A DNA stretch of 64,000 bases from NCBI RefSeq assembly GCF_913773995.1, contig NZ_CAJYES010000190.1, positions 1-64,000 on the forward strand, written 5' to 3'. The translations under genes and the position numbers were made by a program. Positions within the stretch are counted from its first letter, which is position 1; every line of letters begins with the position of its first letter. This document shows, piece by piece, positions 1 to 64,000 of the stretch. The notes below the pieces were generated by a model. The model searched no databases. It worked only from the letters and a program-made list of their open reading frames with translations, and had not been told where the DNA came from. This DNA is from an uncultured Pseudacidovorax sp. (GTDB lineage Bacteria; Pseudomonadota; Gammaproteobacteria; Burkholderiales; Burkholderiaceae_C).

Positions 1-641
1 AGCTTGCCGGCCTTGATGTAGGGCAGCGAGCCGGTGATGGAGGTGCCGTGGATGTCGATCTGCCCACCCAGCAGCGCCTGCAGCGCCGGCGCGTCGCCGT
101 TGAAGGGGATGTGCGTGGTGCTGAAGCCCTGGGCGCGCTCGAAGGCGATGGGCGCCAGGTTGGTCAGGATGGAGGCGCCCGGCGAGCCGCGGTTGATCTT
201 GCCGGGGTTGGCCTTGGCATAGGCCACCATCTCCTTGATGTTCTTGTAGGGCAGGTCGGTGCGGCCCACGATCACCGAGGGCTGGTAGGCGATCTGCGTC
301 ACCGAGGCGAAGTCCCTGGCCGGGTCGTAGGGCAGCTTGTCGTACAGCGCGATGTTGTTCGCCAGCGTGCCCAGCGACGAGACCAGCACCGTCTGACCGT
401 CCGGCTTGGAACGGGCCACGTAGTCGGCCGCGAGGATGCCGCTCGCACCCGGCTTGTTCTCGATGATGACGTTCATGCCGTGCTTGTTCAGCTCCTGGGC
501 CAGGATGCGGCAGTACTGGTCGGTGCCGCCTCCAGCGGCGAAGGGCACCACGATGCGGGTGACGTTCTGCTGGGCGAAGGCCGTGCCCAGCGCGCAGGCG
601 CCGAGCAGCAGGCCGGCCAGGAAGTGGCGGCGATGGCTCAT
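1..641 (-). CDS. Bug/TctC-family solute-binding protein (3' end cut by window edge)
   Basis: This is the N-terminal 213 residues of a periplasmic binding protein of the Bug (TctC) family, which deliver carboxylates and other small solutes to tripartite tricarboxylate-type uptake systems. The protein begins MSHRRHFLAGLLLGACA, a signal peptide ending near ALGTAFAQ. It continues with the family features IVVPFAAGGGTD, IIENKPGASG and the LPYDPARDF segment. The start at 641 is preceded by GGAG seven bases upstream. The C-terminus lies to the left of base 1. It diverges from the SMP-30 gene, and the shared region carries an FNR-type box. No TctA/TctB membrane genes are visible, as is usual for orphan Bug genes. 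Substrate unknown. Confidence 0.9.
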   Translation of the reverse strand, partial: MSHRRHFLAGLLLGACALGTAFAQQNVTRIVVPFAAGGGTDQYCRILAQELNKHGMNVIIENKPGASGILAADYVARSKPDGQTVLVSSLGTLANNIALYDKLPYDPARDFASVTQIAYQPSVIVGRTDLPYKNIKEMVAYAKANPGKINRGSPGASILTNLAPIAFERAQGFSTTHIPFNGDAPALQALLGGQIDIHGTSITGSLPYIKAGK

Positions 642-708
642 GGTGTGTCTCCAGGTCTTGGGCCCTGTCTCGGGCGTGGCGGCCAGTCTAGGGGGGTGTC
701 CACAGACC

Positions 709-722
709 TTGATCTCGATCAA
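709..722. promoter_or_regulatory. Perfect FNR/ANR-type box
   Basis: TTGATCTCGATCAA matches the FNR/ANR consensus TTGAT-N4-ATCAA at all ten fixed positions. It lies between the divergent starts of the Bug gene (641) and the SMP-30 gene (784), so an oxygen-responsive CRP/FNR regulator could act on either one. A second perfect copy stands before the Aer-like receptor at 32336. The match is seen directly; binding is inferred. Confidence 0.55.
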
Positions 723-783
723 TGAAAAGATGCTTTCCGACTCCTGCACATCGGGGCGCGGATCGGCTGCGGACACTGCACCG

Positions 784-1671
784 ATGCAGCCGCTGCACCT
801 CGACATCCGCCGCCTGGGCACCACGCGCGACCAGCTGGGCGAAAGCCCCTGCTGGGACGCCGAGGCGCAGGCCCTGTGCTGGATCGATGCGCTGGCCGGC
901 GCGGTGCACCGCCTGCGCCCCGCCACCGGCGCTGTGGAATCGCACGCGCTGCCCGCGCCGCTGGGCGCCATCGCGCCGGCGCAGGGCGACGCGGTGGTGG
1001 TGGCGCTGCGCCATGGCTTCGGCCGCTACGACTTCGGCACCCGCCAGCTGACGATGCTGGGCGACATCGGCCTCACGGATGATGAGGTGCGGCTCAACGA
1101 CGGCAAGTGCGACGCGGTGGGCAACTTCGTGGCCGGCACCATGCACATGAACCGGCCGGCGGATGCGCCGGTGCGCGGCGGGCTCTACCGCCTGCGGCCG
1201 GACGGCCGCGTGGAGCAACTGGCCGACGACATCGGCTTTGCCAACGGGCCCTGCTTCAGCCCCGACGGACGCACGCTCTACCTGGCCGACAGCCTGGCCC
1301 GCGTCATCTGGGCTTACGACTACGACCCGAAGTGTCCACTGGCCAACAAGCGCCGCTTCGTCGAGACGCATGCGTTCGAGTCCGGCCCCGATGGCGCCAC
1401 GGTCGATGCCGAAGGGTTTGTCTGGAGCGTGCTGGTGCGGGCCGCACGGCTGGCCCGCTTTTCGCCGTCGGGCGAGCTGGAGCGGCTCGTGCCGCTGCCG
1501 CTCACATACCCGACCAGCCTGTGCTTCGGCGGGCCGGGCTTGACGCAGCTTTATGTGACCAGCATCTCGCGCAGCGCCCGGCTGGAAGGCCGTCTGCCGC
1601 AGGACGGCGGCCTGTTCGTTCTCGATGGGCTGCCCGTGGCGGGCTTGCCCACGCAGCGCTTCGGCGGGTGA
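784..1671 (+). CDS. SMP-30/gluconolactonase/LRE family protein
   Basis: A 295-residue protein of the SMP-30/regucalcin/gluconolactonase family, six-bladed beta-propellers that use a divalent metal to hydrolyse sugar lactones or related esters. Diagnostic segments are LGESPCWD at residues 14-21 (metal-binding Glu), NDGKCDAVGNF, FANGPCFSPDGRTLY and GPDGATVDAEGFVW. Together these give the usual Glu, Asn and Asp metal ligands. The start at 784 places LGESPCWD where family members have it. An in-frame ATG at 730 would add 18 residues without homology and would run closer to the FNR box. There is no strong ribosome binding site at either start. It diverges from the Bug gene and may hydrolyse a lactone taken up by that route. 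The substrate is not predictable. Confidence 0.88.
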   Translation: MQPLHLDIRRLGTTRDQLGESPCWDAEAQALCWIDALAGAVHRLRPATGAVESHALPAPLGAIAPAQGDAVVVALRHGFGRYDFGTRQLTMLGDIGLTDDEVRLNDGKCDAVGNFVAGTMHMNRPADAPVRGGLYRLRPDGRVEQLADDIGFANGPCFSPDGRTLYLADSLARVIWAYDYDPKCPLANKRRFVETHAFESGPDGATVDAEGFVWSVLVRAARLARFSPSGELERLVPLPLTYPTSLCFGGPGLTQLYVTSISRSARLEGRLPQDGGLFVLDGLPVAGLPTQRFGG

Positions 1672-1701
1672 GCGGCGAGCGTCATGCCTCGTCGCGTCGG
1701 C

Positions 1702-2112
1702 TCAGCCGGCCGCGAGCTTCAGCAACTGCACCAGCTTGGTCGCCTGCGCCGGGCTCAGGCGCGCCAGCGTGGCGTCGCTGACGCTGGCGGCGGCATCGGC
1801 AAGTCGTTCGTAAAGCGCCAGGCCCTCCGGTGTCAGCGAGACCAGGACCCGGCGCCGGTGCGCCGGGTCGTCTTGGAACTGCACCAGTCCCCGTGCTGCC
1901 AGGCGATCCGCCACGCCCTTGATCGTGGCGGCATCCATGGCGGTCATGCGCCCCAACAGGTTCTGCGAGCACTCCTGCACCTGGGCCAGCATGGAGATCA
2001 CCGCCCACTGGGTGGGCGTCAGTCCGTCCAGGGCCTGGGTCAGCAGTTCCGCATTGCGCTGATAGAGAACCCGCAGCAGGAAGCCGACCTGTTCATCCAG
2101 TCGATAGCTCAT
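1702..2112 (-). CDS. MarR-family transcriptional regulator
   Basis: A 136-residue winged-helix regulator. The central part LTPTQWAVISMLAQ, the recognition region MDAATIKGVADRLAARGL and the wing DPAHRRRVLVSLTPEG follow the MarR pattern closely. MarR proteins are dimeric repressors that leave DNA when a phenolic or CoA-linked ligand binds. The start at 2112 (MSYRLDEQ) gives normal family length; a longer open frame upstream to 2250 would run through the operator. It is divergent from the tannase-family gene. The 22-bp palindrome between the two is the likely operator, so this protein probably represses the esterase gene and itself. The inducer would plausibly be a phenolic acid released by the esterase, which is inference. 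Confidence 0.9.
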   Translation of the reverse strand: MSYRLDEQVGFLLRVLYQRNAELLTQALDGLTPTQWAVISMLAQVQECSQNLLGRMTAMDAATIKGVADRLAARGLVQFQDDPAHRRRVLVSLTPEGLALYERLADAAASVSDATLARLSPAQATKLVQLLKLAAG

Positions 2113-2184
2113 CAGGCGATTGTGCTTTTGTGCGCCGAGCCGGTGCGCCGGCCCTGGCTCGGATTCTGCTAAGTGCCACGGTCC

Positions 2185-2206
2185 GATTGTTTGCATGCAA
2201 ACAATC
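2185..2206. promoter_or_regulatory. 22-bp perfect palindrome, likely MarR operator
   Basis: The half-site GATTGTTTGCA is followed at once by its exact reverse complement TGCAAACAATC, giving an uninterrupted 22-bp palindrome. It lies 73 bases from the MarR start (2112) and 79 bases from the tannase start (2285). AT-rich palindromes of about this length with a TGCA centre are typical operators of MarR proteins that control aromatic-acid genes. The symmetry is observed; the assignment to the adjacent MarR is inferred. Confidence 0.75.
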
Positions 2207-2284
2207 AAAGCGGCATGGCGAGGCTGCGGACGGCGCTCGCTCCTGTGCAAGCTGATTCCAACTCAATCGATCGCGAGGGATTCC

Positions 2285-4018
2285 ATGACGAAGATGCAAG
2301 GATGGTGCGTGACCGGCGTGGCTGCGGCCGCCACGCTGCTGATGACCGCATGTGGAGGAAGCGGCGGGGGCACGAGCTTCGCGCCCACCGCAGCAGCGCC
2401 TGTGCCCGCGCCCGGCGGCACCTCGGCAAGCGCGCCGGCGCCGGCGCCTGCGGCCAGCTTCCAGGCCCAGTGCGGTGCCTTGGCCGGCCTGCCGCTGGCC
2501 AACGGAAAGCTGGTGAGTGCGGTGTACACGCCGGCAGCGGTCAACGCGGCAAGCCCGGCATCGTCGACACCCGACCACTGTCTGGTGCGCGGTGAGCTCA
2601 ACAAGCGCACCGGTGTCGACGGCAAGCCCTACGCCATCCTCTTCGAGCTGCGGCTGCCCAAGGACTGGAACCAGCGCTTCTTCTACCAGGGGGGCAGCGG
2701 CGTGGACGGCAGCGTGCCGGTTGCGCTCGGCGCGTATCCCGGTGGCGGCGCCACGCGCAATGCGCTGCTGGACGGCTATGCGGTCGTGACCACCGACTCA
2801 GGCCACGAGGCGCCCTTCGACATGAGCTCGAACGTCACCTTCCTGTTCGCGGTCGATCCGCAGGCCCGTGACGAATACGGCGACAAGCAGCTGCCGCTGG
2901 TGGCCGGCTCGTCGCAGGTGGTGATGAAGCAGCTCTATGGCATGCAGCCCAGCCGCTCCTATTTCGTCGGCTGCTCCAACGGCGGGCGCCAGGCGATGGT
3001 CGCGGCCCAGCGCTATCCGCAGCTCTTCGACGGCATCGTGGCCGGCGCGCCCGGCTTTCGCCTGACGGCGGCGGCGCTCGAGGGCTCGATCTTCCGTGCC
3101 CAGGCGGCGGCGTCGGTGGCGCCCTTGGGCACCGACGGCAAGCCCGACATCTTCAATGCGCTCACGAGTGCGGAGAAGGACACGGTGCGCAACCGCATCC
3201 TCGCCAGCTGCGACGCGGCCGATGGCGTCACCGACGGCATGGTCAGCAAGCCGAGCGCCTGCAACCCCGATCCGTCCCAGTGGGTGTGCACCGGTGGCGC
3301 CACCAGCAATTGCCTGACGCCCGAGAAGGCGGCCTACGTGAAGAAGTTCTTCGGCGGTGCGAAGACCTCCACCGGCCGCCAGATCTACGGGCCGTGGCCC
3401 TATGACCCCGGCATGATCGACACCGTCGGCACGCCGGCCCAGCTGTACTACGCCATCTTTGCGGGCGAGGCCTCGCACGTGTACACCACGCCGCCCACGG
3501 TCACGACCGACCTGCTCGGCTACGCCCGCACGGCCAACCTGGATGCCGAATACGCCAAGATCTTCGACGTGGCCGGCATCTACACGCGTTCGGGCCACGA
3601 GTTCACCGACGCGGACTCGGCCGACATGGACGCCTTCCGAGCGCGGGGCGGCAAGATCCTCGCGTTCAACGGCACGGCCGACTGGGCCTTCTCCTTCACC
3701 GATCTGTCCAGGTACCAGGACCGCGTGATCGCACGCTACGGCCGCACCGAGGCCGACAAGTTCGCCCGCGCCTTCGCGGTGCCCGGCATGGACCACTGCA
3801 GCGGCGGCAAGTACGGCACCGACCAGTTCGATGCCTTCGGTGCGGTGGTCAACTGGGTGGAGAAGGGCCAGGCGCCCGAGGTGATGGTCGCTACCGCACG
3901 CGCCGCCGCGGGCGTGGCCTGGCCCGGGCGCACCCGTCCGCTGTGTCCTTATCCGAAGGAAGCGGTCTACAACGGCTCGGGCAGCATCGAGTCGGCCAGC
4001 AGCTTCAGCTGCCGCTGA
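2285..4018 (+). CDS. Tannase/feruloyl esterase family alpha/beta hydrolase (secreted lipoprotein)
   Basis: A 577-residue exported esterase of the tannase/feruloyl esterase family, which cleaves gallate, ferulate or similar esters of plant phenolics. The signal region ends in LLMTAC, a lipobox-like site, followed by a low-complexity Gly/Ala/Pro linker (about residues 22-58), so a lipid-anchored protein is likely. The nucleophile motif GCSNGGRQAM and the catalytic-His motif PGMDHCSGG both carry the family's adjacent cysteines, which join in a disulfide next to the active site (CS-D-HC arrangement). FNGTADWAFSF supplies the likely Asp. The start at 2285 begins a proper signal peptide, and frame upstream overlaps the operator. 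It diverges from the MarR gene, which probably regulates it. Exact ester specificity cannot be read from the sequence. Confidence 0.9.
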   Translation: MTKMQGWCVTGVAAAATLLMTACGGSGGGTSFAPTAAAPVPAPGGTSASAPAPAPAASFQAQCGALAGLPLANGKLVSAVYTPAAVNAASPASSTPDHCLVRGELNKRTGVDGKPYAILFELRLPKDWNQRFFYQGGSGVDGSVPVALGAYPGGGATRNALLDGYAVVTTDSGHEAPFDMSSNVTFLFAVDPQARDEYGDKQLPLVAGSSQVVMKQLYGMQPSRSYFVGCSNGGRQAMVAAQRYPQLFDGIVAGAPGFRLTAAALEGSIFRAQAAASVAPLGTDGKPDIFNALTSAEKDTVRNRILASCDAADGVTDGMVSKPSACNPDPSQWVCTGGATSNCLTPEKAAYVKKFFGGAKTSTGRQIYGPWPYDPGMIDTVGTPAQLYYAIFAGEASHVYTTPPTVTTDLLGYARTANLDAEYAKIFDVAGIYTRSGHEFTDADSADMDAFRARGGKILAFNGTADWAFSFTDLSRYQDRVIARYGRTEADKFARAFAVPGMDHCSGGKYGTDQFDAFGAVVNWVEKGQAPEVMVATARAAAGVAWPGRTRPLCPYPKEAVYNGSGSIESASSFSCR

Positions 4019-4029
4019 CGGGCGGCACG

Positions 4030-4066
4030 GCGCCGGCACCGCACCGCGTCAGGGCGGTGCCGGCGC
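4030..4066. terminator. 13-bp perfect GC hairpin between convergent genes
   Basis: GCGCCGGCACCGC (4030-4042) is perfectly repeated in inverted form at 4054-4066 with an 11-base loop. It lies after the tannase stop (4018) and overlaps the last codons of the convergent LysR gene (stop 4049-4051). There is no T tract on either side, so it is not a classical intrinsic terminator. A bidirectional barrier between convergent transcripts is the plausible role. Confidence 0.5.
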
Positions 4067-4966
4067 GTCGTCCTGCAGCGCCTCGGCCACGAAGTCCACG
4101 AAGGCCCGCACCTTCAGCGGCAGGGCGCGGTTCTGGCGGAACACCGCGAAGATGCCATTGGAAAAAGCCCGCACCGCGAAGCGGTACTCGGGCAGCAGAC
4201 GCACCAGCGTGCCGTCCTGCAGGTTGCTGCGCACCGTGGGCTCGGACAGCAGCGCGACGCCCATGCCGCCCAGCGCGGCCAGGCGCAGCATCTCGCCGTT
4301 GTTGGCGCTGAGCACGCCCTGGATCGCCAGCTCCTGCTGCATGCCCTGTTCGTCCACGTACTTCCAGGTCGTGGCCTCGTGCTCGCGCCGGTAGGTCAGG
4401 CATCGGGCCTGCGGCAGGTCGCTCGGATGCCTGATGCGTGAATTGGTCTTGAGGTAGGCGGGGCTGGCCACCAGCACCTCGTCGCTGGAGAGCAGCCGTT
4501 TGATCACGAAGCCCGAGTCGTTGGATTCGCCGGTGCGGATGTCCACGTCGAAGTCGTGCTCGACCAGGTTGACCGGATGTTCCGACAGCTCGATCTGCAC
4601 CTGGATGTCCGGGTAGCGCTGGGCGAAGCGCGGCAGCAGCGGGGCCACCACGCGCAGGCCGATGTGGGTGCGCGAATGGACGCGCAGCCGGCCCTCGGGC
4701 CGCTGGCGGGCGCTGCGCGCGGCCTGCTCGGCATCGGCCATGGCTTCGAGCACGCCTTCCGCGCGCGAGAGGAAGGCCTGGCCGGCCTCGGTCATTTTGA
4801 GATTGCGGCTGGTGCGGTCCACCAGCTGCACGCCCAGCTCTTCCTCCAGCGCACTGATGCGCCGCGAGATGGTGGCCGGCGACAGGCTCAGGCTGCGTGC
4901 CGCGGCCGAGAGGCTGCCCTTGCGCTGGGTGGTGACGAAGATGCGCAGCGAGTCGAGGGCCTTCAT
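4049..4966 (-). CDS. LysR-family transcriptional regulator
   Basis: A 305-residue LysR regulator. Residues 1-60 hold the N-terminal helix-turn-helix (GSLSAAARSLSLSPATISRRI, split by the turn, then ALEEELGVQLVDRT). The rest is the two-lobed effector-binding domain, with LRVHSRTHIGLRVVAP opening the first lobe. It resembles the CrgA/AaeR branch, with the conserved DVDIRTGESNDSG segment. It is divergent from the ten-gene catabolic operon that starts at 5069, with about 100 bp between the starts. By the usual LysR arrangement it is the likely activator of that operon, with a pathway intermediate as co-inducer. The ligand is unknown. Confidence 0.92.
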   Translation of the reverse strand: MKALDSLRIFVTTQRKGSLSAAARSLSLSPATISRRISALEEELGVQLVDRTSRNLKMTEAGQAFLSRAEGVLEAMADAEQAARSARQRPEGRLRVHSRTHIGLRVVAPLLPRFAQRYPDIQVQIELSEHPVNLVEHDFDVDIRTGESNDSGFVIKRLLSSDEVLVASPAYLKTNSRIRHPSDLPQARCLTYRREHEATTWKYVDEQGMQQELAIQGVLSANNGEMLRLAALGGMGVALLSEPTVRSNLQDGTLVRLLPEYRFAVRAFSNGIFAVFRQNRALPLKVRAFVDFVAEALQDDAPAPP

Positions 4967-5068
4967 TTCGAAAGACGCAAAGAAGGTGTGCGCATGACGG
5001 TGCGCTGGCAGGCCGGGGCGTTCCTAGCATTGATCCACGTCACGAACCAACGATCAGGAGCAACGGCC

Positions 5069-6163
5069 ATGGACTTCGGAATCTTCATTCTGATGCAGCA
5101 GCGGAACAAACATAAGACCTCGCACGAGATCCTGCGGGACGCGGTTGAGCAGACGCGTCTGGCGGACGAGCTGGGCTTCGGCGCGGCATGGTATGCCGAG
5201 CACCACTTCAGCAACTACGGCATGTGCTCGTCGCCGTTGACGATGATCGCGCATTGCGCGGCCGCCACGCGCCGCATCCGTCTGGGCACGGGCATCGTGG
5301 TGGCGCCGCTGTACACCCCGGCCCGCCTGATCGCCGACGTGGCGATGGTGGACCAGCTGTCCAACGGGCGGCTCAATCTGGGCATCGGCTCGGGCTACCA
5401 GCATTTCGAGTTCGAGCGCTTCGGCGTGGCGCTGGAGACGGCCAAGGCGCGCACCTTCGAGATGCTCGACATGCTGGAGCTGGGCCTCAAGCAGCCCAAG
5501 TTCAGCTACGACGGCCAGTACTACCAGCAGCCGATGAGCGCCATCAGCCAGCGTGCGGTGCAGCAGCCCGGCCCGCCGATGTGGATCACCAGCGTGGACC
5601 CGAGCTTCGTCGCCCGCGCCGTGCGCGGCAACCACCATGTGTTCGTTTCGGGCGGCGACGGCGGTCTGGAGAAACTGGCCAGCACCCGCGCCCTCATCGA
5701 CCGTGTGGCCACGCAGGAGGGCAAGGACCCGGCTGCCGTGCCCGTGGGCCTGCTGCGCGCGGCGTATGCCAGCAACGACAAGGACGAGGTCGAGAAGTAC
5801 CTGGACTGCGCCCGCTACCAGCGCCGCATCGCCGTGAGCCTCAAGCGCCGCACCGCGCAGATCGCCGACGACTACCAGGTCGAGGAAGGCATCGTCGAGG
5901 GCGAGCCCACGCTCGACGAGATGCGTGCCCTGCTGCCCGTGGGCAGCATCGACACGGTGATCGAGCGCGTGGTCAAGGAGATTCGTACCCTCAAGCCGGT
6001 GCACTACTGCTTCCAGACCCAGATGGGCGACTTCGACCACCCCACCATGCTGCGCCAGCTGCGCACCTGGGCCGAGGTCATCATCCCCACCGTGCAGCAG
6101 GAGATCGCCAACGACCCGCCGCACCGCGCCGCCGCCGCCCAGCCCGAACTGGCCACGGCCTGA
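5069..6163 (+). CDS. LLM-class (luciferase-like) flavin-dependent monooxygenase
   Basis: A 364-residue TIM-barrel protein of the bacterial luciferase-like family. It is recognised by MDFGIFILMQQ, ADELGFGAAWYAEHHFSNYG, RIRLGTGIVVAPLYTPAR and the VDQLSNGRLNLGIGSGY segment. Such enzymes use reduced FMN from a partner reductase and O2 to hydroxylate substrates or perform Baeyer-Villiger-type insertions. The next gene encodes a flavin reductase, so the two probably form a two-component system. AGGAG at 5056-5060 sets the start at 5069. It is the first gene of the operon and diverges from the LysR gene. The substrate is unknown. An F420-dependent relative is less likely because the partner is a flavin reductase. 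Confidence 0.9.
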   Translation: MDFGIFILMQQRNKHKTSHEILRDAVEQTRLADELGFGAAWYAEHHFSNYGMCSSPLTMIAHCAAATRRIRLGTGIVVAPLYTPARLIADVAMVDQLSNGRLNLGIGSGYQHFEFERFGVALETAKARTFEMLDMLELGLKQPKFSYDGQYYQQPMSAISQRAVQQPGPPMWITSVDPSFVARAVRGNHHVFVSGGDGGLEKLASTRALIDRVATQEGKDPAAVPVGLLRAAYASNDKDEVEKYLDCARYQRRIAVSLKRRTAQIADDYQVEEGIVEGEPTLDEMRALLPVGSIDTVIERVVKEIRTLKPVHYCFQTQMGDFDHPTMLRQLRTWAEVIIPTVQQEIANDPPHRAAAAQPELATA

Positions 6164-6184
6164 GCCGCACGCCGAGGCTCCACC

Positions 6185-7126
6185 ATGACTGCGCTTGCCA
6201 CCGCCGAACGCACCCGGCCCGCCATCGAGCCCACGCTGCTGCGCCAGCACCTGGGCTGCTTTCCGACCGGCGTGGCCATCGTCACCACGCGCACGGCCGA
6301 CGGCCAGCCCGCGGGACTGACCTGCAACAGCTTCAGCTCGGTCTCGCTGGAGCCGCCGCTGGTGCTTTTCAGCCTGCGCAAGGCGAGCCGCCTGCTCGAC
6401 ACCTTCCAGCAGGCCGAGGGCTTCGCCATCCACATCCTGGGCGAGCACCAGGACGCGCTGTCGGGCCGCTTCGCCTCCAGCAGGATCGAGCACAAGTTCG
6501 AGGGCGTGGCCTGGCGCGAGGGCGAGCTGGGCATGCCGCTGCTGGACGATTGCCTGGCCAGCTTCGAATGCAGCTTGTTCGCTGCTCATGACGCGGGCGA
6601 CCATGTCGTCTTCATCGGCGAGGTGCAGCACCTGGGCGCCGGCACGGGCGAGCAGGCGCTGGTGTTCTACAAGGGCGCGTACATGCGCCTGGCCGAGTCG
6701 CTGCGCCACCGCGTGGTGCAGGGTGGCATGGGCGACGCCGACGTGGACGAGGCCTATCGCACGCTCTACGGGCGACTGCTGCGCTTGGCCTGCGAGCGCG
6801 CGAGCGAGGCCGAGATCGACGCCATCGAGGCCGCCGCCGCGCTGATCGAGGCGCATCCCGAGGACGCGCCGCTCAAGGCCCGCATCGACTCGGCCAGCGC
6901 CTTCTTCGGCGCGATTGCCGCCGCCGGCCACAACGACGCGCTGATGCTCATGGCCCAGACCATGACCACGGTGCTGCGCGAGCGCATGACCCATGTGCTG
7001 TCGGTGCGTGCGCGGCCCGACCTGTACCCGCTGCGGCGCGCCGTGGTGCGCCACCTGCGTGAACGCGATGCCGAAGGCGCCGCCGCCGCGCTCGATGCGC
7101 TGATCGACCAGCTGCGTCGCGGCTGA
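6185..7126 (+). CDS. Flavin reductase fused to an FCD-like (GntR ligand-binding) domain
   Basis: A 313-residue protein of two parts. Residues 1 to about 165 form an HpaC-like flavin reductase: GCFPTGVAIVTTRTADGQ, the FMN loop LTCNSFSSVSLEPPLVLFSL, and IHILGEHQ. This part should supply reduced FMN to the monooxygenase encoded 21 bases upstream. Residues about 190-313 look like the all-helical FCD domain that normally binds the effector of FadR-type GntR regulators, with HPEDAPLKARIDSASAFFGAI and PLRRAVVRHLRERDAEGAAAALD. No DNA-binding domain is present. The helical part may make the reductase respond to a pathway metabolite or mediate docking. The reductase assignment is firm; the FCD assignment is by pattern. 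Confidence 0.85.
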   Translation: MTALATAERTRPAIEPTLLRQHLGCFPTGVAIVTTRTADGQPAGLTCNSFSSVSLEPPLVLFSLRKASRLLDTFQQAEGFAIHILGEHQDALSGRFASSRIEHKFEGVAWREGELGMPLLDDCLASFECSLFAAHDAGDHVVFIGEVQHLGAGTGEQALVFYKGAYMRLAESLRHRVVQGGMGDADVDEAYRTLYGRLLRLACERASEAEIDAIEAAAALIEAHPEDAPLKARIDSASAFFGAIAAAGHNDALMLMAQTMTTVLRERMTHVLSVRARPDLYPLRRAVVRHLRERDAEGAAAALDALIDQLRRG

Positions 7127-7199
7127 GCGACCACACCGACGCGCCGCGCCCGAGCGCCCGCCGCCATTCCCGATTGAGTGAGAGAGACGAGGAGACACG

Positions 7200-9494
7200 A
7201 TGTCCATCGACTACGCCGCGTTCCGGCGTGAACTGGAGGCCTTCGCCCGCCAGGCCTGCCCGCCCGAGATCCGGGCCATGGTGGCCGCCGGCCAGAAGAT
7301 CACCAAGCGCGAGTACCAGGCCTGGCAGAAGATCCTGAACGACCGCGGCTGGGGCGCACCCAGCTGGCCGGTGGAAGTCGGCGGCACCGGCTGGGACATC
7401 CGCCAGCGCCTGATCTTCGAAGAGGTGATGGCCGAGAACGACTGCCCGCCGCTGTACCACCACGGCCTGGGCCACATCGGCCCGGTCATCATCCGCTTCG
7501 GCACGCCCGAGCAGAAGGCCCGCTTCCTGCCGCGCATCCTCGATGGCTCGGACTGGTGGTGCCAGGGCTATTCGGAGCCGGGCTCCGGCTCCGACCTGGC
7601 CTCGCTGCAGACCAGCGCCCGCCGCGACGGCGACGACTGGGTGGTCAACGGCCAGAAGATCTGGACCTCCCACGCGCACGAGGCCAGCATGATCTACATG
7701 CTGGTGCGCACCTCGAAAGAGGCGAAGAAGCAGGAGGGCATCTCGCTGCTGCTGGTGCCCATGGACACGCCCGGCATCACCGTGCGGCCCATCCGCACCA
7801 TCGACGGCTGGCACCACCTCAACGAGGTCTTCTTCGACGAGATGCGGGTGCGCGCGGACAACCTGATCGGCGAAGAAGGCAAGGGCTGGACCTGCGCCAA
7901 GTTCCTGCTGGAGCGCGAGCGCCTGCCCCCGGCCAACGTGGCCCGGCTGGCGCTGATGCACCGCCAGGTCTCGGCCCTGCTGCAACAGGCCGCACAGGCC
8001 GCGGGCGCCCGGCGCGACTTCGGCGTGCTGCAGCACAAGCTGCTGCTGTGCGAGGCCGAGCTGCAGGGCGCCCGCGTGATGATGGCCAGCGCCACCGACG
8101 ACCTGATCCACCAGCGGCCGCTGGGCGTGCAGCCCTCGGCCATCAAGATGACCTGCGCCGACGTGGCGCAGCGCCTGACCACCATCGCCCTCGATGCCGT
8201 CGGGCCCGAGGCGGCGCACCGCTTCCTGGCCGAGGAGGGCGGCGAGGAGCTGCCCGCCGCCACCTGGATCCAGAACTACATGTTCACCCGCGCCCGCACC
8301 ATCGCGGGCGGCACCTCCGAGGTGCAGCGCAATGTGATCGCCAACGCACTGCTGGGTGCGGAGCCGGCGTCGTCCAGCGCCGCGCCGCTCTTCCCCGGCA
8401 TGCTCTTCGACGCAGCCGACCGCTTTGCGCAGGACCATGTGCACAGCGCCACCCTGCCCGGCGACCCGGTGCGCGAACTGGGCTGGACCGCCACCCTGGT
8501 GCCCGAGGCCGACGGCGGCGTCGGCGGCACGCTGGACGACCTTGCCAGCGTGGTCGAGGGTCTGGCCGGCCCGGGCCTGCAGTTGCCCGTGATCGAGACC
8601 TGCGCGGTCGTGCCGCTGCTGCTGCGTGCCGCGCCGGCCGAGGTGGCCGGCCCCTGGCTGCAGGCCGTGGCCGAGTCCGAGGTGCAGATTGCGCCGCTGG
8701 CCGCGCTGTCGGCCTTGCCCGGAGACAGCACCCTGCGTGCGGTGCGCGCCGAAAGCGGCTTCGTGCTCGACGGCCGCGTGGATGGCGTGGATTCCACGCT
8801 GCCCGCCAGCCACTGGCTGGCCGTGGCCGACCTCGACGGCGCGCCCGCGCTCTTCCTGGTCGATGCCGAGCGCATCGGCGCACCTGCCGCCCGGTACCGC
8901 ACCATGGAAGGCCGCCAGGGCGCGGACTTCAGGCTGGACGGCGTGTCGGTGCCCGCGACGGCACTTCTGGCGCAGGGCGAACAACTGTGCGCTGCGCTGG
9001 CCGCCGCGGGCGATGCGGTCCTGCTGCTCACGTTGGTCGACACCGTGGCCGCACAGGCCGCGCTGATCCGCCACACGATCACGCATCTGCAGGAGCGCCG
9101 GCAGTTCGGCGTGGCGCTGGCCACCTTCCAGGCGCTGCGCCATCGCGTGGCGGACATGTACGTCAAGGCGCAATGCGCCCAGGGCCTGGTGGTGCATGCC
9201 TTCCAGGCGCAGGAATCGGCCGCGCCCGACCTGCGCCGCACGCTGCAGCTGGCCAAGCTGTCCATCGCCGAGACGGCCCGAGCCGCGGCCGAGGCCGCCA
9301 TCCAGATGCACGGCGGCATGGGCCTGAGCGAAGAGGTGCTGGCCACCCGCCTGGCCCAGCGGCTGATCGCGTCGGAGTTCCGCTATGGCGACCGGCTCAC
9401 CCAGCTCGCGCAACTGCTGCATGCGGGCGGCGCATCCGTCGACAACCCCTCTTCCTCTTCTTCTTCCAACACCCTCCCCGGGAGCGCGCGATGA
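7200..9494 (+). CDS. Fused double acyl-CoA dehydrogenase
   Basis: A 764-residue protein holding two acyl-CoA dehydrogenase modules, where the family usually has about 380-400 residues. Residues 1-388 are a full module: GYSEPGSGSDLASL (substrate/FAD loop), GQKIWTSHAHEA, and the C-terminal TIAGGTSEVQRNVIA. Residues about 395-740 form a second, weaker module with an AIQMHGGMGLSEEVLATR C-terminal segment, but without a clear EPxxGSD loop. The layout resembles alpha2-beta2 dehydrogenases of steroid side-chain degradation, whose two dissimilar subunits are usually separate genes. Here they are one chain, ending in a Ser-rich tail. It probably inserts a 2,3-double bond into a bulky acyl-CoA. GAGGAG lies about ten bases before the start, and the stop overlaps the next gene (ATGA). 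Confidence 0.9.
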   Translation: MSIDYAAFRRELEAFARQACPPEIRAMVAAGQKITKREYQAWQKILNDRGWGAPSWPVEVGGTGWDIRQRLIFEEVMAENDCPPLYHHGLGHIGPVIIRFGTPEQKARFLPRILDGSDWWCQGYSEPGSGSDLASLQTSARRDGDDWVVNGQKIWTSHAHEASMIYMLVRTSKEAKKQEGISLLLVPMDTPGITVRPIRTIDGWHHLNEVFFDEMRVRADNLIGEEGKGWTCAKFLLERERLPPANVARLALMHRQVSALLQQAAQAAGARRDFGVLQHKLLLCEAELQGARVMMASATDDLIHQRPLGVQPSAIKMTCADVAQRLTTIALDAVGPEAAHRFLAEEGGEELPAATWIQNYMFTRARTIAGGTSEVQRNVIANALLGAEPASSSAAPLFPGMLFDAADRFAQDHVHSATLPGDPVRELGWTATLVPEADGGVGGTLDDLASVVEGLAGPGLQLPVIETCAVVPLLLRAAPAEVAGPWLQAVAESEVQIAPLAALSALPGDSTLRAVRAESGFVLDGRVDGVDSTLPASHWLAVADLDGAPALFLVDAERIGAPAARYRTMEGRQGADFRLDGVSVPATALLAQGEQLCAALAAAGDAVLLLTLVDTVAAQAALIRHTITHLQERRQFGVALATFQALRHRVADMYVKAQCAQGLVVHAFQAQESAAPDLRRTLQLAKLSIAETARAAAEAAIQMHGGMGLSEEVLATRLAQRLIASEFRYGDRLTQLAQLLHAGGASVDNPSSSSSSNTLPGSAR

Positions 9495-10252
9495 GCATCC
9501 ACCTCGAAGTCTCCGAATACATCGCCGTCGTGCGGCTGGACAAGCCGCCCGTCAACGCCCTCGACCGCGCCTCGCGCCGCGACCTCATCGCCGCCTTCGA
9601 CGAGATCTCGGAGCGCAGCGACGTGCGCGTGGCCATCCTCACCGGCACCGGCAAGGCCTTCTGCGCCGGTGCCGACCTCAAGGATCGGCCCGACGCCGAC
9701 AAGGCCGGCGACTTCCTCGACCACAACCGCTGGACGCGCGAGACGGGCAACGCCATCCGCGAATGCGCCAAGCCGGTGATCGCCGCCATCAACGGCCCGG
9801 CGCTGGGCGCGGGCTTCGGGCTGATGGCGGCCTGCGACATCTTCCTGGCCAGCGAGGACGCCACCTTCGCCATGCCCGAGATCAACGTCGGCCTGGCCGG
9901 CGGCGTCTCGATGCTGCGCACGCTGGTGGGCCGCTCCTTCACGCGGCGCATGTTCTTCACCGGCATGAAGGTCTCGGCCGCCGAGCTGTATCGCCGCGGC
10001 GTGCTCGACGAGGTGGTGCCGGCCGAGCGGCTGATGCCGCTGGCCATGGAGATCGCGCAGGACATCGCCTCCAAGGCACCGCTGGCCGTGGCCTATGCCA
10101 AGCAGGCCGCCAACATGATGGACCTGATGCCCCAGCGTGACGGCTATCGCGTGGAGCAGAACTTCACCATGGCGCTGTCGCGCACCGAGGACGCCAAGGA
10201 AGCGCGCCAGGCCTTCCTCGAAAAGCGCCCGCCGGTTTACAAGGGCCGATGA
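9491..10252 (+). CDS. Enoyl-CoA hydratase/isomerase family protein (crotonase)
   Basis: A 253-residue crotonase-fold protein. The CoA-binding segment FCAGADLKDR and the oxyanion-hole region INGPALGAGFGL are clear. The second catalytic glutamate of hydratases is kept in MPEINVGLAGG. The first one (the Glu of GGGCE in classical hydratases) is replaced: this position reads GAGFG. It may therefore be an isomerase, C-C hydrolase or retro-aldolase-type member, not a simple hydratase. It is encoded between the acyl-CoA dehydrogenase and the acyl-CoA synthetase, with ATGA overlaps on both sides, so it acts on CoA thioesters of the same pathway. GGAG at 9481 serves as ribosome binding site. Confidence 0.9.
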   Translation: MSIHLEVSEYIAVVRLDKPPVNALDRASRRDLIAAFDEISERSDVRVAILTGTGKAFCAGADLKDRPDADKAGDFLDHNRWTRETGNAIRECAKPVIAAINGPALGAGFGLMAACDIFLASEDATFAMPEINVGLAGGVSMLRTLVGRSFTRRMFFTGMKVSAAELYRRGVLDEVVPAERLMPLAMEIAQDIASKAPLAVAYAKQAANMMDLMPQRDGYRVEQNFTMALSRTEDAKEARQAFLEKRPPVYKGR

Positions 10253-12393
10253 CCATGCGCCCCGACATCGAGGTCGGCCACGGCCTGGAGGCGCTGTTCG
10301 CGCCGCGCTCCATCGCCATCGTGGGCGCCTCCGACGACGTGACCAAGATCGGCGGCCGGCCGCTGCAGTTCCTGCGCAAGTACGGCTTTGCCGGCGCGAT
10401 CTACCCGGTCAACCGCAAGGCGGCCGAGGTGCAGTCGCTGCGCGCCTACCCCGATGTAGCCGCACTGCCCGACGCGCCCGAGCTGGCCGTCATCGCCGTG
10501 CCGCCCGAGAGCGTGCCGCAGGCCGTTCGCGACTGCGCCGCGCGCGGCGTGAAGGCGGCCGTGGTGCTCTCCGCAGGCTTCTCCGAGATGGGCGAGGCCG
10601 GGGCCCGGCTGCAGGCCGAGATCGGCCGCATCGCCCGCGACACCGGCCTGCGCGTGGTGGGCCCCAACTGCCTGGGCGCCATCGGCGTGCCGGCCAAGAG
10701 CATCGCCACCTTCTCGGTCGCGCTGGAGTCGTCGTTCCCCGAGGCTGGCCCGGTGGGCATCGTCTCGCAGAGCGGCAACCTGGGCAGCTACACGCTGCGC
10801 CTCGCCTCCGAGCGCGGCCTGGGCATCAGCCGCATGCTGACCACCGGCAACGAATGCGACGTGGACATCGCCGATGCCATCGCCTCGGTCGCGGCCGACC
10901 CGGGCACTCGCGTCATCCTCTGCTGCATGGAGACCTGCCGCGACGGCGACAAGCTGCGCCGTGCCATGGCCCTGGCCCGCGCCGCGGGCAAGCCCCTGGT
11001 GGTGCTGAAGGTGGGCGTCTCCGAAGCGGGCAGCGCCGCCGCGGCCTCGCACACCGGCGCACTGGCCGGCTCCGATGCGGTATTCGACGCCGTGCTTCGC
11101 GAAGGCGGCGCCCTGCGCGTGCCCAGCATCGAGCAGCTGCTGGACGTGGGCCATGCACTGGCCGTGCTCGGCGAGGGTCGTCTGCCCACGGGTCGGCGCA
11201 TCGCGGTGCTCACGGCCTCGGGCGGCTTCGGCGTGCTGCTGGCCGATGCGGCCAGTGCGCAGGGCCTGACGCTGCCGCGCCTCGCCGAGGCCACCCAGCA
11301 GCGCATCCTGCAGGCGGTGGCCTTCGCGGCGCCGGCCAATCCGGTGGACATGACGGCCCAGGTCTCCAGCCGGCCCGAGCTGCTGGCCCAGGTGCTGGAC
11401 GCCGTGGCCGCCGATCCGGCCTGCGACACGCTGCTGCTGCAGTCGGCCAATGCCTTCCATGTGCCGCGGCTGCGCGACGTCTTCCTGGCGGCGCTCACGC
11501 AGATGCGCGAGCGGCATCCGCAGCGGCTCATCGTGCTGTGCGCGCGGGCACCGGCGGATGTGCGGCGGCAGCTCGATGCGCTGGGCATCCCGGCCATCGA
11601 GGGCATTGACGCCGCCTGCGCCACCGTGGCGGCCCTGGCCACGCTGGGCATGCAGTCCGCACAACCATCCACCGTCGAAGCAACACTGCGCACGCCGCTG
11701 GCCACCGAGGCCTTCGCCACCGAGGCCAGTGCCAAGGCGGCCCTGGCTGCGGCCGGCCTGCCGGTGCTGCGCGAGCTGGTTGCCACGACGCGCGACGAGG
11801 CGGTGGCGGCGGCACGCGCCATCGGCTTTCCGGTGGTGCTGAAGATCGTGTCGCCCGACATCGCCCACAAGACCGAGGTGGGGGGCGTGGTGGTGGGCGT
11901 GCGCCGCGAAGGCCAGCTTATCGATGCGCACGACACGATGCGGGCCCGCGTCGCCGACAAGGCGCCCCATGCCCGCATCGACGGCGTGCTGGTGGCGCAG
12001 ATGGCGCCGGCCGGCTGCGAGCTGATCCTGGGCACCAAGACCGACCCGGTCTTCGGGCCCATGGTCATGGTCGGGCTGGGCGGCATCCATGCCGAGATCT
12101 GGAAGGACGTGGCCCTGCGGCCCGCACCTGTCGATGCGGCGGGCGCCGAAGCCATGCTGCGTTCGCTCCAATCCTTCGCGCTGCTGGACGGCGCGCGCGG
12201 CCGGCCCAAGGCCGACGTGGCCGCCGCAGCCCAGGCCATCGCCGCGCTGTCGCGCTTTGCCGCCCGCCATGCCGACGACGTGGCCGAGATCGACATCAAC
12301 CCGCTGGTGGTGCTGGACGCCGGCCAGGGTGCCTTCGCGCTCGATGCGTTGCTGGTACCCACCTCCAAGACCCAGAAGGACGTTCACGCATGA
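10249..12393 (+). CDS. Acyl-CoA synthetase, ADP-forming type (fused alpha-beta)
   Basis: A 714-residue NDP-forming acyl-CoA synthetase. Residues 1 to about 460 make up the CoA-binding and succinyl-CoA-ligase-like part: FAPRSIAIVGASDDVTKIGG near the start, the IVSQSGNLGSYTL loop, and SHTGALAGSDAVFDAV with the catalytic-His region. Residues about 480-714 are an ATP-grasp domain (FPVVLKIVSPDIAHKTEVGG, ILGTKTDPVFGPMVM). Members activate acetate, propionate, ferulate or other acids with ATP and CoA. FerA of Sphingobium, the feruloyl-CoA synthetase, belongs to this superfamily. Here it should load the pathway acid with CoA. It overlaps both neighbours by four bases. The specific acid is unknown. 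Confidence 0.92.
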   Translation: MTMRPDIEVGHGLEALFAPRSIAIVGASDDVTKIGGRPLQFLRKYGFAGAIYPVNRKAAEVQSLRAYPDVAALPDAPELAVIAVPPESVPQAVRDCAARGVKAAVVLSAGFSEMGEAGARLQAEIGRIARDTGLRVVGPNCLGAIGVPAKSIATFSVALESSFPEAGPVGIVSQSGNLGSYTLRLASERGLGISRMLTTGNECDVDIADAIASVAADPGTRVILCCMETCRDGDKLRRAMALARAAGKPLVVLKVGVSEAGSAAAASHTGALAGSDAVFDAVLREGGALRVPSIEQLLDVGHALAVLGEGRLPTGRRIAVLTASGGFGVLLADAASAQGLTLPRLAEATQQRILQAVAFAAPANPVDMTAQVSSRPELLAQVLDAVAADPACDTLLLQSANAFHVPRLRDVFLAALTQMRERHPQRLIVLCARAPADVRRQLDALGIPAIEGIDAACATVAALATLGMQSAQPSTVEATLRTPLATEAFATEASAKAALAAAGLPVLRELVATTRDEAVAAARAIGFPVVLKIVSPDIAHKTEVGGVVVGVRREGQLIDAHDTMRARVADKAPHARIDGVLVAQMAPAGCELILGTKTDPVFGPMVMVGLGGIHAEIWKDVALRPAPVDAAGAEAMLRSLQSFALLDGARGRPKADVAAAAQAIAALSRFAARHADDVAEIDINPLVVLDAGQGAFALDALLVPTSKTQKDVHA

Positions 12394-13157
12394 CCGCATT
12401 GCTTTCCTCATTGACAGGCCGCACGGCCTTCATCAGCGGCGCCGGCCACGGCATCGGCCGCGCCACGGCGCTGGCCCTGGCGGCGCGCGGCGCCGTCGTC
12501 GGCATCAACGACCTCAAGCCCGAGTTCGTGGAAGACGCCGTGGCAGCGGTGCGCGCCGCGGGCGGCCAGGCCATCGGCCTGCCCTGCGACGTCTCCACCC
12601 GCGACGGCATGCGCGAGGCGGTGCAGCGTTTCGCCTCCGACGCCGGCCGTCTCGACGTGATGGTCAACAACGCCGCCTGGGTACGCTATCAGCCGGTGGC
12701 CGAGATCACGCCCGAGGTCATGGACCGCATGGTGGAGATCGGCTTCAAGTCGGTGATCTGGGGCATCCAGGCCGCGGCCGAGGCCATGGATGCCGAACGG
12801 GGCGGCGCCATCGTCAACGTGGCCTCCATCGCGGCCTTCAAGTCGCCGGTGCGCTCGGTGGTCTACAGCGGCATCAAGGCCGGCGTGCTGGGCATCACCC
12901 GCGCCGCGGCGGCGGACCTGGGTGCGCGCCGCATCCGCGTCAATGCGGTAGCGCCGGGCGCCGTGCCCACCGAGGGCCCGGTACGCAACCGCAATGCCGA
13001 GCTGGATGCCAAGCGCATCGCCCGCACGCCGCTGGGCCGGCTGGGCACCGTGCAGGACATCGCGGACGCCATCGTCTTCCTCGCCAGCGACGAGGCCCGC
13101 TTCCTCAATGCGGAGGTGCTGCGGCTGGACGGCGGCGCCTCGGAGACCTCGCTGTGA
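12390..13157 (+). CDS. Short-chain dehydrogenase/reductase
   Basis: A 255-residue classical SDR. The nucleotide-binding GAGHGIG is at residues 17-23 and NNA at about 93-95. Catalytic residues are Ser146 (NVASIAAF), Tyr159 and Lys163 (YSGIK). PGAVPTEGP and the C-terminal RLDGGASETSL are typical of the family. It should oxidise or reduce a hydroxyl or keto group with NAD(P)(H), in this context a beta-hydroxyacyl-CoA or cyclic alcohol. The ATG overlaps the stop of the synthetase gene by four bases, and its own stop overlaps the VOC gene (GTGA). Substrate not predictable. Confidence 0.92.
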   Translation: MTALLSSLTGRTAFISGAGHGIGRATALALAARGAVVGINDLKPEFVEDAVAAVRAAGGQAIGLPCDVSTRDGMREAVQRFASDAGRLDVMVNNAAWVRYQPVAEITPEVMDRMVEIGFKSVIWGIQAAAEAMDAERGGAIVNVASIAAFKSPVRSVVYSGIKAGVLGITRAAAADLGARRIRVNAVAPGAVPTEGPVRNRNAELDAKRIARTPLGRLGTVQDIADAIVFLASDEARFLNAEVLRLDGGASETSL

Positions 13158-13552
13158 GCGCGCCGGCCCAGCCCTTCGCGCCCTTGCGGTTGCAGAACGT
13201 CTACCTGGTGGCCGAGCAGCCCGCGGCCCTGCATGCCTTCTACAGCGAGGCCCTGGGCCTGTCGCTCAAGTTCGCCGATGGCGAGCGCTGGTACCAGTAC
13301 GGCGTGGGCGGCGGCAATGTCTCGCTCGCCTGCCGCGAAGAAGCAGCGCCGGCTACGTCGGGCGCGGTGATGGTGTTCGAGGTTCCGGACTTCGACGGCG
13401 CCGCCGAGCGCATCGCGGCGGCGGGTGGCGAAGTGCTGGGCCTGCGCGACATGGGCGCCCATGGCGCCGTGCTGTCGTTGCGCGACCCGGAGGGTCATGT
13501 GGTGCAGCTGTTCCGGCGGGCGCCTGCGGCAGACGCCAAGGCGCAGCCGTGA
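13154..13552 (+). CDS. VOC (glyoxalase/bleomycin resistance) family protein
   Basis: A 132-residue protein with the paired beta-alpha-beta-beta-beta pattern of the vicinal-oxygen-chelate family. It shows VYLVAEQPAALHAFYSEALGL near the N-terminus, the internal VMVFEVPDFDGAAERIAAAGG repeat unit, and the C-terminal LRDPEGHVVQLFRR with the usual metal-ligand Glu/His region. Family members include glyoxalases, extradiol dioxygenases and methylmalonyl-CoA epimerases. At this size it is a single VOC unit, so a dimer is expected. The start is GTG at 13154, in a GTGA overlap with the SDR gene, which implies translational coupling. Its step in the pathway is not known. Confidence 0.85.
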   Translation: MSAPAQPFAPLRLQNVYLVAEQPAALHAFYSEALGLSLKFADGERWYQYGVGGGNVSLACREEAAPATSGAVMVFEVPDFDGAAERIAAAGGEVLGLRDMGAHGAVLSLRDPEGHVVQLFRRAPAADAKAQP

Positions 13553-14103
13553 GCGCCGCCGCCGTCGACACGGCCGCGCTGCAGGCTCTGCTGGACCGCG
13601 AGGCCATCCGCGACTGCCTCTATCGCTATTGCCGCGGCATCGACCGCTGCGACGAATCCGCGCTGCGTTCGGCCTACTGGCCCGATGCGACCGACTGCCA
13701 TGGCGCCTGGACGGGCAGCGCCACGGGCTTCATCGACCAGGCCCTGGCCAGGCTGCGCCAGGGCGGGCGGCGGGTGCACCAGATCAGCAACATCCTGGTC
13801 GAACTCGCCGGCGACACGGCGGCGGTCGAGAGCAGCTTTCTCGCGCTGCAGTCGACGGCCGCGCAACCCGGCCGCGAGACCTTTCTCTGTGGCCGCTACG
13901 TCGACCGCTTCGAGCGCCGCCAGGGCGAATGGCGCGTGGCCGACCGCACCGTGGTGTACGACTGGATCGAGGAGCGAGCGCGGCCCGAGCTGGCGCAAGG
14001 CGATGCGCAGCTCTTCGGCGTGCGGCAGCCGACGGCGGCGATGGCGCCGGCCGACCCGGTCTATGCGCTGCTGTCGGCGCTGCACGAGCCGGCGCGCCGA
14101 TGA
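13549..14103 (+). CDS. NTF2/SnoaL-fold protein
   Basis: A 184-residue protein with the alpha+beta barrel pattern of the SnoaL/NTF2 superfamily. It has the opening helix LLDREAIRDCLYRYCRGID, then SALRSAYWPDATDCHG, HQISNILVELAGDTAAVES and GRYVDRFERRQGEWRVADRTV. The nearest relatives are SnoaL_4-type proteins. Members include ketosteroid isomerase, limonene epoxide hydrolase, scytalone dehydratase and non-catalytic dioxygenase beta subunits. Its place in an oxygenase/CoA operon favours an isomerase, dehydratase or epoxide hydrolase role, but active-site residues cannot be assigned by eye. It starts with GTG at 13549 (GTGA overlap). Its stop overlaps the ATG of the next gene. Confidence 0.82.
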   Translation: MSAAAVDTAALQALLDREAIRDCLYRYCRGIDRCDESALRSAYWPDATDCHGAWTGSATGFIDQALARLRQGGRRVHQISNILVELAGDTAAVESSFLALQSTAAQPGRETFLCGRYVDRFERRQGEWRVADRTVVYDWIEERARPELAQGDAQLFGVRQPTAAMAPADPVYALLSALHEPARR

Positions 14104-15401
14104 CCACCCGTGTGCACCCAAACGCGCCGAACAGCAGGTCCGGCCGGGATGAAGCCGGAAGCGGCTTCGCCAGCCTGCCCATCGGGCCCTCCACCGGCGC
14201 AGCGCCGCGGCATGTGCTCATCACCGGCGCGGCCGCGGGCATCGGCCGCGCCACTGCACTGCGGCTCGCGCGCGATGGCTGGCACTGCGTGCTCGTCGAT
14301 GCCGACGCCAGCCGCCTCGCGCAGCTCGCCGCCGTTTGGCCGGCTGAAGCGCCTGCGCCGCAGATCCGCGCAGTCGATCTTTGCGACGCCGCGCAGCTCG
14401 CCACGCTGGGTGCCGACCTGCCGCCGCTCGACGCGCTGATCAACAACGCCGGCATGTCGGCCGGCGGCCGCGACGCGCTGGACGCCGAAAGCCAACGGCT
14501 GCTGGCGCTCAACCTCGATGCGCCCGCGCGGCTGGTGCAGGCCTGCGCCGACCGCCTGCGGCCCGGCGCACGCGTGGTCAATGTGGCCTCCGGCGCGGGG
14601 CTGCGCGCGATTCCCTGGCGCGGGCTCTACAGCCCCAGCAAGGCCGGCCTCATCGCCCAGACTGCCGTCCTGGCGCAGGCGCGCCCGGACTGGACGGTCA
14701 CCGCGCTGGCCCCGGGCTTCGTTCGGACCGAGCTGGTGCAGCAGCTGATCGACAGCGGCCGTCTGGTGCCGGCCCAGGCCACGGGCAAGATCCCGCTGGG
14801 CCACATGGCCGAGCCCGAGGACATGGCCGAGGCGCTGTGCTTCCTGGCAGGGGAGGGCGCCCGGCCGCTGTCGGGCCAGCTGCTGGTGCTGGATGGCGGC
14901 TCGTCGGTGTCCGGCGGCAGCCAGCCGCTGCCGCCGGCCCAGGCGCCGCTGCCACCGCTGGACATGGCCTGCACCCCGCAGGACGACGGCGCGTCCACAG
15001 GCACGGGCGGCTATCCCGCGGTGCTCGATGCGAGCCTGATGACGGCGCCGCCGGGCCAGTGGCTGGCCACCTTGCAGGCCGCCGCGCGGCGCTTCCGTCT
15101 GGCGCATCCGACGCAGGCCAGCCTGACATTGCTGGTGCCAGCCAGGCAGCCTGCGCTGCCCTGGGCGCAGGCCGGTGATCCGGCGGCGGCCCGCATGCTG
15201 CTGCACACGCTGGCCGCCGAATGGGGCCACGAGGGCCTGCGCATCAACGCCGTGGCCATCGACGGGCCCGGTGTGGATGCCGGCACGCAGGCGCTGCTGG
15301 CTTTCGTCGCCGGCCCGCGTTCGCGCTTCCTCACCGGCCAATGGCTGCGGACCACAGCCGCGGCGACGACAACGATCCACCACGAGGAGACATCCCCATG
15401 A
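14100..15401 (+). CDS. Tandem SDR protein with degenerate second domain
   Basis: A 433-residue protein, against about 250 for a normal SDR. After a 35-residue leader, the first SDR domain (about 37-275) is complete. GAAAGIG lies at 43-49, NNAG at 115-118, Ser164, Tyr177 and Lys181 form the catalytic set, and LVLDGGSS closes it. A Pro/Ala linker follows. Residues about 310-420 then resemble only the C-terminal half of an SDR: LLHTLAAEWGHEGLRINAVAI is the helix and strand after the active site, and RFLTGQWLRTT is the closing segment. No cofactor-binding motif is present in this part. It may support dimerisation, since SDR dimers pack through this region. ATGA overlaps link it to both neighbours. 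Confidence 0.85.
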   Translation: MTTRVHPNAPNSRSGRDEAGSGFASLPIGPSTGAAPRHVLITGAAAGIGRATALRLARDGWHCVLVDADASRLAQLAAVWPAEAPAPQIRAVDLCDAAQLATLGADLPPLDALINNAGMSAGGRDALDAESQRLLALNLDAPARLVQACADRLRPGARVVNVASGAGLRAIPWRGLYSPSKAGLIAQTAVLAQARPDWTVTALAPGFVRTELVQQLIDSGRLVPAQATGKIPLGHMAEPEDMAEALCFLAGEGARPLSGQLLVLDGGSSVSGGSQPLPPAQAPLPPLDMACTPQDDGASTGTGGYPAVLDASLMTAPPGQWLATLQAAARRFRLAHPTQASLTLLVPARQPALPWAQAGDPAAARMLLHTLAAEWGHEGLRINAVAIDGPGVDAGTQALLAFVAGPRSRFLTGQWLRTTAAATTTIHHEETSP

Positions 15402-16387
15402 ACGAGCCGCTTTGCAACCGCCGGCATCTGCTCACCGCCGCGGCCCTGCTGGGCCTGCATCCCGCGATGGCCCATGCCCAGGCCGATGCCTGGCCGCAAC
15501 GCCCGCTCAAGCTGGTGGTGCCGGGGCCGCCCGGCGCCGGCTCGGACATCTTTGCGCGCCTGCTGGCCGTGAGCCTGCAGGAGGCCCTGGGCCAGCCGGT
15601 GGTGGTCGACAACCGTGCCGGTGCCAACGGGCTGATTGGCAACGAGGCGGTGGCGCGGGCGGCGGCCGATGGCTACACGCTGCTGCTGTCCCCCTCGTCG
15701 GCCATCGCCATCAACCCGGTGATCCAGCCGCGCATGCCCTACGACGCGCGCAAGGACCTGCAGCCCGTGGCACGGGTGGGATCGGCCGGCGTGCTGCTGG
15801 TGGTGCATCCGGCCACCGGACTGCGCTCGCTGGCCGATCTGGTGCGCGCCGCACGGGCGCAGCCGGACCGCATCGCCTACGGCTCCTGGGGCAGCGGCTC
15901 CACCGGCCACCTGGTGATGGAAGGCATCAAGGCGGAATACGGGCTGGTCATGCCCCATGTGCCGTACAAGGGCGTCTCGCCGCTGGTGGCCGACCTGCTG
16001 GCCAACACCATCGGCGTGGGCTTCGTGGACATCGCCTCGCCGGTGCCCCACATCCGCGCCGGCAAGCTGCTGGCCCTGGGCTGCACCGGCTCCGCCCGCG
16101 GCCCGGCCCTGCCCGAGGTGCCCACACTCACTGAGCAGGGCTACCGCTTCGACGTCGATGGCTGGTACGGCGTCTTCGTGCCGGCCGGCACGCCGCCGGC
16201 GGTGGTGCAGCGGCTCAACCGCGAGATCAACCGCATCCTGGCGACGCCGGAGGTGGTGCAGAAGTTCGCGGTGCAGAACATGCCGCGCCCACCGCTGAAG
16301 TCGGCCGAAGAATTCAGCGCCACCGTCTGGCGCGACATGGACAGCTGGCAGGGGCTGGCGAGGACGGCGCGGTTGCGGGTCGAGTGA
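15398..16387 (+). CDS. Bug/TctC-family solute-binding protein
   Basis: A 329-residue periplasmic binding protein. A twin-residue start (RRHLLTAAALLGL) and cleavage near AMAHAQA give an exported protein. Family segments are LKLVVPGPPGAGSDIFAR, VVVDNRAGANGLIGNE, MPYDARKDLQPVARVG and VPYKGVSPLVADLLA. The last gene of the catabolic operon, it overlaps the tandem SDR gene by ATGA and is preceded by GAGGAGA. It should capture the growth substrate or its precursor, tying uptake to the pathway genes before it. No membrane components are encoded nearby, so it must share permeases encoded elsewhere. Ligand unknown. Confidence 0.93.
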   Translation: MNEPLCNRRHLLTAAALLGLHPAMAHAQADAWPQRPLKLVVPGPPGAGSDIFARLLAVSLQEALGQPVVVDNRAGANGLIGNEAVARAAADGYTLLLSPSSAIAINPVIQPRMPYDARKDLQPVARVGSAGVLLVVHPATGLRSLADLVRAARAQPDRIAYGSWGSGSTGHLVMEGIKAEYGLVMPHVPYKGVSPLVADLLANTIGVGFVDIASPVPHIRAGKLLALGCTGSARGPALPEVPTLTEQGYRFDVDGWYGVFVPAGTPPAVVQRLNREINRILATPEVVQKFAVQNMPRPPLKSAEEFSATVWRDMDSWQGLARTARLRVE

Positions 16388-16441
16388 GGGGCGGCGTCGC
16401 TGCTGCGCTGGATGTCAAAGAGCTGTTCGAGGCAGGCGCCC

Positions 16442-17113
16442 TCAAAGCCGGCGCAGCTTGGCCACCCATGCAGCGAAGTGCAGGCATTGGGCCTCCATCC
16501 GAGCCAACCCGATGCGCTCGGCGGCAATGGGTCCGTGACGGAGCTTTCGATAGGACGGGCTGCGCAGCAAGGCCTCCAGGCGAGCGGACGGTTTGGTCTT
16601 GTGGCCATCGTTGAGTTCTTCGGGCGTCGTCACCGCCGACCGGGCCTTGACGAGATCCGGCAGCGCGGCCGACCAGCCTTCCTCGACGGAAGCAAGACTG
16701 GCGACATCGCTGAACAGGAGCGCTTCGAATTCGTGAGGCTGGATGTGGGCGATGAATCGATTCGGGTGGCATCCGCAGTGAGCCACCACGTCGGCATGCA
16801 GTCCGATCTCCAAGGTCTGAAGGCGAGCGGCCAAGCTGGCGTGAGGCTGTACCGTGGCATAGCCCGGAAACTGGGAATCCAGCTTGTAAAGATCGATCAA
16901 CGTCGTGACGGCCACGACGCGATTGCTCGCCAATGCATTGCGCAATGCCGGGCGCAAGCGGGCATAGCTCATCGCCCCACCCTTGTGACCTGGCGACGTC
17001 TCGACAGTGATGCCTTGAAGGTGAATGCCATCCGCTGCGAACGCCGGGAACAGCACCCGGGAGATGAAGGCTTCTTCGGTCTGGCCTTCACACACCACTA
17101 CCACGCGACGCAT
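16442..17113 (-). CDS. DUF4276 family protein, possible TOPRIM-like nuclease
   Basis: A 223-residue protein of the DUF4276 type. It opens with RRVVVVCEGQTEEAF, where a strand leads into E-G-x-T-E, much like the acidic motif that opens TOPRIM domains of OLD-type nucleases. TTLIDLYKLDSQFPGY follows, with an acidic strand end, and then IQPHEFEALLFSD. Start 17113 gives MRRVVVV and shares one base with the ATPase stop (TGATG), so the two are translationally coupled. ATPase plus TOPRIM pairs occur in several anti-phage systems (OLD/Gabija, PARIS). A nuclease or tRNase effector under ATPase control is therefore plausible but unproven. Base composition is lower in G+C than the flanks, which suggests transfer. 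Confidence 0.8.
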   Translation of the reverse strand: MRRVVVVCEGQTEEAFISRVLFPAFAADGIHLQGITVETSPGHKGGAMSYARLRPALRNALASNRVVAVTTLIDLYKLDSQFPGYATVQPHASLAARLQTLEIGLHADVVAHCGCHPNRFIAHIQPHEFEALLFSDVASLASVEEGWSAALPDLVKARSAVTTPEELNDGHKTKPSARLEALLRSPSYRKLRHGPIAAERIGLARMEAQCLHFAAWVAKLRRL

Positions 17114-18216
17114 CACAGACTGGGCCTCCCGCCAATCACATTGCGCTTCCATAGCTCGCCCAGGCTCTGGTAGTCGTCCAGCCAACCCCGGAGTTCCTCG
17201 ACGTCCAGGCGCTCGAGCGTCGTGGCCCCATCCACGCGCTGCGCCACCACCACATCCTTAGGCTCCATGGCATTCAGCAGTTCGACCGACTGTGTGGAGA
17301 CGATCAACTGCTTGGTTTGGGCCAACTCTTTCATCATGTCCGCCAGCAGGTTGATGGCAAACGGGTGCAAGCCCAGTTCCGGCTCGTCGATCAGGATGGT
17401 GTCCGGCAACAAATGCGATGGTTGCAGCAGCAGCGTCGTCAGACAGATGAAGCGCAGCGTGCCGTCCGAAAGCGTGTGGGCCCGGTACGGCGTCTCGGGA
17501 TCGCTCTGCTCGAACCATTCCAACTCCACCGTATCGGGCATCGGCTCCCGCTCCACGAAACCACCGAAAAATGGTGCCGCCAGCTTGATCGTGTCGACGA
17601 TGCGCTGATAGGCGGCCTGGTGCGATGGCAGCGCGCGAAGGCGGTAGAGGTAGGCCGCGAGATTGTCCGCTTGGGGCTTCAGCCGAAGGTTGTCATTGCT
17701 TGGATGGGGCAGCTTGACGGCTGCGCCTTCGCTCGTGTCGTGAAAGTGGAACTGCTGCCAGCTCTTCATCCATCGCGACACATAGTGGCTGACCTGGCGT
17801 CTATCTGTCAGTAGCCGAGCTTCCTCGTGCGCGCTGCCGAGCTCATAGCGCTTGACGACGTAGTCGCCGTCGATCCAAGGCACCTCACGGACGAACTGGA
17901 TTCGGTTGTCCGCCGTTGGAGCAAGCGTGATGTCGTATCCGTTGACGACGCCGCCGTTGGGCCTGAATTTCAAGGCGATGCTGAGTTGGGGCGTCCTTTT
18001 GCGTCCGCCATGCAGCAGCACGTCGGGGCCGCCCTGCGATTTGACGTAGGTTTGCAAGTTACCTTGCGAGGCAGCCGTCAGTAGACGGAAGAGCGACAGG
18101 AAGTTGCTCTTGCCGGCGCCGTTCGCGCCAATCAGGACGTTCAGGTTGCCCAGAGCGAACTGATCGACTTTGGCAAAGGACTTGTAGCCCTCGATGCTGA
18201 TGGTGTCGATCTTCAT
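17113..18216 (-). CDS. AAA family ATPase (SMC/OLD-like, AAA_21)
   Basis: A 367-residue ABC/SMC-type ATPase. Walker A is GANGAGKS (residues 30-37) after IEGYKSFAKVDQFALG. The signature region is LSDGTLRFICLTTLL, Walker B is DTILIDEPELGLHP, and the switch-His region is LIVSTQSVELLNAM. Such AAA_15/AAA_21 ATPases are the sensor or motor partners in many two-gene defence modules. Here it is coupled by a one-base overlap to the DUF4276 gene downstream. A 60-base stretch at 17281-17340 is 50% G+C by my count, against 82% for a stretch in the operon at 10501. It carries no TOPRIM domain of its own. Function as a defence protein is inferred from architecture only. Confidence 0.88.
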   Translation of the reverse strand: MKIDTISIEGYKSFAKVDQFALGNLNVLIGANGAGKSNFLSLFRLLTAASQGNLQTYVKSQGGPDVLLHGGRKRTPQLSIALKFRPNGGVVNGYDITLAPTADNRIQFVREVPWIDGDYVVKRYELGSAHEEARLLTDRRQVSHYVSRWMKSWQQFHFHDTSEGAAVKLPHPSNDNLRLKPQADNLAAYLYRLRALPSHQAAYQRIVDTIKLAAPFFGGFVEREPMPDTVELEWFEQSDPETPYRAHTLSDGTLRFICLTTLLLQPSHLLPDTILIDEPELGLHPFAINLLADMMKELAQTKQLIVSTQSVELLNAMEPKDVVVAQRVDGATTLERLDVEELRGWLDDYQSLGELWKRNVIGGRPSL

Positions 18217-18259
18217 GGGGTGCCTTTCGAATGCATTGTGGTCAGAGCCTCATACACGC

Positions 18260-18661
18260 TCAGCGCGGGTCTGGCGGGTTGGCGCCCGGCCACAGGTGGG
18301 CGAAGTCGAATGAAAGCTGGCGGTGGTGCCGGATGGACAGCAGATAGACCGTCGCACTGGCGTCCACGACGGTGTAGAGCACCAGGTAGTCGCCATGCAG
18401 GTACTCGCGCAAAGCGCTGGCCGCGCCGGCGGGCAGTGCTGCGAGCTGGGCCAGTGCTTCGGCCGACTGCGGCGGGTTGTCCAGGTAGCGCCTGCCGATG
18501 CGAGGGAAGCGCGCCAAATTGGGGATGACCGTGGCACGCAGGCCGGCCAGCAGATCATCGAAGGCGAAAGCCGCGTCGGCTTCGGCCAGAAAGGCCTCGA
18601 TGGCGTCCAGCCGCTCCAGAAAGCTCGCGGTCAGTTCGACCCGATGCAGGGCCTCAGCCAC
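18260..18661 (-). CDS. RelE/ParE-superfamily toxin
   Basis: A 133-residue protein with the RelE/ParE toxin pattern: VELTASFLERLDAIEAFL at the N-terminus, then VIPNLARFPRIGRRYLD, and the closing strands LVLYTVVDASATVYLLSIRHHRQLSF. It is somewhat longer than the usual 90-110 residues. The start is GTG at 18661, overlapping the last codons of the antitoxin gene by eight bases; no ATG is available nearer. The antitoxin-first order with overlap is normal for type II toxin-antitoxin pairs. RelE members cut mRNA on the ribosome and ParE members poison gyrase; which applies here cannot be decided by eye. It sits 43 bp from the ATPase gene. Confidence 0.83.
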   Translation of the reverse strand: MAEALHRVELTASFLERLDAIEAFLAEADAAFAFDDLLAGLRATVIPNLARFPRIGRRYLDNPPQSAEALAQLAALPAGAASALREYLHGDYLVLYTVVDASATVYLLSIRHHRQLSFDFAHLWPGANPPDPR

Positions 18662-18977
18662 GCTTCTTGGCGGCTTTGCGAGTTGGGACGGCCGCGCGGC
18701 GCTGCTGAAGCTGGGCGATGGCCGCATCGGCACCATAGGTGCGGCCGGCCTCGATGTCGGCGATGCCGCGCCGGGCATCGTCGATCAGCAGCAGATGGAT
18801 GCGCTCGCGCTCCAGGCGGTGGTAGTAGTCCAGCCGGTCGGCGTCGATGAGGGCGACGTAGCTTTCACCGTTCTTGGTGATGATCTTCTCGGCGCCGGCC
18901 TTGGCCTGATCGGCCAGTTCCGAGAGGTTGGCACGCGCCTGGGTGAAAGGCACGACGTCGCTGGCGGAAAAGCCCAT
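18654..18977 (-). CDS. Phd/YefM-family antitoxin
   Basis: A 107-residue antitoxin. The N-terminal part DVVPFTQARANLSELADQAK and the following strand KIITKNGESYVALIDADRL match the Phd/YefM DNA-binding fold. The C-terminal part, rich in charged residues and ending in KAAKKRG, would wrap the toxin. The start at 18977 follows AAGGAG (spacing about seven). Phd/YefM proteins repress their own operon through palindromes overlapping the promoter. The AT-richer segment 18978-19020 (GAATTCTGCGCAG and nearby) is the place to look. It is partner of the toxin gene that overlaps its 3' end. Confidence 0.87.
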   Translation of the reverse strand: MGFSASDVVPFTQARANLSELADQAKAGAEKIITKNGESYVALIDADRLDYYHRLERERIHLLLIDDARRGIADIEAGRTYGADAAIAQLQQRRAAVPTRKAAKKRG

Positions 18978-19053
18978 GACCGGCTCCTTGAGGTTGCAGA
19001 ATTCTGCGCAGTCTAAAGGAGGGGCCGGCGGGTCTCGGGCCAATACCGACCGC

Positions 19054-21056
<2,003 letters not shown>

Positions 21057-21057
<1 letters not shown>

Positions 21058-21950
21058 CAGGCCTCCGGTCGGTCGGCCGGCGTGGCCGCAGGCCCGGGCG
21101 CCTGCGGCAGCTGCAAAGGCAGGGTGAGCCAGAAGGTGGAGCCGCGGCCCAGTTCGCTCTCCACGCCCACTTCGCCGCCCAACAGGCCGGCCAGCTCGCG
21201 GCACAGAGCCAGGCCCAGGCCGGTGCCGCGCAGCCGCTTCTGCACCGGCGAGTCCACCTGCGCGAAGTCGTCGAACACGGCCGCGTGGTGTTCGCGGGCG
21301 ATGCCGATGCCGGTGTCGCTCACCGAGAAGCGCACGCGGTCGTCGCCGATGCGGCAGGCTGACACGCGCACTTCGCCCTGGGTGGTGAACTTGAGGGCGT
21401 TGGAGACGTAGTTGCGCAGGATCTGCGACAGCTTTCGGTCGTCGGTGTACAGGCGCGGCAGGTCGACCGGCTCCTCGAAGGCGAGGGTGACCTGCTGGTT
21501 CTCCAGCATGGGCCGGAACATGCCGCGCAGCGCCGAAAACAGGTCGACCATCTCGAACCAGGCGGGCGAGATCTCCACCCGGCCGGCCTCGATCTTGGCG
21601 AGGTCCAGCAGGTCGTCCACCATCTCGGCGAACTCGCGTGCCGAGGTCTGGATGAACTGCACCTGGCGCCGCTGCTCGTCGGTGAGCGGCCCATCCACCT
21701 CGTCGCTCAGCAGCCGCGCGATGCTGCGGATGGCGGCGACCGGCGTGCGGAACTCGTGGCTCATGTAGGCCAAGAAGCGGCTCTTGAGCTCGGTGGCGCG
21801 CTTGAGTGCGATGGCCTGCTCGTCCAGCTCGGCATAGAGCGCAACCACGCCGCGGTTGGTTTCTTCCAGCTCCTCGCGCAGCAGCGCGGCCTCGGCCTCG
21901 GCGGCCTGCAGTCGCTGCTGCAGCGCGTCGGCGTGCGCAGATGCGGTCAT
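21057..21950 (-). CDS. Sensor histidine kinase with N-terminal coiled coil
   Basis: A 297-residue soluble kinase without a sensor domain. Residues 5-55 are a heptad-like coiled coil (LQQRLQAAEAEAALLREEL). They are followed by the HisKA box YMSHEFRTPVAAIRS and an HATPase with YVSNALKFTTQG, SVSDTGIGIARE and RGTGLGLALCRELAGLLGG. The absence of transmembrane or PAS segments means its input probably comes through protein partners, most likely the upstream RsbT- and PP2C-type proteins. It overlaps the ATPase-PP2C gene by ATGA and the hybrid kinase gene by TGATG, so all three should be made together. Confidence 0.92.
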
Positions 21951-22957
21951 GGGCCCTCCTCGGGTCGCAGCACGACGATGCAGGCATCGTCGCGGCCACG
22001 CGCATAGTCGGCAAAGATGCGCGCGGCCAGCAGGGTGGGGTCGCGTCCTAGCAAGGGCGCCAGCGCGGCGCCGGGCCAGCGGGTCTGCACGCCGTCGCTG
22101 TGCAGCAGCGCGAGCGCATGGGGCGGCCGCGTCGCGTGGGTCATGTCGAAGCGGCGCACCTGCAGGCCCAGTGTGCCGTGGGCGGTCGCCAGGGCCTTGT
22201 CGGCCGTGCCCGAGACCAGCCGGCCCGCGACGTTGCCGGCGCCGGTGTAGCGAATGAGCTCGCCGTCGATCCACATGCCGAACACCGCGGCGCCGCGGGT
22301 GGTGCGCAGCGCGTCGTGCATGCACTGCATGACGACGACGCCATCGTCGAAGGGCTGGCGCTCGAACACGTCCAGCGCCGTGTCGGCTGCGGCCTGCGCT
22401 TCCGGCCCGTGGCCCAGGCCGTCGGCGACCAAGGCCGCCACATGCCGGCCCTCGAAGGCCAGCATCCAGCCATCGCCGCAGGCGGTTTCGCCGCGCACCG
22501 GCACGCACACGGCGCCCCAGTCGACGGCAACCCGCGGGGCCGGTGCGGCTGCGCAGCGCGGTCGCAGGCGGGCCAGGCACACGGTGCCCACGCCGGGCGC
22601 GGAATGCGCATCGAAGACCTCGCTCTGCCGCGCGATCGCACCCAGACCGGTGCCGGCGGTGGCGCTGGTCGAGTAGCCGTCGCGCATCGATCGCGGCAGG
22701 TCCGGAATGCCCGGGCCACGGTCCACGGCGATCAGCTCGATGTCGCCCAGTGCGTCGCGCGCGGCCACCAGCAGCTGGCCGGCCTGCGCATGCTTGGCCA
22801 GGTTGGTGCCCAGCTCGGTGGTCACCAACGCGGCCCGGGCGGCGTCGTGCTCGGGCCAGTCGCGCTCGGCCGCCAGTCGCGCCACATGGCGCCGGGCCTC
22901 ACCGACGAAGCTCAGGTCCTCGATAGGGAACGCACGGTGCGTCCAGCCGCGGATCAC
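21947..22957 (-). CDS. ATPase-PP2C (RsbT/RsbW-like plus SpoIIE/RsbX-like) protein
   Basis: A 336-residue two-domain protein. Residues 1 to about 135 are a GHKL ATPase of the anti-sigma-kinase type (ALVTTELGTNLAKHAQAG, AVDRGPGIPDLP, TGLGAIARQ). Residues about 150-336 are a PP2C-type phosphatase (CGDGWMLAFEGRHVAALVADGLGHGPEAQ, YTGAGNVAGRLV, LHSDGV, DDACIVVLRPE). In Bacillus the equivalent phosphatase RsbX resets RsbR and RsbS and is separate from any kinase; here both activities are on one chain. The start is taken as GTG 22957 (GTGA overlap with rsbT), with GTG 22963 an alternative. It is followed by two kinase genes. Confidence 0.88.
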   Translation of the reverse strand: MIRGWTHRAFPIEDLSFVGEARRHVARLAAERDWPEHDAARAALVTTELGTNLAKHAQAGQLLVAARDALGDIELIAVDRGPGIPDLPRSMRDGYSTSATAGTGLGAIARQSEVFDAHSAPGVGTVCLARLRPRCAAAPAPRVAVDWGAVCVPVRGETACGDGWMLAFEGRHVAALVADGLGHGPEAQAAADTALDVFERQPFDDGVVVMQCMHDALRTTRGAAVFGMWIDGELIRYTGAGNVAGRLVSGTADKALATAHGTLGLQVRRFDMTHATRPPHALALLHSDGVQTRWPGAALAPLLGRDPTLLAARIFADYARGRDDACIVVLRPEEGP

Positions 22958-23358
22958 CTCCACTTCACGATGCTCACGCAGGTGCCCTGGCCGGGCGCGG
23001 ACCGGATGTCGAATTCGTTCACCAGCCGTTTGCTGCCCGGCAGGCCCAAGCCCATGCCGCCGCCGGAGGTGTAGCCGTCGGACATCGCCAGATCGAGATT
23101 GGCGATGCCGGGGCCTTCGTCCTCGAAGCGCAGCTGCAGGCCGCGGCGGGCGCCTTCCTCCAGCACCGCCCAGTGCATGCGGCCGCCGCCGCCGTGGATC
23201 AGCGTGTTGCGCGACAGCTCGCTGGCGGCGGTGACCATCTTGGTCTGCTCCACCAGCGAGAAGCGCAGCGTCTGGCACAGGGCGCGCACCGTCTGCCGGC
23301 TGGCGACGATGTGCTGCTCGCTGGCCAGCGGCAGGGTGCCGGTGGATTCAGGCGCCAA
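22954..23358 (-). CDS. rsbT: RsbT-type switch-protein serine/threonine kinase
   Basis: A 134-residue GHKL kinase like RsbT, which phosphorylates RsbR and RsbS in the stressosome and is then released to a downstream target. Features are IVASRQTVRALCQTLRFS, the N-box TAASELSRNTLIHGGGG, the G1 box FEDEGPGIANLDLAMSDGY, and the lid GGGMGLGLPGSKRLV. No ATG gives the full domain; TTG at 23358, eleven bases inside the end of rsbS, gives the normal length and the expected N-terminus before LASEQHIVASRQ. The downstream overlap is GTGA. It is the third gene of rsbRST. Confidence 0.9.
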   Translation of the reverse strand: MAPESTGTLPLASEQHIVASRQTVRALCQTLRFSLVEQTKMVTAASELSRNTLIHGGGGRMHWAVLEEGARRGLQLRFEDEGPGIANLDLAMSDGYTSGGGMGLGLPGSKRLVNEFDIRSAPGQGTCVSIVKWR

Positions 23359-23728
23359 GGCCGGCTCCCTGCTGGGCGCGCAGCCGCTCGAGCAGGGCCA
23401 TGCCGCGTTCCACATCGAGTGCGGTGCGCACGCCGTCGAGCGACAGGCCCAGCTCGACGAGGGTGATGGCCACGGCCGGCTGCATGCCCACCACCACCGC
23501 GGTGGCCGAGAGAATGCCGGCCGTGCCCGAGATGGTGGTGAGCATGCGGCCGATGAAGGAGTCGACCACCTCCAGCGCCGAGATGTCGATCAGCACGCCG
23601 TTGGCGCCGGTGGCCGCGATGCGGTTGGCGAGGTCTTCCTGCAGCGCCAGGGCGGTCTGGTCCTGCAGGTCGATCTGGATGGTGACCAGCAGGGTCTGGC
23701 CCATCCGCAGGATCGGGATGCGGTCCAT
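23348..23728 (-). CDS. rsbS: RsbS-type stressosome scaffold (STAS)
   Basis: A 126-residue single STAS domain. IPILRMGQTLLVTIQIDLQD is the characteristic RsbS N-terminus. The phosphorylation loop DISALEVVDSFIGRML carries the conserved serine of the DSF motif (Ser57 here), the equivalent of the RsbT target in Bacillus RsbS. VVVGMQPAVAITLVELG completes the fold. It should form the stressosome core with RsbR and hold RsbT until stress. It starts five bases after the rsbR stop and overlaps rsbT by eleven bases. Confidence 0.93.
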   Translation of the reverse strand: MDRIPILRMGQTLLVTIQIDLQDQTALALQEDLANRIAATGANGVLIDISALEVVDSFIGRMLTTISGTAGILSATAVVVGMQPAVAITLVELGLSLDGVRTALDVERGMALLERLRAQQGAGLGA

Positions 23729-23733
23729 GGGGT

Positions 23734-24579
23734 TCAGCCCTCGCGGCTGATGCGCCAGCCGTTGGTCTTGAGGGCCTGCGCCAGCGCGTCGGCCAGCGTG
23801 GCCTTGGTGACGATGCCCTGCAGGTCGATGCCCAGGTGCACGATGGTCTGCGCGATCTGCGGGCGGATGCCGCTGATGATGCAGTCCGCGCCCATCAGCC
23901 GGATGGCGGTGACGGTCTTGAGCAGGTGGCGCGCCACCAGCGTGTCCACCGTGGGCACGCCGGTGATGTCGATGATGGCGAGCGCCGAGCCGGTGTCCAC
24001 CACCGTCTGCAGCAGCGTCTCCATGACGACCTGGGTGCGGTTGCTGTCCAGCGTGCCGATCATGGGCACGGCCAGCACGCCGTCCCAGAGCTTGACCACG
24101 GGCGTGGAGAGCTCGAGCAGGTCTTCCTGCTGGCGGCGGATCACGTCCTCGCGCGACTGCTGGAAGGTGTCGGCCGTGTGCTGGGCCAGCCGGTCCACCA
24201 GGGCGGACAGCGTCCACAGCGCGCGGCCCATGGCAGCGGGATCCTGCGCAAAGGCCTGTTGCAGACGGGCGAAGAGGGGCTTCTTCAGCGCCAGCACGAA
24301 GACGCTGGTGGCGCCGGCCGAGTCGCCCTTGGCGGCGCGGCTGGCCGACAGCTGCTCCAGCGTGCGGCGCAGCGGCTGCCAGGCGGGTGCCTGGAGCGAA
24401 CCGGCATCGGCCTCGGTGGCCAGGCCGCTGCGCAGGCCTTCGACGATGGCTGCAGCCTCTGCCTTGGAGCTGGCATGCAGACTGCCCTGCGTGGCCTGGA
24501 GCTCGCGCATCCAGTCCTCGACCACGGCGGTGGCGTCGTCGTTCAGAACACGGACAAGGGCCGCGGTTTCCTGGTTCAT
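23734..24579 (-). CDS. rsbR: RsbR-type stressosome sensor protein
   Basis: A 281-residue RsbR paralogue. Residues 1-145 form an N-terminal all-helical sensor region (VVEDWMRELQATQG, ALWTLSALVDRLAQHTAD) that resembles the non-haem RsbRD type more than the globin type. Residues 150-281 are the STAS domain: STPVVKLWDGVLAVPMIGTLD, then DITGVPTVDTLVARHLL with the conserved phospho-Thr positions. It is the first gene of the run to 19054. GAGGG lies seven bases before the ATG at 24579, and 166 bp separate it from the next upstream gene, so a promoter probably lies there. The signal sensed is unknown. Confidence 0.93.
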   Translation of the reverse strand: MNQETAALVRVLNDDATAVVEDWMRELQATQGSLHASSKAEAAAIVEGLRSGLATEADAGSLQAPAWQPLRRTLEQLSASRAAKGDSAGATSVFVLALKKPLFARLQQAFAQDPAAMGRALWTLSALVDRLAQHTADTFQQSREDVIRRQQEDLLELSTPVVKLWDGVLAVPMIGTLDSNRTQVVMETLLQTVVDTGSALAIIDITGVPTVDTLVARHLLKTVTAIRLMGADCIISGIRPQIAQTIVHLGIDLQGIVTKATLADALAQALKTNGWRISREG

Positions 24580-24745
24580 GGGGAGGCCCTCGTTGAAATG
24601 CTCCCTTCTAGAAATGGGTTGGCGGAAGCGCCGAAAAGTTTAGGGAGCTTCAGCCAAGGTCGGTGTCAGCGGACGCCTCATTTGCGGCGCCATCCCACGC
24701 ATTGGCGCGAATCGGTCCTGCGCCGCGGTCCCGGCACGGCCGGGC

Positions 24746-26305
24746 TCACGTCGTGGTCGGCTGGGGTTCGAAGGTCATGCAGGCCGCGTCCGCGAGGGCC
24801 TCGAAACCCAGGCCTCGGCGCATCACCTCGTCGTAGACCCGGACCATGCTTGCGCCATGGCGGATGAAGATCGCCACCAGCATCGGGTCGAAGGCCGCGC
24901 CGCTTTGCTGGTCCAGCAGGGCCATCACCTCCTGCGGTTTCATGCCCGAGCGATAGCGGCGATCGCTCACCAGCGCGTCGAAGAAATCCACCAGGGCCGT
25001 GATGCGTCCGGGCAGCGGGATGTCCGCGCCCTGCAGCCCGCGCGGGTAGCCGCTGCCGTCCCAGCGCTCGTGGTGGTTGAGGGCGACTTCGGCGGCCAGC
25101 CGCAGCAGCGGCAGCTCCGAGCCCCCCAGGATCTCGGCGCCGATGAGGGTGTGGGCCTCCATCTGCCGGTGCTGGTCGGTCGAGAAGCGGCCGGGATGCT
25201 TGAGCAGCGCGTCGGCCACGCCGATCTTGCCCACGTCATGCATGGGCGCGGCCTGCCGCAGCAGCAGTGCGGCCTCGGGGCTGCAGCCGGCGGCGAGCGC
25301 CAGTGCCCAGGCCAGGAAGCCCACCCGCACCATGTGTGCGCTCGTCTCGCCATCGCGAAAGCGCGCGGCGCGGGCCAGGCGTTCGAGCACTTCGCGCGGC
25401 TCGGCCGGACCGCTGTCCGCATCCATGCCGCAGCAGCAGTCGATGCCGATCTCGGCCGCGGCGTCCGAACCGGCGTCCTCGCCGGCCGCGGCGTGCGAAT
25501 CAGTGTCCTCGCCGGCCGCGGCGACGGGCGATGTGGGGTCGCATGCGGTTGGAGCGGCGTTGTCGCACGCGGCCGGTGCCGCCGCCTTGGCTTCGGGCGC
25601 GGCGGTGTTCTTGTCCGGGGCCGCCTCGTCGACCGAGTCCAGCCGATAGCCCTGGCCGTAAACGGGCGTGAGGCGCTGCGGCCGCTGGCCGTCCAGACCC
25701 AGCTTGCGGCGCAGCCGGCTGACATGGGTGTCGACCGTGCGGGTGGTCACATCGACGGTCCTGCCCCACACCCGGTTGAGCAGGTGTTCACGCGTCAGCA
25801 GGACGCCAGGGTTCTGGAAGAGGTAGACCGCAAGGTCGAACTCGCGCTGCGTAAGCTCGGCTGGAACGCCGTCCACACTGATGCGCTGCTGGAGCAGGTC
25901 CACGCGGTAGCCCCCCAGTTCGAGCAACTGTGGACCGCGCGTGCGGACGCGACGGCCGAGGGCGCTGATGCGTGCCAGCAGCTCGGCCGGGCGGGCGGGC
26001 TTGACGATGTAGTCGTCGGCGCCACTGTTCAGGCCCTCGACCATCTGCGACTCCTTGTCGCGCGAGGTCAGCACGATGGTGGGGGGCTGCACGCCCGGGC
26101 GATTGCGCAGCCAGCTGAGCACGTCGCCACCCGTGCCATCGGGCAGCGTCCAGTCCAGCACCAGCAGGTCGTAACGGCGGGCACCGAGGTCGCGGATCAG
26201 CTCGCCGGTGCTCGCGAAGCTGGTCACCATGTGGCCGCCGTGCGTGAGCCACAGGGCGGCGAGGTCCCGCTGGTCGGGGTCGTCTTCCAGAAGGGCGATG
26301 TTCAT
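24746..26305 (-). CDS. Receiver-OmpR winged helix-HD-GYP protein
   Basis: A 519-residue response regulator with an unusual order of outputs. Residues 1-120 are a receiver (phospho-Asp51 in LVLDWTLPDG; KPARPAEL). Residues about 125-225 are an OmpR/PhoB winged helix (LTQREFDLAVYLFQNPG, VDVTTRTVDTHVSRLRRKLGL, PVYGQGYRL). A linker of about 95 Ala-, Asp- and Cys-containing residues follows, and residues about 325-500 are an HD-GYP phosphodiesterase (HDVGKIGV, HHERWDGSGYPRGL). HD-GYP domains hydrolyse cyclic di-GMP. One protein may therefore control both transcription and c-di-GMP level upon phosphorylation. It overlaps the SpoIIE gene by ATGA and is last in its run. Confidence 0.93.
   Translation of the reverse strand: MNIALLEDDPDQRDLAALWLTHGGHMVTSFASTGELIRDLGARRYDLLVLDWTLPDGTGGDVLSWLRNRPGVQPPTIVLTSRDKESQMVEGLNSGADDYIVKPARPAELLARISALGRRVRTRGPQLLELGGYRVDLLQQRISVDGVPAELTQREFDLAVYLFQNPGVLLTREHLLNRVWGRTVDVTTRTVDTHVSRLRRKLGLDGQRPQRLTPVYGQGYRLDSVDEAAPDKNTAAPEAKAAAPAACDNAAPTACDPTSPVAAAGEDTDSHAAAGEDAGSDAAAEIGIDCCCGMDADSGPAEPREVLERLARAARFRDGETSAHMVRVGFLAWALALAAGCSPEAALLLRQAAPMHDVGKIGVADALLKHPGRFSTDQHRQMEAHTLIGAEILGGSELPLLRLAAEVALNHHERWDGSGYPRGLQGADIPLPGRITALVDFFDALVSDRRYRSGMKPQEVMALLDQQSGAAFDPMLVAIFIRHGASMVRVYDEVMRRGLGFEALADAACMTFEPQPTTT
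25475..25523. repeat. Short in-frame direct repeat inside HD-GYP linker
   Basis: The 19-mer GTCCTCGCCGGCCGCGGCG occurs at 25475-25493 and again at 25505-25523, a period of 30 bases. It encodes two AAAGED units of the Ala/Asp-rich linker between the winged helix and the HD-GYP domain. The repeat is in frame, so a slippage change of one unit would lengthen or shorten the linker by ten residues without breaking the gene. Confidence 0.7.
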
Positions 26306-29300
26306 GCGGGCAAGATATGGGGGGTGGAACGATCCACGGATTGGACGTCGGAGGAGGTGTCCAGATGGTGGCGGGAGTGCAAACTCGCCACGGTGCCGGC
26401 AGGTACCAACCAGCGGCTGAGCCGCACGGTGCTCACGCCGTCGTGGTGCAGGTACTCCACGCGGTCGGAGGCCTTGCGGATGATGGTCAGGCCGAAGCCG
26501 CCTTCGGGGTAGTCCTCGAAATTGGTCTGGACGTCGTGCTGCGGCGGCGCGAAGGGTTCGCCGATGTGCACCAGCTCCACCTCCAGCGCGTCGGACCGGC
26601 GGCGCACCAGGACCTCGATCGGCGCCTGCGGCAGCAGGCCGCGGGTATGGCGGACGATGTTGGTGAAGGCCTCGACCACGGCCAGGGTGAAGAGCTCGCT
26701 GGACGGACCGGTCTCGCCCGCCTCCGACAGGCCCGTGTCGACCAGGGCGCGCAGCAAGCCGATGGCTGCGGCATCGGTGGGCAGTTCGATGCGGTGCACC
26801 GGCTGCCGGAAGTCGCACACGCGCAGGGTGGCCAGCGTGACGTCGTCGGTCAGCAGGGTGCCGGTGAGCAGCTGCTGGCGCATGCGGTGCAGGATGGCCG
26901 CCGGCGTGGCGTGGTGCCCGGCAAGACGTCGGAAGGCGCTCTGCACCTGCTGCACACCCACGCGCTCGCCGTCGCCCCGCCGGGCATCGCACAGGCCATC
27001 GGAATGCAGCAGCAGCGCGTCTCCCGGCCCCACGGGCCGGCTCTGCTGCGTGAAGCGGGCATCGGCCAGCACGCCCAGGGGCGGGTGCTGGTTGCGCAGC
27101 AGCGCCACCGTCCCGCCGGGGCCGACGTGCACCACCTCTTCATGGCCGCAGCCGCACCAGGTCAGCAGGCCGCGTTCCAGGTCGATGCGCACATAGGCCA
27201 GGGTGACGAAGGTCTCCAGGGCCTGCAGGTGCGGCGTCATGGCGGCGTGCACGGCATCGAGGATGGCGGCGGGCTCGGGCGCGGCATCGCGGGCCGCGCG
27301 CTGCATCATCAGCTCGACCAGCGAGCGGCTGAACTGCATCTTCACGGCTGCGCCCAGCAGGGCGGCGTTGACGCCCTTGCCCATCACGTCGCCGGCGATC
27401 AGGTCCACGCAGCGCGGGCCCGGGCGCATCACTTCGAAGAAGTCGCCGTCGATGTCCTGCGAGGCATGGTTGAAGCTGCTCAGCCACAGGCCGGGCAGCT
27501 CCACCGCGGGCGCCGTCACCAGCAGCGAGGTCTGGATGCGGGCGCTGATCATCACCTCCAGCTGCCGTGCGGCGCGCAGATCCTCGCGGTGCTGGCGCTG
27601 CTCCTCGATGTCCTCCACGATGCCGATCATGTAGAGCACGCCGCCCCGGTCGTCATGCGCCAGCGAGGCCGTGAGGCGCACCCACAGCGGCCGACCGGTG
27701 GCCCGGGTGAGTCGCGCCTCCAGCCGCAGGCTCGGCCGGGTGCTGGTGAACAGGCTCGTCGTGCCCTGCATCACGTCCGGAGCGTCCATTGGGTGCAGCA
27801 GGCTGCGCAGCGGCAGGCCCAGCAGGTTCGAGGCATTGCGCCCGAGCAGGCGGCACAGGGTCTGGTTGACCCGCACCAGCCGCTGCCGCTCGTCGAGCAG
27901 GAAGATGCCCACGGCCGCCTGCTCGAAGGTGGCCCGTGCCCGCACCTCGCTGTCGCGCAGCGCGCGCTCCACCCGCCGCTGCTCCGAGATGTCGCGCATG
28001 GTGGCGGTGAACAGCGTCTGCGTGCCGGCGCGCACCGCGACCACGGTCGCCTCGACCGGGAAATGCTCGCCGCCGGTGCGCACCGCCATCACGTCGATGC
28101 GCCCGCCGGCATGCACACCGGCGCCGGCGCCACGCAGGACATGCATCACACGGCGGCGCATCGCCTTTCGCGCTTCACCGGGTGCCAGCAGCCGGTGGAT
28201 GGGATGGTGCAACGCCTGTTCGCGGCGCAGGTCGAACATGCGCTCGGCGGCCGGGTTGAAGTCCACCACACGCCCGCGGGCGTCCGCCGTGATGACGGCG
28301 TCCAGCGCACTGTCCAGCACGGCCTGGTGCCGCGCCTGGGCATCGCTGAGGGCGGCCTCATTGGCGCGCTGGTCGGCGATGTCGGTGACGAAGCCCAGCA
28401 CATGCATGGCTTCCTGGTCGCCGCGCACCACCGGCAGCGCCACGCCGCGCAGCAGCAGCCATTTCCAGCGGCCGTCGGTGCAGCGCACCCGCGCCTCGCA
28501 GTGCAGGCTGGCCAGGTCGCGGCGCAGGTGGCGCTCGAGCTGCGCCTGCAGCGTGCGGCGGTCTTCGGGATGCAGCAGCGCGAGCCATTCGTCGCTGTCG
28601 TAGCGCCGCTCTGCGGCCGCCTCGCCGCGCATCGCGGCCCAGCGCTCGCTGAGGTCCACCCGGCCGTGGGGCAGGCGCCATTCCCACAAGGCGTCGCCCG
28701 AGGCGGCCAGGGCGCGGCGCCAGCGCTGGGTGCGCTGCTCGCCCTGGGCATGCAGGCGCGCCAGCGCTGCGCGGGCCCTGCGCTGGCTGGCGATGCTGCT
28801 GCGCAGGGCACGCAGGGCCACCAGCACGATCGCGAGCGTGATCAGCGTCAGGGCCGCACCCACCCGCAGCTGACCGGGCAGCCGGCGAATCAACGGCGCA
28901 TGGGGCTGCACGACGCGCACCGCGACGCCCAGCGTCGGCAGCGCTTCGTCGGCGAAGAGGTCGTCATCGGCCAGCGGCCCCGCGGTCGCCCCGGCGCTCC
29001 ACGGTGCCGCGGCGCTGGCGGCGAGCACCTGGCCCTGGGCGCCGAGCAGCACGGCCCAGCCGCCGCGCTCCTCGGCCAAGGCATCGATCAACAGATCCAG
29101 CGGGCGCGCCGGCAGCAAGGCGACGGCCCAGCCCCGGCGCTCCCGCAGCGGCTGCATCAGCGCGATCGCGCCGCCGGGCGCGCGTGCGGCCATGGCCGGC
29201 GCAAGACGGTCGGGCGCGATCCGGCCGGCCAGGCAGGGATCGCAGGCGGTCGCGTCCGGCAGTGCCAGTCCGGGCAGGGGCAGCGGCGCCGCGGCCGGGC

Positions 29301-29670
29301 CCGCCAGCGGCCGGCCCTGCGGGTCGAGGGCGAAGACCATCGGCATGGCCGCGCCGCCTGCCGCGGCATCCGGCACGGGGGTGGAGGCTTGCTGCGTGTC
29401 GGCCGCCAGGGCCTGCGTGGCCGCACGTGCCGGCTCCACGCTCGCCGCCACCAGCCGCGTCAGCGCCCGGGCATGGAGCCGCACGTGCTCTTGTGCCTCG
29501 TCGCGCAGGCTGTGCCAGGCCTGGACCATGCGCGCGGCAAGCGTGAGCAGCACCGCCACGGCCACCAGCCAGCCGACCCAGCGCAGCTGCTGCTCGCGAC
29601 GGCGCAGCGCCCGCTCCAGCACGGCCTCGGGCGCCGCGGGATCGGGCTCAGTCGAACGACGCCACGGCAT
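26302..29670 (-). CDS. Membrane PAS-PAS-PAS/SpoIIE phosphatase/HATPase protein
   Basis: A 1122-residue signalling protein. Two transmembrane helices (about 31-50, WVGWLVAVAVLLTLAARM, and 268-290, ALTLITLAIVLVAL) flank an extracytoplasmic sensor of about 215 residues. Three PAS domains follow (WKWLLLRGVAL; DSALDAVITADARGRVV; TFEQAAVGIFLLDERQRLV). Next is a SpoIIE/PP2C phosphatase (DIDGDFFEVM, DLIAGDVMGKGVNAALLG, LLLHSDGLCDARRGDG). The protein ends in an RsbW-type ATPase (VVEAFTNIVRHTRG, GGFGLTIIRKASD). It should dephosphorylate a STAS protein, most simply the one encoded just upstream. The C-terminal ATPase could rephosphorylate it. It overlaps that STAS gene by 23 bases and the HD-GYP gene by four. 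Confidence 0.92.
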   Translation of the reverse strand: MPWRRSTEPDPAAPEAVLERALRRREQQLRWVGWLVAVAVLLTLAARMVQAWHSLRDEAQEHVRLHARALTRLVAASVEPARAATQALAADTQQASTPVPDAAAGGAAMPMVFALDPQGRPLAGPAAAPLPLPGLALPDATACDPCLAGRIAPDRLAPAMAARAPGGAIALMQPLRERRGWAVALLPARPLDLLIDALAEERGGWAVLLGAQGQVLAASAAAPWSAGATAGPLADDDLFADEALPTLGVAVRVVQPHAPLIRRLPGQLRVGAALTLITLAIVLVALRALRSSIASQRRARAALARLHAQGEQRTQRWRRALAASGDALWEWRLPHGRVDLSERWAAMRGEAAAERRYDSDEWLALLHPEDRRTLQAQLERHLRRDLASLHCEARVRCTDGRWKWLLLRGVALPVVRGDQEAMHVLGFVTDIADQRANEAALSDAQARHQAVLDSALDAVITADARGRVVDFNPAAERMFDLRREQALHHPIHRLLAPGEARKAMRRRVMHVLRGAGAGVHAGGRIDVMAVRTGGEHFPVEATVVAVRAGTQTLFTATMRDISEQRRVERALRDSEVRARATFEQAAVGIFLLDERQRLVRVNQTLCRLLGRNASNLLGLPLRSLLHPMDAPDVMQGTTSLFTSTRPSLRLEARLTRATGRPLWVRLTASLAHDDRGGVLYMIGIVEDIEEQRQHREDLRAARQLEVMISARIQTSLLVTAPAVELPGLWLSSFNHASQDIDGDFFEVMRPGPRCVDLIAGDVMGKGVNAALLGAAVKMQFSRSLVELMMQRAARDAAPEPAAILDAVHAAMTPHLQALETFVTLAYVRIDLERGLLTWCGCGHEEVVHVGPGGTVALLRNQHPPLGVLADARFTQQSRPVGPGDALLLHSDGLCDARRGDGERVGVQQVQSAFRRLAGHHATPAAILHRMRQQLLTGTLLTDDVTLATLRVCDFRQPVHRIELPTDAAAIGLLRALVDTGLSEAGETGPSSELFTLAVVEAFTNIVRHTRGLLPQAPIEVLVRRRSDALEVELVHIGEPFAPPQHDVQTNFEDYPEGGFGLTIIRKASDRVEYLHHDGVSTVRLSRWLVPAGTVASLHSRHHLDTSSDVQSVDRSTPHILPA

Positions 29671-29989
29671 CCTGCGGGTCCGCGTGGATCTGGAACACGC
29701 GGTTCATGCGCATCAATGCGAGCAGCGCCTGGACGGTGGGCGTGAGGCTGCACAGCCGCAGGTCGCCGCGCCGCGCATTGAGCTGGCGCAGGCAGGAGAT
29801 GAGTGCGCCCAGGCCGGAGCTGTCGATGAACTTGACGCCCTCGAGGTCGACCACGACGCGGGTGGCCGCCGGGCCCACGAGGGCCTGCACCGCCTCCTTG
29901 AATTCGCGCACGTTGCTGGCGTCGAGGTTGGCCTCGCGCAGGGCGATCACGACGACGTCGGATCCGGCGTCCCGGCTGCTGATTTCCAT
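29648..29989 (-). CDS. STAS-domain anti-sigma-factor-antagonist-type protein
   Basis: A 113-residue single STAS domain of the SpoIIAA/RsbV type. The switch loop VVVDLEGVKFIDSSGLGALI contains the conserved phosphorylatable serine of DSSGLG. AAGGAG lies about twelve bases upstream of the ATG at 29989. Its 3' end overlaps the SpoIIE/ATPase gene, so phosphatase and substrate are probably co-translated. The 5' end overlaps the Hpt gene by 43 bases, which is long. No sigma factor is encoded nearby, so the partner it switches is unknown and may be a diguanylate cyclase or kinase, as in other proteobacteria. Confidence 0.92.
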   Translation of the reverse strand: MEISSRDAGSDVVVIALREANLDASNVREFKEAVQALVGPAATRVVVDLEGVKFIDSSGLGALISCLRQLNARRGDLRLCSLTPTVQALLALMRMNRVFQIHADPQDAVASFD

Positions 29990-30285
29990 GACGTGTTGTC
30001 TCCTTGGGGGGCGACGCCTGTCAGTGCGTCGATGGCGCAGGTCAGCGACGCGAGGGCGCTGTGCATGTCGCCGGGGGTGCGAGCGGCCTCGGCCCGCCGT
30101 GCCAACTCGCCCAGTGCCGCAAAGCCGTAGCTGCCGGCAGCGCCGGCCAGGCGGTGCAGGGCGTCGATGCGGCTGGCCTCGTCGGCCGCCTCGACGATCG
30201 CGGCCCGGCGCGCACCGAGGCCATCCAGGAAACGGCTGCGCAGCGCCGCATACGCCGCGCCTGTGCGCTCAGGCCCGATGTCCAC
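29947..30285 (-). CDS. Hpt (histidine phosphotransfer) domain protein
   Basis: A 112-residue helical protein with one Hpt domain: ALHRLAGAAGSYGFAALGELARRAEAA, with phospho-accepting His44. The usual motif is HxLKGSA; here the Lys is replaced by Ala (HRLAGAA), which may lower transfer efficiency. It starts 17 bases inside the receiver gene and extends 43 bases into the STAS gene. By position it would move phosphate between the upstream kinase or receiver and another receiver, such as that of the HD-GYP protein. The frame and motif are clear; the role is inferred. Confidence 0.8.
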   Translation of the reverse strand: MDIGPERTGAAYAALRSRFLDGLGARRAAIVEAADEASRIDALHRLAGAAGSYGFAALGELARRAEAARTPGDMHSALASLTCAIDALTGVAPQGDNTSWKSAAGTPDPTSS

Positions 30286-30685
30286 GGCCGTGCTCCCAGT
30301 ACATGCGGATGTCCTGCGGCAGCCGGACCGGGTCGAAGGGTTTGACGATCACGCCGGTGGCCCCGTGGCACAGCAGGTCCTCCAGTTGCTCCGGCATCGC
30401 CTTGGCGGTGAGGAAGACCACCGGCACGCCGGCCATGCCGGGCTGCTGGCGCAACTGCTCCAGCGTCTGCGGCCCGGACAGCTGCGGCATCATGACGTCG
30501 AGCAGCACCAGATCGGGCCGGAAACCGGGGGCGGTCGCCAGCGCCTCCGCGCCGCTGCCCACGGCGCACACCTCGTAGCCGCCGATCTGGCGCAGGCTGA
30601 AGTCGAGGATGTAGCGGATGTCGTCGTCGTCCTCCACGCACATCACGCGGCGCAGCCCGGCCTCGGCGTCGGGGCCGGAATTCAC
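30269..30685 (-). CDS. Single-domain response regulator (CheY-like)
   Basis: A 138-residue receiver. The acidic cluster VEDDDDIRYIL, phospho-Asp in LVLLDVMMPQLSG, FLTAKA and VKPFDPVRL are all present, so it should be phosphorylatable. It has no output domain. The start is GTG at 30685, in a GTGA overlap with the kinase gene 30682-32145, which makes that kinase its likely phosphodonor. The Hpt gene begins before its stop. The kinase-receiver-Hpt series looks like a split phosphorelay. Confidence 0.9.
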   Translation of the reverse strand: MNSGPDAEAGLRRVMCVEDDDDIRYILDFSLRQIGGYEVCAVGSGAEALATAPGFRPDLVLLDVMMPQLSGPQTLEQLRQQPGMAGVPVVFLTAKAMPEQLEDLLCHGATGVIVKPFDPVRLPQDIRMYWEHGRGHRA

Positions 30686-32145
30686 GGCGCCACCCTGGCG
30701 CGGGCCGGCCTGGAGGCCGCGACGGCCGGGAACCACACGTCGAAGGTGGAGCCGACTTCGCCGGGACCGGGTGCATAGCCGATGCGCCCGCCCATGCGTT
30801 GCACCAGGACCCGGGCCAGGTGCAGCCCCAGGCCCGTGCCGCTGGCGCCGCGCTGGTCCCCCTTGCCCGCCTGGGCGAATTTCTCGAACAGCTGGGGGCG
30901 GAAATCCTTCGGCACCCCCTTGCCTTCGTCGGTGACCGCGATGCGCTGGCCATCGCCGGCGTCGCTGAGTTCGATGACGACCGTCTGCCCGGGCGCCGAA
31001 TGCTTGATGGCGTTGGAGATCAGGTTGGCCAGCACCTGCAGCAGGCGGTCCGCGTCCACGCTGACGCCGCGCCCCGTGCACGGGGTGCTGGCGGGGCAGC
31101 GAAGGCGCAGGTGGACGCCGGCGCGCGCGGCATAGGCCTGCGCCGCGCTCACCGCCTCGCCCGCCAGCGGCGCAAGGGCCTGGGTCTGGCACTGCAGCGT
31201 CATGCGGTCGCCTTCCAGCTTGGCGAGGTCCAGCACGTCGTCGATCAGCTTGCTCAGGCGCTCGCCGTTGCGCTGGGCGGCCGCCACCAGCGGCGCGGCC
31301 GTGGGCGGCAGGCGACCGGCCACCCCCGAGGCGAGCAGTCCCACCGCTCCCAGGATGGAGGTCAGCGGCGTGCGCAGCTCATGGCTGACGCTGGCGAGGA
31401 ATTCGTCGTGCATGCGCTCGTTGCGCATCGTCTCGGTCAGGTCCCGCAGGACCCAGGTGGTGCGGGCGCTGCCGTCTTCGCCCCACCGGCTGGCGCTGGG
31501 CTGGGCCCAGAAGCCTGCCCCCTCGACGCCGCGCAGCCAGACGCGCTCTCCGGTGGCCAGCTGGCGAGGTGCGGCGCCGATGACGGCCTCCAGCGGCTGC
31601 CCGGCCAGGGCGGCCGCCCCGGGGGCGGCGAAGCGGCGCATGGCCGCCGTGTTCAGGTCCAGCACGGTGCCGTGGTCGTCGACGGTGATCACCGGATCGG
31701 CGATGTTGTCCTGAATCCCGCGCTGGCGCTCCAGTTGCCGCCGGCAGGCGCCGAGCATGGCCGCGCGCTGGGCGTGGCGCGCCAGGCGTGCGCCGAGCAG
31801 CGCATCGTCCAGCTCGCCCTGCAGGAGGTCGTCCGCGCCCGCCGCGAACACCGCCAGGGCCTGGGCATCGTCCTGCGCGTCGAACACCACCACGATCGGC
31901 AGGCATGCGTCCGCGGCCCTCAGGCGGGCGCACGCGCGCCCGGCGTCGCCGTCGGCCGGCGAGGGCGCCCACATCAGCGCGTCGATGGGAACGCCCGAGC
32001 CCGCCCAGGCGGCCGCCTCGCCGATGCCGGCGGCGGGCCGCACCCGAAGCCCCATGCCCTGAAGGCGCGCGCACAGCGCGGCCCGGGCAGCGGCATCGCT
32101 GTCGACGACGAGGACCCGAAGGGGCAAAGAGGTGGTGGAAGGCAT
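30682..32145 (-). CDS. Histidine kinase with N-terminal pseudo-receiver and PAS domain
   Basis: A 487-residue kinase. Residues 8-120 resemble a receiver (LRVLVVDSDAAARAAL), but the phospho-Asp strand reads IDALMWAPSPADGD without an acceptor, and the switch Lys is missing (ADDLLQGELD). It is therefore probably a pseudo-receiver. A PAS domain follows (about 140-250, DNIADPVITVDDHG). Then come the HisKA box SVSHELRTPLTSILG and an HATPase with NLISNAIKHSAPG and GASGTGLGLHLARVLVQRMGG. The start is taken as ATG 32145; ATG 32166 (MRQNSLV) is possible. It is first in the minus-strand run and diverges from the chemotaxis operon. Confidence 0.9.
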   Translation of the reverse strand: MPSTTSLPLRVLVVDSDAAARAALCARLQGMGLRVRPAAGIGEAAAWAGSGVPIDALMWAPSPADGDAGRACARLRAADACLPIVVVFDAQDDAQALAVFAAGADDLLQGELDDALLGARLARHAQRAAMLGACRRQLERQRGIQDNIADPVITVDDHGTVLDLNTAAMRRFAAPGAAALAGQPLEAVIGAAPRQLATGERVWLRGVEGAGFWAQPSASRWGEDGSARTTWVLRDLTETMRNERMHDEFLASVSHELRTPLTSILGAVGLLASGVAGRLPPTAAPLVAAAQRNGERLSKLIDDVLDLAKLEGDRMTLQCQTQALAPLAGEAVSAAQAYAARAGVHLRLRCPASTPCTGRGVSVDADRLLQVLANLISNAIKHSAPGQTVVIELSDAGDGQRIAVTDEGKGVPKDFRPQLFEKFAQAGKGDQRGASGTGLGLHLARVLVQRMGGRIGYAPGPGEVGSTFDVWFPAVAASRPARARVAP

Positions 32146-32181
32146 GACTAGCGAGTTCTGTCTCATTTCGTGCCGCCATCT

Positions 32182-32224
32182 GTAACAGAGTGCTGACACA
32201 TCGGTAAACAAACGGTAACAAGAC
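32182..32224. promoter_or_regulatory. 11-bp-phased direct repeats, possible OmpR-type operator
   Basis: GTAACAGAG begins at 32182, GTAAACAAA at 32204 and GTAACAAGA at 32215. The spacings of 22 and 11 bases are whole DNA turns. Direct repeats at 11-base intervals are the normal binding layout of OmpR/PhoB-type winged helices, and the nearby 24746-26305 gene encodes one. The array lies 37 bases upstream of the kinase start (32145). The repeats are observed; the regulator is a guess. Confidence 0.4.
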
Positions 32225-32335
32225 GTTCTGTCCCGAAGCTGAACATCCCAGCGCGGCAGTGGGTCTCATCCTCCCGCTTCTCACCACCAGGAGTGGGCTC
32301 TTGGCGAGACCTCGAATAGTTTGGCGACCGGCGGA

Positions 32336-32349
32336 TTGATCTGGATCAA
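32336..32349. promoter_or_regulatory. Perfect FNR/ANR-type box upstream of Aer-like receptor
   Basis: TTGATCTGGATCAA matches TTGAT-N4-ATCAA at every fixed position. It lies 131 bases before the receptor ATG at 32481 and 190 bases from the divergent kinase start. Regulation of an energy-taxis receptor operon by an oxygen-responsive FNR-family protein would make functional sense. Binding is not shown. Confidence 0.6.
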
Positions 32350-32480
32350 GAAAAAACCACAGACCCGCGCCCAGACGCCAAAGACACAGATGAGAAACGA
32401 TTTGTCACGAGTTGTTAGCTCCAATCCTTTCCATGACATGCCTGGCCGATGCCCGGCGAGTCACCAGACAAGGACCTGCG

Positions 32481-34157
32481 ATGCGCATCAACCTGCCGAT
32501 CACCACCCAAGAGCGCCAGCTGCCGGACGACGGCTTCATGGTCTCGCGCACCGACCTGAAGGGCCGCATCACGTATGTGAACGGCACCTTCGTGGACATC
32601 AGCGGCTTCGCCGAGGCGGAACTGCTGGGCCGGGCGCACAACATCATTCGCCACCCGGACATGCCCCCGGAGGTGTTCGCCGACATGTGGGCCACGCTGG
32701 CGCAGGGCCTGCCCTGGACCGGCACGGTGAAGAACCGCTGCAAGAACGGCGACTTCTACTGGGTGCGGGCCAACGCCAGCCCGATCTGCGCCAATGGCCG
32801 GATCGAAGGCTACATGTCGGTGCGCAACAAGCCCTCGCCCGAGGAGGTGCGCGCCGCCGAGCAGCTCTACGAGCGGCTGCGCAAGGGCAGCAGCCGTCTG
32901 CGGGTGCGCCAGGGCGAGCCGGTGGGGCCGGCCTGGGCCGACCCCATGGCCGCGCTGCGGCGGCTGCCTCTGCGGCGGCGCATGGCCTGGGCCACGGGCA
33001 CGCTGGCCGTGGCCAGCGCCGCGGTCGGCGCCTGGCTGGCGTGGAGCGGCGCAGCCGGGCCGGCCACGGGCCTGCTGGCCGGCCTGTCCGCCGTCTCGGC
33101 GCTGGCCTGGACGGTGCTGGGACTCATGCTCGAGCGCACCGTGCTCGGCCCGCTCGACAGTGCGGTGCGCACCGCGCGCGCCATCGCCAGCGCCGATCCG
33201 CGCCGCTTCGTGTTGCGCCGGGGCGACGAGACGCGCGCCCTGGTGAGTGCGCTCAACCAGATGAGCGCCAACTTCGTGGCGGTGATCGCCGACGTCGGCA
33301 GCGGCGTGTCGGGCGTGAGCACGGCATCGACCGAGATCGCGCAGGGCAACCTCAACCTGTCCGCGCGCACCGAGGAGCAGGCCAGCGCACTGGAAGAGGC
33401 CGCCGCCTCGATGGAGGAGCTCACCAGCACCGTGGGCCAGAACGCCGAGAACGCACGCCAGGCCAACGAGCTGGCGGTGTCGGCGTCCGAGGTCGCCGCA
33501 CGCGGCGGCAGCGTGGTGGCGCAGGTCGTGCAGACCATGGACTCGATCCATCGCTCGTCCAAGCGCGTGGTCGAGATCATCGACGTGATCGACGGCATCG
33601 CCTTCCAGACCAACATCCTGGCGCTCAATGCGGCGGTGGAGGCGGCCCGTGCCGGTGAGCAGGGCCGCGGCTTCGCCGTGGTGGCGGCCGAGGTGCGGCA
33701 ACTCGCGCAGCGCTCGGCCCAGGCCGCGCGCGAGATCAAGACGCTGATCGACGACGCGGTGGCCCAGGTGGACACCGGCACCCGGCTTGTGGGCGAGGCC
33801 GGCAGCACCATGGGCGAGGTGGTGGGCAGCGTCAAGCGGGTCACCGACTTCATCGGCGAGATCGCCGCGGCCAGCGCCGAGCAGACGGCCGGCATCCAGC
33901 AGATCAACCAGACGGTGATCCAGCTCGACCAGGTCACGCAACAGAACGCGGCGCTGGTGGAGGAGGTGGCTGCCGCCTCCGCCGCGCTGGAAGAAAAGGC
34001 CCAGCACCTGGGCCAGGCGGTGAGCGTCTTCCGCGGCGGGGGCGCCGGCCAGCGCTCTTCCGCCCTCGCGCACGGCGCGAGTGCCGACGACGCGTCGGCC
34101 GACGACGGCGGCGAGTTCGCCTCCGACCTCCCGGCCGGCCTGCTGGCGCGTGCCTGA
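32481..34157 (+). CDS. Aer-like energy-taxis chemoreceptor (PAS-TM-MCP)
   Basis: A 558-residue receptor. The N-terminal PAS domain (about 10-125) has the Aer pattern: [24 protein letters not shown], split by the fold turn, then [38 protein letters not shown] and [12 protein letters not shown]. This cytosolic PAS binds FAD in Aer and senses redox state. Two membrane segments (about 175-195 and 200-225) are followed by an MCP signalling domain with the hairpin [28 protein letters not shown] (in two parts). There is no CheR-tether peptide at the end. The start at 32481 follows AAGGAC. It heads the chemotaxis operon, downstream of the FNR box. Confidence 0.93.
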
Positions 34158-34180
34158 ACCCCATTCCCAAAGGAACTGCC

Positions 34181-34543
34181 ATGAAGATCCTGATTGCCGA
34201 CGACAGCCGTGCCATGCGGCAGGTCATTGCCCACATGCTGCGCGAAGCCGGCTTCCGCGGCCATCACATCGTCGAGGCGGCCGATGGTCAGCAGGCCCTG
34301 CAGGCTGCCCATGCCGAATCGCCCGAGCTGATCATCTCGGACTGGAACATGCCGACCATGAACGGCATCGAGCTGCTGCAGGCGCTGCGAAGCGAGGAGT
34401 CGACCACGCCCTTCGGCTTCGTCACCACCGAGGTGAGCACCGAGATGCAGCAGCAGGCCTTCGATGCCGGGGCCGCCTTCCTGATCGGCAAGCCCTTCAG
34501 CGCCGAGGACTTCCGGGTGGCGCTGGTCGACATCCTGGAGTGA
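34181..34543 (+). CDS. CheY-like response regulator
   Basis: A 120-residue receiver: MKILIADDSRAMRQVI, phospho-Asp in LIISDWNMPTMNGIELL, the switch Thr in FGFVTTEVS, and IGKPFSAEDF. The W-N-M-P and TTE segments are typical of chemotaxis CheY proteins. AAAGGAACT lies before the start. It is the first of two CheY-like genes in the operon and stands directly before two unrecognised small genes that could encode CheY phosphatases. Confidence 0.92.
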   Translation: MKILIADDSRAMRQVIAHMLREAGFRGHHIVEAADGQQALQAAHAESPELIISDWNMPTMNGIELLQALRSEESTTPFGFVTTEVSTEMQQQAFDAGAAFLIGKPFSAEDFRVALVDILE

Positions 34544-34552
34544 AGGCACGCC

Positions 34553-35023
34553 ATGATGCTGACCCTGCCCACAACGGCCCAGCTGGAGCGCTCGCTGTCC
34601 CTGCTGCTGCGCCGTGGCGTGGATGTGTCTACGCAGCCCGTGGCCACGCGCTGCCGCTTCGCGGCGGCCGGCAGCTACCACGGCGGCGACAAGACGCCGC
34701 TGGCCTGGATGGCGGCCGACCTGCCGCTGGCTGCCCACATGGCGGCTGCCCTCTCGCTGGTGCCGGCGGATGCGGCCGACGACCGCGTGCGTGCCGGCTC
34801 GCTGGACCAGACCCTGTGCGAGAACTTCGCCGAGGTGCTGAACGTCGGGGCCCGGCTGATCGTGCGTGACGACGCTGGCCGCCTCACCCTGCTGCAGACC
34901 GGCTTCGGGGACGCTGCCGCCGCACTGCTTCCGCCGGCCGGTGCACGCATGCGCCGGGCGCTCGTCCAGGTCGAGATCGCCGGCTACGGCGAAGGCCTGC
35001 TCGGGCTCTGGGGCGTGGCATGA
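34553..35023 (+). CDS. Unrecognised protein, possible CheC/CheX-like
   Basis: A 156-residue protein that I cannot assign with certainty. It has no signal or membrane segment. The part SLDQTLCENFAEVLNVGARLIV recalls the E-x-x-N helix of the CheC/CheX/FliY phosphatases, where Glu and Asn act on phospho-CheY; here the E-V-L-N spacing fits. The rest (VATRCRFAAAGSYHGGDKT; LVQVEIAGYGEGLLGLW) is alpha/beta and compatible with that fold. It lies nine bases after the CheY gene and overlaps the next gene by ATGA. Position supports a chemotaxis role; the family call is tentative. Confidence 0.6.
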   Translation: MMLTLPTTAQLERSLSLLLRRGVDVSTQPVATRCRFAAAGSYHGGDKTPLAWMAADLPLAAHMAAALSLVPADAADDRVRAGSLDQTLCENFAEVLNVGARLIVRDDAGRLTLLQTGFGDAAAALLPPAGARMRRALVQVEIAGYGEGLLGLWGVA

Positions 35024-35487
35024 GCACGCCCCTGCCCGTGGCCCTGGGGCTGCCCGCTGCCGGCGACGCTTCGTCTCCCGGCACCGAGGGCGGCCCGCCG
35101 AGTGCCGAGGCGATGGCGCTGCAGCTGGAGGCCGGTGCCCGTGAACTCGCCCTGGCCAGCGCGATGCTGGCGCAGGCCATGGGCGACCTGCGCGCGGGCT
35201 TCGTGCAGGTGGCTGGCCTGAGTCCCGGCCCCGATGCCCTGGCGCGCGACGCCCTCCAGCAGGTCATGGTCGCGCTCCAGGCCGAGGACACGCTCGGCCA
35301 GCTGCTGCAGGCTGCCGAGCGGCGGCATGCGCAGCTCGCGCGGGCCATGCGCCTCGTCGCGGACGCCGGCCCCGGTGCGGACCATTCCTGCGCCGCGTGG
35401 CCTGCGGCCATGGCCTGGGGCGACGCGCACGGGGCTTCTCTTCCGGCACACGGCAAGGGCCGTGCCGGCTCCCACGAATTCTTCTGA
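35020..35487 (+). CDS. Unrecognised helical protein, possible CheZ-like phosphatase
   Basis: A 155-residue, mostly helical protein. The segment ALQAEDTLGQLLQAAERR contains D-T-L-G-Q. CheZ uses a D-x-x-x-Q pair (Asp143 and Gln147 in E. coli, in DLTGQ) to help dephosphorylate CheY, and the context LQ-x-D-T-L-G-Q is strikingly similar. The protein is shorter than CheZ (about 210 residues) and ends in GSHEFF, where CheZ has a CheY-binding tail. No recognised cheZ is present in the operon. It starts in an ATGA overlap with the preceding gene and ends 15 bases before the second receptor gene. Confidence 0.6.
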   Translation: MSTPLPVALGLPAAGDASSPGTEGGPPSAEAMALQLEAGARELALASAMLAQAMGDLRAGFVQVAGLSPGPDALARDALQQVMVALQAEDTLGQLLQAAERRHAQLARAMRLVADAGPGADHSCAAWPAAMAWGDAHGASLPAHGKGRAGSHEFF

Positions 35488-35502
35488 ACCGAAAGCGTTG
35501 CG

Positions 35503-37212
35503 ATGCGCCTCACCAATTTCAAGACCGGCAGTCGGCTCGCCGTCGCCTTCCTCCTCGTGCTGATCGTCACCGGCCTGGTGGCGACCCTGGCCGTGTCACG
35601 GCTCAAGGCCCTGCGCCAGGCCATCGACTACCAGGCGACGGTGATCCATGAGCGCGAGGTCCTCGCGCAGCAGTGGGCGGCCGACATCCGCCTGAACATG
35701 GTGCGGGCACTGGCCATCCTGCACAGCCGCGACGCGGCCTATGTGCAGACGCTCTCCCGCGAGACGGAGGCGACCTCGCACCGCATCGGCCAGACGGCGC
35801 GACGGGTGGCCGACATGGCCGACGACGAGGAGGCCCGCCAGCACATCGCCCGCGTGGTGGCCGACCGCGGGACCTACACCCGGATGCGCGAGCAGCTGTT
35901 CACCGCCCAGGCGGGAGGACGCGTCATGACGATGGATGAGGAACGCTCGCTCATCGCGCATGGCGAGGCCTACCTGGCCGCGCTCGATCGTGTGACCGAG
36001 GACATCCGCGACACCGGCAGCCGCCATCGCGCATTCACGCTCGACAGCCTGCAGCGCAGCGAGTGGATGATCGTCGCGGGTGGCATCGTCGCGGTGCTGC
36101 TCGGCGGGCTGTGCTCGGTGCTGGTCACCCGCTCGATCACGCGGCCCATCGCCGGTGCCTCGGGGGTGGCCGAGTCGGTGGCCGCGGGCGATCTGACCGT
36201 GCGCGTCGAGGTCCTGGGCCGCGACGAGACCGCGCGCCTGCTGCACAGCCTGGAGGCCATGCGCGGCAAGCTCTCGGCCGTGGTCAGCGAGGTGCGCCGC
36301 AATGCCGACGGGCTGGCCTCGGCCAGCCGGGAGATCGCCTCCGGCAGCAGCGACCTGTCGGCACGCACCGAGCAGCAGGCCTCAGCGCTGGAGGAGACGG
36401 CGGCCTCGATGGAACAGCTCAACACGACCGTGCGCCAGAACTCGGAGCATGCGCAGCGCGCCAGCGACCTGGCCACCCGCGCCTCCGAGGTGGCCGCCGA
36501 GGGCGGCGCCGTCGTGGCGCAGGTGGTGCAGACGATGCGCGGCATCGCCGACAGCGCAGGGCGCATCTCCGAGATCATCAGCGTGATCGACGGCATCGCC
36601 TTCCAGACCAACATCCTGGCGCTCAACGCCGCCGTCGAAGCCGCCCGCGCCGGCGAGCAGGGCCGCGGCTTCGCGGTGGTGGCCAGCGAGGTGCGCGCGC
36701 TGGCCCAGCGCAGCGCCGAGGCCGCCAAGGAGATCAAGTCGCTGATCACCGCCAGTGTGGACACGGTGGCCCACGGCTCGGCCCTGGCCGATCAGGCCGG
36801 CAGCACCATGGACCAGGTGGTCGGCGCCATCCGCGGCGTGGCCCAGGTGGCCGGCGAGATCAGTGCGGCCAGCCGCGAGCAGAGCCTGGGCGTCGCCCAG
36901 GTGGGCCAGGCCGTGGTTCAGATGGACCAGGCCACCCAGCAGAATGCGGCGGTGGTGGAGGAGCTGTCGGCCGCCGCCGCCGTGCTCAAGGAACAGGCCG
37001 AGCACCTGGTGCGCAGCGTGGCGGTGTTCCGCCTCGGTGCCGATGCCGTGGTGCCGGTGGCCGCGCCCACGCGCAAGCCACGTGCGGCTGCGGCAAAGGT
37101 CGCCGCCAGCGCCTCGCCTGTGCGGGCCAAGGCAGCGCCGGCACGGCGCCTTTCCGGCCCCACGCCCGCGCTGGCCGCGGCCGGCGCGGACGCCGGTTGG
37201 GAATCCTTCTGA
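35503..37212 (+). CDS. Methyl-accepting chemotaxis protein with C-terminal CheR-tether-like peptide
   Basis: A 569-residue transmembrane receptor. TM1 (about 12-33) and TM2 (about 190-210) enclose a periplasmic four-helix-type domain. Residues about 212-265 are HAMP ([22 protein letters not shown]). The MCP domain contains [22 protein letters not shown], a typical methylation helix, and the [20 protein letters not shown] tip. A Lys/Ala-rich tail of about 45 residues ends in GWESF, very close to the NWETF pentapeptide that docks CheR and CheB. The cheR and cheB genes are in the same operon. The ligand is unknown. Confidence 0.94.
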
Positions 37213-37232
37213 GGCCGGGAGCGACACACGCC

Positions 37233-37601
37233 ATGAACAAGACCGTGATGACCGTGGACGACTCCCCCTCCATCCGCCAGATGGTGGCCATGACGCTGCG
37301 CATGGGCGGCTATGCCGTGGTGGAGGCCGCCGATGGCGCCGAGGCGCTGGACAAGCTGGCGGAGGGCGTGCACGTCGATGCCATCGTCACCGACCAGAAC
37401 ATGCCGAACGTGGACGGCCTGACCTTCACCCGCCGGCTGCGCGGTCAGGCCCAGCATGCGCGCACCCCCATCCTGATGCTGACCACCGAGTCCAGCGCCG
37501 AGATGAAGGCCGCCGGCCGCGCGGCCGGCCTGACGGGCTGGATGGTCAAGCCCTTCGATCCACAGACGCTGATCGCGGTGATCGGCAAGGTGCTGATGTG
37601 A
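37233..37601 (+). CDS. cheY: CheY chemotaxis response regulator
   Basis: A 122-residue receiver of the CheY type: VMTVDDSPSIRQMV, phospho-Asp in AIVTDQNMPNVDGL, LMLTTESSAEMK and GWMVKPFDPQTL. This form, directly before cheA, is the usual CheY of betaproteobacterial operons. The ATG at 37233 follows GGGAG. It is the direct acceptor expected for CheA and the signal to the flagellar motor or another output. The window does not show which output. Confidence 0.93.
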   Translation: MNKTVMTVDDSPSIRQMVAMTLRMGGYAVVEAADGAEALDKLAEGVHVDAIVTDQNMPNVDGLTFTRRLRGQAQHARTPILMLTTESSAEMKAAGRAAGLTGWMVKPFDPQTLIAVIGKVLM

Positions 37602-37623
37602 ACTGCACCGGAAGGGCACGGCG

Positions 37624-39552
37624 ATGAAAGTGGACCTCGGCGAGTTCATCGGCATCTTCGTGGAAGAGGCCCGCGAGCACCTGGACGTGATGGAGTCGCT
37701 GCTGCTGGCGCTGGACCCGCAGCAGGTCGATGGCGAGACCCTCAATGCCCTGTTCCGCGCGGCCCATTCGATCAAGGGCGGCGCCACCACCTTCGGTCTG
37801 GACGAGGTGACGCGGCTGGCCCACGTGGCCGAGTCGCTGCTGGACCGTGTGCGCGACCGGCGGCTGGCGCTCACCCCCGAGATCGTCGATGCGCTGCTGG
37901 TGGCCGACGACGTGATGCGTGCGCAGATCGCGGCCTTCGAGGGCCAGGCGCCCGTGCCGCCCGCGGACGTCGAGGCGGTGCGCGCACGGCTGGCGGCCCT
38001 GGCTGGCAGCACCGAGGCGCCGGCCGACCCGGTCGCGGCGCCGGCCACGCCGGCCGCCGTGGCCGAGGCACCGGCCCAGCCCGCGGTCGCCGATCCGATC
38101 GTGGGCGAGGGCGTCAAGTTCGGCTTCTTCGACGACGAGCCCGAGGTGGCCGCCGCGCCTGCCGAGGCCGCGCCGGAAGCCGCGCCGGCAGAGACTCCGC
38201 AGGCTGCGCCGGTCACGCCCGCGCCCGCTGCCGAGGCGAGCGCACCGGGCGCCGCAATCGCGGCGCCGGCCCCGGCGGCCGCGTCGACCGCGGTGCCGAG
38301 CGCGCCGGTGGCCGCCGCGGCGCTGCACGAATCCAGCTCCATCCGCGTCAGCGTCGACAAGGTGGACCAGATCATCAACCTGGTGGGCGAGCTGGTCATC
38401 ATCCAGTCCATGCTGGCCCAGTACGCACAGGGCGAGACGCCGCAGCATGTCGACCGGCTGCGCTCGGGTCTGGACCTGCTGGACCGCAACACCCGCGGTC
38501 TGCAGGAGGCCGCCATGGCCATCCGCATGATGCCGATCTCGGCCGTGTTCAACCGCTTCCCGCGCCTGGCGCGCGACCTGGCGCAGCGCCTGGGCAAGGA
38601 GGTCGAGATCCGCCTGGAAGGCGAGGGCACGGAGTTGGACAAGGGCCTGATCGAGCGCATCGTGGACCCGCTCACGCACCTGGTGCGCAACAGCCTGGAC
38701 CACGGGCTGGAGCTGCCCGCCGACCGCGTGGCGGCCGGCAAGCCGGCCGTGGGTGCGATCACGCTGAGCGCCCGCCACGAAGGCGGCAGCATCGTGATCG
38801 AGGTGGCCGACGACGGCCGCGGACTGGACCGCGAGCGCATCCTGGCCAAGGCGCGCGAGCGTGGCATGGTGGTGCCCGAGCAGCCCACCGATGCGCAGGT
38901 GTGGTCGCTGATCTTCGAGGCCGGCTTCTCCACGGCCGCCGCCGTCACCGACGTGTCGGGCCGCGGTGTGGGCATGGACGTGGTCCGCCGCAACATCCAG
39001 GCCCTGGGCGGCCGGGTGGACGTGAACAGCGAGAAGGGCAAGGGCATGCGCATCGCGGTGCGGCTGCCGCTCACGCTGGCCATCCTCGATGGCCTGTCGG
39101 TGGCCTGCGGGGGCGAGGTCTTCATCGTGCCGCTGGCCTTCATCGTCGAATCGCTGCGGGCGGAAGGCGATGCCGTGCGCACCGTGGCCGGCGCGGGCCG
39201 CGTGCTGCGCATCCGCGGGCGCTACCTGCCGGTGATCGCGCTGCACGAGGTGCTGGGCCTGCCCGGCAGCAAGCCGCCCGGGCCCGACGGCATCTTCATC
39301 GTGCTGGAAACCGACGGTCAGCGTGTCGCGCTCTTCGTGGACGCGCTGCTGGGCCAGCACCAGGTGGTCATCAAGAGCCTGGAAGCCAACTACCGCAAGG
39401 TGGCGGGCATCTCGGGCGCCACCATCATGGGCGACGGCCGCGTCGCCCTCATCCTCGATGCGGCGGCGCTGGGCCGTCTGGCGGCTTCGGCCGGCCGCAT
39501 CGCGTCGCTGCCGGGGGCCACGGCCTCCCTGTCCGAACTCCTTCCTGCCTGA
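37624..39552 (+). CDS. cheA: Chemotaxis histidine kinase CheA
   Basis: A 642-residue CheA. The P1 Hpt domain (1-105) has phospho-His48 in AAHSIKGGATTFG. A long Ala/Pro linker contains VKFGFFDDEPE (about 160-170) in place of a recognisable P2 domain. P3 begins near SSSIRVSVDKVDQIINLVGEL. P4 is the GHKL kinase (LTHLVRNSLDHGLE, ADDGRGLDRERI, GRGVGMDVVRRNI) and P5 the CheW-like domain (FIVPLAFIVESLR to the C-terminus). It should phosphorylate CheY and CheB in response to receptors. The missing P2 suggests the linker motif binds the regulators. Confidence 0.96.
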   Translation: MKVDLGEFIGIFVEEAREHLDVMESLLLALDPQQVDGETLNALFRAAHSIKGGATTFGLDEVTRLAHVAESLLDRVRDRRLALTPEIVDALLVADDVMRAQIAAFEGQAPVPPADVEAVRARLAALAGSTEAPADPVAAPATPAAVAEAPAQPAVADPIVGEGVKFGFFDDEPEVAAAPAEAAPEAAPAETPQAAPVTPAPAAEASAPGAAIAAPAPAAASTAVPSAPVAAAALHESSSIRVSVDKVDQIINLVGELVIIQSMLAQYAQGETPQHVDRLRSGLDLLDRNTRGLQEAAMAIRMMPISAVFNRFPRLARDLAQRLGKEVEIRLEGEGTELDKGLIERIVDPLTHLVRNSLDHGLELPADRVAAGKPAVGAITLSARHEGGSIVIEVADDGRGLDRERILAKARERGMVVPEQPTDAQVWSLIFEAGFSTAAAVTDVSGRGVGMDVVRRNIQALGGRVDVNSEKGKGMRIAVRLPLTLAILDGLSVACGGEVFIVPLAFIVESLRAEGDAVRTVAGAGRVLRIRGRYLPVIALHEVLGLPGSKPPGPDGIFIVLETDGQRVALFVDALLGQHQVVIKSLEANYRKVAGISGATIMGDGRVALILDAAALGRLAASAGRIASLPGATASLSELLPA

Positions 39553-39560
39553 GGCCTGCC

Positions 39561-40037
39561 ATGCACGCTGCAGATACCGCCACCCCCGCCGCCGAACTCG
39601 CCCTTCAGATGGCGCAAGCCGGCATCCTCACGTTCCGGCTCGACACCGAGCACTACGGCATCGACATCCTCAAGGTGCAGGAGATCCGCAGCTACGAACC
39701 GGTCACCCGCATCCCCCAGGCCGACCCCGCCGTGCGCGGCGTGATCAACCTGCGCGGCGCCATCGTGCCCATCGTCGATCTGCGGCTGCGCTTCGGGCTG
39801 CCCCGGGCCGACTGCGACAACTTCACCGCCGTCATCATCGTCAACGTCGGGGCCAAGGTCATCGGCATGGTGGTCGATGGCGTGTCGGAGGTGGTCACGC
39901 TCGAGGCCGAGCAGATCCAGCCGCGGCCCGACATGGCGGCGGTGGACCTGTCGTGCATCACCGGCCTGGCGACGCTGCAGGGCCGCATGGTCATGCTGCT
40001 CGATCTGGAGGCGCTGCTGGCGCACGTCGCACGGTGA
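39561..40037 (+). CDS. cheW: Chemotaxis coupling protein CheW
   Basis: A 158-residue CheW domain with a 20-residue leader. Features are ILTFRLDTEHYGIDILKVQEI, ITRIPQ-like VTRIPQADPAVRGVINLRG, IVPIVDLRLRFG and VIGMVVDGVSEVV. It bridges receptors to CheA. The start at 39561 is eight bases after the cheA stop. The stop overlaps the GTG of cheR (GTGA), so coupling is expected. Confidence 0.95.
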   Translation: MHAADTATPAAELALQMAQAGILTFRLDTEHYGIDILKVQEIRSYEPVTRIPQADPAVRGVINLRGAIVPIVDLRLRFGLPRADCDNFTAVIIVNVGAKVIGMVVDGVSEVVTLEAEQIQPRPDMAAVDLSCITGLATLQGRMVMLLDLEALLAHVAR

Positions 40038-40906
40038 GCCGCGCCAATCCCGCGGCCCTGTCCGCCCTGCCTGCCGCCGCTGCGCGCGAATTCGACTACG
40101 GCCCGGCCGACTTCGCGCGCGTGCGCCGGATGATCCACGCCCGCGCCGGCATCGCGCTGGCCGAGAGCAAGGAGGCGATGGTCTACAGCCGGCTGTCGCG
40201 GCGGCTGCGGGCCTGCGGGATCGAGCGCTTTCGCGACTACCTGGATGCGCTGGAGCAGGACGCCGGTCAGCCGGAGTGGGAGCAGTTCGTCAATGCGCTG
40301 ACCACCAACCTCACGTCCTTCTTCCGCGAGCCGCATCACTTTCCGGTGCTGGTGCGGCATCTGCGAAGTCTGCGGCGCAACCGTCCCCTGCGCGTGTGGA
40401 GCTGCGCCTCGTCCACCGGCGAGGAGCCGTATTCCATCGCCATGGCCGTGGCGCAGGAGTGGGGCAGTGCCAGTCCGCCGCTGGAGATCCTGGCCACCGA
40501 TCTGGACACGCGGGTGCTGGCCACCGCCGAGGCGGGCATCTACGACCAGGAGCGGCTGGACAAGCTCACGCACGAGCAGTTGCACCGCCACTTCCTGCGC
40601 GGCACCGGTCCCAACGCCGGCAAGGCGCGGGTCAGGCCCGAACTGCGGGCGCTGATGAGCTTCCAGCCCCTGAATCTGCTGGCGTCCGACTGGCCGACGC
40701 TGCCTTCCTTCGACGCCATCTTCTGCCGCAACGTGATGATCTATTTCGACAAGCCGACGCAATACCAGGTGCTGCAGAAGCTGGCCCGCCTGCTCGAACC
40801 CGACGGGCTGCTCTTCGTCGGCCACTCGGAAAGCCTGCTGTTCGCATCGGACCTGTTCCGCCTGCGCTCGCAGACGGTGTACGAGCGCGTGAAGGCGGTG
40901 GCATGA
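40034..40906 (+). CDS. cheR: Chemotaxis methyltransferase CheR
   Basis: A 290-residue CheR. The N-terminal helical domain (FARVRRMIHARAGIALAESKEAMVYSRL, in parts) is followed by the SAM-binding domain: TTNLTSFFREPHHF, VWSCASSTGEEPYSIAM, ILATDLDTRVL, FDAIFCRNVMIYFDK and FVGHSESL. It methylates receptor glutamates. The GTG start at 40034 overlaps the cheW stop. The receptor at 35503 carries a C-terminal GWESF that could tether it. A 49-base gap separates it from cheD. Confidence 0.95.
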   Translation: MSRANPAALSALPAAAAREFDYGPADFARVRRMIHARAGIALAESKEAMVYSRLSRRLRACGIERFRDYLDALEQDAGQPEWEQFVNALTTNLTSFFREPHHFPVLVRHLRSLRRNRPLRVWSCASSTGEEPYSIAMAVAQEWGSASPPLEILATDLDTRVLATAEAGIYDQERLDKLTHEQLHRHFLRGTGPNAGKARVRPELRALMSFQPLNLLASDWPTLPSFDAIFCRNVMIYFDKPTQYQVLQKLARLLEPDGLLFVGHSESLLFASDLFRLRSQTVYERVKAVA

Positions 40907-40955
40907 GCGCCCGCAACCCGATCGCCCTGATGGGTGCCCGTCACGGAGACCGCCC

Positions 40956-41567
40956 ATGAGCCTGGACCTGCATCCCGCCGAAAGCGGCAAGCTGCACTAC
41001 GAAACGGTGTTCGGCCGGCGCGGCGTGCGCGTGCTGCCTGGCGAGTTCCACGCCACCGCCGAGGACCTGGTGCTCGTGACGGTGCTGGGCTCCTGCGTGG
41101 CCGCCTGCATCCGCGACCCCGAGCGCGGCGTGGGTGGCATGAACCACTTCATGCTGCCCGATTCCGGCCCGGCCCAGGGCAGCGCCGACTCGGCGCCGGC
41201 GCGCTACGGCACCTATGCGATGGAAGTGCTGATCAACCAGCTGGTCAAGCTCGGCGCCCGCCGCAACCGGCTGGAGGCCAAGGTCTTCGGCGGCGCCAAC
41301 GTCATCCCCGGCATGAATCAGGTCAACATCGGTCATCGCAACGCCCGCTTCGTGCTGGACTTCCTGGCCACCGAGCACATCGCCGTGCGCGCCCAGGATC
41401 TGGTGGACACCTGTCCCCGCAAGGTCGCCTACTTTCCACGCACGGGCGAAGCCCGCGTCAAGCGGCTGAACGACGCGCTGCCCGCCAGCGTGGCCAGTCG
41501 CGAACAGTCCTACCAGGCCAGCCTGGCTCGCACACCGGTGGCTGGCGCCATCGAGCTGTTCGACTGA
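40956..41567 (+). CDS. cheD: Chemoreceptor glutamine deamidase CheD
   Basis: A 203-residue CheD. The catalytic Cys is in VTVLGSCVAACIRDP and the His in GVGGMNHFMLPD. KVFGGANVIPGMNQVNIGHRNARFV and the C-terminal RKVAYFPRTGEARVKRL match the family. CheD deamidates receptor glutamines and in some species helps CheC act on CheY. A CheC/CheX-like candidate is encoded in the same operon at 34553. GGAGA lies before the start. The stop shares a base with the cheB start (TGATG). Confidence 0.95.
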   Translation: MSLDLHPAESGKLHYETVFGRRGVRVLPGEFHATAEDLVLVTVLGSCVAACIRDPERGVGGMNHFMLPDSGPAQGSADSAPARYGTYAMEVLINQLVKLGARRNRLEAKVFGGANVIPGMNQVNIGHRNARFVLDFLATEHIAVRAQDLVDTCPRKVAYFPRTGEARVKRLNDALPASVASREQSYQASLARTPVAGAIELFD

Positions 41568-42691
41568 TGCCGGCGGAACGCCTGCGCATCCTGGTGGTGG
41601 ACGACTCGGCACTGGTGCGCCAGGTCCTGTGCGCCATCATCGACGCCCAGCCCGACATGCAGGCCGTGGGCACCGCCGTCGACGCCGTCGCCGCCCGCGC
41701 GCGCATTGCCGCGCTGGCGCCCGATGCCCTCACGCTCGACATCCAGCTGCCGGGCATGAACGGCCTGGATTTCCTGCGCGAGCTGTCCGGTGGACCGCCC
41801 CTGCCGGTGCTGATCGTGGCCACGCCCACCGAGGCCCAGGCCCAGGTGGTCCAGCAGGCCCGCGCTCTCGGGGCCTGTGGTGTCCTGCCCAAGCCGCGCC
41901 TTGGCGTGGCACAGGGCCTGCTCGACGATGGCGTGGCCATCTGCCAGGCGCTGCGCACGGCCGTGCAGGCCGCGCGGCGGGCCCGCGCCGAGGCCGGACC
42001 CTCCTCGACCTCGGCTGCCGCCACGGCCTCCGCCAGGGGCGGCCCGGCCACGCCCGGCCGCGCGCCGGCCGCACCGCCGGCCGGCGGCGGGCGGGCGGTG
42101 CGCGGCGAGCGCATCATCGTCGCGGGGTCTTCCACTGGCGGCACCGAGGCGCTGCTGCAGTTCCTGGCGCAGTTGCCCCCCGACTGCCCCCCGGTCCTGG
42201 CGGTGCAGCACATGCCGGCGGGCTTCACGCGCAGCTTTGCCGACCGGCTCGACCGCAACCTGCCGCTGCGCGTGAGCGAGGCGCAGGACGGCCAGCCGCT
42301 GCAGCCGGGTCAGGCGCTCATCGCGCCCGGCAGCCATCACCTGATCGTCCGGCGCGGTGCACAGGGTCGGCTCGAAGCCGGCCTGCTGGAGACCGAGCCG
42401 GTCAACCGGCATCGGCCGGCGGTCGACGTGCTCTTCGACAGCGCCGCCGTGCTGACGGGTCGGCGGACCAGTGCGGTGCTGATGACCGGCATGGGCCGCG
42501 ACGGCGCCGCCGGCCTGCTGGCGCTGCGCCGCGCAGGCGCCCTGACCTATGCACAGGACGAAGCCAGCTGCGTTGTCTTCGGCATGCCGCGCGAGGCCAT
42601 TGCCCTGGGCGCGGCCGGACGGGTGCTGCCCTTGAGCCAACTGGGCGTCGCCCTGATGCAGGACCTGGCCGAGGCGGGCAATTCAGGCTGA
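41567..42691 (+). CDS. cheB: Chemotaxis methylesterase CheB
   Basis: A 374-residue CheB. The receiver (1-125) has ILVVDDSALVRQVL and phospho-Asp in LTLDIQLPGMNGLDF. After an Ala/Pro/Gly linker, the methylesterase domain (about 180-370) shows the catalytic Ser in VAGSSTGGTEAL, His in AVQHMPAGF and Asp in MTGMGRDGAAG. It removes receptor methyl groups when phosphorylated by CheA, and can also deamidate. The start at 41567 is in a TGATG overlap with cheD. It is the last chemotaxis gene before the terminator at 42807. Confidence 0.95.
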   Translation: MPAERLRILVVDDSALVRQVLCAIIDAQPDMQAVGTAVDAVAARARIAALAPDALTLDIQLPGMNGLDFLRELSGGPPLPVLIVATPTEAQAQVVQQARALGACGVLPKPRLGVAQGLLDDGVAICQALRTAVQAARRARAEAGPSSTSAAATASARGGPATPGRAPAAPPAGGGRAVRGERIIVAGSSTGGTEALLQFLAQLPPDCPPVLAVQHMPAGFTRSFADRLDRNLPLRVSEAQDGQPLQPGQALIAPGSHHLIVRRGAQGRLEAGLLETEPVNRHRPAVDVLFDSAAVLTGRRTSAVLMTGMGRDGAAGLLALRRAGALTYAQDEASCVVFGMPREAIALGAAGRVLPLSQLGVALMQDLAEAGNSG

Positions 42692-42806
42692 GCGCACGAG
42701 CCGGAGACCGAGGGGCGGTGCTACATTAGCGCCCGCGCTGCGCGAGCCTTGTGCGGCGATGCGGGAGGTACCGGACGGGCGATCGACGCGCGGTCCGTTT
42801 CCTTCG

Positions 42807-42829
42807 AGGCCCCTCGACGGGGCTTTTTT
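42807..42829 (+). terminator. Intrinsic terminator after the chemotaxis operon
   Basis: GCCCC-TCGAC-GGGGC (42809-42823) forms a five-pair GC stem, extendable by A-T and G-T pairs, followed directly by six T. It is the only textbook rho-independent terminator on this strand in the signalling region. It lies 115 bases after cheB and 23 bases before the chosen start of the next kinase gene. Confidence 0.8.
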
Positions 42830-42851
42830 CTTTCTGGGCCAACAGCAGCGC

Positions 42852-44294
42852 ATGGATGCTCCGGTGACGTCGTTCGGCGGGTGGCGCCATTCCTCGCTCG
42901 TGGGAATGACGCCATCACCCGTTTCCGGCGATGAGGCGGACCGCTGGGTCCGCGGCGAATTGGTGCGCTCGCTCATGCGTGCCGCCCGGGGCAACTACAT
43001 CCTGGCGGCGGTGCTGACCCCCGTGGTCGTCGCCCTCAGCTGGCGGGATGTGCCCTGGTGGGTGGCGTTGTCGTGGGTGTTCCTCGTCATCTGCGTCTCG
43101 CTCGCGCGGGTGCGCTTCGAGCACATCTACCGCGAGCGCTACGAGGGTCGCGACGCGGACGCGCAGGAACATTTCATCCATCGCTACCGGCATCTCTGGG
43201 GCGCCAGCGGCGTGGTCTGGGGCATGTCGGCGTACCTGTTCTTCGAGCGCACGCCGCTGGTCAACCAGTTCATCTGCTGGTTCATCGTGGCGGGGGCCGC
43301 CACCTTCCCCGTGGTCAGCATCGCCCTGCATCCGCCGGTTCTGCGGCGCTACATGGCCTCGCTGTTCGTCACCATGCTGCTGTGCATGGGCCTGCGGGTG
43401 GCCGAGGTGGGCGTGGGCGGCCTGCAGTTCGGCCTGCCTTTCGTGCTGCTGCCCGCGCTGCACTGGTGGCTGCTGCTGCATGCGGGCCGCCGCATCTATG
43501 AGACGGCGCGCAACAGTTTCGAGCTGCTGTTCCACAACAAGATCCTGATCGCATCGCTCACCCATCAGCGGCAGGCGGCCGTGTCGGCCGTGGCGATGAA
43601 GAACCGCTTTTTGGCGAGCGCCGCCCACGACATGCGCCAGCCGGTGCTGGCGCTGTCGCTGTATGCGGACTGGCTGCGCAACGAGCCGGAACTGGTGCAC
43701 GAGATCGCGCCCAAGATCTCGGGCGCTACGCAGGCGGTGAACGTGCTGTTCGATTCGCTGTTCGACCTGGCACGTATCGATTCGGGCCAGGTGCGGCTGC
43801 ACATCGAGCGGGTGGACGTGGTGCAGCTGCTGCGCGATCTGGAGCTGCAGTACCGTCCGGTGGCCGAGGCCAAGGGGCTGCGCTTCCGGGTGCACCTGGT
43901 GCCCGGCACGGTGCTGACCGATCCGGTGCGCGTGCGCAGGATGCTGGGCAACCTGCTGTCCAACGCGATCAAGTACACGCACGAGGGTGGCGTGCTGCTG
44001 GCTGCCCGCCAGACACGCGAGGGCCTGCACGTGGAAGTGTGGGACACCGGCATCGGCATCCCGCGCGAGCACCTGCGCGACGTGTTCCTGGAGTTCTACA
44101 AAGTGGCCGACCACGACGCCGGCACCTCCGACGGTTTCGGCCTGGGTCTGGCCATCGTCGCCCGCCTGTCTCACGCCCTGGGCCATGCCGTGAGCGTGCG
44201 CTCCCGCGTAGGCCGCGGCAGCATGTTCCGCGTGGTGCTCAACGACGCCGACGAAGCCGAGGCCCAGGCCCGCATGTCGGACGCGGTGGGCTGA
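42852..44294 (+). CDS. Membrane sensor histidine kinase
   Basis: A 480-residue kinase. Several hydrophobic helices fill the N-terminal half (NYILAAVLTPVVVALSW; WWVALSWVFLVICVSLARV; FICWFIVAGAATFPVVSIAL; MASLFVTMLLCMGL; LPFVLLPALHWWLLLHAG), so it is an integral membrane sensor. The H-box FLASAAHDMRQPVLALSLYADWL and the HATPase (NLLSNAIKYTHEGG, DTGIGIPREH, GFGLGLAIVARL) are of the RpfC/LuxQ-like class with HD-M-R-Q-P. Start 42852 lies just beyond the terminator; ATG 42906 is a possible alternative. The convergent LuxR-type regulator at 44517 is a likely partner. Confidence 0.9.
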   Translation: MDAPVTSFGGWRHSSLVGMTPSPVSGDEADRWVRGELVRSLMRAARGNYILAAVLTPVVVALSWRDVPWWVALSWVFLVICVSLARVRFEHIYRERYEGRDADAQEHFIHRYRHLWGASGVVWGMSAYLFFERTPLVNQFICWFIVAGAATFPVVSIALHPPVLRRYMASLFVTMLLCMGLRVAEVGVGGLQFGLPFVLLPALHWWLLLHAGRRIYETARNSFELLFHNKILIASLTHQRQAAVSAVAMKNRFLASAAHDMRQPVLALSLYADWLRNEPELVHEIAPKISGATQAVNVLFDSLFDLARIDSGQVRLHIERVDVVQLLRDLELQYRPVAEAKGLRFRVHLVPGTVLTDPVRVRRMLGNLLSNAIKYTHEGGVLLAARQTREGLHVEVWDTGIGIPREHLRDVFLEFYKVADHDAGTSDGFGLGLAIVARLSHALGHAVSVRSRVGRGSMFRVVLNDADEAEAQARMSDAVG

Positions 44295-44408
44295 CCCGCG
44301 CGCGGCGCCGAACGGCTGGGATCGGCCCTAGATAGGCCATCAAGTCAGGCGTGTTGCAACATACAACGCGCCCATCGTCGGCAGGCTCCAACAGTCCCCC
44401 GATCCGAT

Positions 44409-44519
44409 GGCCGCGGAGCAGGCCAAGCCAGAGCACCCGCGGAACCGGCTTTGCCGGGCCGCTGGGTGCGCCCCCTGCAAGGGGGGAGGCGGAGCGCGAA
44501 GCGCGCAGCCTGGGGGTTA
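44409..44519 (-). repeat. Interspersed hairpin repeat, copy A
   Basis: A 111-base element, the reverse complement of copy B at 52261 with five mismatches. In the direction of the regulator gene (minus strand) it begins with the gene's own stop codon TAA, then CCCCCAGGCTGCGCGC, a CCCCCC/GGGGG hairpin, and a long hairpin GCACCC...GGGTGC (44433-44469) with inner arms GCGG/CCGC and CCGGC/GCCGG. Compensatory changes with copy B support the stem. It probably forms the transcript 3' end. Confidence 0.85.
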
Positions 44520-45116
44520 GCGAAGATTCGAAAGCAGCCCGTGGCTGCGCGCATGGTGCAGCGCCTGCGTGCGGCTCTTGACGCCCAGTCGGCGGAACAG
44601 CCGCCACAGGTGCACCTTGACGGTGTGCTCGCTGATCTCCAGCTGGGTCGCGATGTCGCGGTTGGACAGGCCTTGGTCGAGCATGGCGATCAGCTGCGTC
44701 TGCCGACGCGAGAGCTTGCCCGTGGGCGCCGGCGGCTCCAGGTCGCCGTCGTCGGCCAGCAGCAGGCCGCGCAGGGCCGCCGTCAGCTCGGCCGAGCCGC
44801 TGGACTTCTCGATGTAGATGTCGGCGCCGGCCTCTATGCAGGCCTCCTCCATGTCGGCGGCGGGCGAGGCGGAATACACGGCCACCGGGATGTCGGGGTA
44901 CGACTCCTTGACCGTGAGCACGCCCGAGACGCCGGTGACGTCCGGCAGCTTCAGGTCCAGGCAGAACAGCTTGGGCCGGCCGTGGTGCTCCACGGCGTTG
45001 GACAGCTTGTCCAGGCGGTCGAGTTCGACCACGTTCTCGGAGGGCCGCAGGCGGCGAAGGACCATCACGATGGCCTCGCGCATCAGGGGATGGTCGTCGA
45101 TGACGTAGATGCTCAT
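44517..45116 (-). CDS. LuxR/NarL-family response regulator
   Basis: A 199-residue regulator. The receiver has VIDDHPLMREAIVMVL and phospho-Asp in LFCLDLKLPDVTGV; the switch Lys is in IYIEKSSGSAEL. The C-terminal helix-turn-helix is LSRRQTQLIAMLDQGLSNRDI followed by EISEHTVKVHLWRLFRRLGV. Its gene is convergent with the membrane kinase gene 42852-44294, the nearest unpaired kinase. The stop codon TAA is the first three bases of repeat copy A. The targets are unknown. Confidence 0.93.
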   Translation of the reverse strand: MSIYVIDDHPLMREAIVMVLRRLRPSENVVELDRLDKLSNAVEHHGRPKLFCLDLKLPDVTGVSGVLTVKESYPDIPVAVYSASPAADMEEACIEAGADIYIEKSSGSAELTAALRGLLLADDGDLEPPAPTGKLSRRQTQLIAMLDQGLSNRDIATQLEISEHTVKVHLWRLFRRLGVKSRTQALHHARSHGLLSNLR

Positions 45117-45174
45117 GGTGTGCGTGTCGGGAGAGGGGCCGGGAGGTGGCGTCCGTCGGGGGCGACGTGCCGGG

Positions 45175-46509
45175 TCAGGACGCTCGGGCGGATTCGGCCG
45201 CCGTCTCCGCCAGCACGGCCAGCGCCGCCAGGACGGCAGCGCGGGCCGCATTGTCCAGCGGCGCGAGCCGGGATGCCAGCGCGGCGAGGGCCGGTTCGCC
45301 CTCCGCCTGCAACTGCGCGATGGCGCGGCCGGCCTCTTGTGGCGAGGCGAAGCCCAGGCTCTGCAGCAGGACCGTGCCGCGGGAATCCTGCAGCTTGAAG
45401 AAGAACTGGCCGTCGCGTTCGCGGTACTGCTTGAAGCTGGGCCGCGCGGCCTTGGCGGCTTTCGCAGCGCCGCCAGCGGCAGTGCCGAGCTGGCCCAGGT
45501 TGCGCAGGCCCACCGCTTCGCGCAGGCGGGCGGTGAGGGCGCGCGACAGCACGCGGGCCTTCTCGCCGCCGGCGCGCAGCGTGTCCTCGATGCGTTGCGG
45601 CTCGGCCATCAGCGCCTCGTAGCGCTCGCGCAGGGGTGCGACCTCCAGGTCGATGCGGTCCACCAGCACCTGCTTGGCGTCGCCCCATGCGATGCCTTCA
45701 GCGTAAGCCTTGCGCAGCGTCTCGGTCTCGTCGGCGGTGGCGAAGGCCTGGTAGATCTGGAACAGCGCCGAGCCCTCGGTGTCCTTGGGCTCACCCGGCG
45801 CGCGTGAGTCGGTCACGATGCCGGCGATCAGCTTCTGCAACTGCGCGCGCGAGGAGAAGAGGGGAATGGTGTTGCCGTAGCTCTTGCTCATCTTGCGGCC
45901 GTCCAGACCCGGCAGCAGGGCGACGGCGTCGTCGATCTCGGCCTCGGGCAGGGTGAAGTGCTCGCCGTAGAGGTGGTTGAAGCGCTGCGCCATGTCGCGC
46001 GCCATCTCGATGTGCTGCACCTGGTCGCGGCCCACCGGCACCTTGTGGGCGTTGAACATCAGGATGTCGGCCGCCATCAGCGCCGGGTACATGAACAGGC
46101 CGATGCTCACATCCGCATCCGGGTCGGTGCCGGCGGCGGTGTTGCGGTCCACCGCGGCCTTGTAGGCATGGGCGCGGTTGAGCACGCCCTTGCCGGTCAC
46201 GCAGCTGAGGAACCAGGTCAGCTCCGGAATCTCGGGGATGTCGGACTGGCGGTAGAAGGTGACGCGCTCGGGGTCGAGGCCGCAGGCCAGCCAGGAGGCG
46301 GCGATCTCCAGCGTGGAGCGCTGGATGCGCGCCGGCTCGTCGCACTTGATGAGCGCGTGGTAGTCGGCCAGGAAGTAGTAGCTCTGCACGTCCGGGCGCT
46401 GGCTGAAGCGCACCGAATGGCGGATCGAGCCGACGTAGTTGCCCAGGTGCGGCGTGCCGGTGGTGGTGATGCCGGTCAGGAAGCGGGTCGGAGCGGAGGC
46501 GGAGGACAT
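45175..46509 (-). CDS. trpS: Tryptophanyl-tRNA synthetase with DUF1508-like C-terminal domain
   Basis: A 444-residue TrpRS, about 100 longer than the common bacterial form. Class I signatures are [10 protein letters not shown] (HIGH-type) at about residues 19-28 and [10 protein letters not shown] (KMSKS). [17 protein letters not shown] lies between them. The catalytic part ends near residue 345. The extension contains [26 protein letters not shown] and [13 protein letters not shown], which resembles the DUF1508/YegP unit, here one copy. The extension's role is unknown; RNA contact is possible. It charges tRNA-Trp. It lies in a minus-strand housekeeping series with the M50, YciO-type and PHP genes. 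Confidence 0.95.
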
Positions 46510-46537
46510 GGCGGGGCGGACGGCAGCGAAAGGGAAA

Positions 46538-47209
46538 TCAGCGCAGCAGCGCGGCGATGGGCGAGATCAGCAGGTTCAGGAAGGCATAGCCCAGGCCCAT
46601 CAGCGGCCGCAGCCACAGCGAGCCGACCACGCCCAGCACCACCAGGCCCATCACGATGAAGAAGCCGAAGGGCTCGATGCGGGCCAGCCAGTACTGGGCT
46701 CGGCCGCGCGGCAGCAGGCCGGCCAGGATGCGGCCGCCGTCGAGCGGTGGCAGCGGGAACAGGTTGAAGGCCCACATCACAAGGTTGGTCAGGATGCCGG
46801 CATTGGCCATGCCGACGAAGAAGCGCTCCTGCACGCCGGCCACGGTGAGCCCGACCAGGAACAGCGTCCAGAGGATGGCCTGGATGAAGTTGGAGGCGGG
46901 CCCCGCCAGCGCCACCCAGATCATGTCGCGCTTGGGGTTGCGCAGGTGGCCGAAGTTGACCGGCACCGGCTTGGCGTAGCCGAACAGGAAGGCGCCCGAG
47001 GTGGCGAAGTACAGCAGGATCGGCATCGCGATGGTGCCGATCGGGTCGATGTGCTTGAGCGGGTTGAGCGTGAGCCGCCCCATCATCAGCGCGGTGTTGT
47101 CGCCGAAATGGCGGGCCACGTAGCCATGGGCCGCCTCGTGCACCGTGATCGCGAAGATCACCGGCAGGGCGTAGATGAGGACGGTCTGGATGAGGTTGGA
47201 GGCTTCCAC
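46538..47209 (-). CDS. Site-2 protease family (M50) membrane metalloprotease
   Basis: A 223-residue integral membrane protein. The zinc motif is HEAAH (residues 24-28, in [17 protein letters not shown]). The second ligand region is [14 protein letters not shown], the NPxDG-type motif. About five or six hydrophobic helices are visible. It belongs to the short, PDZ-less S2P group commonly found next to trpS and the YciO-type gene in betaproteobacteria. Substrates are not known. It starts 23 bases after the YciO-type stop, so co-transcription is likely. Confidence 0.92.
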
Positions 47210-47232
47210 CGCGGGATTGTCTCAGACGCGAT

Positions 47233-47868
47233 TCACAGGCCCAGGGGCCCCAGCGGGCCTCGCCCTTGACGGATCAGCGCCGGCTCGCCGCCCGCGTCCA
47301 TGGGCGTCAGGTCGACCACCGTGGTCGGTTCGGACGCGCAGGCGCCGGCATCGATCACTGCGCCGATCAGCTTCTCGAAGCGGTCGCGGATGGCCTCGGG
47401 CTCGTTCATGGGCTCGGTCTCGCCCGGCGGGATGAGCGTGCTGGCCAGCAGCGGCGCGCCGTGCAGCGCCAGCAGTTCGGCGAGCACGGGATGTTCCGGC
47501 ACGCGCAGGCCGATGGTCTTGCGCTGCGGATGGCTCACGCGGCGGGGGACTTCCTTGGTCGCCTCCAGCACGAAGGTGTAGGGGCCGGGCGTGCAGGTCT
47601 TGAGCAGGCGGTACTGGCGGTTGTCCACGCGGGCGTAGTTGGCCAGTTCGCTCAGGTCGCGGCACAGCAGCGTCAGCAGCCGCTTCTCGTCGATCTGGCG
47701 GATGCGGCGCAGCTTGTCGACCGCGTTCTTGTCGTCCAGTTGGCAGGCCAGCGCGTAGCTGGAGTCGGTGGGCACCGCGATCACCTCGCCCTTGGCGAGC
47801 AGCGCCGCCGCCTGCTTGAGCAGGCGTGGCTGGGGGTTGTCGGGGTGCACCTCGAAATACTGGGCCAT
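47233..47868 (-). CDS. YciO/TsaC (Sua5)-type threonylcarbamoyl-AMP synthase family protein
   Basis: A 211-residue YrdC-fold protein. GEVIAVPTDSSYALACQL, LRRIRQIDEKRLLTLLCRD, TPGPYTFVLEAT, RKTIGLRVPEHP and LLASTLIPPGE are diagnostic. The family makes threonylcarbamoyl-AMP for the t6A base of tRNA, but YciO-type members may act differently. The DSSYAL variant and the neighbouring PHP gene favour YciO. The start at 47868 follows AGGACA-type sequence and avoids a longer frame to 47955 without homology. Confidence 0.9.
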   Translation of the reverse strand: MAQYFEVHPDNPQPRLLKQAAALLAKGEVIAVPTDSSYALACQLDDKNAVDKLRRIRQIDEKRLLTLLCRDLSELANYARVDNRQYRLLKTCTPGPYTFVLEATKEVPRRVSHPQRKTIGLRVPEHPVLAELLALHGAPLLASTLIPPGETEPMNEPEAIRDRFEKLIGAVIDAGACASEPTTVVDLTPMDAGGEPALIRQGRGPLGPLGL

Positions 47869-47890
47869 GTCCTTGTCCTCCTGTCGAAGT

Positions 47891-48823
47891 TCAGCCCTCG
47901 ACCGGCTCGATGGGCTGGCGCCGCTCGCGCACCGTGAGCCAGGCGCCGCCGGCACCGCACACGGCGATCAGGCCGATGCCCGCGAACGAAAGTTGGTCAG
48001 GCAACTGGTCGAACACCAGCCAGCCGCCGAGCATGGCGAAGCCGATCTGGGCATAGAGAAAGGGCGTGAGGGTCGACGCATGGGCCCGCTGGTAGGCCAG
48101 GATCAGCAGGAAATGGCCCACGGTGCCCATCAGGCCCATGAGCGCCAGCAGGGCCCAGTCCTGCCAGGCGGGCAGCGCCTCCCAGGCGAAGGGCAGGAAC
48201 AGCGCAGCGATCAGCGTGCCCACCCAGCCGGTGTAGAAGTGCAGCGTCAGGGGCTTTTCGGTGCGGGCCAGGCGGCTGGTCAGCACCTGGAACCAGGCGT
48301 TGCACACCACCAGTCCCACGGGCATGAGCACCGCCCAGCCGAAGCCCTCGCCCCCCGGGCGCAGGATCAGCAGCGTGCCCACGAAGCCGCCCGCCACCAG
48401 CGCCCAGCGCAGGGCCGACACCCGCTCACCCAGGAGTGTGGCGGCCATCAGCGTGACGGCCAGCGGAACGACCAGCACGATGGCGGTGAATTCGGCCATG
48501 GGCATGTGGCCCAGGCTGAGATAGGCCAGCAGGCTGCTGCCCAGCAACAGCGCCCCGCGCAGCACCTGGAAGCGCGGGTGCTGCGTGCGCAGCAGCGCCG
48601 TGCCGTGCAGCGGCAGCAGGATGGCGGTGGTGGCGACGGCCTGGAAGGCGTAGCGGAACCACACGGCCATGAACACGGGCACGGTGGCTGAGGCGACCTT
48701 GGTGGTGGTGTCGAGCACCGCGAAACAGCCCACGGCCATCAGCAGCAGCCCCATGCCGGCGAGCGTCCGCAGGGTGTCGCGCGCGGGGACGGCACCCCGC
48801 GTGGCGCAGGCCGCGCCGGTCAC
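47891..48823 (-). CDS. DMT-superfamily (EamA) permease
   Basis: A 310-residue ten-helix transporter with two EamA repeats: LAGMGLLLMAVGCFAVLDTTTKVAS opens the first, and GWAVLMPVGLVVCNAWFQVL the second. The basic loop RALARTEKP-like SRLARTEKPLTL lies between them. EamA proteins export metabolites or amino acids; the substrate here cannot be inferred. The start is GTG at 48823, in a GTGA overlap with the PHP gene. It ends 22 bases before the YciO-type start. Confidence 0.88.
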   Translation of the reverse strand: MTGAACATRGAVPARDTLRTLAGMGLLLMAVGCFAVLDTTTKVASATVPVFMAVWFRYAFQAVATTAILLPLHGTALLRTQHPRFQVLRGALLLGSSLLAYLSLGHMPMAEFTAIVLVVPLAVTLMAATLLGERVSALRWALVAGGFVGTLLILRPGGEGFGWAVLMPVGLVVCNAWFQVLTSRLARTEKPLTLHFYTGWVGTLIAALFLPFAWEALPAWQDWALLALMGLMGTVGHFLLILAYQRAHASTLTPFLYAQIGFAMLGGWLVFDQLPDQLSFAGIGLIAVCGAGGAWLTVRERRQPIEPVEG

Positions 48824-49677
48824 TGCACGCGGTCCGCCAGCAGGGACCAGACGGGCTGCAGGCTGGGCGAAAGAAGGGGCAGACGCCCCAGGTCGCAATG
48901 GCTTTCTTCGGGGCTGTGGAAGTCGCTGCCGCGGGAGGCGGCAAAGCCGAATTCCAGCGCCTTCTCGGCATATTCGACGTACTCGGCCGGCGTGTGGCTG
49001 CCGGTGACCACCTCCACCGCCTGGCCGCCGTGGCCCTTGAACTCGGTGAAGAGGGCGTATTCCTCGTTGGCGGTGAACTTGTAGCGGCCCGGGTGCGCGA
49101 TGACGGCCATGCCGCCGGCATCGCGGATCCAGCGGATCGCATCGCCCAGGTTGGCCCAGCGGTGGGGCACATAGCCGGGCTTGCCTTCGGTCAGGTACTT
49201 GCGGAACACCTCGGAGGTGTCGCGGCAGTGGCCTTGCTCGACCAGGAAGCGCGCGAAGTGGGTGCGCGAGATGAGTTCGGGATTGCCGACGAAGCGCAGC
49301 GCGCCTTCGTAGGCGCCCTTGATGCCCACCCGGGCGAGCTGGTCGGCGATCTCGCGGGCGCGAGGTCCGCGGCCGTTGCGGGTGTCGTACAGGCCCTGGC
49401 GCACGGCGGCGTCCTCGGCATCGAAGCCCAGGCCCACGATGTGCACCGTCTCGGCGCAGAAGGTGACGGAGATCTCGACCCCGGTGAGGAAGCGCAGGCC
49501 GTTGGCGCGGGCGGCTTCGGCGGCACGCTGCAGGCCGCCCACCTCGTCGTGGTCCGTCAGGGCCCACAGCTGCACCCCGTTGGCCGCCGCGCGGGCGGCC
49601 AGATCTTCAGGCGTCAACGTGCCGTCCGAGACCACGGAGTGGCAATGAAGGTCGGCGTTGAGGTCGTTATCGAACAC
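48820..49677 (-). CDS. PHP-domain phosphoesterase (RNase AM/YciV-like)
   Basis: A 285-residue PHP protein. Metal-binding motifs are DLHCHSVVSDGTLTP near the N-terminus, LWALTDHDEVGGL, FLTGVEISV, MAVIAHPGRY and GFAASRGSDFHSPEE. The closest functional type is the TrpH/YciV group (RNase AM, 3',5'-nucleoside bisphosphate phosphatase and 5'-3' exonuclease). The start is the GTG at 49677 (VFDNDLNADLHCHS), because frame further upstream lacks homology. It is first in the series running to trpS. Confidence 0.9.
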   Translation of the reverse strand: MFDNDLNADLHCHSVVSDGTLTPEDLAARAAANGVQLWALTDHDEVGGLQRAAEAARANGLRFLTGVEISVTFCAETVHIVGLGFDAEDAAVRQGLYDTRNGRGPRAREIADQLARVGIKGAYEGALRFVGNPELISRTHFARFLVEQGHCRDTSEVFRKYLTEGKPGYVPHRWANLGDAIRWIRDAGGMAVIAHPGRYKFTANEEYALFTEFKGHGGQAVEVVTGSHTPAEYVEYAEKALEFGFAASRGSDFHSPEESHCDLGRLPLLSPSLQPVWSLLADRVQ

Positions 49678-49842
49678 CCGTGCGATTCTAAGGACTCGGT
49701 TTCGCCATGCCCGCGCAGGGGGCGCTGCATCGGGAAACGCGCCGACCCGCTTCAACAACCCCGGAACTGACTCGGAGTTGTCATATTTCCCAGGGGGAGG
49801 CAAGAGGAGAATCCGCGCCTGTCTGTCATCTTTTGCCTACGC

Positions 49843-50133
49843 ATGAACGCCATCAAGGAAGCCCGCCGCTACATCGAACGCCGTCCGCCGGAAGATCCAG
49901 CGGCCCGTACGCTGGCGGCCCTCGTCCTGGCGCTGGAGACCGACCGCGGTTTTGACCTGTCCTCGCTCTACGACCTGGACTACAAGAGCTTCGACCTGGC
50001 CATCGAGGTGCTGCGCGACTGGCGCCTGGACCGCTACTACGCCGGCAAGGCCAAGCTGTTCGATCTCTCCATGCAGGTGCATCAGTCGCCGGAGACACCG
50101 GCCACGTCCGCCGACGCTACTTCTTCTTCCTGA
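49843..50133 (+). CDS. Small hypothetical protein, 96 residues
   Basis: A 96-residue soluble protein, not recognised. Its core IKEARRYIERRPPEDPAART, then LYDLDYKSFDLAIEVLRDWRLDRYY, looks like a compact helical domain with many conserved-looking aromatic and acidic residues, and the tail is Ser/Thr/Pro-rich. Codon usage matches the flanks. It diverges from the PHP gene. Its last 17 bases overlap the 3' end of the convergent CorA-type gene. Function unknown. Confidence 0.72.
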   Translation: MNAIKEARRYIERRPPEDPAARTLAALVLALETDRGFDLSSLYDLDYKSFDLAIEVLRDWRLDRYYAGKAKLFDLSMQVHQSPETPATSADATSSS

Positions 50134-51241
50134 AGGCCAGCCAGGCCGCCACGGCCGTGAAGGTGGCCACGATGGCCACCAGATGCCAGAACCCGTGCGG
50201 GTTCTCGGCCAGCGGGATGCCGCCCACGTTCATGCCGAACAGGCCGGCCAGGATGTTGATGGGCAGCGCCAGCACCGTTACCACCGTCAGCACGAACAGG
50301 CTGCGGTTGTTGTCCTCCTGAACGCTGGCGGCGATCTCTTCCTGCAGCAGCTTCACGCGCTCCTGCAGGCCATGCATGTCGCGCAGCACGACCGAGAACT
50401 CCTCCGACGCATCGCGCAGCCCCTGCGCATCGGCCTCGGCCATCCAGGCCGGCGGGCGCTGCAGCAGGCGGAACAGCGCTGCCGGCTCTGGCGCCAGCAG
50501 GCGCTGAAGCCGCACCAGCACGCGACGCAATTCGCCCAGCTTTGCGCGCTGCGCGTCGGGGCGGCGGGCGAGCAGGGCGTCCTCGATGGCGTCGATGCGT
50601 CCGGTGACGCTGCGCACCACGCCGACCAGCACATCAGCCTGCGTCCGCATCAGCCGCTCCAGCAACTCGGTGGTGGAGCGCGGCGCCTCGCCCGTGCGCA
50701 CGGCCAGGCGCAGGTCGTCCACCGAGCGAAGCGGCCGCGTGCGCGCCGTGACCACCAGCCGTGGACCGACGCCGATCCACAGCGTGGCGATGTCCGAGGG
50801 CTCGAAGCCGAAGTCGAAATGCAGGTCGTTGATGACGGCTACCAACGCGTCGTCGTCGCGCTCGATGCGGGTCGAATGCGCGCCATCGCGCAACGCCTCG
50901 TAGAAGCTGTCGGGCAAGCCGGCATGGCGCTCCAGCCAGCGCTCGGCCTGGGCATGGCTCAGGTTGAAGTGCAGCCATGCGTAGGGCGGGGCGCCAGCCG
51001 GTTCGCCACGGGCGACGGTGCTGGCGTCGCCGTGCGTGTCGCCGACCCCTTGCAACCACAGCGCGGCCTCGTCCAGATCGAGCGGGCGCGGCGGCGCAGA
51101 GGTCTCGCCGTCGAAGAGGTAGCCGCAGATCAAGCCGGCGGCGTCGGCGCCGTGGGCGGCAGCGAGCGGAACGGGGGGCGGCAGGAGCGAGGGCACGGCG
51201 CGGGGAGCGAAAGTAGGTCTGGGATGATGTGACGTCGGCAT
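50117..51241 (-). CDS. CorA/ZntB-family divalent cation transporter
   Basis: A 374-residue CorA-family protein. A long cytosolic N-terminal domain ends in two C-terminal membrane helices: LFVLTVVTVLALPINILAGLFGMNVGG and HGFWHLVAIVATFTAVAAWLAF. The selectivity motif GMN is present, followed by GGIPLAENPHGFW. The G-G-I-P-L loop is closer to ZntB, a zinc transporter, than to the magnesium CorA loop. It ends in FRKKK. The convergent small gene overlaps its 3' end. Confidence 0.93.
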   Translation of the reverse strand: MPTSHHPRPTFAPRAVPSLLPPPVPLAAAHGADAAGLICGYLFDGETSAPPRPLDLDEAALWLQGVGDTHGDASTVARGEPAGAPPYAWLHFNLSHAQAERWLERHAGLPDSFYEALRDGAHSTRIERDDDALVAVINDLHFDFGFEPSDIATLWIGVGPRLVVTARTRPLRSVDDLRLAVRTGEAPRSTTELLERLMRTQADVLVGVVRSVTGRIDAIEDALLARRPDAQRAKLGELRRVLVRLQRLLAPEPAALFRLLQRPPAWMAEADAQGLRDASEEFSVVLRDMHGLQERVKLLQEEIAASVQEDNNRSLFVLTVVTVLALPINILAGLFGMNVGGIPLAENPHGFWHLVAIVATFTAVAAWLAFRKKK

Positions 51242-51339
51242 GTCAATCCGATGACGGCCCGGGCGGGCACTGTCATGGTTGCGTCACGGGGCCGCACGAG
51301 CATGTGCGGCGTTCTTGTCCTTCTCTTGCGGTGCCTGCC

Positions 51340-52263
51340 ATGTCTTCCTCTGCCTTCACGCCCACCGACCATGACCTGCTGATGCGCCGCATCGCCGAGG
51401 ATCTGATCGACGGCTACGACGAGGAGATCGAGCTGGAGCTGGAAGACCGCGTGGTCGGCGCCGACGGCATGCTGAGGCACGAGGAGGGCAGCATGCCCCG
51501 CCGGGCCTACTTCGAGGCGCTGTTCCGTCTGCAGGGCGAGCTGGTCAAGCTGCAGGACTGGGTGCAGCACACGGGCCAGAAGGTGGTGATCCTGTTCGAG
51601 GGCCGCGACGCGGCGGGCAAGGGCGGTGTCATCAAGCGCATCACTCAGCGGCTGAACCCGCGGGTAGCCCGGGTGGCGGCGCTGCCGGCGCCCAACGACC
51701 GCGAGCGCACGCAGTGGTACTTCCAGCGTTACGTGTCACACCTGCCGGCGGCGGGCGAGATGGTGCTGTTCGACCGCAGCTGGTACAACCGCGCCGGCGT
51801 CGAGAAGGTGATGGGCTTCTGCACCGACGACGAGCTGGAGGAGTTCTTCCGCACGGTGCCCGAGTTCGAGAAGATGCTGGTGCGCTCGGGCATCCGCCTG
51901 ATCAAGTACTGGTTCTCCATCACCGACGAGGAGCAGCATCTGCGCTTCCTGGGTCGTATCCACGATCCGCTCAAGCAGTGGAAGCTCAGCCCCATGGACC
52001 TGGAAAGCCGCCGCCGCTGGGAGGACTACACCAAGGCCAAGGAGGCGATGCTGGAGCGCACCCACATCCCCGAAGCGCCGTGGTGGGTGGTGCAGGCGGT
52101 GGACAAGAAGAAGGCGCGCCTGAACTGCATCACGCACCTGCTGGGGCAGATGCCCTACCGCGAGGTGGAGCATCCGCCCATCGCGCTGCCTGACCGCGAG
52201 CGGCATCCGGACTATTTCCGCCAGCCCGTGCCGCAAAGCATGATCGTTCCGGAAATTTACTAA
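51340..52263 (+). CDS. ppk2: Polyphosphate kinase 2 (PPK2)
   Basis: A 307-residue PPK2. Walker A is FEGRDAAGKGG, and the lid and B regions are LFDRSWYNRAGVEKVMGFC and GRIHDPLKQWKLSPMDLESR. QWYFQRYVSHLPAAGEMV is characteristic. It moves phosphate between polyphosphate and nucleoside mono- or diphosphates. At about 300 residues it is a one-domain enzyme. The start at 51340 (MSSSAFTPTD) is preferred to the 51229 frame start, which would add a Cys/His-rich leader without homology. Its TAA stop is the first three bases of repeat copy B. Confidence 0.95.
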   Translation: MSSSAFTPTDHDLLMRRIAEDLIDGYDEEIELELEDRVVGADGMLRHEEGSMPRRAYFEALFRLQGELVKLQDWVQHTGQKVVILFEGRDAAGKGGVIKRITQRLNPRVARVAALPAPNDRERTQWYFQRYVSHLPAAGEMVLFDRSWYNRAGVEKVMGFCTDDELEEFFRTVPEFEKMLVRSGIRLIKYWFSITDEEQHLRFLGRIHDPLKQWKLSPMDLESRRRWEDYTKAKEAMLERTHIPEAPWWVVQAVDKKKARLNCITHLLGQMPYREVEHPPIALPDRERHPDYFRQPVPQSMIVPEIY

Positions 52264-52371
52264 CCCCCAGGCTGCGCGCTTCGCGCTCCGCCTCCCCCCT
52301 TGCAGGGGGCGCATCCTGCGGCCCGGCAAAGCCGGTTCCGCGGATGCTTCGGCTTGGCCTGCTCCGCGGCC
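52261..52371 (+). repeat. Interspersed hairpin repeat, copy B
   Basis: A 111-base element reading from the ppk2 stop codon TAA through CCCCCAGGCTGCGCGC, a C6/G5 hairpin, and the long hairpin GCATCC (52311-52316) ... GGATGC (52342-52347) around CCGGC-AAA-GCCGG. It matches copy A in reverse complement with five mismatches. One pair of mismatches (C to T, G to A) keeps the stem paired. Its position after the stop suggests a transcript-end function. Confidence 0.85.
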
Positions 52372-52527
52372 TCTCGAGTATTCGTTCGTCGGACCGCGCT
52401 GGCGGTAGGCAACGCCGCGGTGCGCCGGCCACGTACGCAGCCGGCGTCGCGTTGGGACGTCTGCTGCTTGACGGCGCGCGGCGCGGTCCCAAGCATGGAG
52501 CGCTTCGCTTCTGCCCAAGGCCCCGCC

Positions 52528-53556
52528 ATGCCCCGTCGTCCCCCTTCCCTCGGCCGTACTTTCGCCAAGGCCTATCAGCGGCAGTTGAAGGCCGTCACCG
52601 GCGCGATGGCCCGCGCCGGGCAGGGGGCGGCCAAGCGGGTGCGCAATGCGGCGGCGGAGAGTACGCGGCCGCCACCCGGGCCGGGCGACTGGCTGGCCGG
52701 GATCGCCTTCGCGGCCGGTGGGGCCTGCCGCTATCACCTGTTCGTACCGCCGCCGGTGCCGGGGCGGCCGGTGCGTGGCATGCCACTGGTGGTGATGCTG
52801 CACGGTTGCCGGCAGACGGCGCGCGACTTCGCCATCGGCTCGCGCATGAATGCGCTGGCGCGGCGAGAGGGCTTTCTGGTGCTCTATCCGCAGCAGTCGG
52901 CGCTGGCCAATCCGGAAGGCTGCTGGAACTGGTTTTCTGAACAGCGCGCCGATGCCGAGGTGGGTCTGGTGCTGGCGGCCATCGACCAGGCCTGCCTGCT
53001 CTACGGCGCCGATGCCTCGCGCATCGCCGTGGCCGGGCTGTCGGCCGGCGCAGGGCTGGCCGCGCGGCTGGCGATGCGCGCGCCCGAGCGGCTGCAGGCG
53101 GTGATGATGCATTCGGGTGTCGCGCCGGGTGCCGCGACCTCGGCGCGCCAGGCACTGGGCGCCATGTCGGGCCGGCGCGCGCCCGTGCTGGAACTGGCGG
53201 CCGACGGCGCCGCCATGCTGCCGCCGCTGCTGGTGGTGCAGGGCGGACGCGACATGGTGGTGCGACCCGCGGCCGGCCGCCTGGCGGCCGAGGTCTGGGC
53301 CCGCGCCGTCGGCGCCGAGTCCACCGACACCGTGACTCAGCAACGCGGCAAGCGCCATCCCATGCAGGTCACCGACTTCCGACGGGGACGCGTGGTGGAG
53401 GTGCGCCTGGTGGAGATCGAGGCGCTGGGCCATGCCTGGAGCGGGGGCAGCTCCCGCGGCAGCTACACCGACCCCGCGGGGCCGGACGCGAGCCGGCTGT
53501 TCTGGGATTTCTCGCGCCGCGCATTCGCGGCGGCATGTACGCCACCCGGCGTATAG
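52528..53556 (+). CDS. PHB depolymerase-family esterase
   Basis: A 342-residue alpha/beta hydrolase of the PHB-depolymerase/LpqC esterase type. The oxyanion region VVMLHGCRQTARDFAIGSRM, then LVLYPQQSALANPEGCWNWF, the nucleophile elbow VAGLSAGAGLAARLA and ALGHAWSGG (catalytic-His region) are all clear. VVQGGRDMVV gives the likely Asp. There is no clear signal peptide; the Arg/Lys-rich N-terminus (about 1-50) may be a leader. The start at 52528 is chosen; ATG 52494 would add 11 residues. It may act on polyhydroxyalkanoate oligomers or unrelated esters. Confidence 0.9.
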   Translation: MPRRPPSLGRTFAKAYQRQLKAVTGAMARAGQGAAKRVRNAAAESTRPPPGPGDWLAGIAFAAGGACRYHLFVPPPVPGRPVRGMPLVVMLHGCRQTARDFAIGSRMNALARREGFLVLYPQQSALANPEGCWNWFSEQRADAEVGLVLAAIDQACLLYGADASRIAVAGLSAGAGLAARLAMRAPERLQAVMMHSGVAPGAATSARQALGAMSGRRAPVLELAADGAAMLPPLLVVQGGRDMVVRPAAGRLAAEVWARAVGAESTDTVTQQRGKRHPMQVTDFRRGRVVEVRLVEIEALGHAWSGGSSRGSYTDPAGPDASRLFWDFSRRAFAAACTPPGV

Positions 53557-53635
53557 CCCGTCCGGGGCCCGGCAAGGAGACTCCATCCCGTTCCTTCCAT
53601 CCCTTGCCAACCGAAACCCCAGGAGAAGAGCAGCC

Positions 53636-54910
53636 ATGCAACGTCGCTTCACCCTCAAGGCGCTGACCGCCAGCGTCGCCCTCGCCAGCCTCGGCGCCGC
53701 GCCCGCCTTTGCCCAGCAGGACACCATCAAGGTCGGCGTGCTGCACTCGCTGTCCGGCACCATGGCCATTTCCGAGACCGTGCTCAAGGACACGGTGCTG
53801 ATGGCCATCGACGAAATCAACGCCAAGGGCGGCGTGCTGGGCAAGAAGCTCGAGCCCGTGGTGGTCGACCCGGCCTCCAACTGGCCCCTGTTCGCCGAGA
53901 AGACCAAGCAGCTGCTGGGTCAGGACAAGGTCTCGGTCATCTTCGGCTGCTGGACCTCGGTGTCGCGCAAGTCGGTGCTGCCGGTCGTCGAAGAGATGAA
54001 CGGCCTGCTGTTCTACCCCGTGCAGTACGAGGGTGAAGAGCTGTCGAAGAACGTGTTCTACACCGGTGCCGCGCCCAACCAGCAGGCCATTCCCGCCGTC
54101 GACTACCTGATGAGCAAGGAAGGCGGCGCCGCCAAGCGCTGGGTGCTGCTGGGCACCGACTACGTGTACCCCCGCACCACCAACAAGATCCTGCGCGCCT
54201 ACCTCAAGAGCAAGGGCGTGGCCGACAAGGACATCGACGAGAAGTACACCCCCTTCGGCCACAGCGACTACCAGACCATCGTCGCCGACATCAAGAAGTT
54301 CAGCCAGGGCGGCAAGACGGCCGTGGTGTCCACCATCAATGGCGACTCCAACGTGCCCTTCTACAAGGAACTGGGCAACGCCGGCCTGAAGGCCAAGGAC
54401 GTGCCGGTGGTCGCCTTCTCGGTGGGTGAGGAAGAGCTGCGCGGCGTCGACACCAAGCCGCTGGTGGGCCACCTGGCCGCCTGGAACTACTTCATGAGCA
54501 TCAAGAGCCCGGCCAACACCGAGTTCATCAAGAAGTGGTCCGCCTATGCCAAGGCCAAGAACATCCCCGGCCACAAGGACAAGCCGCTGACCAACGACCC
54601 GATGGAAGCCACCTACATCGGCATCAACATGTGGAAGCAGGCCGTCGAGAAGGCCAAGTCCACCGACACCGACAAGGTCATCGCCGCCATGGCAGGCCAG
54701 ACCTTCAACGCACCCTCGGGCATCGTGAGCAAGATGGACGAGAAGAACCACCACCTGCACAAGTCGGTGTTCATCGGCGAGATCCAGGCCGACGGTCAGT
54801 TCAAGGTGGTGTGGAAGACCAAGGAGCCGGTCAAGGCCAAGCCCTGGAGCCCGTACATCGAAGGCAACGACAAGAAGAAGGACGAGCCGGACGGCAAGTC
54901 AAAGGTTTGA
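53636..54910 (+). CDS. urtA: Urea ABC transporter substrate-binding protein UrtA
   Basis: A 424-residue periplasmic receptor with a signal peptide cleaved near PAFAQQ. IKVGVLHSLSGTMAISET is the standard UrtA opening. VFGCWTSVSRKSVLPVVE-like IFGCWTSVSRKSV, LFYPVQYEGEE, FYTGAAPNQQAIPAVDYL, TYIGINMWKQAVE and the charged C-terminus complete the match. It binds urea or short amides. AGGAGAAG stands before the ATG. It is separated from urtB by 185 bases that hold a repeat hairpin and an intrinsic terminator, so it is probably made in excess of the permeases. Confidence 0.96.
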   Translation: MQRRFTLKALTASVALASLGAAPAFAQQDTIKVGVLHSLSGTMAISETVLKDTVLMAIDEINAKGGVLGKKLEPVVVDPASNWPLFAEKTKQLLGQDKVSVIFGCWTSVSRKSVLPVVEEMNGLLFYPVQYEGEELSKNVFYTGAAPNQQAIPAVDYLMSKEGGAAKRWVLLGTDYVYPRTTNKILRAYLKSKGVADKDIDEKYTPFGHSDYQTIVADIKKFSQGGKTAVVSTINGDSNVPFYKELGNAGLKAKDVPVVAFSVGEEELRGVDTKPLVGHLAAWNYFMSIKSPANTEFIKKWSAYAKAKNIPGHKDKPLTNDPMEATYIGINMWKQAVEKAKSTDTDKVIAAMAGQTFNAPSGIVSKMDEKNHHLHKSVFIGEIQADGQFKVVWKTKEPVKAKPWSPYIEGNDKKKDEPDGKSKV

Positions 54911-54945
54911 CCACCCCGTTTCTTGCTCACTTCGTGTAGCCGAAT

Positions 54946-54996
54946 CCCCCTCGAGGGGCGCACCCGGCGGCCCGGCAAAGCCGGTTCCGCGGGTGC
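54946..54996 (+). repeat. Interspersed hairpin repeat, copy C (shorter)
   Basis: It begins 35 bases after the urtA stop. CCCCC-TCGA-GGGG is followed by the hairpin GCACCC (54960-54965) ... GGGTGC (54991-54996) with the same inner CCGGC-AAA-GCCGG arms as copies A and B. The outer parts differ. It has the same orientation relative to the upstream gene as the other two copies. Confidence 0.8.
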
Positions 54997-55042
54997 GTGC
55001 GAACTGGCTGCGCTTCGCTCGCCCTGGGCTAACGGGCGACAC

Positions 55043-55081
55043 GGCTCGATCTTGCTTGTCGGGATCGGGCCTTCTTTGTTT
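55043..55081 (+). terminator. Intrinsic terminator/attenuator between urtA and urtB
   Basis: GGCTCGATC (55043-55051) pairs with GATCGGGCC (55063-55071), nine pairs including one G-T, around an 11-base loop. The tail TTCTTTGTTT follows. It ends 14 bases before the urtB start at 55096. Partial read-through would set a high urtA to urtBCDE ratio, as is common for ABC transporters. Confidence 0.7.
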
Positions 55082-55095
55082 ATGTCGAGGATGAC

Positions 55096-56688
55096 GTGAA
55101 GACACCCCTGCGTTTGTTCATGCAGATGGCCTGCCTCGCCCTGCTCATGCTGGCTGGGCCGGCCCGGGCGCTGACGGCCGACGAGGCTCTGGCCATGGCC
55201 TCGGGCGATGCCGAAAGCCGCATCGCGGCCATCAACAAGGCCGTGGCCGTGGCCGACGAGAAGACCAAGGCCTTCCTGCAGGCGCTGGTGGACGAGGCGG
55301 TGAAGTTCACCGACAAGCAGGCTTTCGTCATGAAGGACGACAAGGGATTCGACCCGGTCACCGGCGCCGAGCTGAAGGTGCCGGCCGAGGCCGAGGATGT
55401 CGTCAACAACAACCTGATGCGCGGCGCGCTCGATGCCGCGCAGGCGGCGCTGCAGCTCACCAGCCCCGACGAAGCCGTGCGGCTGGAAGCGGCCGAGGCC
55501 CTGTTCAAGGAGCCCGACGAATCGCGCGTGCCGCTGATCGAGAAGGCCCTGGCCGCCGAGCAGAGCGCCAAGGTCAAGGCCAAGCTGATGCTGGTGCGCG
55601 ACGCTTCCATGCTCTCCAGCGCCGACGCCGCCAAGCGTCTGGCCGCCGCCAAGGCGCTGGGCGACAACAAGAACCCCGACACCAAGCTGCTGCTCAACCA
55701 GCGGCTGGCCGATGAGACCGATCCGCAGGTCAAGGCCGCCATCCAGGCCAGCATCGCGTCCATCGACGGCGCGCTGGTGTGGGGCGACCGGCTGGGCGTG
55801 ATCTTCAGCGGCATCAGCCTGGGCTCGGTGCTGCTGCTGGCGGCCCTGGGCCTGGCCATCACCTACGGCCTGATGGGCGTGATCAACATGGCCCACGGCG
55901 AGCTGATGATGATCGGCGCCTATGCCACCTATGTGATTCAGGGCGTGTTCCAGCGCTTCCTGCCCGAGTCGATGTTCGGCTGGTACCTGGTGGCCGCCAT
56001 CCCGGTCTCGTTCATGGCCTCGGCCCTGGTGGGCGCGGTGCTGGAGCGGGGCGTGATCCGCTTCCTGTACGGCCGGCCGCTGGAGACGCTGCTGGCCACC
56101 TGGGGCATCAGCCTGATGCTGCAGCAGCTGGTGCGCACGATTTTCGGCGCGCAGAACGTAGGCGTCGAGAACCCCGGCTGGATGAGCGGCGGGCTGGAGG
56201 TGCTCTCCAACCTGGTGCTGCCCTGGAACCGCATCGGCATCATCATCTTTGCCGGCCTCGTGCTGGCGTCCATGGCCTGGCTGATCAGCCGCACGCGCCT
56301 GGGCCTCTTCGTGCGCGGGGTGACGCAAAACCGGCCCATCGCCTCGTGCATGGGCGTGAACACGGCTCGGGTGGACACCTACGCCTTCGCGCTGGGTTCG
56401 GGCATTGCCGGCCTCGCGGGCTGTGCGCTCAGCCAGATCGGCAACGTGGGCCCCGACCTGGGCCAGAGCTACATCGTCGACAGCTTCATGGTGGTGGTGA
56501 TGGGCGGCGTGGGCCAACTGGCCGGCACCGTCTACGCGGCCCTGGGCCTGGGCGTGCTCAACAAGTTCATCGAAGGCTGGGCGGGCGCGGTGCTGGCCAA
56601 GATCGCCATCCTGGTCTTCATCATCGTGTTCATCCAGAAGCGGCCGCAGGGCATCTTCGCGATCAAGGGCCGCAGTGCCGAGGCCTGA
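55096..56688 (+). CDS. urtB: Urea ABC transporter permease UrtB
   Basis: A 530-residue protein. A signal peptide (ALLMLAGPARA) and a periplasmic helical region of about 200 residues, rich in Ala and Lys, precede the LivH-type permease domain, which starts near DRLGVIFSGISLGSVLLLAAL. GLMGVINMAHGELMMIGAY, GVTQNRPIASCMGVNTARVD and SFMVVVMGGVGQLAGT are typical. The long N-terminal extension is normal for UrtB and absent from LivH. It starts with GTG at 55096 with GAGG about six bases upstream. Confidence 0.95.
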   Translation: MKTPLRLFMQMACLALLMLAGPARALTADEALAMASGDAESRIAAINKAVAVADEKTKAFLQALVDEAVKFTDKQAFVMKDDKGFDPVTGAELKVPAEAEDVVNNNLMRGALDAAQAALQLTSPDEAVRLEAAEALFKEPDESRVPLIEKALAAEQSAKVKAKLMLVRDASMLSSADAAKRLAAAKALGDNKNPDTKLLLNQRLADETDPQVKAAIQASIASIDGALVWGDRLGVIFSGISLGSVLLLAALGLAITYGLMGVINMAHGELMMIGAYATYVIQGVFQRFLPESMFGWYLVAAIPVSFMASALVGAVLERGVIRFLYGRPLETLLATWGISLMLQQLVRTIFGAQNVGVENPGWMSGGLEVLSNLVLPWNRIGIIIFAGLVLASMAWLISRTRLGLFVRGVTQNRPIASCMGVNTARVDTYAFALGSGIAGLAGCALSQIGNVGPDLGQSYIVDSFMVVVMGGVGQLAGTVYAALGLGVLNKFIEGWAGAVLAKIAILVFIIVFIQKRPQGIFAIKGRSAEA

Positions 56689-56692
56689 AGCC

Positions 56693-57928
56693 GTGACGAC
56701 ATCCGTTCAACTTCCCTCCAAGGCGCCGCTGCTCAGCGGCAAAGGCTGGACCGCCTTCTTCATCGCGCTGATCGTGGCCTGCGGCCTGGCGCCGGTGCTC
56801 AACCTGTGGGTGCCCGAAGGCAGTGCCTTCCATCTCAGCGATTACGCGGTGGCGCTGCTCGGCAAGATCATGTGCTACGCCATCTGCGCGCTGGCCATGG
56901 ACCTGATCTGGGGTTACACCGGCATCCTGTCGCTGGGCCACGGCCTGTTCTTCGCGCTGGGCGGCTACATGATGGGCATGTACCTCATGCGCCAGATCGG
57001 CCGCGACGGCAACTACAAGAGCGATCTGCCGGACTTCATGGTCTTCCTCGACTGGAAGACCTTGCCCTGGCACTGGACCTTCAGCGACAGCTTCGTCTTC
57101 CAGATGTTGATGGTGGTGGTGGTGCCGGGCCTGCTGGCGCTGGTCTTCGGCTACTTTGCCTTCCGCTCGCGCATCAAGGGCGTGTACTTCTCGATCATCA
57201 CGCAGGCCATGACCTTCGCGGCCATGCTGCTGTTCTTCCGCAACGAGACAGGCTTCGGCGGCAACAACGGCTTCACCGACTTCAAGCGCATCCTGGGCAT
57301 TCCGATCGCCACGCAGGAGATGCGCATGACGATCTTCGCCCTGACCGGCGCGGTGCTGCTGGGCTTCTTCCTGTTCGCCAAGTGGCTGATCGGCAGCAAG
57401 TACGGCCGCGTGCTGCAGGCGATTCGCGACGCCGAGTCGCGCACCATGTTCTGCGGCTACAACCCACTGCCCTACAAGCTCAGCATCTGGGTCATCTCGG
57501 CCATGATGTGCGGCGTGGCCGGCGCGCTGTACGTGCCGCAGGTGGGCATCATCAACCCGGGCGAGATGAGTGCCGCCAACTCCATCGAGATCGCCATCTG
57601 GACGGCCGTGGGCGGCCGGGCCACCCTGGTCGGGCCCATCGTGGGTGCCTTCCTGGTCAACGGTGCCAAGAGCTGGCTCACCGTGGTGGCGCCGGAATAC
57701 TGGCTGTACTTCCTGGGGGCGCTCTTCATCGCCGTCACGCTGTTCCTACCCGACGGCATCGTCGGCCTGGTGCGCCGGCTGATGAGCCGCGGCAAGGCCG
57801 AGGCCGTTGCAGAGCCCCTCGCGCCCACCGGTCGCGAGGAAGCCCAGCGCGCGCTGGCCAAGGCCGAAGGCGTGGAGCCCGAAGCCCTGCCTACCGTGCA
57901 TGTCGAACCCAAGGGAGCCCAGGCATGA
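56693..57928 (+). CDS. urtC: Urea ABC transporter permease UrtC
   Basis: A 411-residue LivM-type permease. GYTGILSLGHGLFFALGGYMMGMYL, FAFRSRIKGVYFSIITQA, ETGFGGNNGFTDFKRILG and GRVLQAIRDAESRTMFCGYN match UrtC. The C-terminal 45 residues are charged and cytosolic. GTG 56693 is chosen, five bases after the urtB stop with GAGG suitably placed. GTG 56675, inside urtB, is an alternative. The stop overlaps urtD (ATGA). Confidence 0.94.
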   Translation: MTTSVQLPSKAPLLSGKGWTAFFIALIVACGLAPVLNLWVPEGSAFHLSDYAVALLGKIMCYAICALAMDLIWGYTGILSLGHGLFFALGGYMMGMYLMRQIGRDGNYKSDLPDFMVFLDWKTLPWHWTFSDSFVFQMLMVVVVPGLLALVFGYFAFRSRIKGVYFSIITQAMTFAAMLLFFRNETGFGGNNGFTDFKRILGIPIATQEMRMTIFALTGAVLLGFFLFAKWLIGSKYGRVLQAIRDAESRTMFCGYNPLPYKLSIWVISAMMCGVAGALYVPQVGIINPGEMSAANSIEIAIWTAVGGRATLVGPIVGAFLVNGAKSWLTVVAPEYWLYFLGALFIAVTLFLPDGIVGLVRRLMSRGKAEAVAEPLAPTGREEAQRALAKAEGVEPEALPTVHVEPKGAQA

Positions 57929-58800
57929 CGCCCGACCTGATGGAAGCCGGCGCCGAGCGCCATGCCCGCGCCCAGGGCCTGCCTGCCGGCGCATCGACCG
58001 AATCCGGCGGCCGCACTGCCGGCTACGGCCGGCCCGCGGTGGCCGGCGAGGTGGACGTGACCCACGGCCGCATCCTGTACCTGGAAGACGTGAGCGTGAG
58101 CTTCGACGGCTTCAAGGCCATCAACAAGCTGAGTCTGGACATCGCGCCTGGCGAACTGCGCTGCATCATCGGCCCCAACGGTGCAGGCAAGACCACGATG
58201 ATGGACATCATCACCGGCAAGACGCGGCCCGACGAAGGCACCGTGTACTTCGGCAGCACCATCGACCTGCTGCGTCACCGCGAGGCCGAGATCGCGCAGC
58301 TGGGCATCGGCCGCAAGTTCCAGAAGCCCACCGTCTTCGAGCACCTGACCGTGTTCGAGAACCTGGAGCTGGCGCTCAAGACCGACAAGCGCGTCAAGCC
58401 CTCGATGTTCTTCAAGCTCGACTCGGCCCAGGCCGACCGCCTGGCCGACATCCTCCAGACCATCCACCTGGCCGACAGCGTCAACCGCATGGCCGGCACG
58501 CTGAGCCACGGCCAGAAGCAGTGGCTGGAGATCGGCATGCTGCTCATGCAGGATCCGAAGCTGCTGCTGCTGGACGAGCCCGTGGCCGGCATGACCGACG
58601 AGGAGACGGCGCGCACGGCCGAGCTCTTCCTCACGCTCAAGGGCAAGCATTCGCTGATGGTGGTGGAGCACGACATGAGCTTCATCCGCACCATCTCCGA
58701 GATCGTCACCGTGCTGTGCGACGGCTCGGTGCTGGCGCAGGGCACGTTGGACGAAGTCCAAGCTGACGAGCGCGTCATCGAGGTGTATCTAGGACGTTGA
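57925..58800 (+). CDS. urtD: Urea ABC transporter ATP-binding protein UrtD
   Basis: A 291-residue ABC ATPase. A leader of about 45 residues precedes ILYLEDVSVSFDGFKAINKL. Walker A is GPNGAGKTTM, the signature is LSHGQKQWLEIGM, Walker B is LLLLDEPVAGMTDEE, and the switch His is in VVEHDMSF. GRKFQKPTVFEHLTVFENLELAL is the LivG/UrtD Q-loop region. It pairs with UrtE to drive UrtBC. Confidence 0.95.
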   Translation: MTPDLMEAGAERHARAQGLPAGASTESGGRTAGYGRPAVAGEVDVTHGRILYLEDVSVSFDGFKAINKLSLDIAPGELRCIIGPNGAGKTTMMDIITGKTRPDEGTVYFGSTIDLLRHREAEIAQLGIGRKFQKPTVFEHLTVFENLELALKTDKRVKPSMFFKLDSAQADRLADILQTIHLADSVNRMAGTLSHGQKQWLEIGMLLMQDPKLLLLDEPVAGMTDEETARTAELFLTLKGKHSLMVVEHDMSFIRTISEIVTVLCDGSVLAQGTLDEVQADERVIEVYLGR

Positions 58801-58805
58801 AGACC

Positions 58806-59510
58806 ATGTTGAAAGTCAAGAACATCCACCAGTACTACGGCGGCTCGCACATCCTGCGGGACGTGAGCTTCGAGGCGCCGCTCGGCCAGGTCACCGTGCT
58901 GCTGGGCCGCAACGGCGTGGGCAAGACCACGCTGCTGAAGTCGCTCATGGGCCTGGTGCCCATCAAGAGCGGCAGCATCGAGTTCGACGGCCAGCCGGTG
59001 CACAAGAAGACGCCCTACGAGCGTGCCCGCTCCGGCATGGGCTTCGTGCCGCAGGGCCGCGAGATCTTCGCGCGGCTGACCGTCGAAGAGAACCTGCGCA
59101 TGGGCCTGGCCTACCGCAGTGCCTCCACGCCCATCGCGCCCGAGCTCTACGAGCTGTTCCCGGTGCTCAAGCAGATGCTGCACCGGCGCGGCGGGGACCT
59201 GTCGGGTGGCCAGCAGCAGCAACTGGCCATCGCCCGCGCACTGGCGCCCGGCCCGAAGATGCTGATCCTGGACGAGCCCACCGAAGGCATCCAGCCCAGC
59301 ATCATCAAGGACATCGGCCGCGCCATCCGCCGCCTGGCCGACGAGGGCTGGAAGGGCCAGAAGATGGCCATCGTGCTGTGCGAGCAGTACTACGACTTCG
59401 CCGAGGAACTGGCCGACCACTACCTGGTGATGGAGCGCGGCGAGGTCATCGCGCGCGGGCTGGGCAAGGACATGGAGGCGCAGGGGGTTCGCCAGCTCGT
59501 GGCGATCTGA
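58806..59510 (+). CDS. urtE: Urea ABC transporter ATP-binding protein UrtE
   Basis: A 234-residue LivF-type ATPase. MLKVKNIHQYYGGSHILRDV, Walker A GRNGVGKTTLLKSLMG, the Q-loop FVPQGREIFARLTVEENL, the signature LSGGQQQQLAIARAL and Walker B LILDEPTEGIQPS are all present. VLCEQYYDFAEELADHY is the UrtE-specific switch region. ATG 58806 lies five bases after the urtD stop; a TTG at 58797 is less likely. It is the last gene of the urt operon. No urease genes are in the window. Confidence 0.95.
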   Translation: MLKVKNIHQYYGGSHILRDVSFEAPLGQVTVLLGRNGVGKTTLLKSLMGLVPIKSGSIEFDGQPVHKKTPYERARSGMGFVPQGREIFARLTVEENLRMGLAYRSASTPIAPELYELFPVLKQMLHRRGGDLSGGQQQQLAIARALAPGPKMLILDEPTEGIQPSIIKDIGRAIRRLADEGWKGQKMAIVLCEQYYDFAEELADHYLVMERGEVIARGLGKDMEAQGVRQLVAI

Positions 59511-59519
59511 AGCCCTTCC

Positions 59520-60401
59520 CTAGCCGTGCCCCTGCGCCACGACGTGCCGCGCATGGTCCACCAGCACCTCGATGGCGCGCGTGCGCGGGGAGTTGCGCAA
59601 CCACACCATGCCGAATCGCCGTGATTCGGCGGGGCGCGGCAGCGGTAGCCGCGCGACCGGCGGCGCACTCGACCAGCCGGTGGCCACGTCAGGCGCGATC
59701 GACACGCCCGTGCCTCGGCCGACCAGGGCCGCGATGGCGGCGAGCGAGCTGATCTCGAAGCGCTCCCGCGGCACGATGCCCGCCCGGCGCAGATAGCGCT
59801 CGGCCGCCTGGCCCCCGCCCAGTCGGCGGTCGTAGCGGATCAGGGCCTCTTCCCGCAGCAACGCATGCGGGTCGCGATGTGCCCACGCGTGTGGCGCCAG
59901 CACCACCAGGGGCTCTTCGCGCAGCAGCAGCCAGTTCAGGGACTTGGGCAGCGCGAAATCCGGATGCAGGCACAGGGCCGCGTCGAGCCGGCCTGCAAGC
60001 ACTTCGGCGTACAGCTCGGCCGACAGTCCCATGCGCACGACGATGCGCGCCGCCGGGTGCTCCTGCGCGAGCGCATCGAGCACCACCGGCAGCGGCCCGT
60101 TGAGCATCGTGTTGGTGGCGCCCACGGTCAGCTCCAGCACGCCGTCCACATTGCCGACGGTCGTGCGCATGCCCGCCAGTTCCGCCAGCAGCGCGCTGGC
60201 GCGGCCGGCGAGGCGGTGGCCGCCTTCGGTCGGGGTCACGGTCCGGCCCGAGCGGCGCAGCAGGGGGACGCCGAACTCGCGTTCGAGGACGCGCATCTGC
60301 TGCGCCACTGCAGCGGCTGTCAGATCCAGCCGCCGTGCCGCCTCCGACATCGATCCCGCGTCCAGGACTGCCATGAACGTGCGCAGGTAATTGGTCTCCA
60401 T
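59520..60401 (-). CDS. LysR-family transcriptional regulator
   Basis: A 293-residue LysR regulator. The helix-turn-helix is YLRTFMAVLDAGSMSEAARRLDLTAAAVAQQMRVLE (seen in parts). The effector domain runs from LELTVGATNTMLNGPLPVVL to the C-terminus. It diverges from the CitE/HpcH lyase gene at 60478 with 76 bases between the starts, and this short region contains T-rich GATTTTGTTTGATCTGATC. It is the probable regulator of the lyase-Bug-CoA-transferase unit. It converges on urtE with nine bases between the ends. Confidence 0.92.
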   Translation of the reverse strand: METNYLRTFMAVLDAGSMSEAARRLDLTAAAVAQQMRVLEREFGVPLLRRSGRTVTPTEGGHRLAGRASALLAELAGMRTTVGNVDGVLELTVGATNTMLNGPLPVVLDALAQEHPAARIVVRMGLSAELYAEVLAGRLDAALCLHPDFALPKSLNWLLLREEPLVVLAPHAWAHRDPHALLREEALIRYDRRLGGGQAAERYLRRAGIVPRERFEISSLAAIAALVGRGTGVSIAPDVATGWSSAPPVARLPLPRPAESRRFGMVWLRNSPRTRAIEVLVDHARHVVAQGHG

Positions 60402-60477
60402 GAAGATAGATTTTGTTTGATCTGATCGAAGATCCGCATGCTTTTTCTTCGTGCCGGGCATCGCCACACTGCCGGAC

Positions 60478-61353
60478 ATGCGCAGCAAACTCTTCGTTCC
60501 GGGATCACGGCCAGAGCTTTTCGACAAGGCGTTTCGCAGCGACGCCGATGCCCTCTCGTTCGACCTGGAAGACTCGGTCAGCCCGGATCGAAAGACTGAA
60601 GCCAGGCAGGTCTTGCAGGCGCTGCTCAGCGCCGAGGCGCCCCGTGCATCGGGCAAGACGCTGATCGCGCGCGTCAACCCGTGCCAGTCGGCGCACTTCG
60701 CCGCCGATGTCCTTGCGGTGGTCCGCCCCGGCCTGGCGCTGCTGAACCTGCCCAAGGTCGAATCGGCCGAAGAGGTGCTTGCCGCCGCGGCAGCGCTCGA
60801 TGCCGCCGAAGCGGCCAATGGCGTCGCCGAGCCGGTCGGCCTGCTGCTCAACATCGAGAGTGCGCGTGGCCTTCGCCTTGCGCATGCGCTGGCCGCGGCC
60901 CATCCGCGCGTGGCCGGGCTGCAGCTCGGGCTGGGCGACCTGTTCGAGCCCCTGCAGATCGACCGCCATGACCCGGCGACGGTGCATGCGGTGATGCTCC
61001 AGCTGCGGCTGGCGGCGGGTGAGGCCGGCGTCTTCGCCTATGACGCCGCCTACGCACGGTTTCAGGACGTGGACGGCTTCCGTGCCGAAGCGGGCGAGGC
61101 CCGGCGGCTTGGCTTCCTGGGCAAGAGCTGCATCCATCCGAGCCAGGTGGCCCATGCGAACGACATCTTCCGCCCCAGCGACGAGGAGATCGCGCGGGCG
61201 CAGCGCGTCGTGGCGGCCGCCGACCAGGCGCAGGCCCGCGGCGTCGGTGCCTACACCGTCGATGGCGAGATGGTGGACGCGCCATTCGTGCTGCGTGCCC
61301 GCGCGACGCTTGCCACCGCCCGGCGACTGGGTCTCGGACAAGGCCCGACTTGA
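60478..61353 (+). CDS. CitE/HpcH-family CoA-thioester lyase
   Basis: A 291-residue TIM-barrel lyase. MRSKLFVPGSRPELFDKAF and ALSFDLEDSVSPDRKTEAR are CitE hallmarks, with the substrate-binding Arg and Mg-binding Glu and Asp. IARVNP, LLLNIESARGLRLAHAL, GLQLGLGDLFEPL and GKSCIHPSQVAHANDIF follow. Relatives split citramalyl-CoA, malyl-CoA or citryl-ACP. Together with the CoA transferase encoded downstream, it suggests CoA activation and cleavage of a dicarboxylic acid. ATG 60478 is preferred to GTG 60451 on homology. Confidence 0.92.
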   Translation: MRSKLFVPGSRPELFDKAFRSDADALSFDLEDSVSPDRKTEARQVLQALLSAEAPRASGKTLIARVNPCQSAHFAADVLAVVRPGLALLNLPKVESAEEVLAAAAALDAAEAANGVAEPVGLLLNIESARGLRLAHALAAAHPRVAGLQLGLGDLFEPLQIDRHDPATVHAVMLQLRLAAGEAGVFAYDAAYARFQDVDGFRAEAGEARRLGFLGKSCIHPSQVAHANDIFRPSDEEIARAQRVVAAADQAQARGVGAYTVDGEMVDAPFVLRARATLATARRLGLGQGPT

Positions 61354-61422
61354 ACCCCACGGGCGGCCTGGCAACGCGGGCCGCGCCAGTCCATCACCCA
61401 CAAAAAAGGAGACTTCGAAATC

Positions 61423-62406
61423 ATGTCCATCGCCTTCCAGCGGCATCGCCGCGCGGCCATCGCCCTCGCGTCGCTGTGCGCCCTGGGCATCCCGTCCGTC
61501 CACGCCCAGGACAACTACCCGGTCAAGCCGATCACTATCGTCGTGCCCTATGCAGCCGGGGGCTCCAACGACAACTTTGCGCGCTTCATGGCGCGCGGCC
61601 TGTCGGTGGGCCTGAAGCAGCCGGTGGTGGTCGAAAACAAGCCTGGCGCCAGTGGCAATACCGGCACCGCCTTCGTCGCCAAGGCCCCGGCCGACGGCTA
61701 TACGCTGGTAGCGGTGTCGTCCAGCCTCGTGACGAACGCGGCGATCCAGACGCGACTGCCCTTCGACGCGGCCAAGGACCTGGCGCCGGTGGCCATGATG
61801 GCCAAGGGCCCGTTCATCGTCGCCGTGAACAACGAGTTTCCGGCCCATACGCCGAGGGAACTCGTGGCTGCCCTGAAGGCCTCGCCGGGCAAGTACGGCT
61901 ATGCCAGCTCGGGCATCGCCAGCACGAACCAGTTCGCCACCGAACAGCTGAAGGCGCTCACCGGCACGTACGTGCTGCATGTGCCCTACCGCGGCATCGG
62001 CCCGGCGGTGACCGACCTGATCGGCAACCAGGTCCAGCTGCTGATCTCGAGCGGGCCGTCGATCATGCCGCACGTGCGCAGCGGGCGCATCCGTGCCATT
62101 GCCGTCACGAGTGCGCAGCCGAGCCCGATCGCGCCCGAACTGCCGCCCATGGCTACGGCGGCGCCGGGCTACGACTTCGAGGCCTGGTGGGGCCTGCTCG
62201 CACCCGCAGGCACCCCGCCCGACGTCGTCTCGAAGCTCAACGCCGAGGTGAACAAGGTGCTCGCCACGCCCGAGTTCAAGGAGTTCCTCCTGAAGGAAGG
62301 CGCCCTGGCCGCCCCGATGACGCCGGCGCAGTTCGCGGCCGTCATTGCCGCCGACATCCCCCGCTGGCGAAAGCTGGCGAAGCAACAAAACATCCTGCCC
62401 GAATGA
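61423..62406 (+). CDS. Bug/TctC-family solute-binding protein
   Basis: A 327-residue exported binding protein with a signal peptide ending near IPSVHAQD. PITIVVPYAAGGSNDNFAR, VVVENKPGASGNTGT, LPFDAAKDLAPVAMM and VPYRGIGPAVTDLIG are family features. AAAGGAGA lies before the ATG. It is encoded between the lyase and the CoA transferase and overlaps the latter by ATGA, so its ligand is probably the acid that the transferase activates. Confidence 0.94.
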   Translation: MSIAFQRHRRAAIALASLCALGIPSVHAQDNYPVKPITIVVPYAAGGSNDNFARFMARGLSVGLKQPVVVENKPGASGNTGTAFVAKAPADGYTLVAVSSSLVTNAAIQTRLPFDAAKDLAPVAMMAKGPFIVAVNNEFPAHTPRELVAALKASPGKYGYASSGIASTNQFATEQLKALTGTYVLHVPYRGIGPAVTDLIGNQVQLLISSGPSIMPHVRSGRIRAIAVTSAQPSPIAPELPPMATAAPGYDFEAWWGLLAPAGTPPDVVSKLNAEVNKVLATPEFKEFLLKEGALAAPMTPAQFAAVIAADIPRWRKLAKQQNILPE

Positions 62407-63560
62407 CGACCTCCTTTTCCATCCCTGCCGCCAGCGGGCCGCTGGCCGGCGTGCGCGTGCTCGACCTCAGTGCCTACATCGCGGGACCCTACGGCTGCAC
62501 GCTGCTGGCCGACCAGGGTGCCGAGGTGCTGAAGATCGAGCCGCCCGGCGGTGACAACCTGCGGCACTACCCCTCGACCCTGGCCCACGAAAGCCGCGCC
62601 TTCGTCGGCGTGAACCGCAGCAAGCGTGCTGTCGTGCTCGACCTGAAGCAGGCTGCCGACCTCGCGCTGCTGCTGCGCCTGGTGGCCGAGGCCGACGTGC
62701 TGGTGCACAACTTCCGGCCGGGCGTTGCCGAGCGCCTGGGCATCGGCTATGCGCAGCTCCAGCCGCTGAACGACCGGCTGATCTACTGCGACATCACCGG
62801 CTTCGGCACCACCGGACCGCTCAAGGACAAGGCGGGCTACGACCAGGTCCTGCAGACCTACAGCGGCATGTGCGACGAACAGGGGCCACGCGGCGGGCCG
62901 CCGGAGATCCTCTACGGCTCGGTGGTGGACTACTTCGCCTCGTCCCTGGTGGCCGGCGGCATCGCCTCGGCCCTCTATGAGCGGGAGAAGAGCGGGCGTG
63001 GGCAGCAGGTCGGCGTGTCGCTGTTGCGCGCGGCATTGACGATGCAGTCTGCCCGCCTCGTCTGGGCCGAAGACGAGCCGCGGGACGTGGGCCGCGACAT
63101 GCGCTCGGGCGGCCTCACCGGCCTGCACCCGACGCGCGAGGGCCACCTTTACCTGTCGGCGAACACGCCGCACTTCTGGCGCGCGCTGTGCGAGCGGACC
63201 GGGCTGATGGCGCTGCACGACGACCCGCGCTACGACACCGTGAAGAAGCGTGCACAGCACCGCGACGAAATCGTGCCGCGCCTGCGCGAGGCACTGGCCG
63301 CGCGGACTGCGCTGGAATGGGAAACGGTGTTCGGCGACAGCGTGCCATGCGCGGCAGCGCGCACTGTCGCCGACATGTTCGACGACCCCCAGGTGCAGGC
63401 CGAATCCATGATCGCGACCTTGCCGCATCCCACTCTGGGCAGCTATCGCGCCTTCGCCCAGCCCTGGGTCTATGGGCGCACGCCGGGACCCGCGCCCTTT
63501 GCGGCGCCGACACTGGGCCAGCACGACGACGCCGTTCGGGGCGAGGTGGGCGCAGCCTGA
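62403..63560 (+). CDS. Family III CoA transferase (CaiB/BaiF)
   Basis: A 385-residue CoA transferase. GVRVLDLSAYIAGPYGCTLLADQGAEVLKIE, seen in parts, is the standard opening. NRSKRAVVLDLK, LVHNFRPGVAERLGIGY, ITGFGTTGPLKDKAGYDQVLQ (with the catalytic Asp in GYD) and VGVSLLRAAL follow. It moves CoA from a donor such as succinyl-CoA to a carboxylic acid. Grouping with a CitE-type lyase recalls itaconate/citramalate-type or malate-type routes, but the acid cannot be named. It ends eight bases before a palindromic hairpin. Confidence 0.93.
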   Translation: MTTSFSIPAASGPLAGVRVLDLSAYIAGPYGCTLLADQGAEVLKIEPPGGDNLRHYPSTLAHESRAFVGVNRSKRAVVLDLKQAADLALLLRLVAEADVLVHNFRPGVAERLGIGYAQLQPLNDRLIYCDITGFGTTGPLKDKAGYDQVLQTYSGMCDEQGPRGGPPEILYGSVVDYFASSLVAGGIASALYEREKSGRGQQVGVSLLRAALTMQSARLVWAEDEPRDVGRDMRSGGLTGLHPTREGHLYLSANTPHFWRALCERTGLMALHDDPRYDTVKKRAQHRDEIVPRLREALAARTALEWETVFGDSVPCAAARTVADMFDDPQVQAESMIATLPHPTLGSYRAFAQPWVYGRTPGPAPFAAPTLGQHDDAVRGEVGAA

Positions 63561-63567
63561 ATGCGGC

Positions 63568-63587
63568 GGTGCCGCCGCGGCGGCACC
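63568..63587. terminator. 20-bp perfect palindrome between convergent genes
   Basis: GGTGCCGCCGCGGCGGCACC is its own reverse complement and lies between the CoA transferase stop (63560) and the convergent dioxygenase stop (63626). It is followed by CTTGC on the plus strand and has no T tract. It probably limits read-through in both directions. Confidence 0.45.
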
Positions 63588-63625
63588 CTTGCACGGCCGC
63601 GGTCACGGCATGCAGCGTGCGCGCC

Positions 63626-64000
63626 TCAGGCAGCGACAGCCGCTTCGCGTCGACGCACGGGTGCCCAGGGCTTCCAGGCCATGCCCAGTGCCGCGGCCTG
63701 CCGCTTCTCGTAGGCCGCGAACTCGTCCGTCGACTGCGATCCGCGCAGCCCGCCCCGCACCGAGCCGGGCCGCGTGTCGATGAAGTATTCGGCCCAATCG
63801 GCAGGAAGCGGCTGGGAGCCGGGGACGGCCAGCCACAGGCGCAGCAGGTGACGCTTGCGGTCGGGTTCCTCGAAGTCCTCGAAGGGCGTGCGCGAATGCA
63901 CGATCACATAGTTGTTGACGAGCTGCACGTCGCCTTGCTCCAGCTGCATGCGGAAGCACCAGCGCGGGTCGGCCATGATCTCTTCGAGCAGGTCGATGGC
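63626..64000 (-). CDS. TauD/TfdA-type Fe(II)/2-oxoglutarate dioxygenase (C-terminal part; start beyond window)
   Basis: The last 124 residues of a dioxygenase. VQLVNNYVIVHSRTPFEDFEE contains the distal iron-binding His in VHSR, and RKRHLLRLWLAVPGSQPLP contains the arginine that binds 2-oxoglutarate. This matches the TauD/TfdA/gamma-butyrobetaine hydroxylase family in order and spacing. The N-terminal HxD motif lies outside the window. It is convergent with the CoA transferase gene, so it may belong to another unit. The substrate is unknown. Confidence 0.8.
   Translation of the reverse strand, partial: AIDLLEEIMADPRWCFRMQLEQGDVQLVNNYVIVHSRTPFEDFEEPDRKRHLLRLWLAVPGSQPLPADWAEYFIDTRPGSVRGGLRGSQSTDEFAAYEKRQAAALGMAWKPWAPVRRREAAVAA

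Follow-up and report, generated by a model that had tools for sequence, protein, structure and literature searches.

The window, the whole 64,000-nucleotide stretch analysed here, contains an ATPase gene and a DUF4276 gene in tandem on the minus strand, next to an ORF with a ParE toxin domain and a Phd/YefM antitoxin coding region. The features of the locus are as follows, all on the minus strand except the exchanged segment, to which no strand applies.

16392–18257: segment exchanged between species of the genus, with other cargo in genomes G009 and G012
16442–17113, minus: HEC-01B-type DUF4276 gene, ATG start, 223 aa, predicted TOPRIM-like nuclease
16544–16546, minus: DUF4276 K190
16724–16726, minus: DUF4276 E130
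16730–16732, minus: DUF4276 E128
16892–16894, minus: DUF4276 D74
17087–17089, minus: DUF4276 E9
17111–17115, minus: TGATG stop/start overlap, base 17113 being common to the ATPase and DUF4276 genes
17113–18216, minus: HEC-01A-type ATPase gene, ATG start, 367 aa (ORF list, Pfam, PADLOC)
17383–17388, minus: Walker B DE of the ATPase
17461–17469, minus: SDG of the ATPase signature
18106–18129, minus: Walker A of the ATPase
18260–18778, minus: ORF whose C-terminal part has a ParE toxin domain (Pfam)
18654–19016, minus: Phd/YefM antitoxin coding region (Pfam; exact start not fixed)

The ParE-domain ORF is co-oriented with the ATPase gene and ends 43 b ahead of its start, and the next gene downstream of the DUF4276 gene is a convergent tctC-like gene (named by eye) on the plus strand, ending at 16387. 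The ATPase and DUF4276 ORFs lie where an earlier, sequence-only reading had put them, on the minus strand and sharing one base at TGATG. This overlap is not due to chance, as 43 of the 52 homologous loci with an ATPase gene have a stop/start overlap of either 4 b (33/52) or 1 b (10/52). The same reading noted a reduced G+C content, and this is real: the pair is 61.4% G+C compared with a window mean of 70.2%, and among 623 sliding windows of 1775 b just 2 have a G+C content equal to or below that of the pair.

Both proteins match models of HEC-01 (Hma-embedded candidate 1 of PADLOC), which has the same two-gene ATPase plus DUF4276 make-up. The ATPase matches the HEC-01A model PDLC04175 (2.9e-131) over residues 2–365 of 367, the DUF4276 protein matches the HEC-01B model PDLC04188 (1.5e-69) over residues 1–222 of 223, and the two genes adjoin with their one-base overlap. 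These near-full-length matches make the pair a member of the listed candidate, an assignment resting on PADLOC profile models. The idea of an unnamed system, as first proposed, is thus rejected, and the pair is less novel than was claimed because the family is already listed. HEC-01 is still of candidate kind. No phage assay of HEC-01 was found in the literature searched (Payne et al. 2024 lying outside the search), and the term 'DUF4276' is absent from those texts; the sole mention in a text that, by its title, concerns bacteria places HEC-01 among the predicted systems of Desulfovibrio piger (excerpt of PMC12724379). The available portion of Payne et al. 2021 (PMC8565338) does not mention HEC candidates, and an excerpt of PMC12988326, citing Payne et al. 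2024, reports antiviral activity for several Hma-embedded candidates including HEC-06.

The ATPase has a Pfam match to AAA_21 (3.6e-29), and its predicted structure is an ABC head of the SMC/Rad50/PtuA/OLD kind without a coiled coil. This predicted head is similar to SMC and Rad50, and a Foldseek search with the model shows that it resembles TsOLD and GajA. Gln309 stands at the position where we take an H-loop histidine to be expected, and none of the best 25 of 86 NCBIfam matches reaches the cut-off. At the C-terminus (window 17113–17184), residues W345, L346, W356, N359, and P365 are present in 38 of 38 homologues, and residues 361–367 are modelled at pLDDT < 50. This conserved end is a possible contact to the DUF4276 partner.

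The DUF4276 protein matches PF14103 (4.6e-46) and has the N-terminus MRRVVVVCEGQTEE. It was aligned with 40 of its 53 relatives, and the ATPase with 37 of 52, near-duplicates and cut or broken copies being left out in both cases. E9, G10, and E13 are found in 41/41 sequences and E14 in 40/41, bearing out the N-terminal acidic motif noticed earlier, and D74, E128, and E130 are likewise in 41/41, with K190 in 40/41. The second Asp of the DxD motif (position 76) is replaced by Tyr in 40 of the 41 sequences and by His in the other, such that the DxD is incomplete. Roles for these residues are presumed from work on OLD nucleases (part of PMC6755086).

The predicted structure of the DUF4276 protein has a TOPRIM-like fold, and its best VIA matches are the TOPRIM domains of Bp and Xcc OLD, with a margin over unrelated folds (7.4) that is modest, AriB's 7.7 being near that level. 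A structure comparison had been proposed with the sequence-only reading, and it agrees in these VIA matches but not in Foldseek, where the model has no match at E < 0.001 (8ux9_A, E 0.1). The VIA alignment places model residue 1 at BpOLD chain position 392, so that E9 and E13 would fall on BpOLD E400 and E404, the motif Glu and the metal-B glutamate, if this stretch is ungapped. Searches of PDB sequences by phmmer and by profile gave just a weak ribosomal-protein match (E 0.37), and the protein matches no NCBIfam family and nothing in PHROGs.

The same genome contains a second, distant ATPase-DUF4276 pair (G000:C245 at ~142.5 kb; L002:170–1363 and 1363–1938). It matches the HEC-01 models PDLC04144 (1.9e-192) and PDLC04143 (2.5e-58), whose A/B labels are the reverse of those in most other HEC-01 models. 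Its DUF4276 protein has a DxD-like RDNDNAD where the window protein has IDLYKLD (by eye), and hhalign of the DUF4276 alignment against it gives a probability of 1.2%.

The two genes usually occur together. A DUF4276 scan of genome contigs yielded 53 loci, and 52 have an ATPase match directly upstream on the same strand, although this is broken in some (L052 and L054, for example); the remaining locus, L045, runs into the end of its contig. Trinickia diaoshuihuensis has the same locus on two scaffolds (L043 and L044) with identical match values, reflecting either the assembly or a true duplication. A second set, from a profile search of an even sample of genomes of the family (299) and the order (399), contains 38 loci besides those of the window and G004, and an ATPase adjoins in 35 of them. 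Among the three exceptions L165 has ATPase-like fragments, L161 starts at a contig end, and none is seen at L156. The pair is present in 2 of 15 genus genomes (including the window's own), 18 of 299 in the family, and 19 of 399 in the order, and on 12 plasmid records. Seen from the ATPase side 'obligate' pairing is rejected, because a DUF4276 match is missing from 3 of the 15 plasmid records that have the ATPase. In the one of these three that was viewed, the Tolypothrix plasmid locus L083, the ATPase is 51.5% identical to that of the window and no DUF4276 gene adjoins it; the next genes encode a 228-aa protein, for which Pfam gives no clear match, and then a TPR protein. Divergence of the ATPase tracks that of the DUF4276 protein (Mantel r 0.85, 38 sequences, a value reached in none of 2000 permutations), and in 672 of 703 comparisons the DUF4276 protein is the less conserved. 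No relative is present among 50,697 phage records, and a pattern scan of IMG/VR gave no confirmed relative.

Within the genus, the segment containing the pair is exchanged for other cargo. Comparisons used strong matches only, and among the matches listed the flanks are common to G009 and G012 up to 16391 and 16389, respectively, and again from 18258 and 18257; for G013 they are common up to 16403 and from 19050, such that the exchange runs from 16404 to 19049. At this spot G012 has an Mrr gene (Mrr_cat, 2.7e-24) and a RhuM gene (8.3e-111), G009 has a frameshifted Mrr gene and a DUF6402 protein with a small partner, and G013 has a DUF6402 protein, again with such a partner, and lacks any Phd-ParE match. 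The Mrr-type gene of G009 is in two frames (L068:5367–6276) and that of G012 in one intact frame. The DUF6402 cargo lies at L068:3055–5069 (1.1e-70) and L070:3468–5287 (2.1e-70), with partners of 227 and 215 aa, and the L068 copies have no PADLOC match.

The Ideonella dechloratans plasmid NZ_CP088082 has these components in a row: Phd-ParE, a DEAD/DEAH helicase (903 aa, so named by annotation and matched by no Pfam or PADLOC model within the limits applied), an N6/N4 methylase, the ATPase, DUF4276, and Mrr. Its Phd-ParE DNA is 81–82% identical to four genus copies (82% to that of the window), its ATPase-DUF4276 segment 79% identical to the window, and its Mrr gene 88% to G009 and 87% to G012. 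From this order and these identities the window locus and its sister alleles appear to be one R-M-type cassette reduced in different ways, although independent acquisitions into a common site would look similar. The DUF4276 and ATPase genes of the window are respectively 97.9% and 92.5% identical in DNA to those of P. intermedius (L003) and, in reverse, 73% and 82% to those of Ideonella, as if the pair were a mosaic.

Relatives of the pair are also found inside restriction-modification (R-M) operons. An HsdR cluster follows the DUF4276 gene in 14 of the 53 loci of the first set, with an HsdM cluster upstream in eight and an HsdS cluster upstream in nine (one member of each cluster was Pfam-scanned, that of HsdR being L045). 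The A. veronii plasmid pHX3 has the type III order mod-ATPase-DUF4276-res, and Mod and Res matches adjoin the pair in survey loci L130 and L138. SNF2/DEAD helicases, some with methylases, adjoin it on A. media plasmids and at L046, L136, and L158, and L046 (Pseudomonas dryadis) has a type IIG match. R-M or helicase genes are directly adjacent at 5 of 36 survey loci versus 5 of 1442 control placements, made in 38 stretches from those genomes (Fisher 1.5e-6, an approximate value because the control placements overlap one another), and at 14 of 52 loci of the first set. This count leaves out L044 of the first set, and L128 and L149 of the survey, which belong to the genomes of L005 and L031. R-M-type matches within ~9 kb are present at 11 of 38 loci and 5 of 38 control stretches, a weak excess. 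In both the adjacency count and the 9-kb count the query proteins come mostly from neighbours in the first set and plasmids and so favour those sets. R-M or helicase genes adjoin the pair in four of the eight plasmid loci viewed (L077, L078, L080, and L097, of which L078 and L097 are alike), and not in the other four (L079, L081, L082, and L098). From the adjacency counts and the weak 9-kb excess, R-M embedding is a minority state. At L079, on the small, mobilizable Acinetobacter plasmid pTR11_2, the relative of the pair is flanked by VapBC on one side and by tet(39) and its TetR-type gene on the other.

We consider that the pair is probably an anti-phage module of the HEC-01 kind, with an ATPase gating a variant TOPRIM nuclease such that infection aborts. 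The ATPase would assemble with the DUF4276 protein and keep the predicted nuclease silent until a phage-made trigger alters the ATPase, through ATP binding or hydrolysis. The nuclease would then be freed or activated and cut nucleic acid, most likely tRNA, as does AriB of PARIS, or else DNA, as does OLD, and this cutting would abort the infection. That the ATPase may sense and gate and the DUF4276 protein cut is drawn by analogy with PARIS, in which an AriA hexamer holds AriB, a tRNase (part of PMC12409363), and with OLD as an analogue for ATPase-gated cutting (part of PMC10568477). The ATPase-gated nuclease defence module of the sequence-only reading is favoured, except in its supposed independence of named systems.

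A more specific proposal, which we regard as rather unlikely, is that the pair is a portable 'restriction guard'. In this view it is a PARIS/PrrC-like ATPase-nuclease cassette that can be inserted into restriction systems of unrelated kinds and that would be set off once an anti-restriction factor of a phage had knocked out the host enzyme. The proposal draws on the positions before hsdR (type I), between mod and res (type III), and beside SNF2/DEAD helicases and Mrr, and the cassette would use a TOPRIM active site in which Tyr takes the place of the second Asp. Copies that stand alone, like that of the window, would either act as guards in trans or respond to the anti-restriction factor itself. 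The R-M embedding of relatives recalls PrrC, which the linked type I enzyme holds inactive and an anti-restriction peptide of the phage sets free (part of PMC2610378); PrrC/RloC genes are often in R-M operons and also with RhuM-like genes (part of PMC3710099).

The stand-alone loci bear on another reading, which we think unlikely, namely a selfish addiction or stabilisation module whose loss kills, with the ATPase as antitoxin and the DUF4276 protein as toxin, hitch-hiking in R-M and core operons with phage defence secondary or absent. The position is passenger-like: of 57 stand-alone loci, 46 have an upstream gene co-oriented with the pair, with a median gap of ~85 b. This count is based on heuristic gene calls in lineages that are not independent. 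It excludes L044, L045, L128, L149, and loci lacking an adjacent ATPase match, and is set beside an R-M class of 26 loci defined partly by eye. In Trinickia the pair lies between metH1 and metH2 in 2 of 11 genomes, and in the other nine the matched metH1 and metH2 ends are 14–93 b apart at an empty site. The Trinickia pair is thus a clean insertion, with no target duplication or terminal repeat noticed by eye, and this, the plasmid copies, and the adjacent Phd-ParE in the window are as expected of such an element. However, direct adjacency to restriction and helicase genes exceeds the control, the pair is exchanged with Mrr/RhuM at the genus locus, and a preference for R-M neighbours would not follow from addiction alone.

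In several lineages the pair occupies a single site flanked by core genes (all names by eye): parts of MetH are on both sides in 7 of 53 loci, two of them identical, the order obgE-pair-proB is present in 4 of 53, and survey sites include hom-thrC, greA-ftsH, and ispH-ffh. These sites, together with the resemblance of the ATPase head to SMC and Rad50, could suit a role of the ATPase-TOPRIM unit in DNA repair or the cell cycle, comparable to that of RecF/Rad50 partners or of Cran1, an archaeal OLD protein which shows that OLD ATPases can have such roles (part of PMC12796447). We consider this improbable given the low prevalence in genus, family, and order, the empty metH sites in 9 of 11 Trinickia genomes, and the R-M embedding of a minority of relatives; housekeeping as the main reading is rejected, the MetH and obgE-proB sites notwithstanding. 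Least probable, and very doubtful, is a weakened or regulatory TOPRIM-like partner that binds nucleic acid or an R-M enzyme and modulates restriction without cutting, which would accommodate the Tyr for the second DxD Asp and the recurrent linkage to hsdR, mod, and res but not the near-invariant E9, E13, D74, E128, E130, and K190 expected of a metal-dependent site, nor the many stand-alone copies without adjacent R-M genes.

The anti-phage module is favoured by the OLD/TOPRIM-like predicted fold and conserved acidic motif of the DUF4276 protein, by the ABC/SMC-type ATPase and its close linkage, and by the patchy distribution, the minority R-M linkage, and the cargo exchange in the genus. Against it stand the replaced canonical active-site Asp, the restriction of R-M linkage to a minority, and the many relatives that stand alone between core genes in several lineages. 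Also against it are the Foldseek result and modest VIA margin of the DUF4276 model, the weakness of the R-M excess within ~9 kb, the plasmid ATPases lacking a DUF4276 match, and the negative outcome of the phage-record and IMG/VR scans. The neighbourhood survey proposed earlier is divided between these R-M and core-gene settings. Split ATPase-TOPRIM pairs outside PARIS are listed and little understood, and the variant active site of this family, along with its insertion next to restriction genes in R-M operons of more than one type, gives the testable idea that it guards restriction against inhibitors from phages. The exchange of cargo at a single site within the genus illustrates how a module of this kind may be acquired, lost, or pared down.

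Among known systems, membership in PARIS, Gabija, and AbiL is rejected by the profile matches. For AbiL, the ATPase matches AbiLi at 1.9e-18 but the partner matches AbiLii at just 0.058. PARIS (AriA-AriB) similarly has two genes, an ABC ATPase and a TOPRIM-like partner, but the window partner is DUF4276 rather than DUF4435 or AriB; we take AriB to be of the DUF4435 kind. Up to E 1 the only Pfam match is DUF4276 and no AriB model of PADLOC matches, and the ATPase scores ~340 bits higher with HEC-01A than with AriA. A DUF4435 survey found this domain in 2 of 200 genomes, too few for a profile. OLD and Gabija GajA are alike in the ATPase head (TsOLD and GajA), and OLD in the TOPRIM domains that the partner resembles, but both have the two domains in one chain whereas in the window they are on separate genes; in addition, no GajB helicase gene adjoins the pair in the ORF list, and the window DUF4276 protein differs from OLD in the Tyr for the second DxD Asp. 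The prrC gene lies between hsdS and hsdR, and an ABC ATPase-linked effector inside type I R-M operons is common to PrrC/Rlo and some relatives of the pair, whereas the window pair has no adjacent R-M genes in the ORF list and the one HSDR_N match of its genome is on another contig (G000:C18). PrrC/RloC is a single protein with a HEPN domain fused to an ABC ATPase (part of PMC3710099). Compared with HEC-01 itself, the window pair is beside Phd-ParE and no helicase or methylase gene adjoins it. Activity against T4 and T5 is reported for HEC-04, in which TOPRIM is fused to an ABC ATPase (part of PMC12111858, citing Payne et al. 2024). In domain make-up, HEC-04/IbfA and, as predicted, the window pair both couple an ABC ATPase to a TOPRIM domain, the former in one polypeptide and the latter in two genes.
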